Below are positions 1 to 64,000 of a stretch of 64,000 nt of DNA, piece after piece. The notes under the pieces are model-generated. The model did not search any database. It was not told where the DNA came from and worked only from the letters and a program-made list of their open reading frames with translations. Both the position numbers and the translations under genes were made by a program. The stretch comes from Vineibacter terrae (lineage in GTDB: Bacteria > Pseudomonadota > Alphaproteobacteria > Reyranellales > Reyranellaceae). Within the stretch, counting starts at the first letter, position 1, and each line of letters begins with the position of its first letter. Location of the stretch: contig NZ_VDUZ01000012.1 of NCBI RefSeq assembly GCF_008039615.1, forward strand, positions 1 through 64,000. Reading direction: 5' to 3'.

Positions 1-205
1 CCGTAGCACAATATATCCATAATTGCTACTCAAAAACACCATTTACATGCCTACATACTGGACGCAAAATCGCCGCTTTTTTCAACAAAGCCAAATACTT
101 ACCTGACTCTGTCAGGGGTAACTTCGGGCTAAACATCGATAAGAAATGAGTCGGGCTTGCGAAAGCAGGCCCGAGTGTTGGGAATCGCAGGTCGCTGATA
201 CATCC
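1..205. other. AT-rich stretch downstream of mnmE
   Basis: The first ~130 bases are clearly richer in A/T than the rest of the window. Only short reading frames are present and none resembles a known protein. A small hairpin (CCTGAC, TCT, GTCAGG) lies near 102-116 without a clear T tract. No mnmG gene, which often follows mnmE, is seen here. Confidence 0.5.
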
Positions 206-290
206 GTCATCCCGAGCGCAGCGAGGGATCTCCCGCATGGGACGCACAGTGCGCCACTCGCAGGAGATCCCTCGCTACGCTCGGGATGAC
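206..290. repeat. palindromic intergenic repeat (GTCATCCCGAGCG type)
   Basis: Two ~28-base arms (206-233 and 263-290) are near-perfect reverse complements around a ~29-base centre. The arm begins GTCATCCCGAGCGCAGCGAG. This type of extragenic palindrome recurs in many proteobacterial genomes. It lies 47 bases beyond the mnmE stop and could act on the 3' end of that transcript. No other full copy is seen in the window. Confidence 0.8.
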
Positions 291-337
291 AGTCGCGACT
301 CACCTTCCACCGATAGCCGGTACGGACTGATTCCGCC

Positions 338-1828
338 TCACTTCCCGATGCAGAAGTCCCGGAAGATCACGTCCAGCAGGTCCTCGACCCCGACCCGACC
401 GGTGATGCGGCCCAGCGCGCGGGCGGCCAGGCGGACGTCCTCGGCCACCAGCTCCGCCGGCGCCACCCCGTCGGCCGATGCCGCCAGCGCCCGGTCCAGC
501 GCCGCCAGGCAGTCGGCCAGCGCCTCGCGGTGGCGCGCGCGCGTCAACGGTGGCGGCGCCAGCATGTTGTCCGATGCCGCCAGCGGCGCCGGATCGTTCG
601 CGCCCGGCGCATCGCCCAGCAGCGTCGCCACCGTGGCGCCCAGCCGGCCCAGCAGCTCCGGCACGCCGGCGCCGGTGCGCGCCGATAGCCGCATGGACGC
701 GATCCCGTGATGCCCTTCCGGGCCGGGATCCGCGGCCCCCAGCAGGTCCGCCTTGTTGACGATCACGAGGTCGGTGTCCGGGCTCCATGTCGAGAGCGCC
801 GCGATCGCATCGTGCGCCAGCGCCGGCCAGTCGAGCGCCTGTCCATCGTCATCCGCGGCCGGCACCACCAGCAGACGCAAATCGGCGGTCTCGGCGCGCG
901 CCCGGGCACGGCGCACGCCCTCCTGCTCGATCGGGTCGTGCGATCGGCGCAGGCCGGCGGTGTCGGCGATGGTGACCGGATAGCCGTCGAGATCGAGATG
1001 CACGTCGATCACATCGCGGGTCGTGCCGGCAACGGTCGAGACGATGGCGGCATCGCGCTGCGCGATCAGGTTGAGCAGCGACGACTTGCCGGCATTGGGC
1101 GGCCCCACGATCGCGATCGACACGCCGTCGCGCAGCCGCTCGCCACGCCGGTCGGCGAGATGGCCCGCGATCGCCGACCGCAACCCCGCGAGCTCGGGCC
1201 GCACCGCCTCGGCGACGCCCTGCGGCAGATCCTCGTCGGGGAAATCGATATCAGCTTCCAGATGCGCCAGCGCCCGCAGGAGGCTGGCGCGCCACGCCTC
1301 GTAGAGCCGGCCCAGCGCGCCATCCACCTGCCGCAGCGCCTGGCGCCGCTGCGCCGCGGTCTCGGCCCCCACCAGGTCGGCGACGCCCTCGGCGGCGGTC
1401 AGGTCGAGCTTGCCGTGCTCGAACGCCCGGCGGGTGAACTCGCCGGGCTCGGCCAGCCGGCAGAACGGCAGGCGTGCGATCGCCGCCAGCGCCGCGTCGA
1501 TCACGGCCCGTCCGCCATGGAGATGGAATTCCACGACGTCCTCGCCTGTGTAGGACCGCGGCGCCGCGAAGCGCATGGCCAGCCCGCGATCGATCACCTC
1601 GCCGTTGGCGGGATCGAGGAAGGGGCGCAGCACCGGCCGCCGCGGTTCAGGCAGCGCCGGATCGCGCGCCGAGCCGCCGCGTGCGAAAGCGCCAGGCTCG
1701 GTGAGGAAGACCAAGGCATCGCAGGCCCGCGGCCCTGACAGGCGGATCACCGCGACCCCGGCGCCGCCGCTGCGCGTGGGCAGGGCCGACGCCAAGGCAT
1801 AGATCGTGTTGCGCGCAGCGTCAGTCAT
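338..1828 (-). CDS. mnmE: tRNA modification GTPase MnmE (TrmE)
   Basis: With MnmG this GTPase installs (carboxymethyl)aminomethyl groups on U34 of certain tRNAs. The protein is 496 aa, a usual length. The N-terminal tetrahydrofolate-binding domain starts MTDAARNTIYALASALP. The central G domain shows the P-loop GPPNAGKSS, switch AGTTRD, DTAG and NKAD. The C-terminus is the diagnostic CIGK with the catalytic cysteine. An open frame continues upstream of 1828, but homology begins at this ATG. mnmG is not adjacent in the window, whereas in many alphaproteobacteria it follows directly. Confidence 0.97.
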   Translation of the reverse strand: MTDAARNTIYALASALPTRSGGAGVAVIRLSGPRACDALVFLTEPGAFARGGSARDPALPEPRRPVLRPFLDPANGEVIDRGLAMRFAAPRSYTGEDVVEFHLHGGRAVIDAALAAIARLPFCRLAEPGEFTRRAFEHGKLDLTAAEGVADLVGAETAAQRRQALRQVDGALGRLYEAWRASLLRALAHLEADIDFPDEDLPQGVAEAVRPELAGLRSAIAGHLADRRGERLRDGVSIAIVGPPNAGKSSLLNLIAQRDAAIVSTVAGTTRDVIDVHLDLDGYPVTIADTAGLRRSHDPIEQEGVRRARARAETADLRLLVVPAADDDGQALDWPALAHDAIAALSTWSPDTDLVIVNKADLLGAADPGPEGHHGIASMRLSARTGAGVPELLGRLGATVATLLGDAPGANDPAPLAASDNMLAPPPLTRARHREALADCLAALDRALAASADGVAPAELVAEDVRLAARALGRITGRVGVEDLLDVIFRDFCIGK

Positions 1829-2018
1829 GGGCGGCGGATATAACGGTCCGCTGCCGCCTGCAACGGTCAGTGGCGCCGGGCAGCAGCCATCGCCCGCTCC
1901 GGCGCCGCTCCCACCAATCGTCGTCAAGGATCAAACGGGCGCCCTCAACCTCACTATGACCGGCCGCAGCCGTGCCTATCACCATGCCGCTGGCGGCGTC
2001 TTCAGAGCAGGTACGCAC

Positions 2019-2303
2019 TCATGGTTTTGTCGCGCGCCTGCCTTTGTAGCCTTCTGGTATTTCATCACCACCTTGCGGCGGCATACCCGTCTCGCGGCGC
2101 ATGATTCTGTCGAACGCCGCCCAATCTGCATGGCCTTTTCTTTCAGCGAAGTAGCTTGCCGTGTGCAGGGCAGCGACCTTCTCAGCGACAGCGGTTGCCA
2201 CGAATTGATTGAGGCTGATGCCCTCCTCGGCGGCGAGCTTCTCAGCGGCCGCTTTGATGGAACTGGGTAGCCGCAAGGCATAGGCAGACGTGGACGTCTT
2301 CAT
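2019..2303 (-). CDS. ribbon-helix-helix antitoxin-like protein (HicB/Arc type)
   Basis: This 94-residue protein begins with an RHH-type segment (residues ~1-45: beta strand TSAYALRLP, then two helices ending in EEGISLNQFVATAVAEK), as in HicB-family and other Arc-like antitoxins that bind DNA as dimers. The tail is charged and probably unstructured (RRETGMPPQGGDEIPEGYKG). No intact toxin gene is adjacent on either side. The frame just upstream ends in a metallopeptidase-like remnant whose TGA overlaps this ATG. It may be an orphan antitoxin. The RHH fold is fairly secure; the partner is unknown. Confidence 0.75.
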   Translation of the reverse strand: MKTSTSAYALRLPSSIKAAAEKLAAEEGISLNQFVATAVAEKVAALHTASYFAERKGHADWAAFDRIMRRETGMPPQGGDEIPEGYKGRRATKP

Positions 2304-2392
2304 GGCACGACCCTCATCAAGGCTTCCGCGGGCAGAAGAACCTCAACAGCAAACCGATTCGCGGCCTCTTCGAAGTCCCGGCGGCAGCGCGG
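2300..2392 (-). pseudogene. C-terminal remnant resembling ImmA/IrrE-type metallopeptidase
   Basis: Directly upstream of the RHH gene an open frame of about 30 codons ends DFEEAANRFAVEVLLP, then about 11 more residues, with its TGA overlapping the RHH ATG. The EANRFAAELLMP-like block is typical of ImmA/IrrE proteins just after their HExxH zinc site. No HExxH is present, and a hairpin terminator starts ~20 bases further upstream, so only a stub remains. The overlap suggests the two genes were once coupled. The match is by eye and short. Confidence 0.4.
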
Positions 2393-2411
2393 GCTCGAGC
2401 CGCTGCCACGA

Positions 2412-2444
2412 AAAAAGGCCGGGAGGTCGCGTCCCGGCCTTTTC
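2412..2444 (-). terminator. intrinsic terminator, possibly bidirectional
   Basis: A perfect 12-bp stem (AAAAGGCCGGGA / TCCCGGCCTTTT) encloses a 7-base loop. Read on the minus strand it is followed by further T residues (TTTTTT in all). It would end the transcript of the helix-hairpin-helix gene and isolate the RHH gene from it. A and T on both flanks allow function in both directions. Confidence 0.85.
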
Positions 2445-2605
2445 TTCCCTGGGTGTCAGCTTGCGCCGGAGGATGTCACCCGCAGGGGAAATCCATCGAT
2501 CATCAGCCGTGTACCGATCAACCGTGCACGACTTTTGCGTGCATCAGTCCGTTGAAGCGTACCACGTCTGTCGAGCATGTCACCTGCAAATTTCCCGGCA
2601 CGCCA

Positions 2606-3175
2606 TCACTGCGCCGGCTTCGGGGCCGGCGCCGGCAGCGGAACGGGGGTCGCCGGTGCCGACGGCTTGGCGGCCGGCGCGGATCCCTTGGCCGAAGCCG
2701 GCGTCACCGACGCGGCGACGCCCGATGCGGTGATGCACGACTTGATCTTGTCGTACGCCGCCTTCTTCAGGACCTTCTTCTTCAGCAGATCCTCCGGCGC
2801 CGCATAGGGGCGTGCGCGAACGATGGCATTGCTGCGCTGCACGCCGATCTGCGGCAGCTTCTTCAGCGTATCGGTCGTGGCGCTGTTGATGTCGACCTTC
2901 TCCTCAGGGCAGGCGTTGCTGGCCTGCGTCGGCTTGGCCGCCGGCTTGGTTCCGGCCGTGGGCGCCTTGGGCGGATCCGTCTTCACCGTCGGTGCCGGCG
3001 CGGACGGAGCCGGCGCCGCCGGCGGGGTCGACGGGGTCGTCGTTGTCTGGGGCACCTGCGGCGTGCCGCTGGGCGGCGGCAGGGGCTGCGACTGGACCTG
3101 GGCCAGCAGCGGCGTCGCGAGCAAGGCTGCGCCGGCAATCACTGCCGGCAGCACGAACTTCAAACCACGAATCAT
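2606..3175 (-). CDS. secreted helix-hairpin-helix protein
   Basis: This 189-aa protein has a signal peptide (MIRGLKFVLPAVIAGAALLA), a long Pro/Ala/Thr-rich linker (residues ~30-90), then a ComEA-like helix-hairpin-helix domain (VDINSATTDTLKKLPQIG, then AIVRARPYAAPEDLL) and a second Ala/Pro-rich tail. Such domains bind DNA or mediate protein contacts. ComEA proteins take up DNA in the periplasm, but this one is short and lacks the usual membrane anchor. The start has GGAGGAAG 6-7 bases upstream; an ATG further upstream would sit inside that ribosome site. It is divergent from glnD. Confidence 0.7.
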   Translation of the reverse strand: MIRGLKFVLPAVIAGAALLATPLLAQVQSQPLPPPSGTPQVPQTTTTPSTPPAAPAPSAPAPTVKTDPPKAPTAGTKPAAKPTQASNACPEEKVDINSATTDTLKKLPQIGVQRSNAIVRARPYAAPEDLLKKKVLKKAAYDKIKSCITASGVAASVTPASAKGSAPAAKPSAPATPVPLPAPAPKPAQ

Positions 3176-3363
3176 GAATGACTTCCTCCACATTGACGAC
3201 CCCGGGGGAAGGGCCGGATGCACACTGAGCTGTCGCAATCGAGGCACGTGTCCCATATCAGCTGCCGGCGACGATAGAAGGCGCCGCAAGACGGCAAAAG
3301 TGCGGCGCAAGGGCGCCCTGTCGCCATTTGCGCGTCCTCTGTATGATGGCGGCAAGGAGCACC

Positions 3364-6198
3364 ATGGCAGCCGGTCCCTACGATCATATTCCGCGCCGCC
3401 GCGACATCATCGACCGCAAGGCCCTGATGATGGCGATCGAGACGCTGCTGGGCGATTCGCCGGCCGGCACCGAGCCGCCGCGCCCCGCGACGCTGGCCCT
3501 GTTCAAGGACGCGCTGGCCAGCGGACGGGCCGAGATCCGCCGCCGGTTTCTCGGCGGCAACGGCGAGAGCCCATCCGACGCCAGGGGCCGCAACGACGGC
3601 CCTGCCGTGCTGGCCGCGACGTCGTTCCTGATGGACCAGCTTCTGCGGGTGTTGTTCGACCTCGCCAACGAGCATGTCTTTCCGGCCGCCAATCCGAGCA
3701 TGGGCGAGCAGATCGCCCTGGTCGCCACCGGCGGCTACGGCCGTGCCGAGCTGGCGCCGCAGTCCGACATCGACCTGCTGTTCCTGAGACCCTACAAGCA
3801 GACTCCGCGCGGTGAGCAGATCGTCGAGTACATGCTCTATCTGCTGTGGGATCTCGGGCTGAAGGTCGGGCATGCGACGCGCTCGGTCGAGGAGTGTATC
3901 CGCCAAGCTGACAAGGACGTGACGATCCGCACGGCGTTGCTCGAGGTGCGCTACCTGTGGGGCGAAAAGACGCTGTTCGAGACCCTGCGGCGCGACTTCA
4001 CCCAGAAGTTCCTGACCGGTGATGGCCGCGACTTCGTTGAAGCCAAGCTCGCCGAGCGTGACGCGCGCCACCGGCGCATGGGTGATTCGCGCTACGTCGT
4101 GGAGCCCAACGTCAAGGAAGGCAAAGGCGGCCTGCGTGACCTGCAGACGCTCTACTGGATCGCCAAGTACCTGTATCGCGTTGACGATGTCGCCGGCATG
4201 GTAACCAAGCACGTGCTGACCCAGAGCGAGGCGCGCCAGTTCCGGCGGGCCGAGCAGTTCCTGGTCACGGTGCGCTGCCATATCCACTATCTCACCGGCC
4301 GGCCCGACGATCGCCTGCCGTTCGACCTGCAGCGCGAGATCGCCCAGCTGCTGGGCTACGCCGACCGCCCCGGCTCGCGCGGCGTCGAGCGCTTCATGAA
4401 GCACTACTACCTGCACGCCAAGACGGTGGGCGACCTGACGCGCATCTTCGTGGCGGCGCTGGAGGACACGCGGCGGCGCAAGCCGCGGCTGCGCGTGCTG
4501 TGGGAGACCTTGCGGCCCAAGCAGCTCGAAGGCTTCCGCATCGACGGCCAGCGGCTGGCGGTGGCGGGCATCGACGACTTCGCCAAGGACCCCGTGCGCT
4601 TCCTGCGCCTCTTCCATGTCGCGCAGGAGAACGACATCGACATCCATCCCGCGACGCTGCGGCTGATCACGCAGAACATCAAGCTGGTGGACGCCAGGCT
4701 GCGCGACAACCCCGAGGCCAACCGCCTGTTCATGGCGATGCTGACCTCGCGCAAGGATCCCGAGACCACGCTGCGGCGCCTCAACGAGGCCGGCGTGTTC
4801 GGACGGTTCGTTCCCGACTTCGGCCGGGTCGTGGCGCAGACCCAGCACGACATGTACCACACCTACACTGTCGACGAGCACACGATCCGCGCCATCGGCA
4901 TCCTCTCGCGCATCGAGGCGGGCACGCTGAAGGAGGATCTGCCGGTCTCCTCGGAGGTGGTGCACAAGGTGCTGTCGCGCGAGGTGCTCTACCTCGCCGT
5001 GCTGCTGCACGACATCGCCAAGGGCCGCGGCGGCGATCACTCGGTGATCGGGGCCGAGGTCGCCAACCAGCTCTGTCCGCGCCTGGGCCTGGATGCCGCC
5101 GAGACCGAGACCGTCGCCTGGCTGGTGCGCTACCACCTCGCGATGTCCGCCACCGCGTTCCAGCGCGACCTGCAGGATCCCAAGACGATCAGCGATTTCG
5201 CCCAGCTCGTGCAGTCGCCCGAACGCCTGCGGCTGCTGCTGGTGCTCACTGTCTGCGACATCCGCGCCGTCGGCCCCAACGTCTGGAACGGCTGGAAGGC
5301 CGCGCTGCTGCGCGAGCTCCATTTCGCCACCGAGCAGGTGCTGTCGGGCGGCACCCTGCAAGGCGGCCGGCGCAGCCGTGTCAGCTGGGCCCAGGCCGAG
5401 ACCAACAAGCTGCTGGCGGACTGGAGCGAGGCGGACAAGGAGGCCTTTGCCGCCCGTGCCAATGCCGCCTACTGGCTGTCGTTCGAGCCCGCGGTCCTGG
5501 CCCGCCACGCCCGCATGATCCACGAGGCCGAGCGCACCGGCGCGCATCTGCGCATCGAGCACCGTGTCGACGCCGAACGCTCGGCCACCGAGGTCACCGT
5601 CTACACGGTCGACACGCACGGCCTGTTCGCGCGGCTGGCCGGGGCGATGGCGCTGTCGGGCGCCACGATCGTCGATGCCAAGATCTTCACCCTCAGCAAC
5701 GGCATGGCCCTGGACACGTTCTGGATCCACGACCTGGAGGGCAAGGCGTTCGACCGCCCCGATCGCCTGGCCCGGCTGCGGGCGCGCATCGAGCTGGCAT
5801 TGGTCAACCGCCTCGACATTGCCGTCGAGCTGCAGCGCCAGCAGCCGAACTACCCGACCCGCGACCGCGTCTTCACCGTCGAGCCCCGGGTGCTGATCGA
5901 CAACAACGCCTCCAACAACCACACCGTGCTTGAGGTGAACGGGCGCGACCGTCCCGGCTTCCTGCATGTCGTGACCCGGGCGCTGACCAGCCTCAATCTA
6001 CAGATCGCATCGGCCCACATCACAACCTACGGCGAGCGTGCCGTCGACGTCTTCTACGTCAAGGACCTGTTCGGCCTGAAGGTTGTCAACCCGCGCAAGC
6101 TGGCGGAGATCGAAACCACGGTCGAGGACACGATCCGCGCCTTCGACGCCAAGTTCCATCACCCGCCGGCCCTCGCCCGCAGCGCCGCCGCAAGGTAG
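3364..6198 (+). CDS. glnD: bifunctional uridylyltransferase/uridylyl-removing enzyme GlnD
   Basis: GlnD uridylylates and deuridylylates PII proteins in response to glutamine, so it is the nitrogen sensor. Length is 944 aa from the ATG preceded by AAGGAGCACC; an in-frame ATG upstream (3328) lacks this signal. The nucleotidyltransferase site GGYGRAELAPQSDIDLLF lies near residues 123-140 with both aspartates. The HD hydrolase motif LLHDIAKGRGGDHS is near 545-560. Two C-terminal ACT domains begin near 741 and 854 (GRDRPGFLHVVTRAL). All catalytic residues expected of the family are visible. A palindromic repeat lies 30 bases after the stop. Confidence 0.97.
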   Translation: MAAGPYDHIPRRRDIIDRKALMMAIETLLGDSPAGTEPPRPATLALFKDALASGRAEIRRRFLGGNGESPSDARGRNDGPAVLAATSFLMDQLLRVLFDLANEHVFPAANPSMGEQIALVATGGYGRAELAPQSDIDLLFLRPYKQTPRGEQIVEYMLYLLWDLGLKVGHATRSVEECIRQADKDVTIRTALLEVRYLWGEKTLFETLRRDFTQKFLTGDGRDFVEAKLAERDARHRRMGDSRYVVEPNVKEGKGGLRDLQTLYWIAKYLYRVDDVAGMVTKHVLTQSEARQFRRAEQFLVTVRCHIHYLTGRPDDRLPFDLQREIAQLLGYADRPGSRGVERFMKHYYLHAKTVGDLTRIFVAALEDTRRRKPRLRVLWETLRPKQLEGFRIDGQRLAVAGIDDFAKDPVRFLRLFHVAQENDIDIHPATLRLITQNIKLVDARLRDNPEANRLFMAMLTSRKDPETTLRRLNEAGVFGRFVPDFGRVVAQTQHDMYHTYTVDEHTIRAIGILSRIEAGTLKEDLPVSSEVVHKVLSREVLYLAVLLHDIAKGRGGDHSVIGAEVANQLCPRLGLDAAETETVAWLVRYHLAMSATAFQRDLQDPKTISDFAQLVQSPERLRLLLVLTVCDIRAVGPNVWNGWKAALLRELHFATEQVLSGGTLQGGRRSRVSWAQAETNKLLADWSEADKEAFAARANAAYWLSFEPAVLARHARMIHEAERTGAHLRIEHRVDAERSATEVTVYTVDTHGLFARLAGAMALSGATIVDAKIFTLSNGMALDTFWIHDLEGKAFDRPDRLARLRARIELALVNRLDIAVELQRQQPNYPTRDRVFTVEPRVLIDNNASNNHTVLEVNGRDRPGFLHVVTRALTSLNLQIASAHITTYGERAVDVFYVKDLFGLKVVNPRKLAEIETTVEDTIRAFDAKFHHPPALARSAAAR

Positions 6199-6227
6199 CG
6201 CCAGATCGAGCACCGGAGAAAGAAGAG

Positions 6228-6314
6228 CCTTCATGGTGAGCTTGTCGAACCATGAAGGCGACTCACGGCGGTCTGTGCGGGACGCTTCATGGTTCGACAA
6301 GCTCACCATGAAGC
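6228..6314. repeat. palindromic repeat family A, copy 1
   Basis: Two ~30-base arms (6228-6259 and 6284-6314) are reverse complements built on TTCATGGTGAGCTTGTCGAA, and each arm is itself a partial palindrome (CTTCATGG...CCATGAAG). Related copies lie at 10863-10973 and 19178-19264. All three begin within about 30 bases of a stop codon, here glnD. The family resembles widely scattered extragenic palindromes of alphaproteobacteria. Confidence 0.9.
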
Positions 6315-6394
6315 GCTACTGCAGCGAAAAACGCCAATCCTATCGGGATAGTTTCCCGGATAGCCCTGCGCAAGCGGGGAAAGGCAACAAGAGC

Positions 6395-6832
6395 CTACTT
6401 CTTGCCCGGGTCGACGGCGATCACGCCGGTGCAGGGCTTGCCCCCCGACTCGCAGATCGCATCGGTCACCGTCACCGAAACGATATCGGGGCAATCGACA
6501 CCCAGCGGCCGCGACATGTCGGGCTGCACGGTGAGGTTGGCGGTCGAGCCCGGTGGGATCGGCTGCTCGATTCCGTCACGGTAGCGGGACCGGAACTCCA
6601 GCGTCCGGGATTCGCCCGACTTCAGCGTGAAGCCGAGCACGACCTCGAGGTAATCGAGCATCATCGCCGTGTTGTTCAGGACCTTCAGCGACGGCATGCA
6701 CGATCCATAGACGACGCGGTCGGCGCCGCGCGATATCTCGATGCGGTCCTGCGCCGCGACCCCGTCGCCGGCGGCCGACACCATCGCGGCCGTGACCAAA
6801 AGCGTCGCGAAACGAGCCTGCCCAGCACGCAT
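6395..6832 (-). CDS. small secreted protein of unknown function
   Basis: This 145-aa protein has a signal peptide (MRAGQARFATLLVTAAMVSAA, then a GDGVAAQ cleavage region) and four cysteines in the mature part (GSC, VDC, ICE, PCTG), which could form two disulfides in the periplasm. The core looks like an all-beta domain. No family was recognised. The start is preceded by GGAGGG; an upstream in-frame start would read through a palindromic repeat and is less likely. It is transcribed convergently with glnD. Confidence 0.65.
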   Translation of the reverse strand: MRAGQARFATLLVTAAMVSAAGDGVAAQDRIEISRGADRVVYGSCMPSLKVLNNTAMMLDYLEVVLGFTLKSGESRTLEFRSRYRDGIEQPIPPGSTANLTVQPDMSRPLGVDCPDIVSVTVTDAICESGGKPCTGVIAVDPGKK

Positions 6833-6850
6833 CGCACCCTCCCTGGTGAA

Positions 6851-6976
6851 CCCTCCCCCAACGCAGTTGGGGGAGGTGGCCGAAGGCCGGAGGGGGAGCC
6901 GACGTGATCTCTCAGTCGCAAACACCACGTCGGCTCCCCTCCGCCCCTTCGGGGCACCTCCCCACTGCGTGGGGAG
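6851..6976. repeat. large palindromic repeat (CCCTCCCCCAACGCAG type)
   Basis: Left arm 6851-6906 and right arm 6925-6976 are imperfect reverse complements, each containing two internal hairpins (CCTCCCCCAACGCAGTTGGG and GGCCGAAGGCC). The centre is ~18 bases. This type is known as a scattered extragenic element in many proteobacteria. It sits between the minus-strand secreted protein start and the end of the PPDK/PEP-synthase regulatory gene. Confidence 0.8.
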
Positions 6977-7002
6977 GAAGATGTGTCCGGACGACGCCGA
7001 CG

Positions 7003-7854
7003 CTACGCCGTTTCCATGCGGACCGACCCGGCAGCCTCGCGCCGCCGGTCCAGCATCTGCAGGATCGCGGCCGCCGTCTCCTCGATCGAGCGGCGCGTCA
7101 CGTCGATGCTGGGCCAGCGATTGCGGGCATAGAGCCGGCGGGCGTTCTGCATCTCCTCCTGGACGTGCTCGAGATCCGTGTAGTCGGTCTCGGTCTCCTG
7201 CTGCAGCAGATGCAGCCGGTTGCGCCGGATCTGCACCAGGCGCTCGGGGTCGGTCACCAGGCCCACGATCAGGGGCCGCTGCACCGCATCCAGCTCCTCG
7301 GGCGGCGGCACCTTGGGCACCAGCGGCACGTTGGCGGCCTTGATGCCGCGATTGGCGAGGTAGACGCAGGTCGGCGTCTTGGAGGTGCGCGACGGGCCGA
7401 CCAGGATCACGTCGGCATCGTCGAGGTCATGCGTCGACTGCCCGTCGTCATGGGCCAGGGTGTAATGCATGGCATCGATACGGCCGAAATACTCGTCGTC
7501 CAGCGCGTGCTGCCGCCCAGGCCACATCGCGGTCTTGCTGTGAAAATGCACCCCCAGCGTGCTCATGACCTGGTCGAGGATGCCGACACAGGGCAGGCCC
7601 AGCCGCCGGCAATGCTCCCGCAGCCTGTCGCGCAGCTCGTGGTCGACCAGGGTGTAGAGCACCGGACCGCGGTTCACCTCGATGGCATCGGCCACCTTGT
7701 CGATCTGCGCCGGCGTGCGGATCAGTGACCAGACATGCTCGGTGGCGAAGACGCCCTCGAACTGCACCAGGCAGGCTCGCGCCACGCTGGTCACCGTCTC
7801 ACCCGTCGAGTCGGACACGAGATGGAGGTGAAAGTTTCGTGCGCGGACCGGCAT
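7003..7854 (-). CDS. pyruvate,phosphate dikinase / PEP synthase regulatory protein (PDRP)
   Basis: Family members are bifunctional Ser/Thr kinase and pyrophosphorylase enzymes that inactivate and reactivate PPDK or PEP synthase. The 283-aa product starts MPVRARNFHLHLVSDSTGET, the conserved N-terminus, with GGAGAAACGGAGAGG just upstream. The nucleotide-binding segment GPSRTSKTPTCVYLANRG is present near residues 150-170. A longer in-frame extension upstream is not supported by homology. It diverges from hemE, an arrangement common in alphaproteobacteria. The target PPDK or PEP synthase is not in the window. Confidence 0.93.
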   Translation of the reverse strand: MPVRARNFHLHLVSDSTGETVTSVARACLVQFEGVFATEHVWSLIRTPAQIDKVADAIEVNRGPVLYTLVDHELRDRLREHCRRLGLPCVGILDQVMSTLGVHFHSKTAMWPGRQHALDDEYFGRIDAMHYTLAHDDGQSTHDLDDADVILVGPSRTSKTPTCVYLANRGIKAANVPLVPKVPPPEELDAVQRPLIVGLVTDPERLVQIRRNRLHLLQQETETDYTDLEHVQEEMQNARRLYARNRWPSIDVTRRSIEETAAAILQMLDRRREAAGSVRMETA

Positions 7855-8288
7855 GCCTCTCCGTTTCTCCTGGTGGACCGACTTTACTCCACTGACGGCG
7901 CGGGAAAAGGCCTGTATCGCCGGACACGTGATCCCCGCAATCCCCGCCGCGCCGGCCTCGGGCGTTCGGTCATGGACAACAGCCGGTCGGCCCGCCTGCC
8001 GCTTGCGCACGTGTGCGTGGCGGCTGCCCCCGCCCCGGGAAAACCGCCGGCGCCACCCGGCTTGCGCTCTTTGTCCCCGCAATCCACGCTTCTGCCGGCC
8101 TGAACCGCGCGCAGGCAATCTGCCTGACAAACATCGCTTTTTCTGGACTTGTCAGGTTTGACCCGATACCTGCCCCCAGATGGTGGACTGATGCCGATCG
8201 CTCCCGCTTCCCTTTGGATATGAGTCCGCGATCGATTTGATCCCCCGTTCTCCCAGGGCCTGCTATTTCTTCAACCTTCTAAGATTCT
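7855..8288. other. divergent intergenic region, PDRP gene / hemE
   Basis: This ~430-base stretch separates the regulatory-protein gene from hemE and must hold both promoters. The last ~150 bases before hemE are richer in A/T. I see no coding region with a recognisable product, no strong -35/-10 pair, and no hairpin with a T tract. hemE lacks a clear Shine-Dalgarno sequence, so its true start (8289 or the ATG at 8301) is uncertain. Confidence 0.4.
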
Positions 8289-9368
8289 ATGATTCAGATA
8301 ATGGAAGAGCGTCAAACTCCTCAGGACCATGCCCTGGATAACCCGCTTGTCCGGGCGCTGAACGGCGAACGTCTGGCAACACCGCCGATCTGGCTCATGC
8401 GCCAGGCCGGGCGATACCTGCCCGAGTACCGTGCGCTGCGCACCCAGGCCGGGTCGTTCCTCGACCTTTGCTATGCGCCGGACCTGGCGACCGAGGTGAC
8501 GCTGCAGCCTATTCGCCGCTATGGCTTCGACGCGGCGATCATCTTCTCGGATATCCTGGTCGTGCCGCAGGCGCTGGGCCGCAAGCTGTGGTTCGAGGAA
8601 GGCGAGGGACCGCGGCTCGATCCGCTGGCCGGCCCGGCCGACGTCGCGGCGCTGGCGCCCGAGGGCATCGAGGCGACGCTGCAGCCGGTCTATCAGGCGA
8701 TCCGCCAGACACGTGCCGCCCTGCCGGCCGCGACGGCCCTGATCGGCTTCTGCGGCGCGCCCTTCACCCTGGCCTGCTACATGATCGAAGGCCGCGGCAG
8801 CCGCGACTTCCTGAAGGTCAAGCAATGGGCCTACGGCCATCCCGACAGCTTCCGCCGGCTGACCGAAACGCTGGTGCAGGCCTGCATCGAGCATCTCGAC
8901 CTGCAGGTCCAGGCGGGCTGCAACGCGGTGCAGATCTTCGACAGCTGGGCCGGCATCCTGCCCGAGGAGCAGCTGTTCCGCTGGTCGGTGCAGCCGATGC
9001 AGGCCATTGCCCGCGGCCTGCGGGCGCGTCACCCGACCGTTCCGGTGATCGCGTTCCCGCGCGGCGTCGGCCCGGCGGCGCTGATGTATCGCCGCCTGCC
9101 GGAATTCGCGGCGCTGTCGATCGACACCACCATCGGCGCGCATTGGGCGGCCCAGGAGCTGCAGCCGCATATCGCCGTGCAGGGCAATCTCGACCCCGTG
9201 ATGCTGCTGACCGGCGGGTCGATCATGGTGCATGAGGTGCGGCGCATCCTGGGCAAGCTGTCGGGTGGCCGGCATATCTTCAACCTGGGCCACGGCGTCC
9301 TGCCGCAGACGCCGCCCGACAATGTCGCCCGCCTCGTCGAGACGGTCCGCGACTGGACTAGCCGCTGA
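8289..9368 (+). CDS. hemE: uroporphyrinogen decarboxylase
   Basis: HemE decarboxylates the four acetate side chains of uroporphyrinogen III to give coproporphyrinogen III. At 359 aa it has the expected size. The signature PIWLMRQAGRYLPEYR is near residues 34-50, and FDAAIIFSDILV carries the catalytic aspartate. The C-terminal FNLGHGVLPQTPPDNV block is intact. A second ATG (8301, MEERQ) may be the real start because neither has a ribosome site. It is first in hemE-hemH-hemJ; hemH starts 2 bases after its stop. Confidence 0.96.
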   Translation: MIQIMEERQTPQDHALDNPLVRALNGERLATPPIWLMRQAGRYLPEYRALRTQAGSFLDLCYAPDLATEVTLQPIRRYGFDAAIIFSDILVVPQALGRKLWFEEGEGPRLDPLAGPADVAALAPEGIEATLQPVYQAIRQTRAALPAATALIGFCGAPFTLACYMIEGRGSRDFLKVKQWAYGHPDSFRRLTETLVQACIEHLDLQVQAGCNAVQIFDSWAGILPEEQLFRWSVQPMQAIARGLRARHPTVPVIAFPRGVGPAALMYRRLPEFAALSIDTTIGAHWAAQELQPHIAVQGNLDPVMLLTGGSIMVHEVRRILGKLSGGRHIFNLGHGVLPQTPPDNVARLVETVRDWTSR

Positions 9369-9370
9369 GC

Positions 9371-10414
9371 ATGAGCCGCGTCGCCGTCGTCCTGTTCAAC
9401 CTGGGCGGTCCCGATTCACCCGAGGCGGTCGAGCCGTTCCTGCGCAACCTCTTCGCCGACCCGGCGATCCTGCGGGTGCCGGGCTTCGTGCGCCGCTTCC
9501 TGGGGCCGTTCATCGCCAGGCGCCGCGCGCCGACGGCGCAGGCGATCTATGCCCGCATCGGCGGCCGTTCGCCGATCCTGCCGCAGACGCAGGCGCAGGC
9601 CGCCGCGCTCGACGCGGCGCTGGCGGACAGGTCGCCGGACCATTCCTGCCGTGCCTTCATCGCGATGCGCTACTGGCATCCGTTCAGCGCCCAGACGGCC
9701 GCGGCGGTGAAGGCCTACGGGCCCGATAGGGTGGTGCTGCTGCCGCTCTATCCGCAGATGTCGACCACGACGTCGCAGTCGTCGATCGACGACTGGCGGC
9801 AGGCGGCGCAATCGGTGGGCCTCGACGCGCCGACCCGGATCGTCTGCTGCTATCCCGTTCAGTCCGGCCTGATCGAGGCGGCGGCGGCGCTGATCCGGCC
9901 GCAGATCGACGCCGTGGCCGGCGGGAAGGTACGGCTGCTGTTCTCGGCGCACGGATTGCCGGAAAAGGTGATCCGCGGCGGCGATCCCTATCAATGGCAG
10001 GTCGAGTGCACGGCGCGCGCCATCGTCGAGCGGCTCGGGAGCGCGGGCCTCGACTGGGCCGTGTGCTACCAGAGCCGGGTCGGGCCGTTGAAGTGGATCG
10101 GCCCGTCGACCGACGACGAGATCAGGCGCGCCGGCGGCGACGGCAAGGCCGTGGTGCTGTTTCCCGTGGCGTTCGTCTCCGAGCACTCGGAGACGCTGGT
10201 CGAGCTGGACATCGAGTACCGCGAGCTCGCGCACCGGTCGGGCGTTCCCGCCTATCACCGGGTGGCGACGGTCGGCGTGCAGCCTGCGTTCATCGACGGC
10301 TTGGCCGAGCTTGTGCTGCGGACCCTGGCGGAACCGGCGCAGGCCGTGTGCAACGACGGCAGCATGCCGGCCTGCGACTCTCGCTTCCCCACCTGCCTGA
10401 TGCGGGCATCGTGA
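9371..10414 (+). CDS. hemH: ferrochelatase
   Basis: This enzyme inserts Fe2+ into a porphyrin, the last step of protohaem synthesis. The 347-aa protein begins VAVVLFNLGGPDSPEAV, typical of the family. The catalytic histidine sits in LLFSAHGLPEKVI and the conserved glutamate in FVSEHSETLVELD. It is translationally coupled at both ends: it starts 2 bases after hemE, and its TGA shares one base with the hemJ ATG (TGATG). The C-terminus has a cysteine-containing extension (SMPACDSRFPTC). Confidence 0.96.
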   Translation: MSRVAVVLFNLGGPDSPEAVEPFLRNLFADPAILRVPGFVRRFLGPFIARRRAPTAQAIYARIGGRSPILPQTQAQAAALDAALADRSPDHSCRAFIAMRYWHPFSAQTAAAVKAYGPDRVVLLPLYPQMSTTTSQSSIDDWRQAAQSVGLDAPTRIVCCYPVQSGLIEAAAALIRPQIDAVAGGKVRLLFSAHGLPEKVIRGGDPYQWQVECTARAIVERLGSAGLDWAVCYQSRVGPLKWIGPSTDDEIRRAGGDGKAVVLFPVAFVSEHSETLVELDIEYRELAHRSGVPAYHRVATVGVQPAFIDGLAELVLRTLAEPAQAVCNDGSMPACDSRFPTCLMRAS

Positions 10415-10839
10415 TGCTGTACCTGGTGCTGAAGTCGCTGCACATCGTGGCCGTGATCGCGTGGATGGCGGGCATGCTCTATCTGCCGCGCCTGTTCGTC
10501 TATCACTGCGATGCCGAGCCCGGATCGAAGCAATCCGAGACCTTCAAGGTCATGGAGCGCCGATTGATGCGCGCCATCATCAACCCGGCGATGAGCCTGG
10601 CCTGGGTGCTGGGCCTGTCCATGGCCTGGCTCAACGACTACTGGATGCAGGGCTGGTTCATCGCCAAGCTCGTGCTGGTGCTGGCCCTGTCGGGTGTGCA
10701 CGGCCTGTTCTCGCGCTGGCGCCGCGACTTCGAAGCCGACCGCAACATGAGGCCGGCCCGCTTCTACCGCATCTGGAACGAGGTCCCGACCCTGATCATG
10801 ATCGGCATCGTGTTCATCGTGGTGATGAAGCCGTTCTGA
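10414..10839 (+). CDS. hemJ: protoporphyrinogen IX oxidase HemJ
   Basis: HemJ oxidises protoporphyrinogen IX to protoporphyrin IX in the inner membrane. The 141-aa protein has four hydrophobic helices. The first carries the conserved histidine (SLHIVAVIAWMAGMLYLPR), and the conserved lysine lies in GWFIAKLVLVLAL. Starting at the ATG gives a one-base overlap with the hemH stop. Together with hemE and hemH it covers steps around the end of haem synthesis. A family A palindrome follows 23 bases after the stop. Confidence 0.93.
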   Translation: MLYLVLKSLHIVAVIAWMAGMLYLPRLFVYHCDAEPGSKQSETFKVMERRLMRAIINPAMSLAWVLGLSMAWLNDYWMQGWFIAKLVLVLALSGVHGLFSRWRRDFEADRNMRPARFYRIWNEVPTLIMIGIVFIVVMKPF

Positions 10840-10862
10840 TGCCAGGGCTCGCTGCGAGAATC

Positions 10863-10973
10863 GCTTCATGGTGAGCCCGTCGAACCATGAAGCGGGCGCA
10901 CCGCTGCCAGTGCGACGCCTTCATGGTTCGACTCGGTGAATGCGAAGCATTCACCTGTGCTCACCATGAAGGC
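10863..10973. repeat. palindromic repeat family A, copy 2, with nested insertion
   Basis: The left arm (10863-10893) carries CCCGTC where the other copies have CTTGTC. The right arm (10919-10973) starts CTTCATGGTTCGAC and ends GCTCACCATGAAGG, but between them ~26 bases replace the two As expected. The insert contains its own perfect inverted repeat GGTGAATGC-GAA-GCATTCACC at 10935-10955. Confidence 0.85.
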
Positions 10974-11031
10974 TATGTTCCCTGGGGCCGGAACATGTCC
11001 TACGATCACACCTCGATCGCAGGGAGACGGC

Positions 11032-11559
11032 ATGACGATGGCCACCGCCGACTGGCGCGAGCAGATTTTCGAGACGTTGCAGGGGCACGATATCCGTCAG
11101 GTCTACTACGTGCCGGATGCGGGTCATTCGAAGCTGATCGAGGCGTGCCAGAATTCCAACTCGATGCGGGCCATCGTGCTCACCACCGAGGAGGAGGCGA
11201 TGGCGGGCACCCTGGGTGCCTGGCTCGGCGGCGAGAAGAGCGTCACCCTGATGCAGTCATCGGGCGTCGGCAACTGCATCAACATGCTGGGGCTGAGCAA
11301 GACGCTGCGCTATCCCATGCTGATGCTGATCACCATGCGCGGCGATTTCGGCGAGATGAATCCCTGGCAGAATGCGATGGGCCAGGCAACGCCCAAGGTC
11401 CTGGAGGCGACCGGCTGCATCGTGTTCGCCGTCGACCGGCCGGAGGACGTGCAGCCGACGGTGAACGCCGCCGCCAACATGGCCTTCGAGGGCAACCAGG
11501 CCGTCGCCGTCCTGCTGCGCCAGAAGCTGATCGGCGCCAAGAGCTTCGGGAAGAACTGA
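11032..11559 (+). CDS. thiamine-pyrophosphate decarboxylase, alpha (PYR-domain) subunit
   Basis: The 175-aa protein corresponds to the N-terminal PYR domain of TPP enzymes, as in sulfopyruvate decarboxylase alpha or the N-terminal half of phosphonopyruvate decarboxylase. The cofactor-activating glutamate lies in VLTTEEEAMAGTLGAW, and SSGVGNCINML matches the family. AGGGAGA precedes the start. The beta subunit begins 1 base after the stop, so the two should form an alpha/beta enzyme decarboxylating a 2-oxoacid. The substrate cannot be read from sequence, and no coenzyme M or phosphonate gene is adjacent. Confidence 0.8.
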   Translation: MTMATADWREQIFETLQGHDIRQVYYVPDAGHSKLIEACQNSNSMRAIVLTTEEEAMAGTLGAWLGGEKSVTLMQSSGVGNCINMLGLSKTLRYPMLMLITMRGDFGEMNPWQNAMGQATPKVLEATGCIVFAVDRPEDVQPTVNAAANMAFEGNQAVAVLLRQKLIGAKSFGKN

Positions 11560-11560
11560 G

Positions 11561-12172
11561 ATGACCGCCACGCTCCACCGCCGCGACGTGGTCAAGGCGC
11601 TGATGCAGGATCCGACCGACGATCTGCTGGTGATCGCCGGCCTGGGCCAGTGCACCTGGGACATCACCGCCGCCGGCGACCGGCCGCAGAACCTGCCACT
11701 CTGGGGCGGCATGGGCGGCACGGTGATGATCGGCCTGGGCCTGGCGCTGGCGCAACCGCGCAAGCGGGTGCTGGTGATAACCGGTGACGGCGACATGCTG
11801 ATGGGCCTGGGCTCGCTGGCCACGGTGGCGGCGCAGCGTTCGGCCAACCTCGCCATCGTGGTGCTCGACAACGAGAAGTTCGGTGAGACCGGCAACCAGG
11901 CGACGCACACTGCGCCGGTGGCCGCCGGGCCGAGCGATCGCGGCGCCGGCACCGACCTCACGGCCGTGGCGCGGGGCTGCGGCATCGCCGACTGCGCCAC
12001 CGTGACGGCAGAGGCCGAGGTGGCGCAGCTGGTCAGGGACGCGCGCGCCAAGGCGGGGCCGATCTTCCGCACCGTCAAGGTGATGGTCGAGACGTTGCCG
12101 GCCGCCATGCCGCCCAAGGACGGCGCCCATCTGAAGGACCGCTTCCGCCAGGCCGTGCTGGGCGCGGCCTGA
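11561..12172 (+). CDS. thiamine-pyrophosphate decarboxylase, beta (PP-domain) subunit
   Basis: This 203-aa protein is the TPP pyrophosphate-binding half. The Mg-TPP motif starts VLVITGDGDMLMGLGSLATV and ends in LAIVVLDN (GDG...N pattern). PLWGGMGGTVMIGLGLALAQ is the preceding conserved loop. It closely resembles ComE-type sulfopyruvate decarboxylase beta and related phosphonopyruvate decarboxylases. It is coupled to the alpha gene by a 1-base gap. The pair sits alone between hemJ and a divergent AT-rich gap. Confidence 0.82.
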   Translation: MTATLHRRDVVKALMQDPTDDLLVIAGLGQCTWDITAAGDRPQNLPLWGGMGGTVMIGLGLALAQPRKRVLVITGDGDMLMGLGSLATVAAQRSANLAIVVLDNEKFGETGNQATHTAPVAAGPSDRGAGTDLTAVARGCGIADCATVTAEAEVAQLVRDARAKAGPIFRTVKVMVETLPAAMPPKDGAHLKDRFRQAVLGAA

Positions 12173-12363
12173 CCTCCGGCTGTTTATTTGCGGCGCCGCC
12201 TTTCGTTCCGTTGCCGGCGCGACGGGCGATGCGCATATGGGCTGAACGCCTGTGGGCTTGGCTGGTATTTTCCGTATTTTGCGACGTTTGCGTCACGGGG
12301 TTTTTGCGGGTTGTTTTTGATCGATAAGCAATTTCAATAACTTAGCTTCTTGGGGCGGCGTCC
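12173..12363. other. AT-rich intergenic region before MFS gene
   Basis: These ~190 bases contain several T-rich runs (GGGGTTTTTGCGGGTTGTTTT) and are visibly lower in GC than their flanks. A short GCGGCGCCGC hairpin followed by CTTT lies just after the TPP operon and could be a weak terminator. The T-rich part probably carries the promoter of the MFS gene, but no convincing -35/-10 pair was found. Confidence 0.4.
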
Positions 12364-13539
12364 GTGTCCCCGACCGTCACCCTGCATCTGCTGACCCTGG
12401 CGCGGGCCCTGCGGGCCTTCGCCGACGGGCTGGTGAGCGTGCTGCTGCCGCTGTATCTGCTGCGGCTGGGCTACGACGCCTTCGATGTCGGCATGATCGC
12501 CACGGCCACCATGCTGGGCTCGGCGCTGCTGACGCTGGCGGTCGGCCTGTGGTCGGCGCGTCTGCCGCGCCACGCCGTGCTGCTGGCCGGCAGCGGGCTG
12601 ATGGTGGCGACCGGGCTCGCCTTCTTCAGCCTCGAGGCCTTCTGGGCGCTGCTGCTGGCGGCCGTGATCGGCACGCTCAACCCGTCGGTTGGCGATGTCA
12701 GCCTGTTCCTGCCGGCCGAGCAGGCGCGCATGGCCGACCTGGCGGCGCCGGAGCGGCGCACGACGGTGTTCGCGCGCTACAGCCTGTTCGCGAGCCTGGC
12801 GGGCGCCGCCGGCACCGGCGCGGCGGAGCTGTTCGACCGGCTGGCCTGGCCGCCGGCCACGGCCTTCCTCAGCTATGTCGTGGCCGGCCTGGCGCTGGCG
12901 CTGATCTATGCCGTGTCCATGCCGCGCGCCGAGCCGATGGCCGAGGCGCCGCGGGCCGGGCTGTCGCCGCAGACGCGGCGTCCGATCCTGGTGCTGACGG
13001 CGTTGTTCTGCATCGATGCCTTCGGCGGCGGCTTCGTGCTGCAGTCGTTGATCGCGCTGTGGCTCTACGACCGCTTCGGCTTCTCCGTCACCGACGCCAG
13101 CCGCACGCTGTTCGTGATGAGCATGCTGGGCGCCTTCTCCCATCTTGCCGCGCCCTGGGTGGCGCGCCGTATCGGGCTGGTGAACACCATGGTGTTCACG
13201 CACCTGCCGGCCAACCTCTTCCTGCTGCTGGCACCGTTCGCGCCCAGCCTCGAGGTCGCGCTGGTGCTGCTGTTCCTGCGCAGCGCGCTCTCGTCGATGG
13301 ACGTGGCGCCGCGCACGGCGCTGATCCTGTCGCTGGTGCCGCCGGCCGAGCGCGCCGCCGCGACCAGTGTGACGGCCGTGCCGCGGGCCCTGGCGGCGGC
13401 CGGCGCGCCGATCATCGCCGGCTGGCTGCTGGCGTCGTCGCCCTTCGGCTGGGCCGTCGTGGTGGGCGGCGCGCTGAAGGCCAGCTACGATATCCTGCTG
13501 CTGCTCGTCGGGAGGCGGCTCGCGCGTGAACGCCCATAG
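12364..13539 (+). CDS. MFS transporter
   Basis: This 391-aa membrane protein has the alternating hydrophobic helices of a 12-helix major facilitator. The N-terminal half begins LHLLTLARALRAFADGLVSV and the first inter-helix loop carries LWSARLPRH. The second half starts after a polar loop near residue 200 (SPQTRRPILVLTALF). The GTG start was taken because the family homology begins there. The substrate is not evident. A CMD-like gene follows with the AGGAG of its ribosome site overlapping this stop, so the two are co-transcribed. Confidence 0.85.
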   Translation: MSPTVTLHLLTLARALRAFADGLVSVLLPLYLLRLGYDAFDVGMIATATMLGSALLTLAVGLWSARLPRHAVLLAGSGLMVATGLAFFSLEAFWALLLAAVIGTLNPSVGDVSLFLPAEQARMADLAAPERRTTVFARYSLFASLAGAAGTGAAELFDRLAWPPATAFLSYVVAGLALALIYAVSMPRAEPMAEAPRAGLSPQTRRPILVLTALFCIDAFGGGFVLQSLIALWLYDRFGFSVTDASRTLFVMSMLGAFSHLAAPWVARRIGLVNTMVFTHLPANLFLLLAPFAPSLEVALVLLFLRSALSSMDVAPRTALILSLVPPAERAAATSVTAVPRALAAAGAPIIAGWLLASSPFGWAVVVGGALKASYDILLLLVGRRLARERP

Positions 13540-13548
13540 GAGATGATG

Positions 13549-13974
13549 ATGGCCAAGTCGAAGGTGAAGCCCCAGTCCAAGCCAAAGCCCAAGCCTGCCA
13601 ATCCGAAGGTGTTCAAAAAGGGCCTGGAGATCCGCAAGGCGGTGCTGGGCAAGGAGTATGTCGAGAACTCTCTGGCCAATGCCGACGACTTCATGATGGC
13701 CTTCCAGGAAATCACCACCGAGTATTGCTGGGGCTATGTCTGGGGCCGCGACGGCTTGCCCAAGAAGACGCGCAGCATGCTGAACCTCGCCATGCTGGCG
13801 GCGCTCAACCGCGGCCCCGAGCTCAAGCTGCATATCAACGGCGCGCTGACCAACGGCGTCACCAAGGAGGAGATGAAGGAGATCTTCCTGCAGGTCGGCA
13901 TCTATTGCGGCATCCCGGCCTGCCTCGACGCCTTCAAGACGGCGAAGGACGTGTTCAAGGAGCGCGGCGTCTAG
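13549..13974 (+). CDS. carboxymuconolactone decarboxylase-family protein
   Basis: The 141-aa protein has a Lys/Pro-rich N-terminal tail (SKVKPQSKPKPKPANPK) and a CMD domain: YVWGRDGLPKKTRSMLNLAM, LAALNR, and the ALTNGVTKEEMKEIFLQVGIY helix. The AhpD-type CxxC pair is absent, so it is more like PcaC or gamma-carboxymuconolactone decarboxylase than a peroxidase partner. Three consecutive ATGs occur; the third has AGGAG at a 6-base spacing and was chosen. Real substrate unknown. Confidence 0.85.
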   Translation: MAKSKVKPQSKPKPKPANPKVFKKGLEIRKAVLGKEYVENSLANADDFMMAFQEITTEYCWGYVWGRDGLPKKTRSMLNLAMLAALNRGPELKLHINGALTNGVTKEEMKEIFLQVGIYCGIPACLDAFKTAKDVFKERGV

Positions 13975-13996
13975 GATCCGGCCGATTGCGGCGCCG

Positions 13997-14056
13997 ATGG
14001 CGCACGACATCGTGATCCGCGCCGCCGCGGTCGACGAGGCCGCGGCTATGCCTTGA
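13997..14056 (+). pseudogene. truncated N-terminus resembling a GNAT acetyltransferase
   Basis: An ATG opens a 19-codon frame, MAHDIVIRAAAVDEAAAMP, then TGA. The IVIRAAAVDEAAAM pattern is the usual first strand and helix of GNAT acetyltransferases. The frame ends where the convergent glutathione S-transferase gene begins, and its stop overlaps that gene's stop codon region. It looks like the stub left by a deletion. The evidence is short and by eye. Confidence 0.35.
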
Positions 14057-14669
14057 GGCGTGCCGCGTACTCGGCCTCGATCTTCATCGTACGCTGCAGC
14101 GCCGGACGCGCCTCCAGGCGCGCGACATAGGCGCCGAGCTCGGGACGTGCCGGCAACAGCTTGTTGGCGAGGCAGAAACGCACCATCGAGCCCAGCACGA
14201 CGTCGGCGGCGGTGAACTGCTTTCCCAGTAGGTACGGGCCGCCGCGCACGGCGCCGGCGAGAGTCTCGATGACCGTCTCGTAGCTGCCCCAGCTGGTCTG
14301 GACGGATGGCACCGGCCACTTGTTCGTCTGCACCATCACGGCCGGCTCGACATTGCTTGCGGCGTAGAACAGCCAGGTCAGGTACGACGCGCGCTCGGGC
14401 GCGTCGGTGGCCGGCGCCAGTCCGGCACCGGGGAAGCGGTCGGCGAGGTAGGCGCAGATCGCCGCCGAATCGCGGATGATGTGCTCGCCGTCGCGCAGTG
14501 TCGGCACCTTTCCTGTCGGATTGATCGCGAGGTAGGCCGGGTTTCTCTGCTCGCCCTTGTGGGTGTCGATCAGCCGCAGGGCATAGGGCTCGTCCAGCTC
14601 CTCCAGCATCCAGAGCCCGCGTGATGCGCGGGTGAACGGCGAATAGTAGAGCGTCAGCGGCCGAGCCAT
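14046..14669 (-). CDS. glutathione S-transferase family protein
   Basis: The 207-aa protein has the two-domain GST layout. The thioredoxin-like N-terminal domain contains LYYSPFTRASRGLWMLEEL, the cis-Pro motif NPTGKVPTL and the glutathione gamma-Glu contact RDSAAICAYLADRFP. The all-helical C-terminal domain includes GPYLLGKQFTAADVVLGSMV (N-capping box). A Ser or Tyr near residue 9-10 is the likely catalytic residue. The start at MARPLTL matches the family; an upstream extension does not. It is divergent from the large cyclase gene. Confidence 0.92.
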   Translation of the reverse strand: MARPLTLYYSPFTRASRGLWMLEELDEPYALRLIDTHKGEQRNPAYLAINPTGKVPTLRDGEHIIRDSAAICAYLADRFPGAGLAPATDAPERASYLTWLFYAASNVEPAVMVQTNKWPVPSVQTSWGSYETVIETLAGAVRGGPYLLGKQFTAADVVLGSMVRFCLANKLLPARPELGAYVARLEARPALQRTMKIEAEYAARLKA

Positions 14670-14825
14670 GACGGGTCGCTCTCTCGATCGGTGGGATGGG
14701 CCGGGATTAAGCATGGCGATCGTGACGGAAGTGTGGGTGCATCCGGCCCGTGGAAAACGGCTTGACGGAACGCGGATCGCGGCGCGTTGTGGCGGCATGG
14801 GGCAACGTCTGCGGGGTATCGCCCG

Positions 14826-17800
14826 ATGGATGTGTCGGCGTGGCTCGAGCAGCTCGGACTTGGGGAATACGCAGCCGCGTTCGCGGCCAACCATGTCGAC
14901 GCCGCCACCTTGCATCAGCTCACGGCCGACGATTTGCGCGAGATCGGTGTCGGCTCGGTCGGCCATCGACGACGGCTGCTCGATGCCATCGCGCAGCTCA
15001 AGGCTGCGGCGCCGACGGCCGAGGCCGCAACCGCGCTCGATACGGAGCGCCGGCCGGTGGCGGTGCTGTTCGCCGATCTCTGCGGCTTCACGGCGCTATC
15101 GCGTGATCTGCCCGATGAACGCCTGCACGCCCTGCTGGACGGGTACCTGACAGCCGCTGACACGATCGTGAAGCGTCACGGCGGCATGGTCGACAAGCAT
15201 ATCGGCGACGCCGTGATGGCCTTGTTCGGCGCGCCGCTGGCGCATGACGATGATGTCGTGCGCGCCGTGCGCGCGGCCCTGGAGCTGCGTGCCCGGATGC
15301 CCGCGCTGTCGGGCGAGCTGGGCCGCGAGCTTGCGATGCATGCCGGCCTCACCGTCGGCGAGGTGATCGTCGGCGGCTCCGGCGGCGGCTACACCGCGGT
15401 CGGCGAGACCGTGAACCTGGCGGCACGGCTCACGGCCCTGGCCCCGGCCGGCGAGATCTTCGTGTCGGAGCCGGTACGGCGCACGTTGACGGGCCGGGCG
15501 ATGTTCGAGGCCCGCGGCCGCCATGCGCTGAAGGGCTTCGCCGAACCCGTCGATGTCTGGCGGCTGTCAGGGCTTGTCGACCGCGATGCGGCGGAACCGA
15601 CGCCGTTCGTCGGTCGCGGCGCCGAGCTGGCCCAGATCGCGGCGCTGGTCGAGAGCTGCCGTGCGCGATGCGCCGGCGCGGTGATCTACGTGCGCGGCGA
15701 GCCGGGGATCGGCAAGAGCCGTCTGGTCGGCGAGACCCGCGCCCTGGCGGTGGCATCCGGCATCGCCTGCCATGTCTGCCACGTCCTGGATTTCGGTGCC
15801 GGCCATGAGCGCGATCCGCTGCGGCGGCTCGCCGACAGCCTGCTCGGGCTGGTGCCGGACTCGGTGCCGGCGGTACGTGCCGCAGCCGTGGCCGGGGTGG
15901 TCGCCGCTGCTGCCGTCGAGCCGCGCCTGGAAGCCTTCCTTCGGGAGCTTGCCGAAGCGCCGCTGACGCCGGGCCTGCGCGGCCTGATCGACGCCTCCGA
16001 CGAAGCCAGCCGCCGTGCCGGCCGCCACGAGGCGATGGCGATGCTCGTCGAGCGGGCGCTGGCCGATTCGCCTCTGCTGCTCGTGGTCGAGGACCTCCAT
16101 TGGGCCGACGCGGCGCTGGTCGAGGCGCTGCTGCGCGTGTCGCGCATCGCCACCGACCGGCCGCTGATCCTGGCGCTGACCTCGCGACCCGAGAACGAGC
16201 GCCTGTACGAGGCGCTGCGCCTGCAGCCCGGCGGCGCACCGCTGGCCACGATCGATCTGGGGCCGCTGCGGGCGCAGGATGCGGTTGCGATCGTCGGCCA
16301 TGTGGCGCGCCTGCCCGAGGCGATCCAGCAGCGATGCATCGAACGCGCCGGCGGCAATCCCTTGTTCCTGGAGCAGCTTCTGCGCAACGCCGCCGAAGTG
16401 GCCGGCGAGCTGCCGCCGTCGCTGCGCGGGCTGATCGTGGCGCGGGTCGATCGGCTGGGCGCGGCCGATCGGGCTGCGATCCATGCCGCCGCCGTGCTGG
16501 GCCAGCGCTTCGATATCGCGGCGCTGCGGGCTGTCGTCGTCAACCCGGCCTATGTCGCGGATCGGCTGCTGCAGGCCGGCCTCCTGCGCGCCGACGGCAT
16601 GGAACTGGTGTTCGCCCATGCGCTGATCTGCGAGGCGGTGCAGCGCTCGCTGCTGGCCCAGCCGCGCCGCGTGCTGCACGGCCGCGCCGCGGCCTGGTTC
16701 GCCGGCCGTGATCCCATCCTGCGGGCTTCGCATCTCGATCGCGCCGAATCGCCCGAGGCGGCCGATGCCTACCGTGTCGCGGCGGAGGATCGGCTGCAGC
16801 GCTATCGTCCGGCCGAGGCGCTGCCCCTGGCCGCGCGCGGCCTGGAGCTGGCGGCGGAGCCGGCCAGCCGCGCTGCGCTGCTGCTGCTCAAGGGCGACGT
16901 GCTGTTGGACGGTGGACGTGCGCGGGAGGCGCTGGCCGCCTATCAGGAGATGCTGCAGGTCGGCGGTGATGACCGCAGCCGCAGCCTGGCGCTTCTGGGC
17001 AGCGCCTCGGCGCGTCGCATCCTCGATGACCTGCCGACGGCGCTCGACGATGTCGCGGCGGCGCAGGGATTGGCTGAGAAGGGCGGCTGGCTCGATATCC
17101 AGGCGCGCTGCCGGTTCACCCGCGGCAATCTCTGCTTCCCGCAAGGACGGGTCGAGGAATGCCTGGTCGAGCATGAGGCGGCGTTGGACTTGGCCGAGCG
17201 CGCGGGCAGCGCCGAAGCCAAGGCGCGGGCGCTGGGCGGGCTGGGTGATGCCGAGTACGCGCGCGGCCGGCTGGTCACCTGCGGCGCCCATTTCCAGCGC
17301 TGCGTCGAGGAAAGCCGCCGCATCGGCCTGGGCCGGGTCGAGGTGTCCAACCTGCCGATGTATGCCCACACGCTGCTCTTCGCGTTGCGGCTGGATGAAG
17401 CCATCGCGGTGGCCCGCGAAAGCGTGGCGCTGGCGGTCGCTGTCGGCCAGAAGCGGGCCGAGATGATCGCCAACCATGCCTGTGTCGGCGCCCTTCTCGA
17501 GCTCGCCGGCTACGACGAGGCGCGGCTGCGGCTGCAGCGTTGCCGCGCGATCGTGAAGGAGCTGGAAGCCTGGCGCTTCGAGCCTGAGAATCTCGCCTTC
17601 CTTGCCGACGTCGAGCTGGCGGAGGGCCGGCATGACGTCGCGCGCTCCCTTGTCGGCGAGGGCCTGGTCCTGGCGCGCAAGACGGGCATGGCCTACTGGG
17701 GCCCGGCCCTGCTGGCCTTCAACGCCCGGCTCAGCGACCAGGCCGATGCACGCGATGCGCTGGTCGGCGAATGCGAGACGCTGCTGGGCGGCAACGTCCT

Positions 17801-18074
17801 TGCCCATAACCACTACCTGGCACGGCATCACCTGATCGCGCTGGGCCGCGACATGGGCGATCCGGACTTCATCGAGCAGCAATGCGGGCGCCTCTCGGCC
17901 TACTACTGCCAGGAGGCCATGCCACTGGCCGACTTCATGGCCCGCCGCGGCCGGGTGCTGGCTGCGGCGCTGCGCGGCAAGCTGTCGCGCGAGATGGCCG
18001 CCGAGGCGCAGGCCCTGCGCGACTGGTCAGCCCGCATCGGCGCTGTGCGCCTCGCGGCCGGCCTCGACGCCTGA
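14826..18074 (+). CDS. SAM domain / class III nucleotide cyclase / AAA ATPase / helical-repeat protein
   Basis: This 1082-aa signalling protein has, in order, a SAM domain (1-60, VSAWLEQLGLGEYAAAFAAN), a class III adenylate/guanylate cyclase domain (~75-245) with metal aspartates D84 (FADLCGF) and D128 (GDAVM), K124, and the transition-state Asn-Arg pair N197/R201, then an AAA-type ATPase with Walker A GEPGIGKS (~residue 300) and a Walker B-like LLLVVEDLHWAD (~420), and a C-terminal array of TPR-like helices. It is probably cytoplasmic and makes cAMP or cGMP under control of the ATPase/repeat sensor. No membrane segment is seen. Ribosome site weak. Confidence 0.9.
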   Translation: MDVSAWLEQLGLGEYAAAFAANHVDAATLHQLTADDLREIGVGSVGHRRRLLDAIAQLKAAAPTAEAATALDTERRPVAVLFADLCGFTALSRDLPDERLHALLDGYLTAADTIVKRHGGMVDKHIGDAVMALFGAPLAHDDDVVRAVRAALELRARMPALSGELGRELAMHAGLTVGEVIVGGSGGGYTAVGETVNLAARLTALAPAGEIFVSEPVRRTLTGRAMFEARGRHALKGFAEPVDVWRLSGLVDRDAAEPTPFVGRGAELAQIAALVESCRARCAGAVIYVRGEPGIGKSRLVGETRALAVASGIACHVCHVLDFGAGHERDPLRRLADSLLGLVPDSVPAVRAAAVAGVVAAAAVEPRLEAFLRELAEAPLTPGLRGLIDASDEASRRAGRHEAMAMLVERALADSPLLLVVEDLHWADAALVEALLRVSRIATDRPLILALTSRPENERLYEALRLQPGGAPLATIDLGPLRAQDAVAIVGHVARLPEAIQQRCIERAGGNPLFLEQLLRNAAEVAGELPPSLRGLIVARVDRLGAADRAAIHAAAVLGQRFDIAALRAVVVNPAYVADRLLQAGLLRADGMELVFAHALICEAVQRSLLAQPRRVLHGRAAAWFAGRDPILRASHLDRAESPEAADAYRVAAEDRLQRYRPAEALPLAARGLELAAEPASRAALLLLKGDVLLDGGRAREALAAYQEMLQVGGDDRSRSLALLGSASARRILDDLPTALDDVAAAQGLAEKGGWLDIQARCRFTRGNLCFPQGRVEECLVEHEAALDLAERAGSAEAKARALGGLGDAEYARGRLVTCGAHFQRCVEESRRIGLGRVEVSNLPMYAHTLLFALRLDEAIAVARESVALAVAVGQKRAEMIANHACVGALLELAGYDEARLRLQRCRAIVKELEAWRFEPENLAFLADVELAEGRHDVARSLVGEGLVLARKTGMAYWGPALLAFNARLSDQADARDALVGECETLLGGNVLAHNHYLARHHLIALGRDMGDPDFIEQQCGRLSAYYCQEAMPLADFMARRGRVLAAALRGKLSREMAAEAQALRDWSARIGAVRLAAGLDA

Positions 18075-18173
18075 AAACAGTCTCTCACCATGCCGCTTGC
18101 CTGGCCCGGCGCGGCGGGGAAGGATCGGTGCTGGTTGTGGGACAACGACAGAACGATGCATCGAGGAGACGTC

Positions 18174-19161
18174 ATGACGGTCAAGCGCAGGAGCCTGCTG
18201 GGGGGCATGGCCTCGGTGGCGGGGGCGGCGGTCCTGCCGCGCGCGGCCCGGGCGGATGCCTGGCCAGACAAGCCGATCACCTGGATCAACCCGTTTCCGG
18301 CCGGCGGCGGCACCGACGTGTTCGCCCGGCCGCTGGCGGCCCGGCTGACCGAGGCGCTGGGCCAGCAGGTGCTGATCGACAACAAGGGCGGCGCCGGCGG
18401 CACGGTCGGCGCGGCGCAGGCGGCCAAGGCCCGGCCCGACGGCTACACCTTCTTCGTCGGCGCCATCCATCACACCATCGCGCCCAGCATCTACAAGAAG
18501 CTGGAGTACGACCTGGAGAAGGACTTCGTGCCGATCACCATGATCGCGCTGGTGCCGCAGGTGGTGTCGATCCATCCGCAGCGTGTGCCGGCAGCCACGC
18601 TCAAGGAATTCATCGACTACGCCACGGCCAATCCCGGCAAGATCAACTATGCCTCGCCCGGCGCCGGCACGGCGCATCACCTCGCCGGCGAGCTGTTCCA
18701 GATCCTGACCAGGATCAAGCTGACGCATGTGCCATTCCGTGGCGCCGGCCCGGCGATGCAGGACCTGCTGGCCGGCCAGGTCGACATGATGTTCGACGGA
18801 CGGCATGGGCACGTCGGCGCAGCCGATCCGCACCGGACGGCTCAAGGGACTGGCCGTCGCTACGCGCGAGCGCGTGACGGCGTTCTCCGAGATCCCCACC
18901 GCGCTCGAGCTCGGCGTGCCGGGATGGGAAGTCTCGACCTGGTACGGCGTCTGGGCGATCAAGAACACGCCCGCGCCGGTGGTCGAGCGCATGCACGCCG
19001 AGATCGCGAAGGCGCTGCAGCATCCGGAGATGCAGAAGATCTGGGCCGAGCAATCGGCGCAGGCGGGCGGCGAGTCGCGCGCCGACTTCGCCAAGCGCAT
19101 CCGCGGCGAGATCGAGAAATGGGCCAAGGTCTGCCAGGAAGCAAGCGTGAAGCTAGAGTAG
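18174..19161 (+). pseudogene. Bug/TctC-family solute-binding protein, frameshifted
   Basis: The first part (from MTVKRRSLLGGMASVAGAAV, a Tat-like signal peptide) reads in one frame to VDMMFDG and the rest (MGTSAQPIRTGRLKGL to the stop) in another. A tandem ACGG duplication at 18796-18803 accounts for the shift: removing one copy restores FDGMGTSAQ. Bug proteins are periplasmic receptors for carboxylates, usually with TctA/TctB permeases, which are absent here. Either a recent inactivating mutation or a sequencing error. Ribosome site GGAGA precedes the ATG. A family A repeat follows. Confidence 0.88.
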
Positions 19162-19177
19162 AGTTCGAGGAAAGATC

Positions 19178-19264
19178 GCTTCATGGTGAGCTTGTCGAAC
19201 CATGAAGCGCCCTCTCCCACCTCCGTGCGAGGCCTTCATGGTTCGACAAGCTCACCATGAAGGC
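19178..19264. repeat. palindromic repeat family A, copy 3
   Basis: The arms 19178-19208 and 19231-19264 match copy 1 almost exactly around TTCATGGTGAGCTTGTCGAA. It lies 16 bases after the broken Bug gene and its right arm ends 11 bases before the GTG start of the FAD oxidase gene, so it must sit in that gene's leader. Confidence 0.9.
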
Positions 19265-19275
19265 AGAGAGAAGCA

Positions 19276-22200
19276 GTGATCGTGATCGACACGACGGTGC
19301 CGACATCCAAACCCGCAACCGTGCCCGCGCTGACGCTGGAGCGGGCGTTGCGGCGCGAGCTGCGTGGCGAGGTGATGTTCGACGCCGCGACGCGCGGCCG
19401 CTACAGCACCGATGCCTCGATCTATCAGATCGATCCCGTCGGCGTCGTCGTGCCGCGCGACGAGGCCGAGCTGAAGACGATCGTCGACATCGCGCGCGGC
19501 CTGGCGGTGCCGATCCTGGCGCGCGGTGCCGGCACCTCGCAATGCGGCCAGACGGTGGGCGCGGCGCTGGTCATCGATTGCAGCAAGCATCTGCGCGAGA
19601 TCGTGTCGTTCGACCGCGACCGCGCCGAGGTCACGGTGCAGCCCGGCCTGGTGCTCGATCACCTCAACGCCTGGCTCAAGCCGCACGGCCTCTGGTATCC
19701 GGTCGACGTGTCGACGGCGGCGCAGTGCACCCTGGGCGGGATGGCGGGCAACAACTCCTGCGGCTCGCGGTCGATCCGCTACGGCAACATGGTGCACAAC
19801 GTGGCGGGCATCGACGCCATCCTCGCCGACGGCAGCGAGGTTGCGTTCGGCCGCCTCGACGGCAGCGAGCCTGCCGCCGTTCGTCGCCTGGGCGATGCCG
19901 TGCGGGCGCTGGCCGACCGCGAGCGCGACGAGATCGAGCGGCAGGTGCCCAAGGTGCTGCGGCGCGTCGGCGGCTACAACCTCGACATCTTCCATCCGCA
20001 AAGCGAGCTGCCCTACACCACCGACAACACCGTCAACCTGGCGCACCTGCTGGTCGGCAGCGAGGGTACGCTGGCGGTGACGCGCCGCCTGACCCTGAAG
20101 CTGGCGCCGCTGCCCAGGCATAAGGTGCTGGGCGTGGTGAATTTCCCGACCTTCCACAAGGCGATGGAGTCGGCCCAGCACATCGTGCGGTTGAAGCCGG
20201 TCACGGTCGAGCTGGTGGACCGCACCATGATCGAGCTGGCGCGCGCCAATCCGGCTTTCCGGGCAGTGATCGAGGACGCGCTGATCGGGGCGCCCGACGC
20301 GATCCTGCTGGTCGAGTTCACCGGCGATGCCGAGGACGCGCCGCGGCGCGACCTGAAGACGCTGGTCGAGCTGATGGGCGATCTGGGCCTGCCGGGCAGC
20401 GTGGTGGAGATGACGGATGCCAGGCGCCAGTCGGCGCTGTGGGAGGTGCGCAAATCAGGCCTCAACATCATGATGTCCATGAAGGGCGATGGAAAGCCGG
20501 TGTCCTTCATCGAGGACTGCGCCGTGCCGCTGGAGCACCTGGCCGACTACACCGCGCGCCTCACCGACGTCTTCGAGCGCCACGGCACCCGCGGCACGTG
20601 GTACGCGCATGCCTCGGTCGGCACGCTGCATGTGCGGCCGATCCTCGACATGCGCCGCGACGGCGCCGCCAGGATGCGCGCCATCGCCGAGGAGGCATCG
20701 GCGCTGGTGCGCCAGTACAAGGGCGCGTATTCCGGCGAGCATGGCGACGGGCTGGTGCGCAGCGAGTGGGTAGCGTGGCAGTTCGGCCCGCGCCTTGCGC
20801 GTGCCTTCGAGGAGATCAAGGGCCTGTTCGATCCGCAGGACCTGCTCAATCCCGGCAAGATCGTGCGGCCGACCCGCATGGACCAGCGCGAGCTGTTCCG
20901 CTACCGGCCGGGCTATCGCGGCATCACGCTCAGCACCGCGCTCGACTGGTCGGCGTGGGACGTGCAGAACGACCCGCGCACCGAGGCGCTGACGGCGCCG
21001 GGCAGCGGCAGTGATCCCGCCGGCGGCTTCGGCAAGGCCGTCGAGATGTGCAACAACAACGGCCACTGCCGCAAGTTCGATGCCGGCACCATGTGCCCCA
21101 GCTACCGCGCCACCCGTGACGAGCAGCACCTGACCCGCGGCCGCGCCAACACGCTGCGGCTGGCGCTGTCCGGCCAGCTCGGCGCCGAGGCCTTCACATC
21201 GCAGGCGCTGCACGAGACGCTGGATCTGTGCGTCTCATGCAAGGGCTGCAAGCGCGACTGCCCGACCGGCGTCGACATGGCGCGCATGAAGATCGAGTTC
21301 CTGCACCACTACAAGGCACGCCACGGCCATACGCTGAAGGATCGGCTGATCGCGCACCTGCCGCGCTACGCGCACTGGGGCGCCCGCCTGCCCTGGCTGT
21401 TCAATCTGCGCGATACGCTGCCGGGCGCGGCCGCGCTGTCGCAGCGCATGCTAGGCTTCTCCGCCCGGCGCAAGCTGCCGACATGGCGCCGCGATACGTT
21501 CCTCGGCGGATTGGCTTTTTCCATCGGCAGCGACGGCAGGAGCCTGCCTCAGTGCGAGGGAGCGGCCGGCGAGGTCGTGCTGTTCGCCGACACGTTCAAC
21601 AACGCCTTCGAGGCGGAGAACGCGCACAGCGCGCTGGCGGTGCTGGAGACGGCCGGATACACGGTCCATGTCGCGATACCGGCCGCCGAAGGGCGCCGCT
21701 TCCGGCCGCTGTGCTGCGGGCGCACCTATCTGGCGAGCGGCATGGTCGACGAGGCCAAGGCCGAGGCCCGCCGCACTTTGGCGGCGCTGGAGCCCTACGC
21801 CGCGCGCGGCGTGCCGATCGTCGGCCTCGAGCCGTCATGCCTGCTGACGCTGCGCGACGAGTACACGGTCATGGGCCTGGGACCGGCTTCAGGCCGCGTC
21901 GCGGCCAACAGCTTCCTGCTCGAAGAGTTCCTGGTGCGCGAGCACAAGGCCGGGCGGCTGAAGCTTGCCCTCCAGGCGCTGCCGCACAAGGCCGCGCTGG
22001 TGCACGGCCATTGCCACCAGAAGGCGTTCGACGCCTTCACGCCGGTGCAGACGGTGCTGGGCTGGATCCCCGATCTTGCCGTAAAGCCGATCGAGTCGAG
22101 CTGCTGCGGCATGGCCGGTGCCTTCGGCTACGAGGCGGCGCACCACGACGTGTCGATGGCCATGGCCGAGCTGTCGCTGCTGCCGGCCGTGCGGTCGGCC

Positions 22201-22323
22201 GACGCCGGCACGCTGATCGTCGCCGACGGCACCAGCTGCCGGCACCAGATCCACGACGGCGCCGGCCGCGAGGCGCTCCACGTCGCGCGTGTGCTGGCGA
22301 TGGCGTTGGATCAAGGCAGGTAG
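19276..22323 (+). CDS. FAD-linked and Fe-S oxidoreductase (GlcD/YdiJ-like fusion)
   Basis: This 1015-aa protein joins a VAO/GlcD-type FAD domain (~45-470; PILARGAGTSQCGQ and LGGMAGNNSCGSRSIRYGN) to ferredoxin-like and CCG domains. Fe-S ligands are visible in NNNGHCRKFDAGTMCPS and CVSCKGCKRDCP. CCG motifs PLCCGRTYLASG and ESSCCGMAGAFGYE are near the C-terminus. Such fusions oxidise 2-hydroxyacids (D-lactate or D-2-hydroxyglutarate) and pass electrons to quinone or another carrier. The start is a GTG preceded by AGAGAG, directly after repeat copy 3. The exact substrate is unknown. Confidence 0.92.
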   Translation: MIVIDTTVPTSKPATVPALTLERALRRELRGEVMFDAATRGRYSTDASIYQIDPVGVVVPRDEAELKTIVDIARGLAVPILARGAGTSQCGQTVGAALVIDCSKHLREIVSFDRDRAEVTVQPGLVLDHLNAWLKPHGLWYPVDVSTAAQCTLGGMAGNNSCGSRSIRYGNMVHNVAGIDAILADGSEVAFGRLDGSEPAAVRRLGDAVRALADRERDEIERQVPKVLRRVGGYNLDIFHPQSELPYTTDNTVNLAHLLVGSEGTLAVTRRLTLKLAPLPRHKVLGVVNFPTFHKAMESAQHIVRLKPVTVELVDRTMIELARANPAFRAVIEDALIGAPDAILLVEFTGDAEDAPRRDLKTLVELMGDLGLPGSVVEMTDARRQSALWEVRKSGLNIMMSMKGDGKPVSFIEDCAVPLEHLADYTARLTDVFERHGTRGTWYAHASVGTLHVRPILDMRRDGAARMRAIAEEASALVRQYKGAYSGEHGDGLVRSEWVAWQFGPRLARAFEEIKGLFDPQDLLNPGKIVRPTRMDQRELFRYRPGYRGITLSTALDWSAWDVQNDPRTEALTAPGSGSDPAGGFGKAVEMCNNNGHCRKFDAGTMCPSYRATRDEQHLTRGRANTLRLALSGQLGAEAFTSQALHETLDLCVSCKGCKRDCPTGVDMARMKIEFLHHYKARHGHTLKDRLIAHLPRYAHWGARLPWLFNLRDTLPGAAALSQRMLGFSARRKLPTWRRDTFLGGLAFSIGSDGRSLPQCEGAAGEVVLFADTFNNAFEAENAHSALAVLETAGYTVHVAIPAAEGRRFRPLCCGRTYLASGMVDEAKAEARRTLAALEPYAARGVPIVGLEPSCLLTLRDEYTVMGLGPASGRVAANSFLLEEFLVREHKAGRLKLALQALPHKAALVHGHCHQKAFDAFTPVQTVLGWIPDLAVKPIESSCCGMAGAFGYEAAHHDVSMAMAELSLLPAVRSADAGTLIVADGTSCRHQIHDGAGREALHVARVLAMALDQGR

Positions 22324-22325
22324 CT

Positions 22326-22400
22326 GGTCGGGCCGCGTCGCTCCAGCGACGCTCATGGCAATAGATCGCAAGGGCGCCGCTGGAGCGGCGCGGCCCGACC
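22326..22400. repeat. palindromic intergenic repeat (GGTCGGGCCGCG type)
   Basis: The arms 22326-22352 and 22373-22400 are near-perfect reverse complements, each with an internal hairpin (GTCGCTCCAGCGAC / GCCGCTGGAGCGGC). The spacer is about 20 bases. It lies 2 bases after the FAD oxidase stop and 25 before the end of the convergent SDR gene, so it could terminate or stabilise both transcripts. Confidence 0.85.
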
Positions 22401-22424
22401 GATTGCCAGCGGTAACGCGGACGC

Positions 22425-23240
22425 CTACCGCGTCGCGGCCTGGGTGAAGCCAGGCCGTGGGATCAGGCCCATCAGGGTCTGCGTGACGCCACCATCGACG
22501 ATCACCTCCTCGCCGCTGACATAGGCGGCCCGGTCGCTGGCCAGCCAGACCACGGCATCGGCGATGTCCTGCGGCGTGCCGACCCGGCCGGCAGGCACCA
22601 GCTCGGCGCGTCGGTGGGCCGTCTCCTCGTGTTGGTAGAAGGCCTCCGACATCGGGGTGCGGATCAGGCCCGGGCTGACGGCGTTGCTGCGGACCCCCTG
22701 CGATCCCCACTCGGCAGCGAGCTGCCGCGACAGCATCGCGACACCCGCCTTGGTGACGCTGTAGGCGCCGCTCCAGGGCTGCGGGTTGGTGGCCGCGATC
22801 GAGGCGATATGCACCAGCGCGCCGCACTTGCGCTCCAGCATGGCGCGGCCGAAGACCTGGGCGCAGATGAAATAGCCGGTCAGGTTGACCGCGATGTTGG
22901 CGTTCCAGGCCTCGAGCGGCAGGCTGGCGAGCGCGCCGGGGCTCAGGAACCCGGCATTGTTGGCCAGCACGTCGCACGGTCCCAGCGCCGTCGTCACCGC
23001 GGCGGCGGCGGCCTCGACACTGGCCGGGTCCGCCGTGTCGCATGCCAGCGCGATAGCCTTGCTGCCCTTGGCGGCCAGCGCATCCGCGGTCTGCCTGCAG
23101 GTCTCGGTGTTCTTGTCCAGCAGCGCCACATGGGCGCCGGCAGCCGCGAAGCTGGCCGCGATCGCGCTGCCGATGCCGCCTCCGGCGCCGGTCACGACAC
23201 AGACACGCCCGGAAAGCCCCAGCCAATCGCCGCCAGCCAT
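22425..23240 (-). CDS. short-chain dehydrogenase/reductase (SDR)
   Basis: This 271-aa classical SDR has the NAD(P)-binding motif TGAGGGIG, the NNAG motif (VLANNAGF) and the catalytic residues in ASIAATNPQPWSGAYSVTKAG (Ser-Tyr-Lys). An acidic residue after the second strand (LLDKNTE) suggests NAD preference. The C-terminal GEEVIVDGGVTQTLMG block is intact. GGAGAGGG precedes the MAGGDWLG start. Its substrate is unknown. It lies between the FAD oxidase and rho on the minus strand. Confidence 0.9.
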   Translation of the reverse strand: MAGGDWLGLSGRVCVVTGAGGGIGSAIAASFAAAGAHVALLDKNTETCRQTADALAAKGSKAIALACDTADPASVEAAAAAVTTALGPCDVLANNAGFLSPGALASLPLEAWNANIAVNLTGYFICAQVFGRAMLERKCGALVHIASIAATNPQPWSGAYSVTKAGVAMLSRQLAAEWGSQGVRSNAVSPGLIRTPMSEAFYQHEETAHRRAELVPAGRVGTPQDIADAVVWLASDRAAYVSGEEVIVDGGVTQTLMGLIPRPGFTQAATR

Positions 23241-23322
23241 CGCCCTCTCCCTCGCTGCCGGGACCTTTCGTCCCGGCACGAGCAGATCACCGGCGGCGGC
23301 GCGACTCAAGCGGCCATAGCCG

Positions 23323-24699
<1,377 letters not shown>

Positions 24700-25058
24700 C
24701 TTGAGTGTCGGGGGTGGCAGTAGGCGGTGCCTGGGCGGGCGCAGGCGATGGATGAACCGACCACCAGGTCGAATTCATGAGAAACGTCAGGAGGTTAGCC
24801 GCAGACGTCGGCCGCCTGAAGACGGCTTACCTGAGGTATGTGACGCAGCGGAGTCTGGCGCGACCCGGTGCTGCGCCACTCATCGGGGCACCCCGGTATC
24901 TGCGCCCTAGATAGCGACGGGTTCCGAGAATGTCAAAGGGCGTCAGCGAATTTGGTTCCCTTCGGCTGCACGTCGCCGCATGGCAGCCCCGCCGCGCCGC
25001 CGGCTCGTCTCGGCCGGCGGCCGCGGCGATACTGGCGCTCAATTTGGGAGGTGTGGGC
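24700..25058. other. divergent intergenic region, rho / SDR
   Basis: Outside the promoter at 24908-24936 this region holds the rho leader (24700-24900), with no clear T-tract hairpin, and a GC-rich segment before the SDR gene. An in-frame extension of the SDR (from 24930) lacks homology and probably is not translated. Confidence 0.45.
24908..24936 (-). promoter_or_regulatory. sigma-70-type promoter, likely for rho
   Basis: On the minus strand TTGACA (24936-24931), a 17-base spacer and TATCTA (24913-24908) form a good housekeeping promoter. The start point would be near 24900, leaving about 200 bases of leader before rho. rho is commonly autoregulated through its leader, so this long leader may matter. 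No other strong signal is seen in the 24700-25058 gap; a second promoter for the divergent SDR gene was not identified. Confidence 0.65.
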
Positions 25059-25859
25059 ATGGATTTCACCGGCAAGATCGCCCTGATCACGGGCGGCGCC
25101 AACGGCATCGGCCGCGCGGCGGCCCTGGCTTTCGCCACCCGCGGCGCCAAGGTGGTGGTCGTGGACCGCGACGCCGCCAGCGGCGAGGGCACCGCCGGCG
25201 CCATCCGGCAGCAGGGCGGCGACGCCCGCTTCGTGGCCGCCGACGTCACCAAATCGGCCGACGTGCAGGCCTATGTCCAGGCGACTCTGGACGCCCATGG
25301 CCGGATCGACTGCTTTTTCAACAATGCCGGCATCGAGGGGCGGGTGCAGCCGACTGCCGACTATGACGAAGCCATGTTCGACGCCGTCATCGGGGTCAAC
25401 GTGAAAGGCGTGTTCCTGGGCCTGCGCCACGTGCTGCCGGTGATGCTGCGGCAGAAGGCCGGCACGATCGTGAACACGGCCTCGGTCGCCGGCTTGGTCG
25501 GCACCCCCGGCATGCCGGCCTATGTCGCCTCCAAGCACGCGGTGATCGGCCTCACCAAGACGGCCTCGGGTGAGGTGGCGCGGCATGGAATCCGGGTCAA
25601 CGCCGTCTGCCCCGGGCCGGTCGACACCCGCATGATCCACTCCCTGGAGGCGCAGCTCAGCCCCGGCGACCCGGGAGTCGCCAGCCAGCGCTACCAGGCC
25701 TCGTTGCCCACCGGCCGCTACACGACGCCGGAGGAGATCGCCAACATCGTGCTGTTCCTGTCCAGCGATCTCTCCGGCAACGTCACGGGCGCGCAGTGGG
25801 TCGTCGATGGCGGCCGCACCGCCACCGGCGGTGCCGCGACCAGCGCCATGCAGAAGTAA
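25059..25859 (+). CDS. short-chain dehydrogenase/reductase (SDR)
   Basis: The 266-aa SDR has the cofactor motif TGGANGIGRAAA, the acidic residue in VVVDRDA (NAD preference), FFNNAGIEG, and the catalytic ASVAGLVGTPGMPAYVASK (Ser, Tyr, Lys). The family C-terminal QWVVDGGRTATGG is followed by a short tail. The ribosome site GGGAGGTG precedes ATG 25059. An alanyl-tRNA editing gene starts 3 bases after its stop, so the two form an operon, though they have no obvious functional link. Confidence 0.9.
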   Translation: MDFTGKIALITGGANGIGRAAALAFATRGAKVVVVDRDAASGEGTAGAIRQQGGDARFVAADVTKSADVQAYVQATLDAHGRIDCFFNNAGIEGRVQPTADYDEAMFDAVIGVNVKGVFLGLRHVLPVMLRQKAGTIVNTASVAGLVGTPGMPAYVASKHAVIGLTKTASGEVARHGIRVNAVCPGPVDTRMIHSLEAQLSPGDPGVASQRYQASLPTGRYTTPEEIANIVLFLSSDLSGNVTGAQWVVDGGRTATGGAATSAMQK

Positions 25860-25862
25860 GCG

Positions 25863-26633
25863 TTGCCCGGCACCATCCGCCTGTATCTGCAGGACGATCA
25901 CTGCGTCGACGCCACGGCCACGGTCGTCGCGGTGCGCGGCGCCGCCCTCGCCATCGATCGCACCTGCTTCTATCCCGGTGGCGGCGGCCAGCCGCCGGAC
26001 CAGGGACGCATCGAGCCCGCGGGCGGTCCGGCGCTCGAGGTCGTCTCCGTCCATGCCGGCGAAGACGCCCTCGTATGGCATGTCTGCGCGCCGCCACCGT
26101 CGCCCGACATCGTGGGCCGTCCGGTCCGGCTGGCGGTCGATCCTGTCCGGCGGCGTGCCCTGGCGCGCTACCACACCGTGCTGCACGTGCTGAACACGAT
26201 CGCTCTGCGCGACTACGGCGCCTGGATCACCGGCGTGCAGATCGGCGTCGACTACTCCCGCATCGACTTCAAATGGGACGGCTTCACCACCGCCCTCAGC
26301 GCCGAGCTTGAGGACAAGGTCAACGCAGTCCTCGGCGCCAGCCGGCCGCTGCGGTCGTACTACATCAGCGAGGACGAATTCCGGCGCCGCGAGGACCTGC
26401 TGCGCACGCTGGAAGTCAGGCCACCGGTCGTGCAGGGCCGCGTCCGCGTCGTCGAGATCGAGGGGTTCGACGCCCAGGCCTGCGGCGGCACGCACATGCC
26501 GACCACCGGCGATGTCGGGCGGTTTTCGATCTTCCGCACCGAGAACAAGGGCCGGATCAACAAGCGGCTCTACGTGCGGCTGGACGAGCCCGTCCCCGGT
26601 GCCATCCCCGGCGGGGTCCGCGACCTGTTCTGA
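25863..26633 (+). CDS. alanyl-tRNA editing protein (AlaX type)
   Basis: AlaX proteins deacylate mischarged Ser- or Gly-tRNA(Ala). This 256-aa protein resembles the free-standing editing domain of AlaRS. The zinc site pattern is visible as HTVLH (HxxxH) and CGGTH (CxxxH). The N-terminal strand domain includes FYPGGGGQPPDQG, a family hallmark. The start is TTG, 3 bases after the SDR stop; no better-placed ATG is present. Close spacing implies translational coupling. It may also carry out editing of other tRNAs. Confidence 0.9.
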   Translation: MPGTIRLYLQDDHCVDATATVVAVRGAALAIDRTCFYPGGGGQPPDQGRIEPAGGPALEVVSVHAGEDALVWHVCAPPPSPDIVGRPVRLAVDPVRRRALARYHTVLHVLNTIALRDYGAWITGVQIGVDYSRIDFKWDGFTTALSAELEDKVNAVLGASRPLRSYYISEDEFRRREDLLRTLEVRPPVVQGRVRVVEIEGFDAQACGGTHMPTTGDVGRFSIFRTENKGRINKRLYVRLDEPVPGAIPGGVRDLF

Positions 26634-26638
26634 GGCTC

Positions 26639-27841
26639 CTACCTCACCGCTGCGGTCGCGGTCCTTGCCGGCGCCGGGCTGAGCTCGCGCAGGCGCGGCA
26701 GCACCTCCCGCGCGAACAGGGTGATGTTCGCGACCGTGTCATTGTGATCGAGGAAGCCGCCCTGCCCGAAGAACAGCAGGTGACCGAAGCCGCCGATGCG
26801 GTCGTTGAAATCGCGGATCTGGTTGAAGACGTCGTCGGGCGTGCCGGCAAACACCGTGTCGGAAGCCATGAACTGCTCGACCGTCGCGGTGCGATGGTCG
26901 ACGGGCTTGCCGTCGCGGTCGAGCACGAAGCCACCCCGCTTCGGGCCGGCCTTCAGCATCGCGACATTGGCGCCGACGGAGTTGTAGCCCGGCGGATTGG
27001 TGAACGGCTCCAGCACGACGGGTGCCGTGCGCACATAGCCGGCAGCGAGGTCGGCGCGGCGATAGCCCTCTTCCCGCGTGTCGCCGACGCCGACCACCGC
27101 GGCATAGGCAAAGCGGTCGGGCCCGGCCGTCCAGCCCAGCTCCTGGGCGCGCTTGCGGTAGGTGTCGAACATCGGCTTGGCGACGGCGCCGGACAGCAGG
27201 GTGCCGATGACGTGCCCACGCTCGGCGGCGGCGCGCCCGGTATCGGCGCTCAGCCCCGTCATCCACACCGGCGGGGTCGGCTGCTGCAGCGGCCGCGGCC
27301 AGATGTTGACATTGCGGTAGTGGAAGAACTCGCCCTCCCAGTTGAACGGCCCGTCGGTGGTCGACATCGCCTTCAGGATCAGGTCGTGCGCTTCCCAGTA
27401 GCGGCGCATGAGGTTGGCCGGGTTGCTGTTGGCCGGCGCGATTTCGTAGGGCGCGCCCTTGACCAGCCCCATCTCCAGCCGGCCACCCGACAGCACGTCA
27501 AGCCATGCCATCTCCTCGGCGACGCGCACCGGATCGGGCCGGTTCGCGATCGGCGTGCCCAGCGACAGCAGCCGCGCCCGCTTGGTCTCGCGCGCCAGGA
27601 TCGCCAGCGCCATCGACACCGAAACCGTGAGGCACGTCGCGGTGCTGTGGTGCTTGTTGACCATGATGTCGAGCCCGACCTCGTCGCACAGCGCGAACTC
27701 GTCGAGGTAGCGGTTCAGCAGGCCGTGCCCGACCTGCGGATCGAAGTTCTTGTTGGGCAGCACGACGCGCATCGAGCCGCGGCTGAGACCTTCGTCCCAG
27801 GCCGGATGGTAGGCCATCTCCGAGAAGTACCAGACGCGCAT
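26639..27841 (-). CDS. LLM-class flavin-dependent oxidoreductase (copy 1 of tandem module)
   Basis: The 400-aa protein belongs to the luciferase-like monooxygenase superfamily, FMN-dependent with a separate flavin reductase. It begins MRVWYFSEMAYHPAWDE, carries DIMVNKHHSTA where homologues bind flavin, then LGTPIANRPDPVRVAEEMAW and DVLSGGRLEMGLVKG. It lies 39 bases after the alpha/beta hydrolase gene of its module. Substrate unknown. It is distinct from copy 2 (28667-29902) but clearly paralogous (NEHH versus NKHH). Confidence 0.88.
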   Translation of the reverse strand: MRVWYFSEMAYHPAWDEGLSRGSMRVVLPNKNFDPQVGHGLLNRYLDEFALCDEVGLDIMVNKHHSTATCLTVSVSMALAILARETKRARLLSLGTPIANRPDPVRVAEEMAWLDVLSGGRLEMGLVKGAPYEIAPANSNPANLMRRYWEAHDLILKAMSTTDGPFNWEGEFFHYRNVNIWPRPLQQPTPPVWMTGLSADTGRAAAERGHVIGTLLSGAVAKPMFDTYRKRAQELGWTAGPDRFAYAAVVGVGDTREEGYRRADLAAGYVRTAPVVLEPFTNPPGYNSVGANVAMLKAGPKRGGFVLDRDGKPVDHRTATVEQFMASDTVFAGTPDDVFNQIRDFNDRIGGFGHLLFFGQGGFLDHNDTVANITLFAREVLPRLRELSPAPARTATAAVR

Positions 27842-27880
27842 CGCTCGATTCTCCTCTTTCGGCCGTGCGCGGTCCGAGAT

Positions 27881-28663
27881 CTATGACGGAACCTTCCCGT
27901 CCACGAACGCGGCTAGCCGATCGACAAACTGTTCCGGCTGCTCCCAGTGCGGGAAGTGACCGGCCTGCGGGATGATCTCCAGCCGGGCGTCGGGGATGGC
28001 GTCGCACCAGCCTTCGCCGTAGGCCGGCGTCACGATGCCGTCCTGCGCGCCCCACAGCAGCAGGGTCGGCAGGTCGATCCGATGCAGCCAGCGCTTGAGC
28101 CGCGGGTTGTGCATGTAGGGCTTCCAGCCGAACAGCGCGAACGCATCGCGGCCGCGGACTCGGGCGGCGATCTCGGTCTCGGGCATGGCCGCATAGTCGA
28201 TGGCGCCCTTGGCCGGGTCGGCCCAGGCCAGCTTCATGTACGCCTCGCGCGGCATGCCATGCATGTCGGCGATGTCGCGATCGTGCACGCCGCCGTTCTT
28301 GATGCCCAGAGGATCGATGAGCACGAGGCGCGAGAACCGCCTTGTGTCGCGCACCGCCATCTCGGCCGCGATCCAGCCGCCGAAGCAGGCGCCGGCAAGG
28401 ATGGCGTCCTCGAGCTCCATGCGCGCGGCGAGATCGAGATAGAGATAGGCGAGGTCCTCGACGCTGCTCATCCAGCCCGGCAGCTCGGACCGGCCATAGC
28501 CCGGATGCGCGGGGGCGATGACGCGATAATGCGCGGCCAGCAGGTCGAGCCACGGCTTCTGCGGCTCAAGCCCTTCGCCGGCATGCAGGAACAGCAGCGC
28601 CTGGCCCTTGCCGCGCTCGACGACGTCAAGCGTCATGCCGGCCACGGGAGTGGTTGTTGGCAC
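27881..28663 (-). CDS. alpha/beta hydrolase with Cys nucleophile elbow (copy 1)
   Basis: This 260-aa alpha/beta-hydrolase has the oxyanion region LLFLHAGEGLEPQ, acid Asp in LLLWGAQDGIVTP and His in IIPQAGHFPHWEQPEQF. At the nucleophile elbow the family motif G-x-S-x-G reads GACFGG, so a cysteine replaces the serine. Cys-nucleophile hydrolases exist (dienelactone hydrolase), so activity is possible. The GTG start overlaps the AGGAGG of its own ribosome site, leaving the true start uncertain (ATG at 28636 is possible). Downstream of LLM copy 2 by 3 bases. Confidence 0.85.
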   Translation of the reverse strand: MPTTTPVAGMTLDVVERGKGQALLFLHAGEGLEPQKPWLDLLAAHYRVIAPAHPGYGRSELPGWMSSVEDLAYLYLDLAARMELEDAILAGACFGGWIAAEMAVRDTRRFSRLVLIDPLGIKNGGVHDRDIADMHGMPREAYMKLAWADPAKGAIDYAAMPETEIAARVRGRDAFALFGWKPYMHNPRLKRWLHRIDLPTLLLWGAQDGIVTPAYGEGWCDAIPDARLEIIPQAGHFPHWEQPEQFVDRLAAFVDGKVPS

Positions 28664-28666
28664 CTC

Positions 28667-29902
28667 CTACTCCGCCGCCACCTTCCTGAGATCCTTCGAA
28701 TAGGCGATGCTGACCGGCGCGTCGGCCTCGAACGGACTCTTCAGGCCCAGGGCATCACCGTGCTCGCGCAGCGCCGGCAGGACCTCCTGCGCCAGCAGGC
28801 GGATGCAGGTCATCGAATCCTGGTGCGAGACGGCGCCGTCGTTGGCCCACAGCGCCATGATGCTGGGCCGCGTCTCGTCGAGGATGCGCTTGAGCTTGGG
28901 AATCACCGTCCGCGGTGTGCCGGCGATGATCTGCATGTCCTCGAGCTGCTGCTCGAAGCTGGGCCGTCCACGCGGGCTGACCGCCCGGCCCGAGGCGAAC
29001 TCGACGAAGGCGCGCCGCTGCGTCGGCGAGAAGTAGCCCGAGGGGCTGCTCCACACCGGATGCGCCAGCCCCGTGAACTCGCCCTGCATCCACATGAACT
29101 GGCGCGCGTTCTCGATCGCCTTCTCCTCGGTCTCGGCGACGTGCACGCGCTGCAGGTAGCCGCGGTTCTCCGGGCCGGCGGTATAGCCGGCCTCGGCCGC
29201 CGCCTTGTCGTAGGTCTCCCAGATCTTCTTGGTGGCCTCGATCGAAGTGTTGAGCGCGATGTAGGGGTAGCGCTGCTGCGCCGACCAGACGATGGTCTCG
29301 CGGCTCACGACGCCGGGGATCCAGACGCGCGGATAGGGCTTCTGCAGCGGCACGGCCCAGGGATTGACCACGCGGTGCTGGTAGTGGGTGCCTTCCCAGC
29401 GGAACGGTCCGGGCTGCGTCCAGGCCTTGACGATGAGGTCATGCGCCTCCTCGAAGCGCTCGCGGTTGTAGGCCGGGTTGACGCCGGTCGCGAGCTGCTC
29501 CTGGCCGCCGCCGCGCACGAAGCCCGACACCAGCCGGCCCTTGGAGATCATGTCGATCATCGCCAGCTCTTCGGCCAAGCGAACCGGGTTTTCGGCTAGC
29601 GGCAGCGGATTGCCCAGCATCACCAGCTTCACCCGCTTGGTGACGCCGGCCAGCACGCTGGCGAAGATGTTGGCCTTGGCCTGCATGCAGAACGGCGCGT
29701 TGTGGTGCTCGTTCAGCATGATGCCGTCGAAGCCCGTGTCCTCGGCGTGCACGTACTGCTCGATATACTCGTTGTAGAGCCGGCTGCCGGCCGCCGGGTC
29801 GAAGTGCTTGTTGGAGAACAGCAGCGCCGTGGCGCCGAACTTCAGCCCCTCGGCCGAGGCATAGGCCGACATCGGTTGCTCGGTGAAGTACATCAGGTGC
29901 AT
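28667..29902 (-). CDS. LLM-class flavin-dependent oxidoreductase (copy 2 of tandem module)
   Basis: The 411-aa protein has the LLM barrel features: MHLMYFTEQPMSAYASAEG, FDGIMLNEHHNAPF, MLGNPLPLAENPVRLAEELA and GRLVSGFVRGGGQEQ. It is likely an FMN-dependent monooxygenase. It starts 6 bases after hydrolase copy 2 and its stop overlaps the ribosome site of hydrolase copy 1, so the four genes are one operon. No reductase gene is beside it. Confidence 0.9.
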   Translation of the reverse strand: MHLMYFTEQPMSAYASAEGLKFGATALLFSNKHFDPAAGSRLYNEYIEQYVHAEDTGFDGIMLNEHHNAPFCMQAKANIFASVLAGVTKRVKLVMLGNPLPLAENPVRLAEELAMIDMISKGRLVSGFVRGGGQEQLATGVNPAYNRERFEEAHDLIVKAWTQPGPFRWEGTHYQHRVVNPWAVPLQKPYPRVWIPGVVSRETIVWSAQQRYPYIALNTSIEATKKIWETYDKAAAEAGYTAGPENRGYLQRVHVAETEEKAIENARQFMWMQGEFTGLAHPVWSSPSGYFSPTQRRAFVEFASGRAVSPRGRPSFEQQLEDMQIIAGTPRTVIPKLKRILDETRPSIMALWANDGAVSHQDSMTCIRLLAQEVLPALREHGDALGLKSPFEADAPVSIAYSKDLRKVAAE

Positions 29903-29908
29903 GACGAG

Positions 29909-30694
29909 TCACCTTCCATCCGTGAACGACGTGACCAGGGCAGCGAACGCGTCCGGCTTCTCCATCTCGACGCAATGGCCGCAGGCTTTGACGATCTCCA
30001 GGCGCGCATCGGGCAGGCGCGATGCCCAGAGGTGGCCGGCGCTGAGCGGCACCACGCGGTCGTCGTCGCCCCAGACGACCAGCGACGGCACGCGCACGCC
30101 GCCCAGCAGGTGCGGCAAGGTCTGGCTGTACATGTAAGGCTTCCAGGCGATCCGGAAGCTCATCTCGCGGCAGATGTCCCACTGCTCCAGCTGGTCTGTG
30201 GTGGGCTCCTCGCCGTAGCAAGCGACGAAGGCCTTAGGCGCGTGGAAGCCCGCCCCGGCATAGTCGATGTAGCTCAGCAGCGCCTGGTCGAGGATATCGC
30301 CTTCGGGCGGCTTCAGGCCCATGGCGCCGACGAGCACGAGCCGTTCCACGTCGCGCGGCGCCATGCTCGCCATCTCGGCGGCGATCCAGCCGCCAAAGCC
30401 CAGGCCGATCAGGGAAGCCTGGCTGATGCCCAGGTCGGCCAGCAGCCAGCGATACATCACCGCCACGTCGCGCACGCTGCGCAGCCAGGCCGGGCGCTCC
30501 GACTTGCCGTAGCCGGGGTGATGCGGCACCAGCACGTCGAAATGCTGCGCCAGCGCATCGTAGATGGGCAGCCGCTCGAGCGTGCCGATGTCATGATGCA
30601 GGACAAGAAGCGGCGCGCCTTTGCCGGCGCGCGACAGGTGCATTTTCACGCCGGCCACATCGACGTGCTTGTCAGTCCACGCCACCGCCACCAT
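29909..30694 (-). CDS. alpha/beta hydrolase lacking the nucleophile serine (copy 2)
   Basis: This 261-aa protein has the alpha/beta-hydrolase fold with LVLHHDIGTLERLP, acid Asp in LVVWGDDDRVVPL and His in EIVKACGHCVEMEKP. At the nucleophile elbow the codon is GGC and the motif reads LGFGG, so glycine replaces serine, which would remove classical esterase chemistry. NDRG-like proteins also have Gly here. The start ATG has GAGGAAA upstream; the longer frame to 30751 is not supported. First gene of the LLM/hydrolase operon. Confidence 0.88.
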   Translation of the reverse strand: MVAVAWTDKHVDVAGVKMHLSRAGKGAPLLVLHHDIGTLERLPIYDALAQHFDVLVPHHPGYGKSERPAWLRSVRDVAVMYRWLLADLGISQASLIGLGFGGWIAAEMASMAPRDVERLVLVGAMGLKPPEGDILDQALLSYIDYAGAGFHAPKAFVACYGEEPTTDQLEQWDICREMSFRIAWKPYMYSQTLPHLLGGVRVPSLVVWGDDDRVVPLSAGHLWASRLPDARLEIVKACGHCVEMEKPDAFAALVTSFTDGR

Positions 30695-30806
30695 CGCGTT
30701 TCCTCGATCCGTTGTTTGAGCAACGCTCGCAACGGGCGTTTGGCGAGTCAATTGAGGCCGGATGCGCTTGGCGCAACCCTGTCAGTCGGCAAGTGGTGGT
30801 GTTTTT

Positions 30807-31190
30807 CTAGGCATCGGTGACGACGGCGGTGGCTTCGATCTCCACCAGCAGGCCGGGCACGGCCAGCGCCGTGATGGCAACGAGGGTCGAGGCGCAGCGC
30901 GATTTCTTGATCCAGCGCGCCAGCTCGGTGGTGATCGCGCCGCCGTCGCGGATGTCGGTGCAGTAGATGGTCAGGCGCGTCACGTGCTGCATGCCGGCGC
31001 CGGCCTCGCGCAAGGCACGCGCGATCTTGCTCATCGTGATGCGCGTCTGGGCGCCGGCATCCTTGCCGCGCGGCTTGCCCTTGGCATCGAGCGACGTGGT
31101 GCCGGCCACGAACACGAACGGGCCTGTCTTGACCGCCCGCACATACCAGCCGGCGATCTCGGTGCCGTCGGGAAATTCCTCGCGTGTCAT
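30807..31190 (-). CDS. RidA-family (YjgF/YER057c/UK114) protein
   Basis: The 127-aa protein has the RidA-like fold, with VRAVKTGPFVFVAGTTSLDA near the start and TRLTIYCTDIRDGG in the middle. Related members deaminate reactive enamines or imines, and RutC handles aminoacrylate. The enamine-site arginine is not obvious at the usual C-terminal position, so deaminase activity is uncertain. A 112-base gap separates it from the hydrolase operon on the same strand. The first ATG matching the family was chosen. Confidence 0.85.
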   Translation of the reverse strand: MTREEFPDGTEIAGWYVRAVKTGPFVFVAGTTSLDAKGKPRGKDAGAQTRITMSKIARALREAGAGMQHVTRLTIYCTDIRDGGAITTELARWIKKSRCASTLVAITALAVPGLLVEIEATAVVTDA

Positions 31191-31331
31191 TCGAACTGAT
31201 CCCCTGTGTCGTTCAAAGCGGGCAGACCACCACGTTTCGCCGACAATGGCCAGCTTGCACCGCCATTGCGGTGCTCTTGTCGCCGGATGCACCACATGAC
31301 AAGGTCGCCGCCCTCGCGTCGGGGAAGGTCC

Positions 31332-31946
31332 ATGTCGCTCGAGCTGTACGTCGCCTATCTCGTGGCTTGCGTCGTGATCACCATCGTTCCCGGCCCGACG
31401 GTGACGCTGATTGTCGCCAACAGCCTCACGCACGGCATGCGTGCCGGCCTGCTCAACGTTGCCGGCACGCAGCTGGGCATCGCCATGATGATGGTGGTGC
31501 TCGTGGTCGGGTTGGCCTCGATCGTCGAGACCATGGGCTTCTGGTTCGACTGGGTTCGCCTGCTGGGCGCGGCCTACCTGGTCTGGCTCGGTTGGAAGAT
31601 GCTGCGCACATCAGGCGCCATCGACGCGGGCGGCGCCGTGCCGAAGCCACGCGGTGGCTTCTTCCTGCAGGGATTCCTGGTGATGCTCAGCAATCCCAAG
31701 ACGCTGATCTTCTTCGGCGCGTTCATTCCGCAGTTCGTGAATCCCAATGGCGACTATGTCGGGCAGGTCGTGCTGCTGTGCGCCACCGCGATGGCGGTGG
31801 CGATGGTCACGGACAGCCGCTACGCGATCCTCACCAGCCGGGCCCGCATGCTGTTCTCACGCCGCCGCGTGCGGCTGATGTCGCAGGTCAGCGGCGCCAC
31901 GCTGATCGGCGGCGGCGTCTGGCTTGCGCTTTCGCGCAGCCGCTAG
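31332..31946 (+). CDS. LysE-family exporter
   Basis: The 204-aa inner-membrane protein begins MSLELYVAYLVACVVITIVP and contains the PGPTVTLIVANSLTHGMRAG signature and LVMLSNPKTLIFFGAFIPQF. Five or six hydrophobic helices are seen. LysE/RhtB proteins export amino acids or related small molecules. GGGGAAGG precedes the start. It is divergent from the RidA gene and may export an intermediate, but this is not shown by sequence. Confidence 0.9.
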   Translation: MSLELYVAYLVACVVITIVPGPTVTLIVANSLTHGMRAGLLNVAGTQLGIAMMMVVLVVGLASIVETMGFWFDWVRLLGAAYLVWLGWKMLRTSGAIDAGGAVPKPRGGFFLQGFLVMLSNPKTLIFFGAFIPQFVNPNGDYVGQVVLLCATAMAVAMVTDSRYAILTSRARMLFSRRRVRLMSQVSGATLIGGGVWLALSRSR

Positions 31947-31977
31947 GCCGATTCGTTTCGCCGCCTTCTATGCTGCG

Positions 31978-32877
31978 CTATCGCTCCGCCAGGAAGCGGT
32001 GGATCGCGGTGTGGTCGGCATCCTTGCCGAGCTTGGCCATGGCCTCGGCCCAGATGTCGGCCATGGCCTGCAGCGTGTCGGCGCGCACGCCGATCTGATC
32101 GGCAAGATCGGCGGCGGTCCTGAGATCCTTCGACATCAACCCCATCGCGAAGCCGGCCGTGTAGTTGCGCGGGATCACGAACGGCTTGGCCTTGACCTGC
32201 GTGCTGTTGCTCATGCCGCTGGAGGCGTTGAACACGTCCGCCATGACGGCCGGGTCGAGGCCGAACGCCTCGCCCACGATCAGCGCCTCGCACATCGACA
32301 GCAGGCTGGTAGCCGAGAGGTAGTTGTTGAGCGCTTTCAGCGCATGACCCGAGCCGATGGCGCCGGTGTGGAACACCGATTTTCCCATCGCCAGCAGCAG
32401 GGGCCGGCATTGCTCGACATCCTCGGCCGCGCCGCCGGCCATGATCGCCAGCGACCCGTCGATGGCGCGCCGCACGCCGCCCGAGACCGGCGCATCGACA
32501 CAGCGCAGGCTGCGCGCCGCCAGATCGCTGCCCAGGGTGCGTGTGCCTGTCGGCGCGCTCGACGACATGTCGATCACGATCGTGCCGGGCGCCAGCCCGT
32601 CGGCGGCGGCCTCCGCGCCGTCGAGCACGGCGGCGCGCACGATCTTGCCGTCGGGCAGCATGGTGATCACGGCATCGGCGCCGCTCGCCGCGGCCCTGGC
32701 GGATGCGGTCGCGAGCGCCGCCGGATGGGCGCCCACGAAGTCGGACATTGCCTGCTGCGACGCATCGTGCACACGCAGGCTGTAGCCTGCCGCAACGAGG
32801 CGTGCAGCCATCGGCTTGCCCATCATGCCCAGGCCGATGAAGGCGATGGTGGCTGGCGGCGTCAACGGTGCGGGCAT
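31978..32877 (-). CDS. 3-hydroxyisobutyrate dehydrogenase-family oxidoreductase
   Basis: The 299-aa product has the NAD(P) Rossmann motif FIGLGMMGKPMA, the substrate-binding DAPVSGGVRRAIDGSLAIMAG, and the catalytic lysine in SGHALKALNNYLSAT. The family oxidises 3-hydroxyisobutyrate, tartronate semialdehyde or related beta-hydroxyacids. AGGA sits 9 bases before this ATG and almost abuts the in-frame ATG at 32886, so 32877 is preferred. It ends beside a convergent LysE gene and lies 22 bases after a CMD-like gene, probably as one operon. Confidence 0.9.
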   Translation of the reverse strand: MPAPLTPPATIAFIGLGMMGKPMAARLVAAGYSLRVHDASQQAMSDFVGAHPAALATASARAAASGADAVITMLPDGKIVRAAVLDGAEAAADGLAPGTIVIDMSSSAPTGTRTLGSDLAARSLRCVDAPVSGGVRRAIDGSLAIMAGGAAEDVEQCRPLLLAMGKSVFHTGAIGSGHALKALNNYLSATSLLSMCEALIVGEAFGLDPAVMADVFNASSGMSNSTQVKAKPFVIPRNYTAGFAMGLMSKDLRTAADLADQIGVRADTLQAMADIWAEAMAKLGKDADHTAIHRFLAER

Positions 32878-32899
32878 GGCGTGCATTCCTGGCGTGGCG

Positions 32900-33220
32900 T
32901 CACTTCTCTTCGAACACGTCCTTTGCCACCGTCACGGCCGACATCGCGGTCGGCCAGCCGGAGTAGAACGCCAGATGGGTGATCAGCTCGAGCAGCTCGT
33001 CCTGCGTGACGCCGTTGTTCTGGGCCCGCACCAGATGGCCGCGCAGCTGCTCGGTGCGATTGAGCGCCACCAAGGTCGCGACCGTGATCAGGCTGCGATC
33101 GCGCTTGGAGAGGCCGGGACGCTCCCAGACATCGCCGAACAGCACTTTCTCTGTGAGGTCGACCAGCTTGGGCGCGAACGATCCCAGCCGGTCACGGGCG
33201 GAGGGCAGAGGTTTGGCCAT
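32900..33220 (-). CDS. carboxymuconolactone decarboxylase-family protein (second copy)
   Basis: The 106-aa CMD protein contains RPGLSKRDRSLITVATLVAL, NRTEQLRGHLVRAQNNGVTQ and a hydrophobic ITHLAFYSGWPTAMSA helix. It lacks a CxxC motif. It is shorter than the copy at 13549 and has no Lys/Pro tail. AGGAG lies about 10 bases upstream of the ATG. It is followed closely by the hydroxyisobutyrate dehydrogenase-like gene. Precise activity unknown. Confidence 0.85.
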   Translation of the reverse strand: MAKPLPSARDRLGSFAPKLVDLTEKVLFGDVWERPGLSKRDRSLITVATLVALNRTEQLRGHLVRAQNNGVTQDELLELITHLAFYSGWPTAMSAVTVAKDVFEEK

Positions 33221-33428
33221 GGCGGTCCATCTCCTGTCGTCAGGATGCGGCAAGTGTAGCATCGATCCGATGCATGAGAACGACGGGCCCTGCGCAGGCG
33301 CTGCATCGCTGCGCTGCTGCAAGGCACGGCGCCGGTCGACTGCTGGCATCGAGGCCGGGTTGAGGAACGCTATGTCAGGCTGCCGCGATGCGCTAGGCTG
33401 AGCGGACTGTCCGACCCGGAGAACGTCG

Positions 33429-34643
33429 ATGGCTCGCTTGAACGCGCATCCCAGCGGCCGACACTTCCTGCAGATTCCCGGCCCCACCAACGTGCCCGAC
33501 CGCATCCTGCGGGCCATGGATCATCCCACCATCGACCATCGTGGGCCCGAGTTCCAGGCGCTGGCGAAGCGGGTGCTGGCCGGCGTGCGCCCGATCTTCC
33601 AGACCCGTGGTCCGGTGGTGATCTATCCGTCGTCGGGCACCGGCGCCTGGGAGGCGGCGCTGGTCAACACGCTGTCGCCTGGCGATGCCGTGCTGATGGT
33701 CGAGACCGGCCACTTCGCCACCCTCTGGAAGAAGCTGGCGGAGCGGCTGGGGCTGCAGCCCGAGTTCATCGCCGGCGACTGGCGCCACGGCGTCGATGCG
33801 GCGCAGGTCGAGGCCCGGTTGCGCGCCGACAAGGGCCATGCGCTGAAGGCCGTGTGCATCGTGCACAACGAGACCTCGACCGGCGTGACGTCGGACGTCG
33901 CCGCCGTGCGCCGCGCCATCGACGCTGCGGCTCATCCCGCCCTGCTGATGGTCGACACGATCTCCTCGCTGGGCTCGATCGACTATCGTCACGATGCCTG
34001 GGGCGTCGACGTCACCGTGGCCGGCTCGCAGAAGGGCCTGATGCTGCCGCCGGGGCTGTCGTTCAATGCCGTCAGCGACAAGGCGCTGGCAGCAGCCAAG
34101 GGGGCACGGCTTCCCCGGTCGTACTGGGGCTGGGACGAGATGCTGTCGGCCAACGCCAATGGCTGGTTCCCGTTCACGCCGGCGACCAACCTGCTCTACG
34201 GCCTGGCCGAGGCCATCGACATGCTGATGGAAGAGGGCCTCGACGCCGTCTTTGCCCGTCACGCCCGCCATGCCGAGGCCACCCGCGCCGCGGTGCGCGC
34301 CTGGGGCCTGGAGCTGCTGTGCCTCGATGAGGCCGGCTACAGCAATTCGCTGACCGCCGTGCTGATGCCGGCAGGCCATGACGCCGACGCTTTCCGCGCC
34401 ACCGTGCTGCAGCACTTCAACATGTCGCTGGGCCAGGGCCTCACCCGACTGGCCGGCAAGGTGTTCCGGATCGGCCATCTCGGCGACTTCAACGACCTGA
34501 CCCTGGTGGGCACGCTGGGGGGTGTCGAGATGGGGTTGGCGCTGGCCGGCGTGCCGTGCCGACAGGGCGGCGTGCAGGCGGCCATGGACGTCCTGCGGGC
34601 CACGGCCACAGGCGCCGCCGCCGTGCGCCGCGCCGCGGAGTAG
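33429..34643 (+). CDS. class V aminotransferase, serine-glyoxylate type
   Basis: The 404-aa PLP enzyme has the starting block RHFLQIPGPTNVPDRILRAM seen in serine-glyoxylate and alanine-glyoxylate aminotransferases. The PLP lysine lies in GSQKGLMLPPG, with the PLP-contact block VHNETSTGVTSD and DTISSLGSIDY before it. In methylotrophs SgaA serves the serine cycle. It stands alone on the plus strand, divergent from the CMD gene. Start chosen at ATG 33429, about 8 bases after GGAGAACG. The serine-cycle role is inference. Confidence 0.87.
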   Translation: MARLNAHPSGRHFLQIPGPTNVPDRILRAMDHPTIDHRGPEFQALAKRVLAGVRPIFQTRGPVVIYPSSGTGAWEAALVNTLSPGDAVLMVETGHFATLWKKLAERLGLQPEFIAGDWRHGVDAAQVEARLRADKGHALKAVCIVHNETSTGVTSDVAAVRRAIDAAAHPALLMVDTISSLGSIDYRHDAWGVDVTVAGSQKGLMLPPGLSFNAVSDKALAAAKGARLPRSYWGWDEMLSANANGWFPFTPATNLLYGLAEAIDMLMEEGLDAVFARHARHAEATRAAVRAWGLELLCLDEAGYSNSLTAVLMPAGHDADAFRATVLQHFNMSLGQGLTRLAGKVFRIGHLGDFNDLTLVGTLGGVEMGLALAGVPCRQGGVQAAMDVLRATATGAAAVRRAAE

Positions 34644-34987
34644 GCGAGCGGGTGGATCGTGCCATCCTGCGCGCTCCTGCGACAAGATCGGTCATGGATC
34701 GGCCGCTGCGGCTCTGCTGAAACGTCACGCTGGCGGATGGGCGAGCGCTTCCTATCTTCCGAGGCATCTGGCGTGCGGCCGCAAGACCATGGACTGCGCA
34801 TGGATTTGGCGACAGCACGTGTCCCGAAACTGGAACCGTCGTGTAACCCATTGATGTCAAGCCCAAAACGGCTGCGCGCGGCGCTTTTTCGATCGCCACG
34901 CGCGGCGGCTTCGTGCCATAGTCCGGCCCAGGATCGGCCGTCGGACTGGCGTTGGGGTGCTCGACGGGTCGGGGGGAGATACAGCGT
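34644..34987. other. intergenic region before glycosyltransferase operon
   Basis: This ~340-base gap has no reading frame that resembles a protein. A GC-rich inverted repeat (CGCGCGGCGC...CGCGCGGCG, ~34870-34915) encloses a T-run but lacks terminator form. The sequence probably holds the promoter of the glycosyltransferase operon, but no strong -35/-10 pair stands out. Confidence 0.4.
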
Positions 34988-36283
34988 ATGACCGGAACCG
35001 ACCGGGCCAGGCGCGTGCTGATCTACAGCCACGACAGCTTCGGGCTTGGACATCTCAGCCGCTGCCGGACGATTGCCAACGCGTTGGTCGGCGCCGACGA
35101 CGATCTGTCGGTGCTGATACTCTCGGGCTCACCGATCATCGGCAGCTTCGACTTCAAGGCCCGGGTCGACTTCGTGCGCGTCCCCGGCGTGGTCAAGCGG
35201 CAGGATGGCGAGTACGAAGCGCTCAATCTGAATATCGGCATCGAGCGCACGCTGGATATGCGCGCGGCGCTCATCCGCAGGACGGCCGAGATCTTCGAGC
35301 CGGACCTCTTCATTGTCGACAAGGAGCCGCTGGGCCTGCGCGGCGAGGTTGCGGCCACCTTGCGCATGCTCAAGGAGCGCGGCACGCCCCTGGTGCTGGG
35401 GTTGCGCGACGTCATGGACGAGCCGGCGTTGCTGGCGCCCGAATGGAAGCGCAAGAACGTCCTGCCGGCCCTGCGCGACCTCTATGACGACATCTGGATC
35501 TATGGCCTGCCGCAGCTCAACGACCCGCTGGCCGGCATCGCGCTGCCCAAGTCGGTGAAGCGCAAGGTGGTCTACACCGGCTATCTGCGGCGCGACCTGC
35601 CGACCGAATCAGGGCTGCCGGCTGTGGTGCGTGGGCTCGACCGCCCCTACATCCTGGTGACACCCGGCGGCGGCGGCGATGGCGAGCTGATGGTGGACTG
35701 GGTGCTGCGAGCCTACGAGCACGACACCAAGATCCCCTATGCCGCAGTCATTGTCTTCGGCCCGTTCATGGCGCCCGAGGTGCGCGAGGGCTTCCGGCAG
35801 CGCGCGTCGCGCCTGTCGGGCATCCGCACGATGACGTTCGAGACCAACCTCGGCGCCCTGATGGCATGCGCCGCCGGCGTCGTGGCAATGGGCGGCTACA
35901 ACACGTTCTGCGAGATCCTGAGCTTCGACAAGAAAGCGCTGATCGTTCCGCGCACGCGCCCGCGGCTGGAGCAGTTCATCCGGGCGCAGAGCGCGCGCCA
36001 GCAGAAGCTCCTCGAGATGCTGGCGGACGACGGGCGGCGCGATCCGGCCGTGATGGCGACCGCGCTGCGCCACCTGCCGCAGCAGGGGCTGCCTTCGGAT
36101 GCGATCATTCCCGGCCTGCTGGACGGCCTGCCCAATGTCGGCAAGCTGGTGGCCAAGCACCTCAAGCGGCCGCTGCGCCGACCGGTCTCGGTGGTCACGC
36201 CGGACGACGGCGTGGTTACCGGCGCGATACAGGAGCCGGTGCCGTACGAGCCCGCCCTGGAACGCCGCCGTGGCGCTGCGTGA
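34988..36283 (+). CDS. glycosyltransferase, MurG/COG4671-like
   Basis: The 431-aa protein starts RVLIYSHDSFGLGHLSRCRT, the glycine-rich nucleotide-sugar motif of GT-B enzymes of the predicted-glycosyltransferase type. The C-terminal half carries ILVTPGGGGDGE and AAGVVAMGGYNTFCEILSF with the sugar-nucleotide contact region. It has no signal peptide. Its stop overlaps the next glycosyltransferase's GTG by 3 bases (GTGA), so the pair is translated together. Substrate and acceptor unknown; likely surface polysaccharide or glycolipid. Confidence 0.85.
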   Translation: MTGTDRARRVLIYSHDSFGLGHLSRCRTIANALVGADDDLSVLILSGSPIIGSFDFKARVDFVRVPGVVKRQDGEYEALNLNIGIERTLDMRAALIRRTAEIFEPDLFIVDKEPLGLRGEVAATLRMLKERGTPLVLGLRDVMDEPALLAPEWKRKNVLPALRDLYDDIWIYGLPQLNDPLAGIALPKSVKRKVVYTGYLRRDLPTESGLPAVVRGLDRPYILVTPGGGGDGELMVDWVLRAYEHDTKIPYAAVIVFGPFMAPEVREGFRQRASRLSGIRTMTFETNLGALMACAAGVVAMGGYNTFCEILSFDKKALIVPRTRPRLEQFIRAQSARQQKLLEMLADDGRRDPAVMATALRHLPQQGLPSDAIIPGLLDGLPNVGKLVAKHLKRPLRRPVSVVTPDDGVVTGAIQEPVPYEPALERRRGAA

Positions 36284-37605
36284 ACGATCTGCCGAAATCA
36301 CCGCCGGCTGATGCTCTATCCGCCGACCTGGATCCGTGCGCGGCGGACGGCCCGCCGACGCTGGCGATAATCGTCAAGGGCTACCCGCGGCTGTCCGAGA
36401 CCTTCATTGCGCAGGAGATCGAAGGCCTCGAGCAACGCGGCCTGCGCGCCGTGCTGATCTCGCTGCGCCATCCGACCGAGACCACGCACCACCCGGTCCA
36501 TGAGCGTATCCGGGCAGCCGTCTCGTACCTGCCGGAGTACCTGTACCAGGAGCCGCTGCGTGTGCTGCGCGGCTGGTGGGCGGCGCGGCGTCTGCCGGGC
36601 TACCGGGCCGCGCGGGCGCAGTGGCTGCGGGATTGGCGACGTGACCGGACTGCCAATCGCGGCCGGCGCTGGGGCCAGGCGCTGGTGCTGGCACATGAGC
36701 TGCCCGCCAGCGTGCGCTGGCTGCATGTCCACTTCCTGCACACGCCGGCATCGGTGACGCGCTACGCCGCGATGATGCGCGGCTTGCCGTGGAGCGGCTC
36801 GGCGCACGCCAAGGACATCTGGACGACCCCGGACTGGGAGATCACCGAAAAGCTGGCGGACTGCCGCTGGCTGGTGACGTGCACCGCCGCCGGCCGGGAT
36901 CGGCTGGCGGCGCTGGCGCCGGGCCCGGAAACGGTGTCCCTGGTCTATCACGGCCTTGACCTGGCGCACCTGCCGGCGCCATCGGCAACGCCGCGCCTGC
37001 GTGACGGGCGTGACGCGACGGATCCGGTCGTCATCCTGTCGGTTGGCCGTCGCGTCGAGAAGAAGGGCCTTGATGACGTGCTCGAAGCGTTGGCGCTGCT
37101 GCCACGCGATCTGCATTGGCGCTTCGAGCATATCGGCGGCGGTCCGCTGGGCGCGAAGCTGAAGGCGCGCGCGGCGCAGCTGGGCCTGGCGGCGCGCTGC
37201 ACCTGGCATGGCCCGCGCGAGCGGTCCTTCGTCTTCGACGCCTACGCACGGGCCGATGTGTTCGTGCTGGCCAGCAAGATCGCTGGCGATGGTGACCGGG
37301 ACGGCCTGCCCAACGTTCTGATGGAGGCGCAGAGCCAGGGCGTCGCCTGCGTCGCCACACGCGTGTCGGCGATCCCCGAGCTGATCGATGACGGCGACAG
37401 CGGCCTGCTGGTGCCACCGGGTGATCCGGCGGCGCTGGCGGCGGCGCTTGAGTCGGCGATCCGCGATCCTTCGCGCCGGGCACGGATGGTGGCGAAGGGA
37501 GCCGCCATCGTGCGATCGCGGTTCTCGTTCGACAGCGGCGTGGAGCGCATCGCCGGCTGGCTGAAATCCGGCATCGCTGCCGCACGCCGTGCGCCGCCAA
37601 CCTGA
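36280..37605 (+). CDS. glycosyltransferase family 4
   Basis: The 441-aa GT-B enzyme begins after an acidic tail with AIIVKGYPRLSETFIAQEIE, as in WcaL-type transferases. The C-terminal GT4 domain shows ILSVGRRVEKKGLDDVLEAL and the EX7E-like DGLPNVLMEAQSQGVACV. A GTG start overlaps the preceding stop. With the upstream gene it probably acts on an exopolysaccharide or a glycolipid head group. No flippase, polymerase or chain-length gene is nearby, so the product is unknown. Confidence 0.87.
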   Translation: MNDLPKSPPADALSADLDPCAADGPPTLAIIVKGYPRLSETFIAQEIEGLEQRGLRAVLISLRHPTETTHHPVHERIRAAVSYLPEYLYQEPLRVLRGWWAARRLPGYRAARAQWLRDWRRDRTANRGRRWGQALVLAHELPASVRWLHVHFLHTPASVTRYAAMMRGLPWSGSAHAKDIWTTPDWEITEKLADCRWLVTCTAAGRDRLAALAPGPETVSLVYHGLDLAHLPAPSATPRLRDGRDATDPVVILSVGRRVEKKGLDDVLEALALLPRDLHWRFEHIGGGPLGAKLKARAAQLGLAARCTWHGPRERSFVFDAYARADVFVLASKIAGDGDRDGLPNVLMEAQSQGVACVATRVSAIPELIDDGDSGLLVPPGDPAALAAALESAIRDPSRRARMVAKGAAIVRSRFSFDSGVERIAGWLKSGIAAARRAPPT

Positions 37606-37734
37606 CGCCGCATCACGCTGCGATGGGAGATGCCAGCCCGACGGCGGCTGTCGTGCATGACATTGCTTGAGGCGTTGTCGATGCGGCGTTAAGCTTAGCA
37701 ACGCAGCCGTGTCGGCGAGGGGGAGAGGTTCGCG

Positions 37735-38175
37735 ATGCGTTGGTGTACTGTGCTGGGGACCGCGTTCATGGCGCTGTGGTTTGCGACCGCGGCGCACGCG
37801 CAGGGTGGTCAATTCAGCGACGTGACGTCGGTCCGCGCCTGCAACCAGAGCAGCAAGGTGATCATGGTCGCCAAGGCGGCCGCCACCGGTCAGCAACAGG
37901 AGGGCAAGAACGTATTCCTGTCGCAAGGCTGGTACGAGCTCAACCCGTCGCAGTGTGTCACGCTGTGGAATGGACCGCTCGCCAACCGCTACTACTACGT
38001 GTACGCTGAATCGTCGAGTTCGCATTGGTCCGGTAGCTATCCGATGTGTGTCAGCGAGAAGTCCTTCCGTATCGCGGAGGTACAGTGCGGCCAGGGTTAT
38101 GTCCGGCGGCAGTTCAATCAGATCGATGTCGGCGGCAAATCAGGGGTCTTCACCTACTACTTCCAAGGGAGCTGA
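37735..38175 (+). CDS. secreted DUF1036 protein
   Basis: This 146-aa protein has a signal peptide (MRWCTVLGTAFMALWFATAA, cleaving after AHA) and the DUF1036 pattern: VRACNQSSKVIMVA, GWYELNPSQCVTLWNG, ANRYYYVYAESS. Family members are small periplasmic or surface proteins with conserved cysteines and aromatic residues. Function is unknown. GGGAGAGG precedes the start. aqpZ follows 42 bases later on the same strand, but a shared role is not evident. Confidence 0.8.
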   Translation: MRWCTVLGTAFMALWFATAAHAQGGQFSDVTSVRACNQSSKVIMVAKAAATGQQQEGKNVFLSQGWYELNPSQCVTLWNGPLANRYYYVYAESSSSHWSGSYPMCVSEKSFRIAEVQCGQGYVRRQFNQIDVGGKSGVFTYYFQGS

Positions 38176-38217
38176 TGCGGCTCGTCACGCGATAGGGTCT
38201 GAGTGGGGAGAGTAATC

Positions 38218-38916
38218 ATGCCCTTGACGAACCGCTGTTTGGCCGAAGCTGTTGGCACGTTCTGGCTGGTATTGGGCGGCTGCGGCAGCGCCGTCCTTGC
38301 CGCGGCATTTCCCGAAGTCGGCATCGGGTTCGCCGGGGTCGCCCTGGCGTTCGGCCTCACGGTGCTGACGATGGCATTTGCCATCGGCCATGTGTCCGGC
38401 TGCCACCTCAATCCGGCCGTGACGGTCGGCTTGGCCGTGGGGCGCCGCTTCCCGATCGGCGAGGTCGTTCCCTACATCATCGCCCAGGTGATCGGCGGCA
38501 TTGTCGGCGCCGGGATCCTGTACCTGATCGCCAGCGGCAAGGCGGGGTTCGACCTGGCCGGCGGCCTCGCGGCGAACGGCTACGGCGACCACTCGCCGGG
38601 CAAGTACACGATGGTCTCGGGACTGGTCTGCGAGATCGTCATGACCTTCATGTTCCTGATGATCATCCTGGGCGCCACGGACAAGCGGGCGCCGGCCGGC
38701 TTCGCGCCCATCGCCATCGGGCTGGGGTTGACGCTGATCCATCTGATCAGCATCCCGGTCACCAACACGTCGGTGAACCCGGCCCGCAGCACCGGCCCCG
38801 CCGTGTTTGTCGGCGGCTGGACCCTGAGCCAGCTCTGGTTGTTCTGGGTCGCTCCCATCATCGGTGCCGCAGCCGCGGGCATCGTCTACCCGCTGATCGC
38901 GGGCGACAAGAACTGA
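38218..38916 (+). CDS. aqpZ: aquaporin Z
   Basis: The 232-aa channel has six helices and the two NPA half-helices ([11 protein letters not shown] and [13 protein letters not shown]). The size and the residues around them suit a water-selective aquaporin rather than a glycerol facilitator. The start has GGGGAGAG upstream; the in-frame GTG at 38203 lies within that ribosome site. It ends 25 bases from the convergent D-2-hydroxyacid dehydrogenase gene. Confidence 0.93.
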
Positions 38917-38941
38917 CGTTCCACTTTCCGGAGGCGCCGGG

Positions 38942-39937
38942 TCAGCCTTTGCCCATCGCCTCCGGATTGATCACGCGGATCGGCTTGCCGTCCAGCCAGG
39001 CCAGCAGGTTCTCAAGGCTGTCGCGGTAGAAGGTCCGGAAGATCGAGTCGGCGACATAGCCCAGGTGCGGCGTCAGCACGACGTTGTCGAGCGTGGTCAG
39101 GGGATGGCCCGGCGGCAGGGGCTCGATATCGTAGACGTCCAGGCCGGCGGCTCCCAGGTGCCGGGTTCGCAAAGCCTCGATCAATGCCGCCTCGTTGACG
39201 ATCGGGCCCCGCGAGCTGTTCACGAGGACGGCGCCTTTCTTCATGCGGGCAAGCTCGGGCGCGCCGATCAGGCCGCGCGTGCGGTCGCTCAGGACCAGAT
39301 GGATCGTGATGACGTCCGACGTCGACAACAACTCGTCCTTCGAAACCAGCGTGGCGCCGCCCTCCCGGGCCTTCTCGGGCGTCAGATTCTGACTCCAGGC
39401 CACCACCTCCATGTCGAAGGCCTTGGCGTAGTGCGCCATTTTCGCGCCGAGCTTGCCAAGCCCGAGGATCCCAAGTCGCCTGCCGGCCAGGATCGTGCCC
39501 ATCTCCAGGCCGCCATGCCAGCCGCCGGCACGCACCAGCCGGTCGGCCCGGGTCACATGCCGCGCCGCATCCATCAGCAGCGTCCACGCCAGCTCTGAGG
39601 TCGACGACTGGCTGGGGCCGGTGCCGGTGTTGCTGACGGGAATGCCGCGCGCCGTGCAGGCGGCAAGATCGAGGCTGGGTGCGCGGGCCCCTGTCAGGAT
39701 CATGAATTTCAGGTTGGGCAGCCGGTCGATCAGGGCCTTGGGCATGGCCTGCCGTTCGCGCATCAGCAGCACGGCGTCGAACGGCGCCAGCACCGCCGCC
39801 GCCTGGTCCAGCGTGCCCAGGTGGTGGTCGAACGCCGTGATCTCGACGCCGCGGGCACGGGCCTTGTCCCAGTCGGCATAGCCCAGCGCCAGCTTCTGGT
39901 AGTCGTCCAGGATCGCGAGCTTCACAGGGTCGGTCAC
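38942..39937 (-). CDS. D-2-hydroxyacid dehydrogenase
   Basis: This 331-aa NAD-dependent enzyme has the Rossmann motif GLGKLG, catalytic Arg in VNSSRGPIVNE, Glu in DIEPLPPGHPL and His in TPHLGYV. Family members reduce or oxidise hydroxypyruvate, glyoxylate, phosphoglycerate or other 2-hydroxyacids. GGAGG abuts the ATG at 39943 with no spacing, whereas the GTG at 39937 has a 6-base spacing, so the GTG was chosen. A Bug gene lies upstream on the same strand. Confidence 0.88.
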   Translation of the reverse strand: MTDPVKLAILDDYQKLALGYADWDKARARGVEITAFDHHLGTLDQAAAVLAPFDAVLLMRERQAMPKALIDRLPNLKFMILTGARAPSLDLAACTARGIPVSNTGTGPSQSSTSELAWTLLMDAARHVTRADRLVRAGGWHGGLEMGTILAGRRLGILGLGKLGAKMAHYAKAFDMEVVAWSQNLTPEKAREGGATLVSKDELLSTSDVITIHLVLSDRTRGLIGAPELARMKKGAVLVNSSRGPIVNEAALIEALRTRHLGAAGLDVYDIEPLPPGHPLTTLDNVVLTPHLGYVADSIFRTFYRDSLENLLAWLDGKPIRVINPEAMGKG

Positions 39938-40126
39938 GGGCATCCTCCGGTCGTCAAAGTCGCGTGTCTGCGCGAGCGCAGTGGCCAAATGTGCGCCCAT
40001 GCCGGGACGCTGCTGTGGCTTGCGGCGGCAGCGTCCGGCCATGTTGTCCCTTCCTGGCGCGGTCCACGCCTCGCTGTCAGGTCGCCATGTCACTTTCGCG
40101 GTGGGCAGGCGGCGGCGTCAACGCCG

Positions 40127-41116
40127 TCAGTCGGGCTTGATGTTGTTGTCCTTGACCACCTTGCCCCAGCGCGCGACCTGCTCGCTCAGGAACGTGTTGA
40201 ACTGAGCCGGCGTGCTGGCCACGAGGTCCATGCCCAGCTGCTCGCCAAGCTGCTTGCGCACCGCCGGCTGCGCCAGCGCCTTGGCCAATTCTGCGTGCAT
40301 GCGGTCCTGGATCGCCTTCGGCGTGCCCGTTGGGGCCAGTACCCCCCACCAGGCGAGCGCCGAGAAATTCGGGAAGCCCTGCTCGGCCAGCGATGGCACT
40401 TCCGGCAGCACGGGCGAGCGTTTGTCACCGGTCACGGCCAGCGCCCGCACCTTGCCGGCCTGGATCTGCGGCGTCAGCAGCGCCACGGTGCCGATGGCGA
40501 GATCGATCTGGCCGGCGACCACATCCTGGGTCATGGGCCCGCCGCCCTTGTATGGCACGTGCACGATGCGGAAGTCGCCGGCCTGCTGCACCAGGGTCAG
40601 GGTCAGGTGGCCCAGGCTGCCGTTGCCGATGGAGCCGTAGGTGATCGTGTCCGGCTTGGCCTTGGCAGCGGTCACGACGTCGCCGAAGGTCTTGAACGGC
40701 CGGCCCGGCGGCGTCACCACCGCCATCGGCGAGGTGCCGACCAGCATGACGGGCGCCAGATCCTTCAGGGTGTCGAACGTCATGTTCGGCAACAGGCTGG
40801 GATTGACCGCGTGCGTGTCGAACACCACGACCCAGGTGTATCCGTCGGCCGGGGACTTGGCCGCCGCCGCGGTCCCGATCGAGCCGCCGGCGCCTGGCCG
40901 GTTGTCGACGATGATGTTCCAGCCGGTCGCGTCCGTGATCTGCTTCTGCAGGATGCGGGCCACCGGATCGACGGTGCCGCCGGGTGGGAAGGGCACGATG
41001 AACTTGATCGGCTGCTTGGGCCAGTCATCGGTTTGCGCCACGGCTGGTGCGATTCCCGGCATGGCCGCGGCTGCGATAGCCAGCGTGACAGCTCGGCGTG
41101 AGAGGGTGGTGGGCAT
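40127..41116 (-). CDS. Bug/TctC-family solute-binding protein
   Basis: The 329-aa protein has a signal peptide (LSRRAVTLAIAAAAMPGIAP) and the Bug core: IKFIVPFPPGGTVDPVARIL, VDNRPGAGGSIG and GWWGVLAPTGTP-like pattern (AWWGVLAPTGTP). Bug proteins bind carboxylates in the periplasm, sometimes as sensors without transport partners. No TctA/TctB membrane genes are near, so the partner is unknown. GGAAGGAA lies about 10 bases before the start. Confidence 0.9.
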   Translation of the reverse strand: MPTTLSRRAVTLAIAAAAMPGIAPAVAQTDDWPKQPIKFIVPFPPGGTVDPVARILQKQITDATGWNIIVDNRPGAGGSIGTAAAAKSPADGYTWVVVFDTHAVNPSLLPNMTFDTLKDLAPVMLVGTSPMAVVTPPGRPFKTFGDVVTAAKAKPDTITYGSIGNGSLGHLTLTLVQQAGDFRIVHVPYKGGGPMTQDVVAGQIDLAIGTVALLTPQIQAGKVRALAVTGDKRSPVLPEVPSLAEQGFPNFSALAWWGVLAPTGTPKAIQDRMHAELAKALAQPAVRKQLGEQLGMDLVASTPAQFNTFLSEQVARWGKVVKDNNIKPD

Positions 41117-41149
41117 GTCGGCGTTCCTTCCGAAGGTGTTCGGGCGGGG

Positions 41150-41308
41150 TCAATCGGCAAGGAACATCACGTAGCTGACGATGCCGAGCGCCACGAGCAA
41201 CGACATGACGCTGGCGATGCGGCTGCCATAGCGAACAATGTCGTAGCCAGTGCGAATATAGCGATCCTGGGCATACGCGATGAACCAATCACGCAACATC
41301 AGGGGCAT
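41150..41308 (-). CDS. small single-span membrane protein
   Basis: A 52-residue frame (MPLMLRDWFIAYAQDRYIRT...) has one clear hydrophobic helix at its C-terminal end (ASVMSLLVALGIVSYVMFLA). AAGAGGA touches the first ATG; the ATG three codons later (41299) has better spacing. No family is recognised. It lies 33 bases upstream of the Bug gene on the same strand and might be co-transcribed. It could be a chance reading frame, but the charged N-terminus and helix argue for a real gene. Confidence 0.5.
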   Translation of the reverse strand: MPLMLRDWFIAYAQDRYIRTGYDIVRYGSRIASVMSLLVALGIVSYVMFLAD

Positions 41309-41649
41309 TCCTCTTATGATTGCCCCAGTGCTTGGCACTGGAGTCGGTTGAACGCAAATACTTCCACGCCCCACGCAATGCGATCAAGCCAGCCTGAGCG
41401 TGAGCCGGCCCTCGCCTTGACTTTCGCAACTCTCCTGCCCATCTATACCCGATCATGACGATGAATCGGCACATCCAGGTTTTCGCTCGCGCTGGGCGCG
41501 TGCGCGCAGGCTAGTCCGCCCCGGAGCCGCTTCGCGCCATTGCGCGCCCTCGGCCCCTCCGGGGCCGATTTCGTCATCACCCTCCCTGCATCTGATGCGC
41601 TCGGTGCCACCGCCCGCGGCGCAATTTTGTCATTGAAAGGAACCAACCA
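41309..41649. other. intergenic region upstream of rnk-like gene
   Basis: The gap has no recognised coding region. A perfect GC-rich hairpin lies at 41550-41568. The remaining bases have no clear repeat. The likely promoter of the rnk-like gene lies here, but no strong signal stands out; GAAAGGA just before 41649 is its ribosome site. Confidence 0.4.
41550..41571 (+). terminator. possible hairpin terminator or leader stem
   Basis: An 8-bp perfect stem (TCGGCCCC / GGGGCCGA) with a 3-base loop is followed by TTT. With only three Ts it would be a weak terminator; it may be part of the leader of the rnk-like gene 80 bases downstream. Confidence 0.35.
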
Positions 41650-42098
41650 TGACAACCCTGCTTCAGGCCGCCACCACCGTGGCGCTGCCCACGATCACGC
41701 TGACCGCCGACAACCATGAGCGGCTCAGCCGCCTGGCCGATGCCGCGGCGGACGGCATGTCGGCCGAGGCGGACTTCCTCGCCCGCGAAGTCGACCGAGC
41801 CGTCGTGGTCGACCCCGAGCGGATCGCGCCCCAGATCGTGACCATGAATTCGCGCTGCGTCTTCCGCGACGACTCGAACGGGTTCGATCGCACCGTCACC
41901 CTGGTCTATCCCGAGGACGAGGACGCTGCCGCCGGCCGGATCTCTGTGCTCACCCCCATCGGTTCGGCCTTGATCGGGCTTGCCGAAGGCCAGTCGATGT
42001 CCTGGCGGACACGATCCGGCGAGCGCCGCGTGCTCACCTTGCTGAGGGTCGCCTTCCAGCCGGAAGCCGAGGCACACGAGACGGCGCTCGTGCACTGA
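41649..42098 (+). CDS. nucleoside diphosphate kinase regulator (Rnk-like, GreA/GreB C-terminal domain)
   Basis: The 149-aa protein has an N-terminal coiled-coil-like stretch (NHERLSRLADAAADGM, LAREVDRA) and a FKBP-like domain of GreA/GreB C-terminal type with VTLVYPEDEDAAAGRISVLT, IGSALIGLAEGQ and MSWRTRSGERRVLTLL. Rnk proteins bind RNA polymerase and affect NDP kinase levels. Length fits the family. GAAAGGA precedes the start. It stands alone. Confidence 0.87.
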   Translation: MTTLLQAATTVALPTITLTADNHERLSRLADAAADGMSAEADFLAREVDRAVVVDPERIAPQIVTMNSRCVFRDDSNGFDRTVTLVYPEDEDAAAGRISVLTPIGSALIGLAEGQSMSWRTRSGERRVLTLLRVAFQPEAEAHETALVH

Positions 42099-42112
42099 CC
42101 GCTGGCAGCTCA

Positions 42113-42141
42113 TGTCATCCTGCGCCGTGCGCGGGATGACA
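42113..42141. repeat. inverted repeat 3' of rnk-like gene
   Basis: 13-base arms TGTCATCCTGCGC and GCGCGGGATGACA (one G-T type mismatch) surround CGT. It follows the rnk-like stop by 14 bases. The GTCATCC core matches the arm of the 206-290 repeat, so it may be a degenerate half-copy; it has no T tract. Confidence 0.6.
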
Positions 42142-42271
42142 GCTGCTCGCGGCGACGAAGTTTCTGCCAAGAAGTGCCGATACCTTTAAAGCTCAGAATT
42201 CCCATTCCGGTTAGTAGCCGCAAGACCCGCGAAAGTAGCATGCCGCAGCAGGACATCTTTCGGCATGCATC

Positions 42272-43948
42272 ATGGACTTCATTTCGAACCGGCCTGAAGT
42301 CGCGCTGTTCGTGGCCATCGCGCTGGGGCACTTGATCGGCTGGTTGCGTGTCGGGCCGGTTCAGCTCGGTGGCATCTGTGGCACGCTCATCGTCGCGCTC
42401 GTGCTGGGCCAGTCGGGCGTCGTGCTCAGCCCCGACCTGCGCGCGGTAGCCTTCGCATTGTTCATCTTTGCGCTCGGCTTCACGGCCGGTCCGCAGTTCT
42501 TCACCAATCTGCGCAACGGCTGGCGCTACGGCATCCTGTCGTTCGTCGAGGTCGTGACCGTGGTCACCCTGATCGCCATCGCCGTCGTGGTGCTGAAGCT
42601 GGACCCGGGCACCGCGGCGGGCTTGCTGGCCGGCTCGGCTACCGAATCGGCCGTGATCGGCACGGCTGCAGAAGCGCTGGGGCGGCTCGCCCTGCCAGCG
42701 GAAGCGGTCAAGGCGCTCGAATCCAATATCGCGACGGCCTACAGCATCACCTACCTGTTCGGCCTGATCGCCATCGTCGTTTTCACCAGCCAGATCGCAC
42801 CGCTTCTGCTGCGCATCAACCTGCGAAAGGAAGCAGCCGCGCTGGCGCATGCGCTGGGTGCTGAAGATGGTGATGGCGACGATGGCGGCACGGCGTTGCC
42901 ATCCATTGTCGGGCGTGCCTTCCGCGCCGGCCCGGTGATGGGCCAGACGGTCGATGCGTTCGAGCGTGAATACAAGCAGCTTTTGACGATCCAGCGGGTC
43001 CGGCGCGGTGGGGAGGTGCTCGAGGCGACACCTGACCTCGTGATCCGCGACAACGACATCCTCCTGCTCTTCGGACGTCGCAAGGCCGTCATCGCCGCAC
43101 AGGAGAGGCTGGGTGGTGAAGTCCCCGTGCCGCCGGAGATCAACCTGCCGATCGTGTCACGCGATGTCGTGCTCGATCGCCGCGAGGCGATCGGCCAGAA
43201 GATCGGCGCGCTGCGCCAGCTGGCGGGCGGCGACATCCATCGCGGCGTGTTCATCGCGCGCCTGCGGCGGCTGCAGAACGACGTGCCGCCGCTGCCGGGC
43301 ACGGTGCTGCAGCGCGCCGACGTGCTGACCCTCTACGGCACCGAGCCGGCCGTCGATCGCGCGCTTGCCGAGCTTGGCCACCCGATGCCTGCCACGGACA
43401 AGACGGATCTGGTCTATCTCGGCCTGGGTGTGGTTGTCGGCATGCTGATCGGCAGCCTCAGCCTGAAGATCGGCACGCTCGACCTGACACTGGGGACCGG
43501 GGGCGGCGCGCTCGTGTCCGGCCTGGTGTTCGGCTGGTTGCGCACGCGTCATCCGAAGCTCGGCACTCTTCCGGCGCCGGCCGCCGAAGTGCTGAAGGAT
43601 CTCGGCCTGGCGACCTTCATCGCCGCGGTCGGGCTATCCGCAGGGCCTGACGCGATCCGGTTGATCCGAGAGTACGGCCTGGTGCTGCCGGTGATCGGTG
43701 TGCTCGTCTCCGCCGTGCCCGCGGCGGTCTCGCTGTTGATCGGGCATCGTCTTCTCAAGATCGAGGCGCCGATCCTGCTCGGTGCGATCGCCGGCCAGCA
43801 CTGCAGCACGCCGACCATCAGCGCGCTGGTATCGATCGCCGGCAATTCGACGCCGGTGATCGGCTACACCGTGACCTACGCAATCTCGAATGTCCTTCTG
43901 CCGCTTCTCGGTCCCATCGTCGTCTGGATGGCGTTTGCGCTGGGCTAG
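42272..43948 (+). CDS. AspT-family aspartate:alanine exchanger, first paralogue
   Basis: The 558-aa membrane protein has ten or so hydrophobic helices split into two halves around a central cytoplasmic region (~residues 190-380) with two TrkA_C-like domains (GGEVLEATPDLVIRDNDILL; HRGVFIARLRRLQND). Motifs GSATESAVIGTA and GAIAGQHCSTPTISAL mark the AAE family. AspT exchanges aspartate for alanine. No clear ribosome site is seen; AGGA lies 20 bases upstream. It is followed 27 bases later by a paralogue. Confidence 0.88.
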   Translation: MDFISNRPEVALFVAIALGHLIGWLRVGPVQLGGICGTLIVALVLGQSGVVLSPDLRAVAFALFIFALGFTAGPQFFTNLRNGWRYGILSFVEVVTVVTLIAIAVVVLKLDPGTAAGLLAGSATESAVIGTAAEALGRLALPAEAVKALESNIATAYSITYLFGLIAIVVFTSQIAPLLLRINLRKEAAALAHALGAEDGDGDDGGTALPSIVGRAFRAGPVMGQTVDAFEREYKQLLTIQRVRRGGEVLEATPDLVIRDNDILLLFGRRKAVIAAQERLGGEVPVPPEINLPIVSRDVVLDRREAIGQKIGALRQLAGGDIHRGVFIARLRRLQNDVPPLPGTVLQRADVLTLYGTEPAVDRALAELGHPMPATDKTDLVYLGLGVVVGMLIGSLSLKIGTLDLTLGTGGGALVSGLVFGWLRTRHPKLGTLPAPAAEVLKDLGLATFIAAVGLSAGPDAIRLIREYGLVLPVIGVLVSAVPAAVSLLIGHRLLKIEAPILLGAIAGQHCSTPTISALVSIAGNSTPVIGYTVTYAISNVLLPLLGPIVVWMAFALG

Positions 43949-43975
43949 GCAGGCGGCAGCGAAAGGAGGCTGACG

Positions 43976-45664
43976 ATGGAGTGGATTCACGATCATCTCA
44001 AGCAGGCACCGGAGATCGCGCTCTTCCTGTCCTTGGCCTTCGGCTACTGGATCGGCCAGATCCAGTTCGGGAAGTTCCAGCTCGGTGGCGTCGCCGGCTC
44101 GCTGCTGGTGGCGGTCATCGTCAGCCAGATCGGCGTGTCAGTCGATGCTGGCGTGAAGTCGATTCTCTTCGCGCTCTTCATCTACGCGGTGGGCTTTGAA
44201 AGCGGCCCGGGATTCTTCCGGTCCCTCGGCCGCCAGTCCGTGAAGGAGATCATCCTTGCGGTCGTTCTTGCCGTCTCGGGCCTGGCCACCGTCGTGATAC
44301 TGGCGCGGTTGTTCGATCTGGACAAAGGCCTGGCGGCCGGCGTCGCGGCTGGTGGGCTGACGCAGTCGGCGATCATCGGCACCGCCGGCGATGCGCTCAC
44401 CAAGATGGGCCTGTCGCCTGACGAGGTCCATCGGCTGCAGGCCAATGTCGCGATCGGCTACGCCGTGACCTACGTGTTCGGTTCGTTCGGCGCCATCATC
44501 GTCTGCGTCAACATTCTGCCCTGGTTCATGGGCCGTGGCATCCGCGACGACGCCGTCGCGGCGGAAGCGGCGATGAACAAGGGCCAGGCCGTGCTCGGCA
44601 TCGGACAGACGCTTGCGCTGCCGGGCCTGGTCGGCCGCCTGTTCCGCATCGACCAGGGCGCCGGCAAGACCGTGGCACAGATCGAGGGCGCCAACCGCGA
44701 GGATCCCGTCACGGTGGAGCGCGTGAAGCGCAACGGGCGCATCATCGATGTCAGCGCCGACCTGGCGCTCGAGCGCGACGACACCGCCCTGGTCGTCGGC
44801 CGCCGCGCCGGCATGGTCGACGCGGCGGCGCAGCTTGGTCCGGAGGTGCAGTCGGCGACCGGCATGGATCTGATCATGCAGACGCGCGACGTCATGCTGA
44901 CCAACCCGGCCTACGCCGACCGCACCATCGCGGATATCCGCGAGGCCACGGCCCAGGACATCCGCCATGGCATCTACGTGCCGCAGATCCACCGTGCCGG
45001 CACGCCGGTGGCGATGACGCCGGACACGGTGGTCAAGCGTGGCGACGTGGTCACGCTGTACGGCAGCGAGCAGGACATCAGGCGCGTCTCCAAGGTCATC
45101 GGCGACGTCGTCCTGCCGAGTGACAAGACCGATTTCGTGTTCCACGGCCTCGGCCTTGTCGTTGGGCTGCTGATCGGCCTCGTGGTGGTGCGCATCAGCG
45201 GCATTCCCCTGACCCTGGGTGCCGGCGGCGGTGCGCTGCTCTCGGGCCTGATCTTCGGCTGGATCCGCAGCGGCCACCAGACCATGGGCAACATGCCCAC
45301 CGGCGCCGTCCAGCTTCTCAAGGACATCGGCCTGGCCGGCTTCGTAGCCGCTGTCGGCCTGTCGTCCGGGCTGCAGGCGGTGCAGACCATCCGCGAGAGC
45401 GGCCTCACCATCTTCCTCGTCGGCGTGATCGTGACCATCGTGCCGCTGCTGATCACGATGGTGTTCGGCCGCTGCGTGCTGCGCTACGACAACGTCGCCG
45501 TCTTTGCCGGCGCGCTGTCCGGATCGCGCAGCGCCAATCCGGCTTTCGGCGAGGTGCTCAACAAGGCGGAGAATGCGGTCCCCACCGTTCCCTTCGCGAT
45601 CACCTACGCCCTCGCCAACGTCTTCCTCACGCTTCTCGGTCCGCTGATCGTGGCCTTCGCCTGA
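43976..45664 (+). CDS. AspT-family aspartate:alanine exchanger, second paralogue
   Basis: The 562-aa AAE transporter shares the layout of the previous gene: helices, two TrkA_C-like domains in the middle (NGRIIDVSADLALERDDTAL), and helices. AGGLTQSAIIGTAGDAL and ALSGSRSANPAFGEVLNKA are the family motifs. GAAAGGAGG at 6-base spacing fixes the start. It lies 45 bases before aspartate 4-decarboxylase, forming the expected AspT-AspD pair. The two transporters differ in sequence and may differ in substrate or form a heteromer. Confidence 0.92.
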   Translation: MEWIHDHLKQAPEIALFLSLAFGYWIGQIQFGKFQLGGVAGSLLVAVIVSQIGVSVDAGVKSILFALFIYAVGFESGPGFFRSLGRQSVKEIILAVVLAVSGLATVVILARLFDLDKGLAAGVAAGGLTQSAIIGTAGDALTKMGLSPDEVHRLQANVAIGYAVTYVFGSFGAIIVCVNILPWFMGRGIRDDAVAAEAAMNKGQAVLGIGQTLALPGLVGRLFRIDQGAGKTVAQIEGANREDPVTVERVKRNGRIIDVSADLALERDDTALVVGRRAGMVDAAAQLGPEVQSATGMDLIMQTRDVMLTNPAYADRTIADIREATAQDIRHGIYVPQIHRAGTPVAMTPDTVVKRGDVVTLYGSEQDIRRVSKVIGDVVLPSDKTDFVFHGLGLVVGLLIGLVVVRISGIPLTLGAGGGALLSGLIFGWIRSGHQTMGNMPTGAVQLLKDIGLAGFVAAVGLSSGLQAVQTIRESGLTIFLVGVIVTIVPLLITMVFGRCVLRYDNVAVFAGALSGSRSANPAFGEVLNKAENAVPTVPFAITYALANVFLTLLGPLIVAFA

Positions 45665-45697
45665 GGACGTCGCCAGACCACCTGCAGCCTGCTCTAG

Positions 45698-47362
<1,665 letters not shown>

Positions 47363-47385
47363 GACATGCGGCCGGAGGCTGGCGG

Positions 47386-48309
47386 ATGGGTGAGCGTGAT
47401 GACGACCTGATCGAGGTGGCGCCCGATGTGTGCGCCGCTCTTGCCGAAGGGCGGCCGGTCGTGGCGCTGGAATCGACCATCATCACCCATGGCATGCCCT
47501 ATCCTGCCAACCTCGACGTGGCGGTATCGCTCGAGGAGATCGTGCGCAAGGCAGGCGCCGTGCCGGCGACCATCGCCGTCATCGAGGGCCGCATCCGGGT
47601 CGGCGTCGACGAGGCTGGGCTGGGGCGGCTCGCTCGCGCTGGCGACGCCCGCAAGGCATCGCGCCGTGACCTTGCCGCCGTCGTTGCAAGCCGCGGCACG
47701 GCGGGCACGACGGTTGCCGCCACGATGCTGATTGCCGCCCGCTGCGGCATTGCGGTCTTCGGCACCGGCGGCATCGGCGGCGTGCACTACGGTGCCGGGG
47801 AGACGTTCGACATCTCCGCCGACCTGATCGAGCTGGGCCGCACGCCCGTGGCCGTGGTTGCCGGCATCAAGTCGATCCTCGACATCGGCAAGACCTTGGA
47901 GGTCCTCGAGACCCAGGGCGTGCCCGTGCTGGGCTACAGGACCGATGCGGTGCCGGCGTTCTTCGCCCGCGACAGCGGCCATGCGGTGGACTACCGCTTC
48001 GACACGCCGCGGGCGCTCGCCGAGGTGATCCATGCCCAGCGCCGCCTGGGCATGCAAAGCGGCATCCTGATCACCCATCCCGTGCCGCAGGAGCACGCGC
48101 TGCCGGCGGCCGACATGGAGGCGCTGATCGCCGACGCCAATCGCGAGGCGATTGCGGCAGGGGTGGCGCGCAAGGACCTGACGCCGTTCCTCCTGGCGCG
48201 CGTCAACGCGATGAGCGGCGGCGCCAGCCTCGATGCCAATATCGCGCTGGTCAGGAGCAATGCCGGGCTTGCCGCCGGCATCGCCGTGGAGCTCGCTGCG
48301 CTGCGTTGA
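47386..48309 (+). CDS. psuG: pseudouridine-5'-phosphate glycosidase
   Basis: PsuG cleaves pseudouridine 5'-phosphate to uracil and ribose 5-phosphate. The 307-aa protein has the conserved ALESTIITHGMPYPANL, the GTAGTTVAATMLIA block, VFGTGGIGGVH and AGIKSILDIGKTLEVLETQG, and ends near LVRSNAGLAAGIAVEL. The kinase PsuK is not adjacent, though many genomes pair them. GGAGG precedes the start by about 8 bases. It lies 23 bases after aspD and may be co-transcribed. Confidence 0.95.
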   Translation: MGERDDDLIEVAPDVCAALAEGRPVVALESTIITHGMPYPANLDVAVSLEEIVRKAGAVPATIAVIEGRIRVGVDEAGLGRLARAGDARKASRRDLAAVVASRGTAGTTVAATMLIAARCGIAVFGTGGIGGVHYGAGETFDISADLIELGRTPVAVVAGIKSILDIGKTLEVLETQGVPVLGYRTDAVPAFFARDSGHAVDYRFDTPRALAEVIHAQRRLGMQSGILITHPVPQEHALPAADMEALIADANREAIAAGVARKDLTPFLLARVNAMSGGASLDANIALVRSNAGLAAGIAVELAALR

Positions 48310-48319
48310 GGCTACATCG

Positions 48320-49303
48320 TCACTCGGCTCGTGCGCCGGATATGCGCACGACGTCGCGCCACACCGTGATCTCGGTGTCGAGCGTCCGGCGGAAATCGGC
48401 CGGGCTGCTGACCGTCAGGTCGGCGTCGAGCACGGCGAGGCCGGCCTGCGTCTTGGGCATGGCCATGGTCTGCCGCAGGCCGTCATTGACCCGATCGATG
48501 ATCGGCTGCGGTGTTCCGGCCGGCGCGAGCACGCCGAACCAGGTCTGCACATTGAAGCCGGGAACGCCCTGCTCGACGATGGTCCGCAGGTCCGGCGCCG
48601 ACGCCATGCGCTTGGTGCCGCTCGAGCCGAGCAGCTTGAGCCGGCCGTCCTTCACGTAGCCGGCCACCGGCGGCATGCCGGTGAACATCACCTGGATCCT
48701 GCCGACGAGCAGGTCGGTGATCGCCGGGCCGTTGCCGCGATACGGCACATGCACCAGATCGATGCCGGCTTTCGCCTTCAGCAGCTCCATCGACAGATGA
48801 GGCGACGATCCGCTGCCGCCGGAACCGTAGCTGAGCTGGCCGACACGGGTCTTGGCCAGCGCGACGAACGCGGCGGCGGAGTCCGCCGGCACGGACGGAT
48901 GGGCCACGAGCACGAGCGGGTAGCTCGCCACCATCCCGACGGGACTGAAGTCGCGGGCCGGATCGTAGGGCAGGTCGCGTCGCAGGCTGGGGTTGATCGT
49001 GAAGTCGGGTGTCGCCAGCATCAGCGAATAGCCGTCGGCAGGCGCGCGGGCGAGCGCCTCGGTGCCGATGACGGTGCCGCCGCCGCCGCGGTTCTCGACC
49101 ACCACCGTCTGGCCCCACACCTCGCCCAGCTGCTGGGCGAGCACGCGGCCGACAATGTCGGTGGTGCCGCCCGGCGCGAAGGGAACGATCAGCCGTACCT
49201 GGCGGCTCGGGAACTCGTCCGCGCCGGCGGCGGGCTGGGCTGCGACGCCGCTCGCGGCGCCCAGGACGGCGAGGGCGCCGAATCTCCGTCTCGTGATCTT
49301 CAT
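48320..49303 (-). CDS. Bug/TctC-family solute-binding protein
   Basis: This 327-aa protein has a Tat-like signal (MKITRRRFGALAVLG) and the Bug core VRLIVPFAPGGTTDIVGRVL, VVENRGGGGTVIG and FGVLAPAGTPQPII. It is the last gene of a minus-strand operon with an IclR regulator and a DapA-family aldolase, so its ligand is probably an acid catabolised by that operon. GGGAGGAAACAGG precedes the ATG. No TctA/TctB genes are present. It is convergent with psuG. Confidence 0.9.
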   Translation of the reverse strand: MKITRRRFGALAVLGAASGVAAQPAAGADEFPSRQVRLIVPFAPGGTTDIVGRVLAQQLGEVWGQTVVVENRGGGGTVIGTEALARAPADGYSLMLATPDFTINPSLRRDLPYDPARDFSPVGMVASYPLVLVAHPSVPADSAAAFVALAKTRVGQLSYGSGGSGSSPHLSMELLKAKAGIDLVHVPYRGNGPAITDLLVGRIQVMFTGMPPVAGYVKDGRLKLLGSSGTKRMASAPDLRTIVEQGVPGFNVQTWFGVLAPAGTPQPIIDRVNDGLRQTMAMPKTQAGLAVLDADLTVSSPADFRRTLDTEITVWRDVVRISGARAE

Positions 49304-49332
49304 CCTGTTTCCTCCCGATGCCGTGCTGGCGG

Positions 49333-50256
49333 TCAAGCCGCCGCGGCGAGCTCGTCGTCGTTCAGCACGAGCCTGATGACAGCGCGCACGGCGGCCTTCT
49401 GCCGTTCGCTGGCGGGTGTGAGCGGCCGCCGCGTGCGGCCCGTCGGCACGCCCTGCAGCGAGAGCGTGTACTTGGTCACCGCCACGCGGTTGTCCGAGCT
49501 GATGGCGTTCCAGACCTGCAGCATGCGCTTGTGCAGGTCGAGCGCCGCGCGGTGATCGCCCTGCTCGACGAGGTCCCACATCTGCACGCAGGGCCGCGGC
49601 AGCGCCGCCAGGATCTGCGAGATCATGCCGTGGGCGCCGACCGCCAGGCAGGGATAGACCAGGGCGTCGATGGCGCCCAGGATGCGCTCGTCGGGGCGCG
49701 CCGCCGTCACCAGCTCGCTCAGCAGCTTCAAGTCGCCGGCGCTCTGCTTGACACCGATCACGCCCGGCACCTCGCGCATGATGCGCAGAAGCAGCGCCGG
49801 CGAGAGATAGTTCCAGGGCACCACGTTGTAGATCAGGATCGGCAGCCCGACCTCTGCCTGGATGTCGCGGAAGTGCTGCAGCATCGCGTCATCGTCGGTG
49901 CGGAAGATGTAGTGCGGTGGCGTGATCTGCAGCGCATCGACGCCGAGATCGGCCAGCGCCTTGGCCCGCAGCACCGCCTCGCGCGTGCTGTTCACGATGA
50001 TGCCGGGGATCAGCGGCAAGCTTCCGTTCACCTCCTCAGCGGTGACGGCAACGATGCGCCGCAGCTCGTCCAGGGTCAGAGTGAAGCCCTCGCCGGCGCT
50101 GCCGCCGACCACGATGCCGTGCACGCCGCACGACATCATGTGGCGGACCTGAAGCCGCAGCGCCGCCTCGTCGATCGTCTCGTCGTCAGCGAACGGTGTG
50201 ACGAGCGGCGGGATGATCCCGCGTATCGCCCCCGGGGCGCATGGTTTTCTGGCCAT
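49333..50256 (-). CDS. DapA-family (dihydrodipicolinate synthase / aldolase) protein
   Basis: The 307-aa class I aldolase has GIIPPLVTPFADDETID, GGSAGEGFTLTLDE, the Schiff-base lysine in VIGVKQSAGD and the tyrosine in ILIYNVVPW. Placement in an IclR/Bug operon points to a catabolic 2-keto acid aldolase or dehydratase (KDG or related) rather than lysine synthesis. CAGGAGACC precedes the ATG. It starts 40 bases after the IclR gene and ends 29 bases before the Bug gene. Confidence 0.9.
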   Translation of the reverse strand: MARKPCAPGAIRGIIPPLVTPFADDETIDEAALRLQVRHMMSCGVHGIVVGGSAGEGFTLTLDELRRIVAVTAEEVNGSLPLIPGIIVNSTREAVLRAKALADLGVDALQITPPHYIFRTDDDAMLQHFRDIQAEVGLPILIYNVVPWNYLSPALLLRIMREVPGVIGVKQSAGDLKLLSELVTAARPDERILGAIDALVYPCLAVGAHGMISQILAALPRPCVQMWDLVEQGDHRAALDLHKRMLQVWNAISSDNRVAVTKYTLSLQGVPTGRTRRPLTPASERQKAAVRAVIRLVLNDDELAAAA

Positions 50257-50296
50257 CGTCTGGTCTCCTGGGATGTGATGAAGATGCCGGATCGGC

Positions 50297-51082
50297 TTAC
50301 GGCGACGCGGCTCGGGGCGGCTCGGGCGCTGTCGCCCGCAGCATCCGGGTGATCTCGGCGGCGGCCCACACCACCTGCTCGCGCATCGCCGTGCGCGCCG
50401 CGAGATAGCGATGGGTCGGCGCGCCGAGATTGATGGCGGCGATGACGCGCGCCGTGCTGTCGAAGATCGGGGCTGAGACGCCGGATGCGCCGGGCACGTG
50501 GCCGTCGACAACCTCGGCGTGCCCGTCACGCCGCGCAGCGTCCAGGACGGCGCGCAGGGCATCGCGGTCGACAATCGTCTGCGGCGTCAACGGCGCGAGC
50601 GGCGCCGTCGCCAGGAACCGTTCCCGCTCGCCGTCGTCCTTGCAGGCCAGGATGATCAGTCCGGCGGACGTGGCATGCGCCGGCCGCGCCGATTCGATGT
50701 CCGCGTCGTAGCGGACCGGGTTCGGGCTCGGAACCTTGTCGACGTACTGGACCTGCCAATCGGCGGTGGCCACGACCAGGAACGAGGACTCGCCGGTGCG
50801 CGCCACGATGGTCTCCATCACCGGGCGCGCGATCCGCCGCAGCTCGCCAAAGGGACCGCCGGCCCAGCCGCGGCCGCGCAGCGCCGGCGCCAGCACGTAT
50901 TCGGCGCCGACCCTTTCGACGTAGCCGCGTGCCAGCAGCGTGCCGAGCAGGGCCTGGGTGCTGCTCTTCGGAGCCGCCAGCCGCCGTGCCGCCTCGCTGA
51001 CGCCGATCGGCCGCGAGAACGCCGCCAGCATCTCGAGGAGATCCAGCACCCGGGCCGCGGACTTGACATTGTCACCTGTCAT
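50297..51082 (-). CDS. IclR-family transcriptional regulator
   Basis: The 261-aa protein has an N-terminal winged helix (SAARVLDLLEMLAAFSRPIG, then SSTQALLGTLLARGYVE) and a GAF-like effector domain (~80-250) with HATSAGLIILACKDDGER and VSAPIFDSTARVIAAINLGA. It probably controls the DapA-family and Bug genes downstream. An imperfect palindrome next to its own start suggests autoregulation. Effector unknown. The ATG is immediately downstream of the palindromic region. Confidence 0.92.
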   Translation of the reverse strand: MTGDNVKSAARVLDLLEMLAAFSRPIGVSEAARRLAAPKSSTQALLGTLLARGYVERVGAEYVLAPALRGRGWAGGPFGELRRIARPVMETIVARTGESSFLVVATADWQVQYVDKVPSPNPVRYDADIESARPAHATSAGLIILACKDDGERERFLATAPLAPLTPQTIVDRDALRAVLDAARRDGHAEVVDGHVPGASGVSAPIFDSTARVIAAINLGAPTHRYLAARTAMREQVVWAAAEITRMLRATAPEPPRAASP

Positions 51083-51084
51083 AT

Positions 51085-51119
51085 GTTCATGTATACGAAC
51101 GACGTATTCATATGAGAAC
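51085..51119 (-). promoter_or_regulatory. putative IclR operator region
   Basis: The imperfect palindrome GTTCATGTATACGAAC (51085-51100) and a second related GTATTCATATGAGAAC (51104-51119) lie within 3-37 bases of the IclR start. GTTCG-like palindromes are typical of IclR-family sites. The spacing suggests repression of the operon's own promoter. Inference from position and symmetry. Confidence 0.55.
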
Positions 51120-51210
51120 GATAGTCGGTGCGGCGACAGGAGTCAAACCGTCCCGTCCCGAGTCGTTGCGGGATTGAAGTCGTTGCGAGGGCTGAAAGCG
51201 GCGAAGGCGG

Positions 51211-52074
51211 CTAGCGCGCGGTCACCGGCGGCCGATGCTCGATGCCGTACCGCGCGTAGATGTCGCGAATGGTCCCGTCGGCCAGCATGCGCTGGACCGC
51301 GGCATCGATCTTCTGGCCGAGCAGGGCGTCGGCGCCGCGCATGCCGACCGCGATATTCCAGGCCAGCTCCGGCTCCTGCTCGTAGGCATGGACGAGCCGC
51401 ACGGCGCGCCCTGGGTTCTTGAGGTTGAAGTAGCCGGCGCTGGCCGGCGATATCGCCGCCGCGTCGATCGTGCCTTCTGCCAGGGCTTCGATCATCTCAT
51501 CCTCGAAGCCATAGGGTGTCGTGCGCAGGCCGCGCTGGCCGAGGACCATCTGAGCCAGGGAGCCGACCTGCACGCCAACGCGCCTGTCGCGGCCCAGCTC
51601 GCGGAAGGACGCGAGGCCATCGGTGCCGGCCGGCAGAGCCAGCGCGACACCGCTGTGGTGATACGGCCTGGAGATCCGGATGCGGCTCTCGGCCTGGACG
51701 TCCCGGTTCACGATCGTATCGAGGACGATGTCGCATTCGGCGGAACGGTATTGGACCGGGCTGACCACCCAGGCGACGTCGAGGCTGACGCCGAGATGGC
51801 GCGCAAGCGCACGGGCCATCTCGATCTGAAAGCCGGGCGGACTGTCCTTGCGGCTGGCGAACGGCAGCGCGTTGGGATGCGCGCACAGGCTGATGACGCC
51901 GCGTCCTTCGATCGCGGCCAGGGACCGCGGGACGGCTGGCGGGACGATACAGACGGCCGCCACGGCGAACAGCGCAACGCCCAGGGCCGCGCCGTAGCCG
52001 ATGCCGCGACGCCGCGCCTCAGGGCGTATCGGGCAGGGCGCGAATGTAGGAGATGATCGCCTGGATCTGCTCAT
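51211..52074 (-). CDS. periplasmic binding protein of PQQ-dehydrogenase cluster (XoxJ/MoxJ-like)
   Basis: The protein resembles family 3 solute-binding proteins (ISLCAHPNALPFASRKDSPP, FQIEMARALARHLGVSLDVA, ECDIVLDTIVNRD, EGTIDAAAISPASAGYF). A hydrophobic N-terminal segment (GYGAALGVALFAVAAVCIVP) is its signal peptide. The start is unclear: ATG 52074 overlaps the cytochrome gene by 56 bases and has no ribosome site, and no better start is seen before the signal. It follows the cytochrome c of the quinoprotein, as XoxJ follows XoxG in lanthanide methanol dehydrogenase operons. XoxJ is thought to assist maturation of the dehydrogenase. Confidence 0.78.
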   Translation of the reverse strand: MSRSRRSSPTFAPCPIRPEARRRGIGYGAALGVALFAVAAVCIVPPAVPRSLAAIEGRGVISLCAHPNALPFASRKDSPPGFQIEMARALARHLGVSLDVAWVVSPVQYRSAECDIVLDTIVNRDVQAESRIRISRPYHHSGVALALPAGTDGLASFRELGRDRRVGVQVGSLAQMVLGQRGLRTTPYGFEDEMIEALAEGTIDAAAISPASAGYFNLKNPGRAVRLVHAYEQEPELAWNIAVGMRGADALLGQKIDAAVQRMLADGTIRDIYARYGIEHRPPVTAR

Positions 52075-52369
52075 CGTTGAAGCTCTTGCCGAAGGCCGGC
52101 ATGCCGGGCGGCTTTCCTTGCTTGATCCGCGTGACCATGAAAGCGTCGGACTTGTCGGTGCCGGCAAGCTTCGGCCCGCGGCCCTGCTTGCGGCCGCCGC
52201 CCTCATGGCACCAGCCGCACGTGGTCGCGAACAGCTTGGCCACATCCATCTTGCCGGCCTGGCCCTGTTCCTGGGTGGCAGGCGGTGAACTCTGCCCGTA
52301 GGCAGCGGCGGCAACCAGTGCGATCGCCATGCTCAAGCCGGCACGCGGCAGAAGCCAGTGTCGATTCAT
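52019..52369 (-). CDS. cytochrome c, electron acceptor of the quinoprotein
   Basis: This 116-aa protein has a signal peptide (HWLLPRAGLSMAIALVAAAA) and a single haem c site CGWCH (FATTCGWCHEGGG). The methionine ligand is probably in PPGMPAFGKSF. Its size and site resemble the class I cytochromes that accept electrons from PQQ alcohol dehydrogenases (XoxG-like). It starts 75 bases after the quinoprotein gene and is followed by the binding-protein gene. Start ATG chosen at the signal peptide; the upstream open frame lacks homology. Confidence 0.85.
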   Translation of the reverse strand: MNRHWLLPRAGLSMAIALVAAAAYGQSSPPATQEQGQAGKMDVAKLFATTCGWCHEGGGRKQGRGPKLAGTDKSDAFMVTRIKQGKPPGMPAFGKSFNDEQIQAIISYIRALPDTP

Positions 52370-52444
52370 GATGCGATTGGTACCTGCTGGATACGGCCAC
52401 GCACGGGCGGGCCGATCGGCCCGCCCGTCGAAGGTCAATGCTTC

Positions 52445-54154
52445 CTACGGCAGCGCGAACACGACGAGCGTGCCGGTATCAGTCGCCATGCTCTTGTACG
52501 GCTCGCCGAACAGTGCTCCGTAGCCTTCGCCCACCAGCGAGTTCCAGCCGGTCATGACTGCAACGTACTGCTTGCCGCCGGCCCGGTAGCTGATGATGCC
52601 GCCGTTGTGTCCGACGCCGTTGTTGTGCGACCACAGCTTGTCGCCCGTGGTGGCATTGTAGGCCGTCAGCACGCCGCGCGCGTCGGGCACGAACACGAGG
52701 TTGCCGCCGGTGGAAAGCAGGCTGGCCAGCGGCGGCTCGTCGTACTTGACCTCCCACTTCTTTTCGCCGGTCACCGGGTCGCGCGCGCTCACATGGCCGT
52801 GCGCCTTGCCGCCTACGGGGTTGGTGAAGGTGAAGTCGGCGCCGATGTTGAGCTGCGCCATGGGCTCGAGGATCGGCGTCGTCTTGACGATCTTGAGGTC
52901 CATGCACCATTCCTGACCGACCTTGTAGTACAGCCCGGTCTGCGGATTGTAGGCGCCCGAGTTCCAGCTGATGCCGCCGGCAATCGCGGGACAGAGGTTC
53001 TTGTGCTCACCTTCGACCATGTCGCGGCGACCGATCAGCTCGCCGGTCTTGGGGTCGATGCTCTTGACGAAGTTGATGTTCTGCACCAGCGGCCAGACAT
53101 TCGCGACCTTGCCGTTGCCACGGTCGTACACGAACACGAAACCGCTCTTGTTCGGGTGCACCATGAGATTGCGACCGTCGCGCTCGATCATCAGGAATTC
53201 GCCGACCGAGCTGTCGAAATCCCAGGCGTCATGCGGCAGTTCCTGATGGTAGAACTTCAGCTTCCCGGTATCCGGATCCAGCGCGATCACGGACGTCGTA
53301 TAGAGATTGTCGCCAGGACGCGGCCCCTTCGTCTTCCACTCCGGGCCGGCCCAGTCATACAGCGGCGCCGGGTTGCCGGTGCCCCACCAGACGGAGTTGG
53401 TCTGAGCATCGTACGTGCCGGGCATCCAGCCGCCCCCGCCCCCGGTGCGCCAGGAATCGCCGCCCCACGTTGCCTTGGCTTCCTCGGTTCCGGCGACAGT
53501 GAAGAACTCCCACTTCTTCTCGCCAGTATTGGCGTCGACGCCGAAGATCGGCCCGCGCCACGGCCACTCGCCGCCCTGGGCGCCGATCACCACCTTGTCC
53601 TTCACCAGCAGCGGTGCGCCGGTGAAGCCCACTGTCAGCTTTTTCGAATCGATGAGCTTGGTGTCCCATGCGACCTTGCCGGTCGCCATGTCGAGGGCGA
53701 TGAGGCGCCCGTCCACCGTGCCCACGAACACCTTGCCATGCCCGAGCGCGATGCCCCGGTTGTAGGGTGAATGGGTCTGGGCAGCGACCAGCTCATCGTC
53801 AAGCTTCGGGAAGTACGTCCACTTCACCTGTCCGGTGGCGCCATCCAATGCGAACACACGGCTGTACGAGCCGGAATAGTAGAGCGTTCCGTCCGCTACC
53901 AACGGCATCGATTGCAGGCCGCGGGTGGAGCGGCCGGGCTGATGCATCCAGGCAACCTTGAGCTGCTTGACGTTGCCCGCGTTGATCTGGTCCAGCGGGC
54001 TGAAATGATACGACCGGTAGGTGCCATGATAGGTGAGCCAGTCATCCGGGCTCTCCTTGTTCAGGTCGGCGGCTCCGGCCGGGCCGCCCAACAGGCTGGC
54101 GGCCAGCACAATGCCGGCGGCGAGCATCGATAAGCCTTTATCGTCCTTTGTCAT
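52445..54154 (-). CDS. PQQ-dependent alcohol dehydrogenase, lanthanide-type signature
   Basis: The 569-aa periplasmic quinoprotein has a signal peptide (to ~residue 29) and an eight-bladed beta-propeller with repeated tryptophan motifs (DGATGQVKWTY, DMATGKVAWDT). The metal ligand positions of XoxF/ExaF are filled: E196 (GGEWPWRG), N261 (GTGNPAPL), D312 and the extra D314 (AWDFDS), the Asp-x-Asp that marks lanthanide enzymes. The vicinal Cys-Cys pair over PQQ is missing: the region reads AAQTHSPYNRG. GGGAGGAAAG precedes the ATG. With the cytochrome and binding protein it forms a three-gene operon. Substrate may be an alcohol. Confidence 0.9.
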   Translation of the reverse strand: MTKDDKGLSMLAAGIVLAASLLGGPAGAADLNKESPDDWLTYHGTYRSYHFSPLDQINAGNVKQLKVAWMHQPGRSTRGLQSMPLVADGTLYYSGSYSRVFALDGATGQVKWTYFPKLDDELVAAQTHSPYNRGIALGHGKVFVGTVDGRLIALDMATGKVAWDTKLIDSKKLTVGFTGAPLLVKDKVVIGAQGGEWPWRGPIFGVDANTGEKKWEFFTVAGTEEAKATWGGDSWRTGGGGGWMPGTYDAQTNSVWWGTGNPAPLYDWAGPEWKTKGPRPGDNLYTTSVIALDPDTGKLKFYHQELPHDAWDFDSSVGEFLMIERDGRNLMVHPNKSGFVFVYDRGNGKVANVWPLVQNINFVKSIDPKTGELIGRRDMVEGEHKNLCPAIAGGISWNSGAYNPQTGLYYKVGQEWCMDLKIVKTTPILEPMAQLNIGADFTFTNPVGGKAHGHVSARDPVTGEKKWEVKYDEPPLASLLSTGGNLVFVPDARGVLTAYNATTGDKLWSHNNGVGHNGGIISYRAGGKQYVAVMTGWNSLVGEGYGALFGEPYKSMATDTGTLVVFALP

Positions 54155-54633
54155 CGGCTTTCCTCCCCTGAGGTCATGCAACGCGACAACGCCCATGGGT
54201 ACGTAGGCCAAGCTGCGGCGGCCGTTGGCACTGATGTCGAAGCTGCAAACGCGAAAGCACGCTGAGCAAATCGCCGGCCGGCGGAGGCAACTGCCGCGGA
54301 CAATCGGTCCGCGCGTCGCTCGAGCAGTGAGATCCCCGTTCAACTGCAAGAACCCCACACCCCGTCACGCAGGGCGGATGGCCGTGACTTGATCGTAGCG
54401 CTTCGCCGACGCCGGCCGCAACGGCGCGTCGCGGCCAGAAGGAGTGAAATTGATTGCATTCGTGCGATGATTGGCACGCCGGTTGGCGCCCGCTGGTCGC
54501 GCGACGGCTCATCGCCCTGTCAATCGATCTCCAAAGAAATCCTTATCGATTCCATCAGAACACCAAATGTGACACGCACGGCACCGGCAGCAATTATCGT
54601 GAGGCCTCACGCCACGGGCTCCTTGCTGACCGG
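54155..54633. other. regulatory region upstream of PQQ dehydrogenase
   Basis: This ~480-base gap lies between the minus-strand LuxR gene and the quinoprotein gene. A perfect palindrome (54598-54611) lies just past the LuxR stop. A TTGACA occurs on the minus strand at 54523-54518, but no -10 at the right distance. No coding region was recognised. Control of the quinoprotein operon probably resides here. Confidence 0.5.
54598..54611. promoter_or_regulatory. perfect 14-bp palindrome CGTGAGGCCTCACG
   Basis: This fully symmetrical site lies 23 bases beyond the LuxR stop and ~440 bases upstream of the quinoprotein start. It is too short for a terminator stem and has no T tract. It could bind a dimeric regulator, such as the adjacent LuxR protein, or be chance in GC-rich DNA. 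Confidence 0.4.
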
Positions 54634-55251
54634 TCATGCGTGTGAAACGGCGAAGCTGCGCAGCACCAGGCGCACCAGGTTCGCCTGGCGGCGGGTGCCG
54701 GTCTTGTCCAGCGCGCGCTTGAGGTACTCGCGCGCGCTGGACGTTCCGATGCCCAGCGTGCTGGCGGCCTGTGTGAGATCGGCGCCGCGCGACAGCAGCG
54801 CGGCGATCGAGGCCTCGCGCGGCGTGAGGCCGTAGGCCGTGCCCAGGCCCTGCGTGTCGATGCGCAGCGGCGCCTCGGGATCGACAATGAACAATGCTGT
54901 GCACGGCGCGTCGGGACGTCCGTCCTCGGCCAGCCTGCCGAGGGGAATGATGGTCACGACCAGCGACGCGAGTCCCGATGGACGCGACAGATATACCCGC
55001 CGCGCCTCCGTGTCGGCGGTACCCCCCGCTGTGGCGATCGCCGCATGCAAGGTTCGACCATCGGCCAGGAACGAGGCTGCAACGCCGTTCTGGTCGGCCC
55101 TCAGTCCATCGCCGCGTGCCACGATCCTCGCGGCGCGGGCATTGATGAAGCTTGGGCGTCCCGCCACGTCGAGCAGGACGACGCCAACGTCCAGGTGCTC
55201 GAGGATGGCACCATAGGTCTTGCGGATGAGGTCGAAGGCGATGCGGGTCAT
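54634..55251 (-). CDS. PAS-LuxR transcriptional regulator
   Basis: The 205-aa protein has a PAS-like sensor (HLDVGVVLLDVAGRPSFINA, ~residues 19-110) and a C-terminal LuxR helix-turn-helix (GLTPREASIAALLSRG, TQAASTLGIGTSSAREYL). There is no receiver domain. Upstream of the quinoprotein operon on the same strand, it is a candidate regulator of it; LuxR proteins such as ErbR and ExaE control PQQ alcohol dehydrogenases in pseudomonads. AGAGGACAGCC lies upstream of the ATG. Divergent from a LysR gene. Confidence 0.85.
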   Translation of the reverse strand: MTRIAFDLIRKTYGAILEHLDVGVVLLDVAGRPSFINARAARIVARGDGLRADQNGVAASFLADGRTLHAAIATAGGTADTEARRVYLSRPSGLASLVVTIIPLGRLAEDGRPDAPCTALFIVDPEAPLRIDTQGLGTAYGLTPREASIAALLSRGADLTQAASTLGIGTSSAREYLKRALDKTGTRRQANLVRLVLRSFAVSHA

Positions 55252-55357
55252 GAGGGCTGTCCTCTGGCTGGAATCGGGCGCTGTGGGCGCTGGCTGACGG
55301 TTGGCTGACAGGCAGCCGTCGATTCCTGAACACGCGATGCAGTTTACTCTTCCACAA

Positions 55358-55379
55358 ATAGCAACATTTTTGCTATAAT
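55358..55379 (+). promoter_or_regulatory. operator-like inverted repeat overlapping a TATAAT box
   Basis: The 7-base inverted repeat ATAGCAA-N5-TTGCTAT lies at 55358-55376 and overlaps a perfect TATAAT at 55374-55379, with TCCACA (55351-55356) 17 bases upstream as a -35. It is 82 bases before the LysR gene and in the divergent gap with the LuxR gene. The arrangement suits a repressor or an autoregulating LysR protein. Confidence 0.6.
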
Positions 55380-55460
55380 TGCCAAGTAATACCAACGGTC
55401 GCCGCAAGACCGGTCAAGCGCGCTCGTTTTCGCTGATGGTTCGATAAGGAATTCCTTGGC

Positions 55461-56444
55461 ATGCGCAGCATCAACCTCGATCAATTGCGGACCTTCACCG
55501 AAGTGGTGGCGTGCGGCAGCTTCTCGGCGGCCGCGCGCCGGCTCAATCTCACGCAGCCCGCCGTGAGCCTGCAGGTCCGCGAGCTGGAGCGGCGCCTGCG
55601 CATCAGCCTCATCGAGCGCATGGGCCGGACGGCACGTGCGACCGCGCCGGGCCGGGAGCTTATCGAGCACGCCAGGCGCATCTTCCGTGAATGCGAGTCG
55701 GCGACCTCGGCGATGGACCGCTTCCGCGACGGTCGTGTCGGCCGCGTCCATATCGCCACGACCCTGACCGCACTGACGTATCAGCTACCATCCGTCCTGA
55801 CGCGGCTGCGCCAGGACCATCCCGGCATCGAGCTGCAGGTCACCAACATGTCGACTTGCGACTCCGTCGAAGCCATCATCGACAACAGTGTCGACCTGGC
55901 GCTGATCACGCTGCCGGTCGACGAGACGCATCTGCGTGTCACGCCGCTGCGTCCCGAGATGCTGGTGGCGATCGTGTCCGAGGCCACGACCGACATTCCC
56001 GACTTCGTGACGCCCGACTATGTCGCCAGCCAGCCGCTGGTTCTCGAGCACGCGCGCGGCGCCATCCACGGGCTGATCATGCAGTGGCTGTCCGGGCAGC
56101 TGCCGCTGGCGCGCGAGCCGATGCGCCTGGGCACGGTCGAGGCGTTGAAGAACGTCGTCGCCCTGGGGCCCTGCATGTCGATCGTGCCGGACGTGGCGGT
56201 GGCCGACACCCTGCCCGGCATCGTCGTGCGGCCGCTGTCGCCGCCGCTGCCTTGCACCTTGGGGCTTGCCGAGCATCACAACAGGCCCAGGGAGCCGGCG
56301 CTGGACGTCGTGCGCCAGGCGCTGCTTGATCTCGGGACGATCACATCCGTCGACATGACGCCTTGTAGTCAGGGCCGTGGGCACCTGTTGAATGGCGCTC
56401 GCGGCGTGCGCGGCCCGGTGCCGGCAATGGCCCGTGTTCCCTGA
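55461..56444 (+). CDS. LysR-family transcriptional regulator
   Basis: The 327-aa protein has the LysR winged helix (LDQLRTFTEVVACGSFSAAA, RLNLTQPAVSLQVRELE) and a substrate-binding-like effector domain (~95-300; GRVHIATTLTALTYQLPSVL). The C-terminal tail is longer than usual. It lies divergent from the PAS-LuxR gene and 25 bases before a DeoR gene. The operator-like repeat upstream suggests autoregulation. Target genes are not known. Confidence 0.92.
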   Translation: MRSINLDQLRTFTEVVACGSFSAAARRLNLTQPAVSLQVRELERRLRISLIERMGRTARATAPGRELIEHARRIFRECESATSAMDRFRDGRVGRVHIATTLTALTYQLPSVLTRLRQDHPGIELQVTNMSTCDSVEAIIDNSVDLALITLPVDETHLRVTPLRPEMLVAIVSEATTDIPDFVTPDYVASQPLVLEHARGAIHGLIMQWLSGQLPLAREPMRLGTVEALKNVVALGPCMSIVPDVAVADTLPGIVVRPLSPPLPCTLGLAEHHNRPREPALDVVRQALLDLGTITSVDMTPCSQGRGHLLNGARGVRGPVPAMARVP

Positions 56445-56469
56445 GGTCCAGCCCGGAAAGGTGACCGCG

Positions 56470-57240
56470 GTGTTGGCTGAAGAGCGCCAGAACCTGATCC
56501 TCGACCTCGTCAACCAGCGAGGCTCGCAGTCCATCACCGACCTGCAGCGCCAGTTGAAGGTATCGCGCGAGACCATTCGCCGCGACCTGATGCTGCTGGC
56601 CGATCGCCATGCGCTTCGCAAGACCCATGGTGGCGCGTTGTCGCTGGCGCATGGTGAGCCCGGCATCGCGGTACGGGAAGTGATCAATGCCGAGGCCAAG
56701 CGGGCGATTGCCTGGCGGGCAGCCGGCCTGGTGCCCGACGGCGCCACGGTGCTGCTGGCCGGCGGCAGCACCGTGCAGGCAATGGCGGACATGCTGCTCG
56801 ACCACCGCGAGCTGACGGTGATCACCAACAGCGTCGCCAACGCCAGCAAGCTCGCGGCGCGCAACAACAATCGCGTCCATCTGCTGGGCGGCGAGGTCCA
56901 GACGACGAACAACATCACGCTGGGCGCCGATGCCACGGCCATGCTGGCCCACTACTTTGTCGACGTCGCCATCGTCGGCGCCGGTGCCATCACGCCGGCC
57001 GGCGTGCTGATGGACTACACGCGCGAGGAGGCGGAGATTTCCCGCCTGATGCTGCAGTCGGCGCGTCTGTCGGTGGTGCTGGCCGACCACACCAAATTCA
57101 ATCGCCACGCCCCGGTGCAGGTCGGCACCTTCGAGAAGGTCACGTGCCTGATCAGTGATCGTCCGCCCGAGGCGCCGTTGTCGACGGTATTGGCGCGGTT
57201 GCCGCTTGACGTGCTGATCGCGGATGGCCAGCCGCACTAG
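56470..57240 (+). CDS. DeoR-family transcriptional regulator
   Basis: The 256-aa protein has the DeoR helix-turn-helix (LAEERQNLILDLVNQRGSQS, VSRETIRRDLMLLADRHAL) and a sugar-phosphate-isomerase-like effector domain with VLLAGGSTVQAMADMLL and LADHTKFNRHAP. DeoR proteins usually respond to phosphorylated sugars. The frame is open further upstream; GTG 56470 has GGAAAGG at about 4-9 bases and matches the family start. GTG 56461 is possible. It starts 25 bases after the LysR stop. Confidence 0.9.
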   Translation: MLAEERQNLILDLVNQRGSQSITDLQRQLKVSRETIRRDLMLLADRHALRKTHGGALSLAHGEPGIAVREVINAEAKRAIAWRAAGLVPDGATVLLAGGSTVQAMADMLLDHRELTVITNSVANASKLAARNNNRVHLLGGEVQTTNNITLGADATAMLAHYFVDVAIVGAGAITPAGVLMDYTREEAEISRLMLQSARLSVVLADHTKFNRHAPVQVGTFEKVTCLISDRPPEAPLSTVLARLPLDVLIADGQPH

Positions 57241-57391
57241 GCTGCCTTGCCGAACGCATATCACGGCGCTCCGCTCCCAAATGGGAGTATCGCCACACGC
57301 GCCGATGAAGCACACGACGGCCTGCGGGCCGGTGTCGTCGTCAGTCGACATAGGGCGGCCGCGCGCATCCCAGGTGCCGGAGGATCCGCCG

Positions 57392-57856
57392 ATGACCATG
57401 ACCCGCACTGCGACGGCGCCGATATCGCCGCGACGGCGCCAGTGGCGCAGCTACGCCGCCTGTGTCGTGGCGCTCGGGCTGCTGTTCCTCGGCCGTGGCG
57501 CATGGGATGCCGTCGAGGCGACGCAGTTCGCGCTCCATGGCATTGTCACCGACGCGCGCGTGGTCGGCATCACCATCGTGCCCGAGGGGCGGGGCCGCAT
57601 GGGCCGCTACGCCCGGGTTCGCTACGTCGTCGCCGACGGCAAGCCGATCATCGCCACCACCGAGGACCGGGTCGACAACCTCAAGATCGGCGATGCGCTG
57701 CGCGTCAGCTACTTGTCGACCGATCCCGAAAGCGTGCGCCAGGCCGCCGATGCCGGCACGCTCGGCGCCTGGTCGTGGTTGACGTTGGGCCTTGGCCTCG
57801 TGATCAGCCTCACGGGAGTGCTTTGGCTGCGCCGTCTCAGGCGTCAGCCGATTTGA
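57392..57856 (+). CDS. DUF3592 membrane protein
   Basis: This 154-aa protein has two predicted membrane helices (SYAACVVALGLLFLGRGAW and WLTLGLGLVISLTGVLWL) with an extracytoplasmic beta-rich domain between them (GIVTDARVVGITIVPEGRG). The layout is that of DUF3592 proteins of unknown function. GGAGG lies 8 bases before the start. It is downstream of the DeoR gene by ~150 bases. Confidence 0.7.
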   Translation: MTMTRTATAPISPRRRQWRSYAACVVALGLLFLGRGAWDAVEATQFALHGIVTDARVVGITIVPEGRGRMGRYARVRYVVADGKPIIATTEDRVDNLKIGDALRVSYLSTDPESVRQAADAGTLGAWSWLTLGLGLVISLTGVLWLRRLRRQPI

Positions 57857-57905
57857 AGGCCTGGATCCGCCATCGCAGGATCAGCGCAACGGATGTCGGG
57901 CAGCG

Positions 57906-58820
57906 TCAAGCGATCGCTGATACGACGCGCGGCAGCAGGTGCGCCTCGTGCAGATGCGCGACGAACGCTTCGACCAGGTTGGAACGCAGCCCGGTGCCGC
58001 GGGTCACGATCTCGAAACGCGCAGTGTAGCCCAGCGCCGCCGGCAGCAGCACGCGCATCTCGCCGCGATCGACCCAATGGGCGGCCTGGTGGTCGGGCAG
58101 GTAGCCGATATAGCGGCCCGAGAGCACCAGCAGCGCGATGGCCTCCATGTGGAATGCCGACCCTGCCGGCGGCACGTCGAGGATCTGCTGCTGCGCATAG
58201 CCGTGCGCGATGAAGGCATGGCGGCTGACGCTCTCGACCGTCAGCGCTTCCTCCGCCTTGCCGAACAGGGGATGCTTGCGGCCGCAGACCAGCACCTGCC
58301 GTTCGGTGAACAACGGCTCGTAGCGCAGGCCGGCGCTATGGTGGAAGAACGAGCCGACGCCGACGTGGCAGCGGCCGTCCAGGACGGCCAGCTCGATATT
58401 GTCCGGCACATCCACGGTCACGGTGAGGCGAGCGCGCGACGACCGGCGGGTGAAGCGCTCGATCGCCCGTGACAGACGGCAGGCGGGATTGGTGGCGATG
58501 TTGTCGACGACATGCAGCGACAGATCGCCCGCCAGCCCGCCGCGCAGGCTGGCCACCTCGCCCTGGAAGTCGGCCGTGGCTGCGAACAGCCGCTGCGCCG
58601 CCTGGTAGACGCGCTCCCCTTCTTCCGTCAGCCGGAACCCGCTGCGGCCGCGGTGGCACAGCCGGACCCCGAGCTGCTGCTCAAGGGCCGCCATCTGCGT
58701 GCTGATCGTCGACTGGCCCAGGTTCAGGGCGGCCTGGGCCTGGGTGAAGCCGCCGTGCTCCACGATCCGCGTGAACAGCTGCAGCAGGCGAAAATCACGG
58801 CTGAGGAAGCGGGGCATCAT
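57906..58820 (-). CDS. LysR-family transcriptional regulator
   Basis: The 304-aa protein has the LysR N-terminal HTH (FRLLQLFTRIVEHGGFTQAQ, LGQSTISTQMAALEQQLG) and an effector domain with LVCGRKHPLFGKAEEALT. It lies divergent from the ABC ATPase gene, so may control polyamine-type import. No ribosome site is obvious. The short A/T-rich gap (58821-58850) contains TATATCCGTAGATGT, a possible LysR site. Its convergence with the DUF3592 gene leaves a 49-base gap. Confidence 0.9.
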   Translation of the reverse strand: MMPRFLSRDFRLLQLFTRIVEHGGFTQAQAALNLGQSTISTQMAALEQQLGVRLCHRGRSGFRLTEEGERVYQAAQRLFAATADFQGEVASLRGGLAGDLSLHVVDNIATNPACRLSRAIERFTRRSSRARLTVTVDVPDNIELAVLDGRCHVGVGSFFHHSAGLRYEPLFTERQVLVCGRKHPLFGKAEEALTVESVSRHAFIAHGYAQQQILDVPPAGSAFHMEAIALLVLSGRYIGYLPDHQAAHWVDRGEMRVLLPAALGYTARFEIVTRGTGLRSNLVEAFVAHLHEAHLLPRVVSAIA

Positions 58821-58916
58821 TACTTCTATATCCGTAGATGTAAGCTAGCATGCATCTTGCACCAATGAAACTGAACCGCAATAGTGCCGGCGGAAGCAGC
58901 TTGGAGCGTGGGTGGC

Positions 58917-59021
58917 ATGACGGAGCGGATGGTCATTGGCGGAGCGGGAACGGCAGGCGGCGATCGTGCCCACGACGCCATGCGAGTTCCGGGCCAAACA
59001 GCAGACGGACACGCGGGCTGA
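58917..59021 (+). CDS. possible short upstream ORF overlapping the ABC ATPase start
   Basis: A 34-codon frame (MTERMVIGGAGTAGGDRAHD...) ends in a TGA whose last base is the first base of the ABC ATPase ATG (TGATG). The product resembles nothing known. The overlap could allow coupled translation. It may also be chance in GC-rich DNA. Confidence 0.3.
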   Translation: MTERMVIGGAGTAGGDRAHDAMRVPGQTADGHAG

Positions 59022-60130
59022 TGGCCGGCGCTGCTGCCCAGGCGGCGACAGCCGCTGCACATGCCCTGCAGATCGAGGGCATCGGCAAGCAATACGGTAC
59101 CTTTCATGCCGTGCGTGATGTCTCGCTGCGCATCGACAGGGGCCGGTTCCTGACGCTGCTGGGACCCTCCGGATCGGGCAAGACGACGCTGCTGATGATG
59201 ATCGCCGGCTTCACACGGCCGACGACCGGCCGGCTGCGCCTCGACGACCGCGACATCACCGACCTGCCGCCCGAGCAGCGCAATTTCGGCATGGTGTTCC
59301 AGGGCTACGCCCTGTTCCCGCACCTGACCGTGCGCCAGAACATCGAATTCCCCCTGCAGCTGCGCCGTATCGCGGCGCGGGAACGGGCTGAGCTCTGCCA
59401 GCGGGCGCTGGAGATGGTGCAGCTTCAAGCCCTGGGAGACCGCCATCCGCGCCAGCTCTCCGGCGGCCAGCAGCAGCGTGTCGCGCTGGCCCGCGCGCTG
59501 GTGTTCGGACCCGACCTGCTGCTGCTGGACGAGCCGCTCAGCGCCCTGGACAAGAAGCTCCGCGCTGATCTGCAGGGCGAGCTGCGGCAGCTGCACCAGC
59601 GGCTGGGCACCACCTTCATCTATGTCACGCACGACCAGGAGGAGGCGCTCTCGATGTCGGACGAGATCGTCATCTTCAACCGCGGCTCCATCGTGCAGCG
59701 TGGCAATCCGCGCGAGCTCTACGACACGCCGGCCAGCCACTTCGTCGCCGACTTCCTCGGCCGGTCCAACTTCATCGAGGGCCGGGTCGAGCGCCAGGAC
59801 AGCGGCACGCTCCTCTATCGCGTCGGCGACCTCACCTTGCGACAGGTGCTGGCGGCACCGGTCGTCGCGTCCGATGCGGTGCTCATCGGGCTGCGGCCCG
59901 AGAAGATGCAGCTCGCCAGCGAAGCGCCGGCGCAGGCCAACGCCTTGCCGGCCGTGGTAAAAAGCACGACCTATCTCGGCGCCGACCAGCAGGTGCTGCT
60001 CGACAGCCCGATCGGCGAGATCACGGTGCGGGTTCCGGGGTGGCCGGCCATCGTGCCGCGCGCCGGCGACAAGGTCTGGGCCGCCTGGGCCCCGGACGCC
60101 TCGACGCTCCTGCGCGACGACCGCGCCTGA
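59021..60130 (+). CDS. ABC transporter ATP-binding protein (PotA/spermidine type)
   Basis: The 369-aa ATPase has Walker A LLGPSGSGKTTLLMM, Q-loop VFQGYALFPH, signature RQLSGGQQQRVALARAL, Walker B LLLLDEPLSALDKKLR and H-loop IYVTHDQEEALS. The C-terminal TOBE-like domain (~300-360) is of the kind seen in PotA/polyamine and iron importers. It runs toward, not with, the two permease genes and has no ribosome site of its own. No substrate-binding protein gene lies nearby, so the system's receptor must be elsewhere. Confidence 0.93.
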   Translation: MAGAAAQAATAAAHALQIEGIGKQYGTFHAVRDVSLRIDRGRFLTLLGPSGSGKTTLLMMIAGFTRPTTGRLRLDDRDITDLPPEQRNFGMVFQGYALFPHLTVRQNIEFPLQLRRIAARERAELCQRALEMVQLQALGDRHPRQLSGGQQQRVALARALVFGPDLLLLDEPLSALDKKLRADLQGELRQLHQRLGTTFIYVTHDQEEALSMSDEIVIFNRGSIVQRGNPRELYDTPASHFVADFLGRSNFIEGRVERQDSGTLLYRVGDLTLRQVLAAPVVASDAVLIGLRPEKMQLASEAPAQANALPAVVKSTTYLGADQQVLLDSPIGEITVRVPGWPAIVPRAGDKVWAAWAPDASTLLRDDRA

Positions 60131-60161
60131 GGCGCCAGGGGCGCCGCGCGCCAGACCGCAG

Positions 60162-60962
60162 TCAGGTGGCGTCCTGCCGGCGCCGCGACGTCAACAGGTG
60201 GGCGACGATCCCGATCAGGGTCACGACGATCAGCACCGTCGCCATGGCTGCCACGGACGGGCTGATATTGTCCTGGATGCCGTCCCAGATCTTCTTTGGC
60301 AGGGTGTAGACGCGGCGGCTGGTGATGAACATGGTGACGACCAGCTCGTCCCATGACGTGATGAAGGCGAAGACCGCGCCGGCCAGGATGCCCGGGCGGA
60401 TGCAAGGCACGACCACGCGGTACATCGCCTGGGTCACCGTCGCACCCAGGTTGCGGGCCGCCTGCTCCAGCCGCAGGTCGAAGTTCGCCAGCGATGCCGA
60501 TACCGAGATCACCACGTAGGGCAAGCCCTTCAATGCATGCGCGATGATCAGGCCGGCATAGGTGTCGATCAGGCCGACCTGCACCCAGGCCTGGTAGAAG
60601 CCCAGCGCATGCACGATCGAGGGCACGATGATCGGCGCCAGCATCAGGAAGCGCATCACCTCGGACAGGCGCGACGAGATGCGCCAGCAGCCCACGGCGC
60701 ACAGCGTTCCCAGCACCACGGCGATCACGGTGGCGCTGGCGCCGACCAGCAGGCTGTCGCCGATGCTGTTGCGCCACGCCGCCTCGCTCACGATCGCCTC
60801 GTAGTGGCGCAGCGACCAGCCGTCGACGGGCAGCGACAGGTAGCGGTTCGGGGTGAACGACACCGGCACCACGACGGCGATGGGCAGCAGCAGGAACAGC
60901 AGCCCGATCCACGCGACGAAGGTCGAGGCGCCGCGGCGGCCGGACGGGTTGGCGGCGGTCAT
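60162..60962 (-). CDS. ABC transporter permease (PotC type)
   Basis: The 266-aa membrane protein has six helices and the EAA loop EQAARNLGATVTQAMYRVVV, the contact with the ATPase. It starts within the last bases of the upstream permease (ATGA overlap). Its location downstream of a PotB-type gene and its sequence suit polyamine or similar cation import. It is convergent with the ATPase gene, whose 3' end lies 31 bases away. Confidence 0.92.
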   Translation of the reverse strand: MTAANPSGRRGASTFVAWIGLLFLLLPIAVVVPVSFTPNRYLSLPVDGWSLRHYEAIVSEAAWRNSIGDSLLVGASATVIAVVLGTLCAVGCWRISSRLSEVMRFLMLAPIIVPSIVHALGFYQAWVQVGLIDTYAGLIIAHALKGLPYVVISVSASLANFDLRLEQAARNLGATVTQAMYRVVVPCIRPGILAGAVFAFITSWDELVVTMFITSRRVYTLPKKIWDGIQDNISPSVAAMATVLIVVTLIGIVAHLLTSRRRQDAT

Positions 60963-61801
60963 GACTTGGCTCCGAACACTTCGCGCAGATTGGCGAACCG
61001 CGACACCGCTGCCAGCAGCGCGATGACCCCCACCAGCAGCGTGACCGCCAGCATCGAGCCCGTGCCCCAGTTCAGCGCCTCCATGATCTGGACGGCGACG
61101 TACTCGGCGATCATCACCGTCTTGCCGCCGCCCAGCAGGGCCGGCGTGATGTAGAAACCGAGCGAGAAGATGAAGAGCAGGATGCCGGCGCTGATGATGC
61201 CGGGCATGCTGAGCGGCAGGAACACGCGCCAGAAGGCAGTGAAGCGCGATGCGCCCAGCCCGCGCGCGGCCGGCACCAGGCGCGAATCGATGCCTTGCAT
61301 GTTGGCGAAGATCGGCAGCACGGCGTAGGGGATGAGGTAGTGGACCATGCCGATCACCACGCCGAGCTCGTTGCGCACCAGCGGCAGCGGCGTATCGATA
61401 AGGCCCATCTCCATCAGCGCCGTGTTCACCAGCCCGCGGCTCTGCAGCAGCGTCAGCCAGGCGAAGCCGCGCACCAGCACCGACAGCCAGAACGACAGCA
61501 GCACGATGAACAGCATCCAGACGCGTCGCTCCGGCGGCGCCTGCAGCATCGCGTAGGCGATGGCATAGCCGATCACCAGCGACAGCGCCGTCGTGATGAC
61601 GCCGATACGCAGCGTCGTCAGCATGATGTTGTGGATCGCCGTGCTCGACAGCAGCTTCTCGTAGTTGCCGAAGCCCGGCGTCGGTACGGTCACGCTCAGC
61701 CACAGCACCTTGGCCAGCGGATAGAAGTAGAACGCCGTCAGCACGGCGAGCGGGATCAGGATGAAGATCCAGTATGTCCGGGTCGCATGATCACGCTCCA
61801 T
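60959..61801 (-). CDS. ABC transporter permease (PotB type)
   Basis: The 280-aa inner-membrane protein begins RTYWIFILIPLAVLTAFYFY, has six helices and the EAA loop VPAARGLGASRFTAFWRVFL. Its TGA overlaps the ATG of the second permease. The pair would work with the ATPase on the other strand. An operator-like array in the divergent region upstream (61853-61903) may control it together with the amidinotransferase gene. Confidence 0.92.
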   Translation of the reverse strand: MERDHATRTYWIFILIPLAVLTAFYFYPLAKVLWLSVTVPTPGFGNYEKLLSSTAIHNIMLTTLRIGVITTALSLVIGYAIAYAMLQAPPERRVWMLFIVLLSFWLSVLVRGFAWLTLLQSRGLVNTALMEMGLIDTPLPLVRNELGVVIGMVHYLIPYAVLPIFANMQGIDSRLVPAARGLGASRFTAFWRVFLPLSMPGIISAGILLFIFSLGFYITPALLGGGKTVMIAEYVAVQIMEALNWGTGSMLAVTLLVGVIALLAAVSRFANLREVFGAKS

Positions 61802-61852
61802 GTTCCTGACCTATCCGGCCGTTGATCCGGCTTCCATATGATTTCGTCGATC

Positions 61853-61903
61853 TTTGCTTCCGATCGGAACGAAGCAAAAACATTTCACTTGCTCTTGCTT
61901 CCG
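61853..61903. promoter_or_regulatory. TTGCTTC operator-like array
   Basis: TTTGCTTC (61853-61860) and GAAGCAAA (61871-61878) form an 8-bp inverted repeat with a 10-base spacer. TTGCTTCCG recurs at 61895-61903 as a direct repeat of 61854-61862. Three half-sites lie in the divergent promoter region between the permeases and the amidinotransferase gene. This is strong symmetry, likely a regulator binding site. Confidence 0.65.
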
Positions 61904-61977
61904 CCGCGCGCGTTTTCTCGCGATCGGCAAAGCGTTGCAAGGCGTCCGTGTCGCCGGCGCCGGGAGTTGAGCAAACG

Positions 61978-62847
61978 ATGACATGGTCGGTCGATTCGGA
62001 AACCGGACGCCTTCGCGATGTCCTCCTGTGCCAGCCGGATCACTACACGTGGCTACCCTACAACACCGTCGCGCAGCGCACGCTGTCAGAGGGCGGCAGC
62101 ATCGACGCGCAGCAGCTCCATCGCGAGTTCCGCGAGTTCGAGGATGCGCTGGCCCGTGCCGACGTGCGCTGCCATTACCTGGAGCGCGACGAGCAGCTGC
62201 CCTATCAGGTCTACACGCGCGATTCGAGCCTGATGACGCCGTGGGGGCCGGTCATCCTGCAGCTGATGCGCCCGCAGCGGCGCGGCGAGGTGCGCGCCGT
62301 GGTCGAGTTCTATCAGGACCGCCATCCGCGCTGGCACTGGAGCACGGCGGGCAGCATCGAGGGCGGCGACATCCATATCATCCGTCCCGGCCTGCTGCTG
62401 ATCGGCCACTCCGGCGAGCGCACGACCGACGTTGGCGCCCGGCAGCTGGCGGCGGCGTTCGAGGCCAAGGGCTGGGAGGTGCGCCTGCAGCCGTTCCAGG
62501 AGCATTTCCTGCATCTGGACGTGCTGTTCTGCATGGCCGCTCAGGGCCTGGCTGTCGCCTGCGTCGATGTGCTCGACGACGACTTCACCGCCTGGCTCGG
62601 AGGCAAGGGGATCGAGCTGATCCCGGTTTCCTATCGCGACACTATGCGCCTGGGCTGCAACCTGCTGAGCCTCGGCGATGATCGCGTGATCTCGCCACGG
62701 CAGAATGTCGAGCTGAACGCCCGGCTGCGCGCCCACGGGCTGGTCGTCTACGACCCCGAGCTGTCGTTGTTCACGCGCGGCGGCGGCGGCGCGCACTGCA
62801 TGAGCATGCCGCTGGCGCGCGACCCGCTCGCCCCGACGCATTCCTGA
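61978..62847 (+). CDS. amidinotransferase-fold enzyme (arginine deiminase / DDAH / amidinotransferase superfamily)
   Basis: The 289-aa guanidino-modifying enzyme has the catalytic cysteine in GGGGAHCMSMPL, the histidine in HFLHLDVLFCM, and acidic residues in YTRDSSLM and SIEGGDIH. The superfamily includes arginine deiminases, dimethylarginine hydrolases and glycine amidinotransferases. GGGAGTTGAG lies upstream of ATG 61978; an upstream frame from 61822 is not homologous. It lies before a creatininase-family gene and opposite a polyamine-type importer, which fits guanidino-compound use. Confidence 0.87.
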   Translation: MTWSVDSETGRLRDVLLCQPDHYTWLPYNTVAQRTLSEGGSIDAQQLHREFREFEDALARADVRCHYLERDEQLPYQVYTRDSSLMTPWGPVILQLMRPQRRGEVRAVVEFYQDRHPRWHWSTAGSIEGGDIHIIRPGLLLIGHSGERTTDVGARQLAAAFEAKGWEVRLQPFQEHFLHLDVLFCMAAQGLAVACVDVLDDDFTAWLGGKGIELIPVSYRDTMRLGCNLLSLGDDRVISPRQNVELNARLRAHGLVVYDPELSLFTRGGGGAHCMSMPLARDPLAPTHS

Positions 62848-62870
62848 TCGATCTTCCAAGGAGAACGCCC

Positions 62871-63707
62871 ATGGCCCAGCCCGCATCGTCCGACTACCGT
62901 TCGGTCCCGCTGTTCGACGAGATGACCTCGCCGGAGGTGGCTGCCGCGATCGCCAGCGACGCCGCGATCTTCGTCTCGCTGGGCGCCACGGAGCAGCACG
63001 GCGCGCACCTGCCGCTGGGCTCCGATACGATGCAGGGCCTCGACATCTCGCGCCGCGCCGTCCATCGGCTGCAGCAGGAAGGCATTGCCGCGATCGTCGG
63101 GCCGGTCATCCCCTTCGGTCCGCGTCCTTTCCTCAGCGAGACGCCGCGCGACTATCCGGGCACCGTCAACATCTCCAACAACACGCTGCGCATCCTGCTC
63201 GAGGAAGTCTGCCGCGAGCTCATCGGCCAGGGCTTCCGGCGCATCTACCTGGTGCTCGCCAATGCCGAAAGCGATCCGCCGATGCAGATCGTGGCCAAGG
63301 AGCTGAGCGAAACGACGGAGGCGAACCTCGTCACCCTGAACTGGCTGGTCGGCGTGCGGCCGCACTATCCCAAGTTGATGAAGGCCACCAAGCCACAGGG
63401 CCATGGCGGCGAGGGCGAGACCTGCCGCATGCTGGCCACCGCGCCGCATCTGGTGCGCATGAACGAAGCGCGGCCCTGGCACCCGACCGTGCCCGACGGC
63501 GTTCCCTTCGCCGACTACCTGCCCTATCTCGGCGGCGGCGTGGGCCGCTACAAGATGCCTGATCCGTTCTTCGCCGGCTTCAGCGACGGCATCACCGGCG
63601 ATCCGCAGCTCGCCAGCGCCGAGGTCGGCGAGAAGGTCTACGAGCTGGTGACCGACTGGATCACCTCGATCGTGAAGTTCGATCTGGCCACGACGAAAAA
63701 AGGCTGA
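62871..63707 (+). CDS. creatininase-family amidohydrolase
   Basis: The 278-aa metalloenzyme family opens cyclic amides such as creatinine. Ligand positions visible are the Glu/His of SLGATEQHGAHLPLGSD and the Glu of GHGGEGETCRMLAT. The length fits the family. AGGAGAACGCC precedes the start by about 6 bases. It lies 23 bases after the amidinotransferase-fold gene and 19 bases before a Rieske oxygenase gene, probably as one operon. Substrate may be a cyclic guanidino compound, not necessarily creatinine. Confidence 0.9.
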   Translation: MAQPASSDYRSVPLFDEMTSPEVAAAIASDAAIFVSLGATEQHGAHLPLGSDTMQGLDISRRAVHRLQQEGIAAIVGPVIPFGPRPFLSETPRDYPGTVNISNNTLRILLEEVCRELIGQGFRRIYLVLANAESDPPMQIVAKELSETTEANLVTLNWLVGVRPHYPKLMKATKPQGHGGEGETCRMLATAPHLVRMNEARPWHPTVPDGVPFADYLPYLGGGVGRYKMPDPFFAGFSDGITGDPQLASAEVGEKVYELVTDWITSIVKFDLATTKKG

Positions 63708-63726
63708 TGCCAGCGCGGAGGCGATC

Positions 63727-64000
63727 ATGAATGCGGACATCGAGAAACAGAAGCGCGCCCTGCGCGATGCGTTGCCGGCGTTGGAGCAGCCGGTAGCGCA
63801 GGCCGAAGGCCTGCCGGCTTTCGTCTATACCGATGCCTCGTGGTTCGAGGCCGAGCGCCAGGCGCTGTTCGCGGCCGGCTGGATGGCAGTGGCCTTCAAG
63901 AGCGACGTGCCCGAGCCGGGCTCGCTGGTGCCGGTCGAGATCGCCGGCTGGTCGCTGCTGGTGACGCGCGCCCGCGACGACACGATCCGCGTCTTCCACA
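63727..64000 (+). CDS. Rieske non-haem iron oxygenase, alpha subunit (5' part)
   Basis: The frame starts MNADIEKQKRALRDALPALE and reads TDASWFEAERQALFAAGW, typical of the N-terminus of ring-hydroxylating or carnitine/choline-type Rieske alpha subunits, followed by the first strands of the Rieske domain (EIAGWSLLVTRARDDTIRVF). The CxH...CxxH cluster lies beyond the window edge. GGAGG lies 8 bases before the ATG. Likely an N-demethylating or hydroxylating enzyme acting after the creatininase step. Incomplete at the 3' end. Confidence 0.85.
   Translation, partial: MNADIEKQKRALRDALPALEQPVAQAEGLPAFVYTDASWFEAERQALFAAGWMAVAFKSDVPEPGSLVPVEIAGWSLLVTRARDDTIRVFH

Follow-up and report, generated by a model that had tools for sequence, protein, structure and literature searches.

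The locus described here raises the question of whether a PQQ-dependent alcohol dehydrogenase can carry the metal ligands of a lanthanide enzyme, lack the vicinal disulfide of its relatives and still be served by a cytochrome c. What is known of the role of the vicinal disulfide comes largely from a single calcium enzyme (Mennenga 2009, as cited by PMC12997753 and PMC8546591). An enzyme with lanthanide-type ligands, no disulfide and a linked cytochrome would thus be a natural, direct test of that role. The interest of the locus lies in this natural absence of the disulfide in an enzyme that looks cytochrome c-coupled, and not in a D-x-D motif without Cys-Cys as such. The stretch of DNA analysed, termed the window, is 64,000 nucleotides long. 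The sequence evidence favours, with a probability of about 0.6, a periplasmic soluble PQQ alcohol dehydrogenase (ADH), most likely lanthanide-dependent, that forms a three-gene unit with its own cytochrome c and a XoxJ/MoxJ-like protein (Table 1).

The product of the first gene of this unit is a PQQ beta-propeller dehydrogenase of 569 amino acids with a signal peptide. The initial annotation had reported the open reading frame and left its strand unstated; the frame is real and is read from the minus strand. A gene on the plus strand was considered and rejected, as the overlapping plus-strand frame is antisense to the conserved minus-strand gene. The ATG at 54154 is preceded by a strong Shine-Dalgarno sequence, AGGGGAGGAA. 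Comparison with the closest relative (87% identical) reveals 47, 39 and 186 differences at codon positions 1, 2 and 3, respectively; the excess at third positions indicates that the gene is coding and under purifying selection.

Table 1. Coordinates of the genes and sequence motifs of the dehydrogenase unit in the window.
Feature	Position	Strand	Evidence
PQQ-dependent alcohol dehydrogenase	52445..54154	minus	translation; Pfam PQQ PF01011 2.4e-68; alignments; conservation in 80 relatives
Codons Q126-G134, QTHSPYNRG (Cys-Cys segment of other PQQ-ADHs)	53753..53779	minus	from reading frame
Codons D312-F313-D314, D-x-D metal motif	53213..53221	minus	from reading frame
c-type cytochrome, signal peptide, one haem site (CGWCH)	52019..52369	minus	Pfam Cytochrome_CBB3 2.8e-14
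Periplasmic binding protein, XoxJ/MoxJ-related	51211..52074	minus	TIGR03871 2.4e-18 (below cut-off); PDB 6onp XoxJ 5.5e-8

The protein matches TIGR03075, the PQQ methanol/ethanol dehydrogenase family, over its full length with 474.2 bits, narrowly under the curated cut-off of 480.05. Family features present are the eight-bladed PQQ propeller fold, the catalytic Asp and the metal Glu and Asn (PF01011; D312, E196 and N261 aligned); the vicinal Cys-Cys ring above PQQ is absent. The match to the membrane glucose dehydrogenase family TIGR03074 is 160 bits against a cut-off of 832.65, and the N-terminus consists of a signal peptide only. Among solved structures the best sequence match is PedH (6zcv, 1e-92), and the Comamonas QH-EDH is also among the best.

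The initial annotation placed the metal ligands at E196, N261, D312 and D314. All four are where it put them, and in alignments they coincide with the residues that bind the metal in XoxF1 (6oc5) and PedH (6zcv); the hallmark of lanthanide PQQ-ADHs, the extra Asp of D-x-D (D312-F-D314) together with the Glu and Asn ligands, is present. The missing Cys pair, also pointed out there, is borne out by alignment. The segment before NRG reads AAQTHSPYNRG, and T127-H128 fill both Cys columns of XoxF1, PedH, ExaA and the Comamonas QH-EDH. A search for a Cys pair aligned elsewhere found none: the only cysteines are C388 and C417, which are non-vicinal, and a misaligned pair is therefore rejected. Their columns are those of the two separated cysteines of XoxF1 (ICPAALG and HVCMDYE). 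In the same alignment, L476 replaces a Trp found in XoxF, PedH and ExaA, and K336 stands where the compared enzymes carry Arg; both differences weigh against the favoured reading.

An AlphaFold model of the protein (pLDDT 76.5, pTM 0.83) has as its nearest solved fold the lanthanide enzyme PedH (6zcw, E 5e-44, TM 0.80) and also matches 1h4i and 4mae (TM about 0.8). As confidence is below 50 at residues 310-316 and about 69 at residues 121-130, the model does not give the geometry of the metal site or of H128.

A genome scan yielded 186 encoded relatives, and the conservation counts given here refer to the best 80 of these, which are 67-87% identical to the window protein. They are mostly from Bradyrhizobium, with others from Reyranella, Microvirga, Skermanella and Tistlia, Rokubacteria and Acetobacteraceae MAGs and one beta-proteobacterial MAG. 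QTHSPY, R133, T178, E196, W243, N261, D312, D314, K336, C388 and C417 are invariant in all of the best 80. The invariance of R133, T178, E196, W243, N261, D312, D314 and K336 signifies that the PQQ and metal pocket is kept. QTHSPY lies outside the patterns used to find the relatives and its conservation is therefore no artefact of the search; PHDAWDFD was one of six alternative patterns, and the conservation of D312 and D314 is slightly biased on that account. A sequencing error, or loss of Cys-Cys in a single genome, is rejected because QTHSPY is common to the best 80 relatives.

Members of the clade were detected in 4 of 399 sampled Pseudomonadota genomes, the window's own genome included. 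The clade is real, uncommon and under purifying selection. In the literature searched, a soluble ADH clade that is Cys-less and has D-x-D is undescribed, but it may already appear in the trees of Keltjens 2014 or Huang 2019. The clade would bring Bradyrhizobium an enzyme that is likely to use a lanthanide. In one strain of this genus, the function of seven further PQQ dehydrogenases is noted as unknown (PMC12628762).

In sequence and fold the closest known enzyme is PedH/ExaF (type 2b; 6zcv, 6zcw), likewise soluble and periplasmic, with the E/N/D/D ligands; Q81 of the window protein is also common to PedH. Identity is only about 35%, however, and PedH has the Cys-Cys pair, is without the C388/C417 pair and belongs to a separate clade. 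Genes for a XoxJ-like protein, PedG, and a cytochrome, PedF, are described near ped/exaF loci (PMC12997753). XoxF shares the ligand set, an F-G-J type gene arrangement and the non-vicinal Cys pair equivalent to C388/C417, but it has Cys-Cys and is 29-30% identical. Unlike the partners in the XoxF system, the window cytochrome is small and c6/cbb3-like and gives no match to XoxG, and the binding protein is only distantly related to XoxJ.

In a tree built without the columns of the Cys and ligand motifs, the window clade groups with two sister proteins from Skermanella plasmids (support 100), apart from XoxF1, PedH/ExaA and QH-EDH. It lies on a branch separate from PedH (SH-aLRT 100), which joins ExaA and other Cys-Cys enzymes; XoxF1 groups with two other sequences of the set (L004 and L097) and not with the window protein (P0001). 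The Skermanella sisters (L090 and L153) are 48% identical to the window protein and read ESFYASASRG, with D in place of E196 and a D-Y-D motif. Their Cys columns hold F-Y, so a His at this place is not general. The full set of three genes was seen in L090.

The initial annotation held that loss of the cysteines together with the lanthanide signature marks an unusual clade. A conserved clade with both properties does exist, but the combination alone is not unique, as D-x-D without the cysteines recurs in a second clade and in E. coli Gcd. The second clade is represented in the host genome itself by another Cys-less D-x-D PQQ dehydrogenase, L002 (contig 3, 1342-3141; FQLHPTNRG and NDSWDWDEV), which is flanked by genes for a Rieske-like and a 2Fe-2S protein and has no adjoining cytochrome c. 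L002 has relatives in other alphaproteobacteria and in Methylobacterium aquaticum, and at seven loci of its clade, flanks of ~1.4 kb contain no plausible cytochrome gene. As in the window protein, D-x-D, the E and N ligands, a His before NRG and a Cys pair at the 388/417 columns are present; the segment at the Cys-Cys position, in contrast, is three residues shorter and the clade is separate. The best tree needs at least three changes of Cys state, and a single clade of P0001, the Skermanella sisters and L002, implying a joint Cys loss, is not rejected by the AU test (p 0.12).

E. coli Gcd, a membrane glucose dehydrogenase (GDH), has FQHVTCRG and HDLWDMD, that is, D-x-D without a vicinal Cys pair. 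It resembles the window protein further in a His just before RG and a Lys at the position of K336. It differs in its N-terminal membrane helices, in the lack of the E196 and N261 ligands and in its deep separate branch. Membrane GDH delivers electrons to quinone, and in the E. coli enzyme His262 stands in for the disulfide next to PQQ. Since Gcd does not have all four ligands and the L002 clade has no adjacent cytochrome gene, two features remain specific to the window clade. Its distinction, as read from sequence, is the complete ligand set, without disulfide and with an invariably linked cytochrome c.

The choice of metal is where an alternative has most to say. The enzyme and gene unit could be the same with Ca2+ (or Mg2+) as the metal, D314 being tolerated and not a lanthanide ligand; this is unlikely, though a reading to be taken seriously. 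Ca, Mg, Zn or Sr can each be bound by Gcd, according to one report (PMC11996626), and since its D-x-D functions with Ca, Mg or Zn, this motif by itself is no proof of lanthanide use. In addition, the residue after D-x-D, S315, replaces the Gly of XoxF and PedH in the alignment and matches the Ca-type QH-EDH. Gcd, however, is without the E196 and N261 ligands that are invariant in the window clade, and XoxF, ExaF and PedH, which carry the four-ligand set, are described as lanthanide-dependent (PMC11996626, PMC5487730). XoxF and the type 2b ADHs are given as the only biochemically confirmed lanthanide enzymes (PMC11996626). By analogy with them, lanthanide use by the window dehydrogenase is likely.

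The arrangement of genes resembles a xoxFGJ operon: dehydrogenase, then c-type cytochrome, then MoxJ/XoxJ-type binding protein. This order, on one strand and with a cytochrome that has a single CxxCH, is found in 80 of 80 loci (best 80 of 186). The triad is also present on the Skermanella plasmid (48% identity) and on a plasmid of Rhodococcus qingshengii (71%). The initial annotation based the unusual clade on the ligands and the Cys loss and overlooked what is more telling, that a cytochrome c gene and a XoxJ-like gene invariably lie next to the dehydrogenase gene. In the window, the cytochrome open reading frame reaches 52438, and the start context favours the ATG listed in Table 1; the frame of the binding protein reaches 52314 and its start position is uncertain. 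Between the dehydrogenase and cytochrome genes (52404..52427, minus strand) lies a perfect 24-base G+C-rich palindrome, CGGGCGGGCCGATCGGCCCGCCCG, possibly a partial terminator or an mRNA stabiliser.

The neighbouring monohaem cytochrome is the proposed electron acceptor of the dehydrogenase. In this scheme PQQ would come from the host, D312 would act as the base in alcohol oxidation at the PQQ-metal centre, and electrons would pass from PQQH2 to this cytochrome without a vicinal disulfide; the XoxJ/MoxJ-like binding protein would serve maturation. A cytochrome-linked enzyme that is without the disulfide needs another electron route. In other enzymes the disulfide covers PQQ like a roof, and the invariant QTHSPY segment may take its place here. 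H128 is a candidate cap because it stands at the second-Cys column, near the position of the His of GDH and L002. From these comparisons we infer PQQ occupancy, lanthanide occupancy, the cytochrome partnership and the role of H128. A further step, put forward tentatively and at somewhat less than even odds, is that the clade represents a lanthanide, cytochrome c-coupled lineage in which a Thr-His cap stands in for an unneeded disulfide, a third lanthanide lineage beside XoxF and ExaF/PedH.

The disulfide might instead be dispensable because electrons bypass the usual cytochrome c route, either with the cytochrome serving another partner or with a quinone or other carrier being reduced. Cys-less groups elsewhere are without an adjacent cytochrome, as in L002, or use quinone, as in GDH. 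In ExaA, the passage of electrons to cytochrome c550 has been linked to the disulfide itself (Mennenga 2009, as cited by PMC12997753 and PMC8546591). The presence of a single-haem cytochrome gene after the ADH gene in all 80 loci (best 80 of 186) and in two plasmid lineages argues against such a bypass and makes it rather improbable. An 'empty' quinoprotein, no longer carrying PQQ or catalysing a reaction and serving in a structural or binding role, is very improbable: the protein matches TIGR04528 (acido-empty-quinoprotein) and has lost the vicinal Cys and one active-site Trp, but the match of 308 bits is far under the cut-off of 650, which places the protein outside group A, the metal ligands, catalytic Asp and PQQ-stacking Trp do not vary among the best 80 of the 186 relatives, and the cytochrome and XoxJ-like protein are retained.

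The periplasmic, probably lanthanide-dependent and cytochrome-linked enzyme fits the host. The genome encodes PqqB as well as a XoxF that carries D-x-D and has XoxJ next to it, and this makes the use of PQQ and lanthanides plausible there. The associated SoxYZ-like protein (TIGR04557) is said to accompany Cys-Cys enzymes (PMC12997753); in the host it is encoded elsewhere in the genome, not beside the triad, and its presence carries no information here because the host has Cys-Cys enzymes too. No lanthanide-uptake genes were seen adjoining the triad.

Outside the triad, neighbours vary by lineage. In the window they are IclR, DHDPS-family and TctC genes, in Rhodococcus an ABC transporter and TctC, and in many Bradyrhizobium hydantoinase A/B and a TRAP transporter. 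With such differences between lineages, the neighbourhood does not indicate the substrate. A possible hint of substrate comes from some 18-25 Bradyrhizobium loci, where genes for hydantoinase A/B and a DctP-DctQ-DctM TRAP transporter lie upstream of the dehydrogenase gene and are co-oriented with it. A probable LuxR-type regulator gene (weak GerE match) is located upstream of the triad in the window, on the same minus strand (54634-55407); its adjacency to the triad is not conserved in other loci.

The Rhodococcus qingshengii triad, at 11887-16132 of plasmid NZ_CP054209.1, is an occurrence in a Gram-positive. It is followed by a truncated fragment of a PqqU-type TonB receptor, a PQQ importer (3e-91), seen in no other locus examined. 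The triad on this plasmid looks like a transfer from a proteobacterium.

Follow-up and report, generated by a model that had tools for sequence, protein, structure and literature searches.

Guanidino compounds are nitrogen-rich metabolites and drugs. New bacterial routes for these compounds are still emerging, to judge from PMC12508155, and the pathway presented there, which uses a methylguanidine hydroxylase and lyase, is one of the described systems closest to the locus that we analyse here. The likeness is that in both an oxygenase would process a guanidino compound beside a guanidine-degrading enzyme. In PMC12508155 the oxygenase is a 2-oxoglutarate dioxygenase, the second enzyme is a guanidine carboxylase, and control is by riboswitch, whereas our locus has a Rieske oxygenase and a predicted deiminase, and an Rfam search of 19 kb at the gathering threshold returned tRNA only, with no guanidine riboswitch or other known structured RNA. 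The other points of comparison are single proteins: arginine deiminase (ADI) and dimethylargininase (DDAH), creatininase, the Group V Rieske oxygenases CntA and GbcA, and importers for GABA, polyamines and opines. Our searches of the published literature found related topics only, and no description that joins the component terms of this cluster. In this set, known families are combined in a new way, but the system is not of a new kind.

Gene content and repeat region

The region lies on contig C12 of a 135-contig, 8.76-Mb genome, and contig coordinates are the same as those of the window, by which we mean the whole 64,000-nucleotide stretch of DNA that was analysed. The cluster occupies positions 57906–63707 of the window and extends on the contig to 66155 (Table 1). 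Neighbouring genes that fell outside the Pfam and NCBIfam scans were named from the record annotation or by eye. The initial annotation had described an amidinotransferase-fold enzyme, a creatininase-family enzyme and a Rieske oxygenase running together, opposite an importer, with an inverted and a direct TTGCTTC repeat between them, and every one of these elements is present. The three enzyme genes follow each other with gaps of 23 and 19 bp, the deiminase gene being the first of the operon, and the permease pair (60162–61801) runs on the opposite strand. The set had been delimited too narrowly, because the genes for the ATPase, the LysR-family regulator and the solute-binding protein also lie in the stretch. 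The last of these came from extending the analysis past 64 kb, as had been proposed, which completes the Rieske gene and then reaches the binding-protein gene on the minus strand. With it, all the parts of a PotABCD-type importer (ATPase, two permeases and binding protein) are in place.

Table 1. Features of the cluster, in window coordinates unless stated otherwise
Feature	Position	Strand	Evidence
LysR-family regulator, probable controller of the cluster	57906..58820	-	Pfam HTH_1 and LysR_substrate
Degenerate dyad copy TTACTTC-N10-GATGTAA, 3 mismatches, at the LysR start codon	58820..58843	+	Shuffle test
PotA-type ABC importer ATPase	59021..60130	+	ABC_tran and TOBE_2; 58% to Bosea L074
PotC-type importer permease	60162..60962	-	BPD_transp_1; best NCBIfam model PotC, below cutoff
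PotB-type importer permease	60959..61801	-	BPD_transp_1; best NCBIfam model PotB, below cutoff
Perfect inverted repeat TTTGCTTC-N10-GAAGCAAA, probable operator between divergent genes	61853..61878	.	Exact, once in the genome
Third half-site TTGCTTC, direct repeat of the first arm	61895..61901	+	Starts 41 bp after the first arm
ADI/DDAH-fold hydrolase, probable deiminase of a guanidino acid	61978..62847	+	Pfam, NCBIfam, invariant residues
Creatininase-family hydrolase, distinct clade	62871..63707	+	PF02633; 60-62% to G195 and Bosea
Rieske oxygenase alpha subunit	63727..64962 (cut by the window end at 64000)	+	Rieske and Ring_hydroxyl_A profiles
SBP_bac_8 importer solute-binding protein	contig 65049-66155	-	Past the window, after the Rieske gene

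The inverted repeat has perfect 8-bp arms, and none of 1000 shuffles reached it. TTGCTTC facing its own complement at a gap of 6–14 nt is expected 0.00 times in the window, and the exact dyad with its 10-nt spacer occurs once in the 8.76-Mb genome. The bare heptamer TTGCTTC is not enriched across the window (5 found, 3.8 expected). Forms of the dyad with up to two mismatches number 10 genome-wide as against 26 for a control read backward, and because there is no enrichment over this control, we rejected a genome-wide regulon and take the dyad to be a local site. We also rejected the dyad as a terminator, since both flanking genes point away from it and our scan gave no terminator-like site there.

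The dyad recurs in degenerate form overlapping the start codon of the LysR gene. In shuffles of this 287-bp region, one of 12 that were scored without correction, 13 of 1000 reached it, and 0.38 such copies are expected in 19 kb. Upstream of the binding-protein gene there is no dyad, the best match having 7 mismatches. Nor is the dyad conserved at the promoters of the three nearest related loci, which are on a Bosea plasmid and in genomes G195 and G363: the best matches in the nine regions searched there (uncorrected) have 4–7 mismatches, and the best of all, with 4 mismatches, lies between PERB and SBP in G195, where 50 of 1000 shuffles did as well. In 5 of the 28 loci described below (L043, L044, L049, L057 and L066), the deiminase relative has a divergent neighbour related to the LysR protein (33–39% identity), and another such LysR relative (39%) lies beside the Bosea cluster. 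The copy at the LysR start fits a regulator that would use the dyad to control the divergent promoters as well as its own gene, and we infer from the sequence that the LysR protein would bind there.

Enzymes and importer compared with characterised relatives

The deiminase shares its fold family with ADI and DDAH (PF02274; arcA, DiMArgaseDdah), along with the motifs TRD, EGGD, HLD and HC. It passes the Pfam cutoffs for ADI (97 bits) and DDAH_eukar (71 bits), but it stays well short of the NCBIfam equivalogs, scoring 77–85 bits for ADI against cutoffs of 414–489 and 46–52 bits for DDAH against 300–450, and it is shorter than ADI. Alignment to ADI structures places a catalytic Cys, His and Glu and a guanidino-binding Asp in the protein. 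In all 31 aligned members, the window's own included, Arg81-Asp82, Arg101, Glu128-Gly-Gly-Asp131, Arg148, His179, Asp181 and Cys274 are invariant, and by the ADI alignment we take these to include the catalytic residues and those that hold the guanidino group. Arg101 and Arg148 are presumably the equivalents of ADI Arg185 and Arg243, so that both of the arginines to which we assign carboxylate binding in ADI and DDAH are kept. The arginine that precedes the Cys of ADI by five residues, which we take to be Arg401, is replaced by Gly269, again invariant in 31 of 31, and this makes specificity for L-arginine unlikely. Taken together, these residues point to a guanidino acid, but not arginine, as the likely substrate.

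The second enzyme belongs with creatininase (creatinine amidohydrolase, 1j2t) in PF02633, scoring 165 bits against a cutoff of 31, and its Glu41, His43, Asp52 and His178 align with creatininase Glu34, His36, Asp45 and His178. The differences lie elsewhere. The best NCBIfam model is the creatininase equivalog TIGR04448, which the protein matches with 82.7 bits against a cutoff of 235. At the position of creatininase His120, which we assume to be a metal ligand, the protein has Asn131 in pairwise alignments or Glu133 in a profile alignment, and none of the three clade members has a His there. The creatininase segment around Trp174, whose role we likewise assume, has no counterpart and falls in a gap in the alignments, on which the three clade members agree. 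Its residues and scores thus appear to set this enzyme in a distinct clade for which the standard creatininase function is unlikely, and the earlier suggestion of ring opening by a true creatininase is not supported; the same is true of the suggestion that the substrate is methylated.

The Rieske oxygenase alpha subunit (Rieske, 65 bits; Ring_hydroxyl_A, 86 bits) has the CxH...CxxH cluster motif, the bridging carboxylate and the 2-His-1-carboxylate iron site. Its best NCBIfam model is GbcA and its best solved structure is CntA, with which it shares the bridging Glu and the iron-ligand motif. According to PMC10952381 and PMC7948474, the features of Group V include a Cys-X-X-Cys next to the iron, in only some members, and Tyr203, in group Va. 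Unlike CntA, the window's protein has GGIEDYHIPFVHP in place of Cys-X-X-Cys and a Gly at the position of the cation-binding Tyr203, and inspection by eye of the ORFs flanking the cluster revealed no gene for a Rieske reductase.

Among the solved structures closest to the importer's binding protein, those that carry a name include GABA, polyamine and opine binders (6dgv, 4eq7 and the agropine permease 6hly), and the top match, 4i1d, has no specific name. Relatives of the importer at 42–44% identity sit in clusters of the carnitine/gamma-butyrobetaine type that have no guanidino enzymes. Calling the importer polyamine-type, as had been done, was therefore too narrow.

Related loci in other genomes

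Both close relatives of the creatininase-family enzyme, on the Bosea plasmid and in G195, are linked to importer genes 58–69% identical to the window's, and both of the closest Rieske relatives scored, in G195 and G363, adjoin permeases and a binding protein that are 64–71% identical. To the proteins of all three loci, the PotC-type permease is 64–71% and the PotB-type permease 66–70% identical. Because their relatives accompany the same importer elsewhere, the importer, the creatininase-family enzyme and the Rieske oxygenase form a conserved unit. G195 has all three, as the window does. The short contig of G363, a genome that is 78% complete, has the permeases, the binding protein and the Rieske gene; no ATPase gene turned up in the stretches from G195 and G363. 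The Bosea locus (L074) has the importer, the creatininase-family gene and an FMN monooxygenase of the NtaA/DmoA family, with no Rieske relative in the stretch, and its importer genes lie in one run whereas those of the window are split into three transcription units.

Close relatives of the creatininase-family enzyme are rare. Among 384 other genomes of the window's class, with at most five or six candidates scored per genome, only G195 (60%) and G422 (34%) have one at E ≤ 1e-30; on the same basis, 397 other genomes of the phylum yielded none at E ≤ 1e-50, and the one other genome of the family of G195 has none at E ≤ 1e-60. The Bosea plasmid (62.5%) is the sole match of at least 60% among 72,556 plasmids. 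For the Rieske oxygenase, the closest relatives scored among 347 genomes (up to the best five candidates per genome) are those in G195 (48%) and G363 (47%), and the top plasmid match among the best 20 of 926 records is 33% identical.

The deiminase is distributed differently. Members of its family turned up in 20 of the 384 other genomes sampled from that class (E ≤ 1e-20, up to the best six candidates per genome), and at this threshold no relative was found in 74 other genomes of the window's taxonomic family; a scan of genome contigs gave distant matches only. The relatives, at 38–61% identity, have very varied settings, some with M20 hydantoinase/carbamoylase-family hydrolases (L045 and L049) or amidohydrolases nearby. 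We examined 28 of these loci (L043–L070), from 20 of 23 other genome places (G111, G335 and G411 were omitted because they share a genus with G238) and from 8 of the 24 plasmid records. Relatives of the importer permeases are near five (L050, L053, L057, L066 and L067), and a Rieske relative (34% over 205 aa) is in one (G236, L069), 4 bp from a deiminase relative of 41%; a creatininase relative is in none of the 28. No deiminase relative was found in G195 or G363 at E ≤ 1e-20 (up to the best six candidates per genome) or in the Bosea stretch, so the place of the deiminase in the pathway rests on one genome. We found no other locus with all three enzymes together.

Other guanidino-type enzymes do occur near the importer and near a Rieske relative. 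The Bosea cluster has two agmatinase/arginase-family ureohydrolases, and in G409 (L100) a 41% Rieske relative has, 1.8 kb away, a ureohydrolase 51% identical to that of Bosea, in a stretch where no importer gene was found; a 50% deiminase relative is on another contig of the same genome. As other importer loci we examined 18 with a binding protein of at least 41% identity: 9 of the 16 further places in genomes, from a search that scored at most five or six candidates per genome, and 9 of the 19 plasmid records. Of these 18, 7 (L050, L074, L090, L091, L095, L098 and L099) contain a gene for an ADI/DDAH-fold enzyme or a ureohydrolase, which is a raw count without a background rate, made with query proteins that came from L074 and L095 themselves. 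Three of the seven (L050, L095 and L098) are on plasmids already matched by the deiminase search, without which the count is 4 of 15, and the matches in L091 and L099 are weak (27–32%). The other 11 have no such gene, and two of these are carnitine-type clusters. Some loci are on short contigs (L084, 4.9 kb; L065, 6.9 kb).

Proposed pathway and alternative readings

We read the locus, with a confidence that falls slightly short of even, as a small, locally regulated gene set for the catabolism of a cationic guanidino carboxylate, under LysR control, with import by a PotABCD-type system of the GABA/opine kind and breakdown by three enzymes. The LysR protein would sense the guanidine-bearing cationic carboxylate, controlling the two divergent transcripts through the dyad and half-site at 61853–61901 and its own gene through the dyad copy at 58820. 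After uptake by the importer, the Rieske oxygenase would hydroxylate a carbon next to nitrogen so that the C–N bond breaks, as in N-dealkylation; the creatininase-family enzyme would hydrolyse a cyclic or open amide; and the ADI/DDAH-fold enzyme would hydrolyse the guanidino group by Cys-His-acid chemistry, to yield a ureido acid together with ammonia (or an amine). We infer the substrate class, the order of the steps and the membership of all three enzymes in one pathway. In favour of this reading are the operon spacing, the linkage of creatininase and Rieske relatives to the importer, the recurrence of guanidino-group enzymes, the invariant deiminase residues, the named structures nearest the binding protein, and the unique dyad with its weaker copy. 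Against it are a deiminase tied to one genome, the failure to find all three enzymes at any other locus, the lack here of the Gfo/Idh and deacetylase-family genes of the nearest importer loci, the ATPase gene missing from the G195 and G363 stretches, no recognised reductase gene, a dyad that is neither conserved nor present before the binding-protein gene, and importer loci without guanidino enzymes (11 of 18, carnitine-type ones included). The ureohydrolases in the Bosea cluster and beside the Rieske relative of G409 make a guanidino theme plausible, and a ureohydrolase where the window has a deiminase suggests that the oxygenase and creatininase-like steps would handle another part of the molecule. 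More tentatively, the locus may represent a so far undescribed route by which a guanidino acid, either cyclic or N-substituted, is processed, whose core would be a creatininase-like enzyme with an altered metal site, a Rieske oxygenase without carnitine-type hallmarks and a dedicated importer, and in which removal of the guanidino group would be swappable, by the deiminase here and by a ureohydrolase in Bosea and perhaps in G409. Of the earlier proposal that these genes jointly serve guanidino uptake and breakdown, the conserved unit and the two ureohydrolase settings bear out a part; the deiminase as a core member is what they do not bear out, given its absence from G195, G363 and the Bosea stretch.

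That same absence is the opening for a reading that we consider unlikely, though it deserves weight: the core pathway would degrade a betaine- or GABA-like cationic acid or cyclic amide that has no guanidino group, and the deiminase would be a recent passenger that serves another purpose. The importer relatives in carnitine/gamma-butyrobetaine-type clusters point this way, as do GbcA and CntA as best model and best structure for the Rieske protein. However, this protein does not have the Cys pair and cation-binding Tyr of CntA, the deiminase heads the operon 23 bp before the creatininase-family gene, and ureohydrolases accompany the same importer in Bosea and a Rieske relative in G409. A pathway for creatinine, creatine or a close analogue would suit the family names, with a creatininase opening creatinine, the deiminase making N-carbamoylsarcosine from creatine and the Rieske enzyme demethylating; TIGR04448 is the hydrolase's best NCBIfam model, and the M20 hydrolases near two deiminase relatives would suit it as well. 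We nevertheless think it very improbable in view of the low TIGR04448 score, the missing His120 and Trp174 segment across the three clade members, and the listed ORFs, in which we saw by eye no creatinase, sarcosine oxidase or carbamoylsarcosine hydrolase.

Equally improbable in our view is a chance neighbourhood, in which the importer and the Rieske oxygenase serve one substrate and the two hydrolases have unrelated functions. The varied settings of the deiminase relatives are what such a neighbourhood would look like, and the exact gene set is in no other genome that we examined; but the operon spacing speaks against it, and creatininase and Rieske relatives that accompany the same importer in other lineages are hard to explain by chance. 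The cluster offers a small and testable enzyme set from families with uncertain substrates, and the binding protein and the regulator give a direct way to find the substrate.

Two further gene families recur at the nearest importer loci, and neither is near the window's cluster. Relatives in the window's own genome of the Bosea deacetylase (54%, on C25) and ureohydrolase (46%, on C23) have no other cluster genes beside them. A related Gfo/Idh oxidoreductase (48–54%; partial in G363) is in all three of these importer loci. A polysaccharide-deacetylase-family gene is in two of the three; its products are 77% identical to each other, and the best NCBIfam model, for which they score far below the cutoff, is the allantoinase PuuE.

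Neighbors of the deiminase relatives

On rhizobial plasmids (loci L045, L046, and L047), the relative of the window's deiminase (47–49% identity) is accompanied by an amidase, an ABC importer, a class III aminotransferase, and a BKACE gene, and a carbamoylase-type hydrolase has a full-length match in L045 and only a partial match in L046 and L047. In another genome, G236, 4 bp separate the deiminase relative from a second, distant Rieske gene.

Importer-linked sets on other plasmids

The window's importer subfamily (42–44% identity) is included in carnitine/gamma-butyrobetaine-type clusters on Thioclava and Palleronia plasmids (L094 and L096), where annotation gives a TauD dioxygenase, BKACE, and carnitine 3-dehydrogenase. 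A set of a DDAH-family gene, an amidohydrolase, LysR, and a PotABCD-type importer is repeated on Pararhizobium, Phyllobacterium, and Roseovarius plasmids (L050, L095, and L098), and is perhaps a further guanidino-acid pathway.

A transporter gene beyond the window end

Past the window end lies a gene named by eye as a DctA-type dicarboxylate transporter; it is apparently broken into two frames, which appears to be a frameshift or assembly error.

Coordinates of the features described
Feature	Contig position	Locus position
DctA-type gene	C12 (window contig), about 66905-68142	L009:11906-13143
Deiminase relative and Rieske gene, G236		L069:1535-3488
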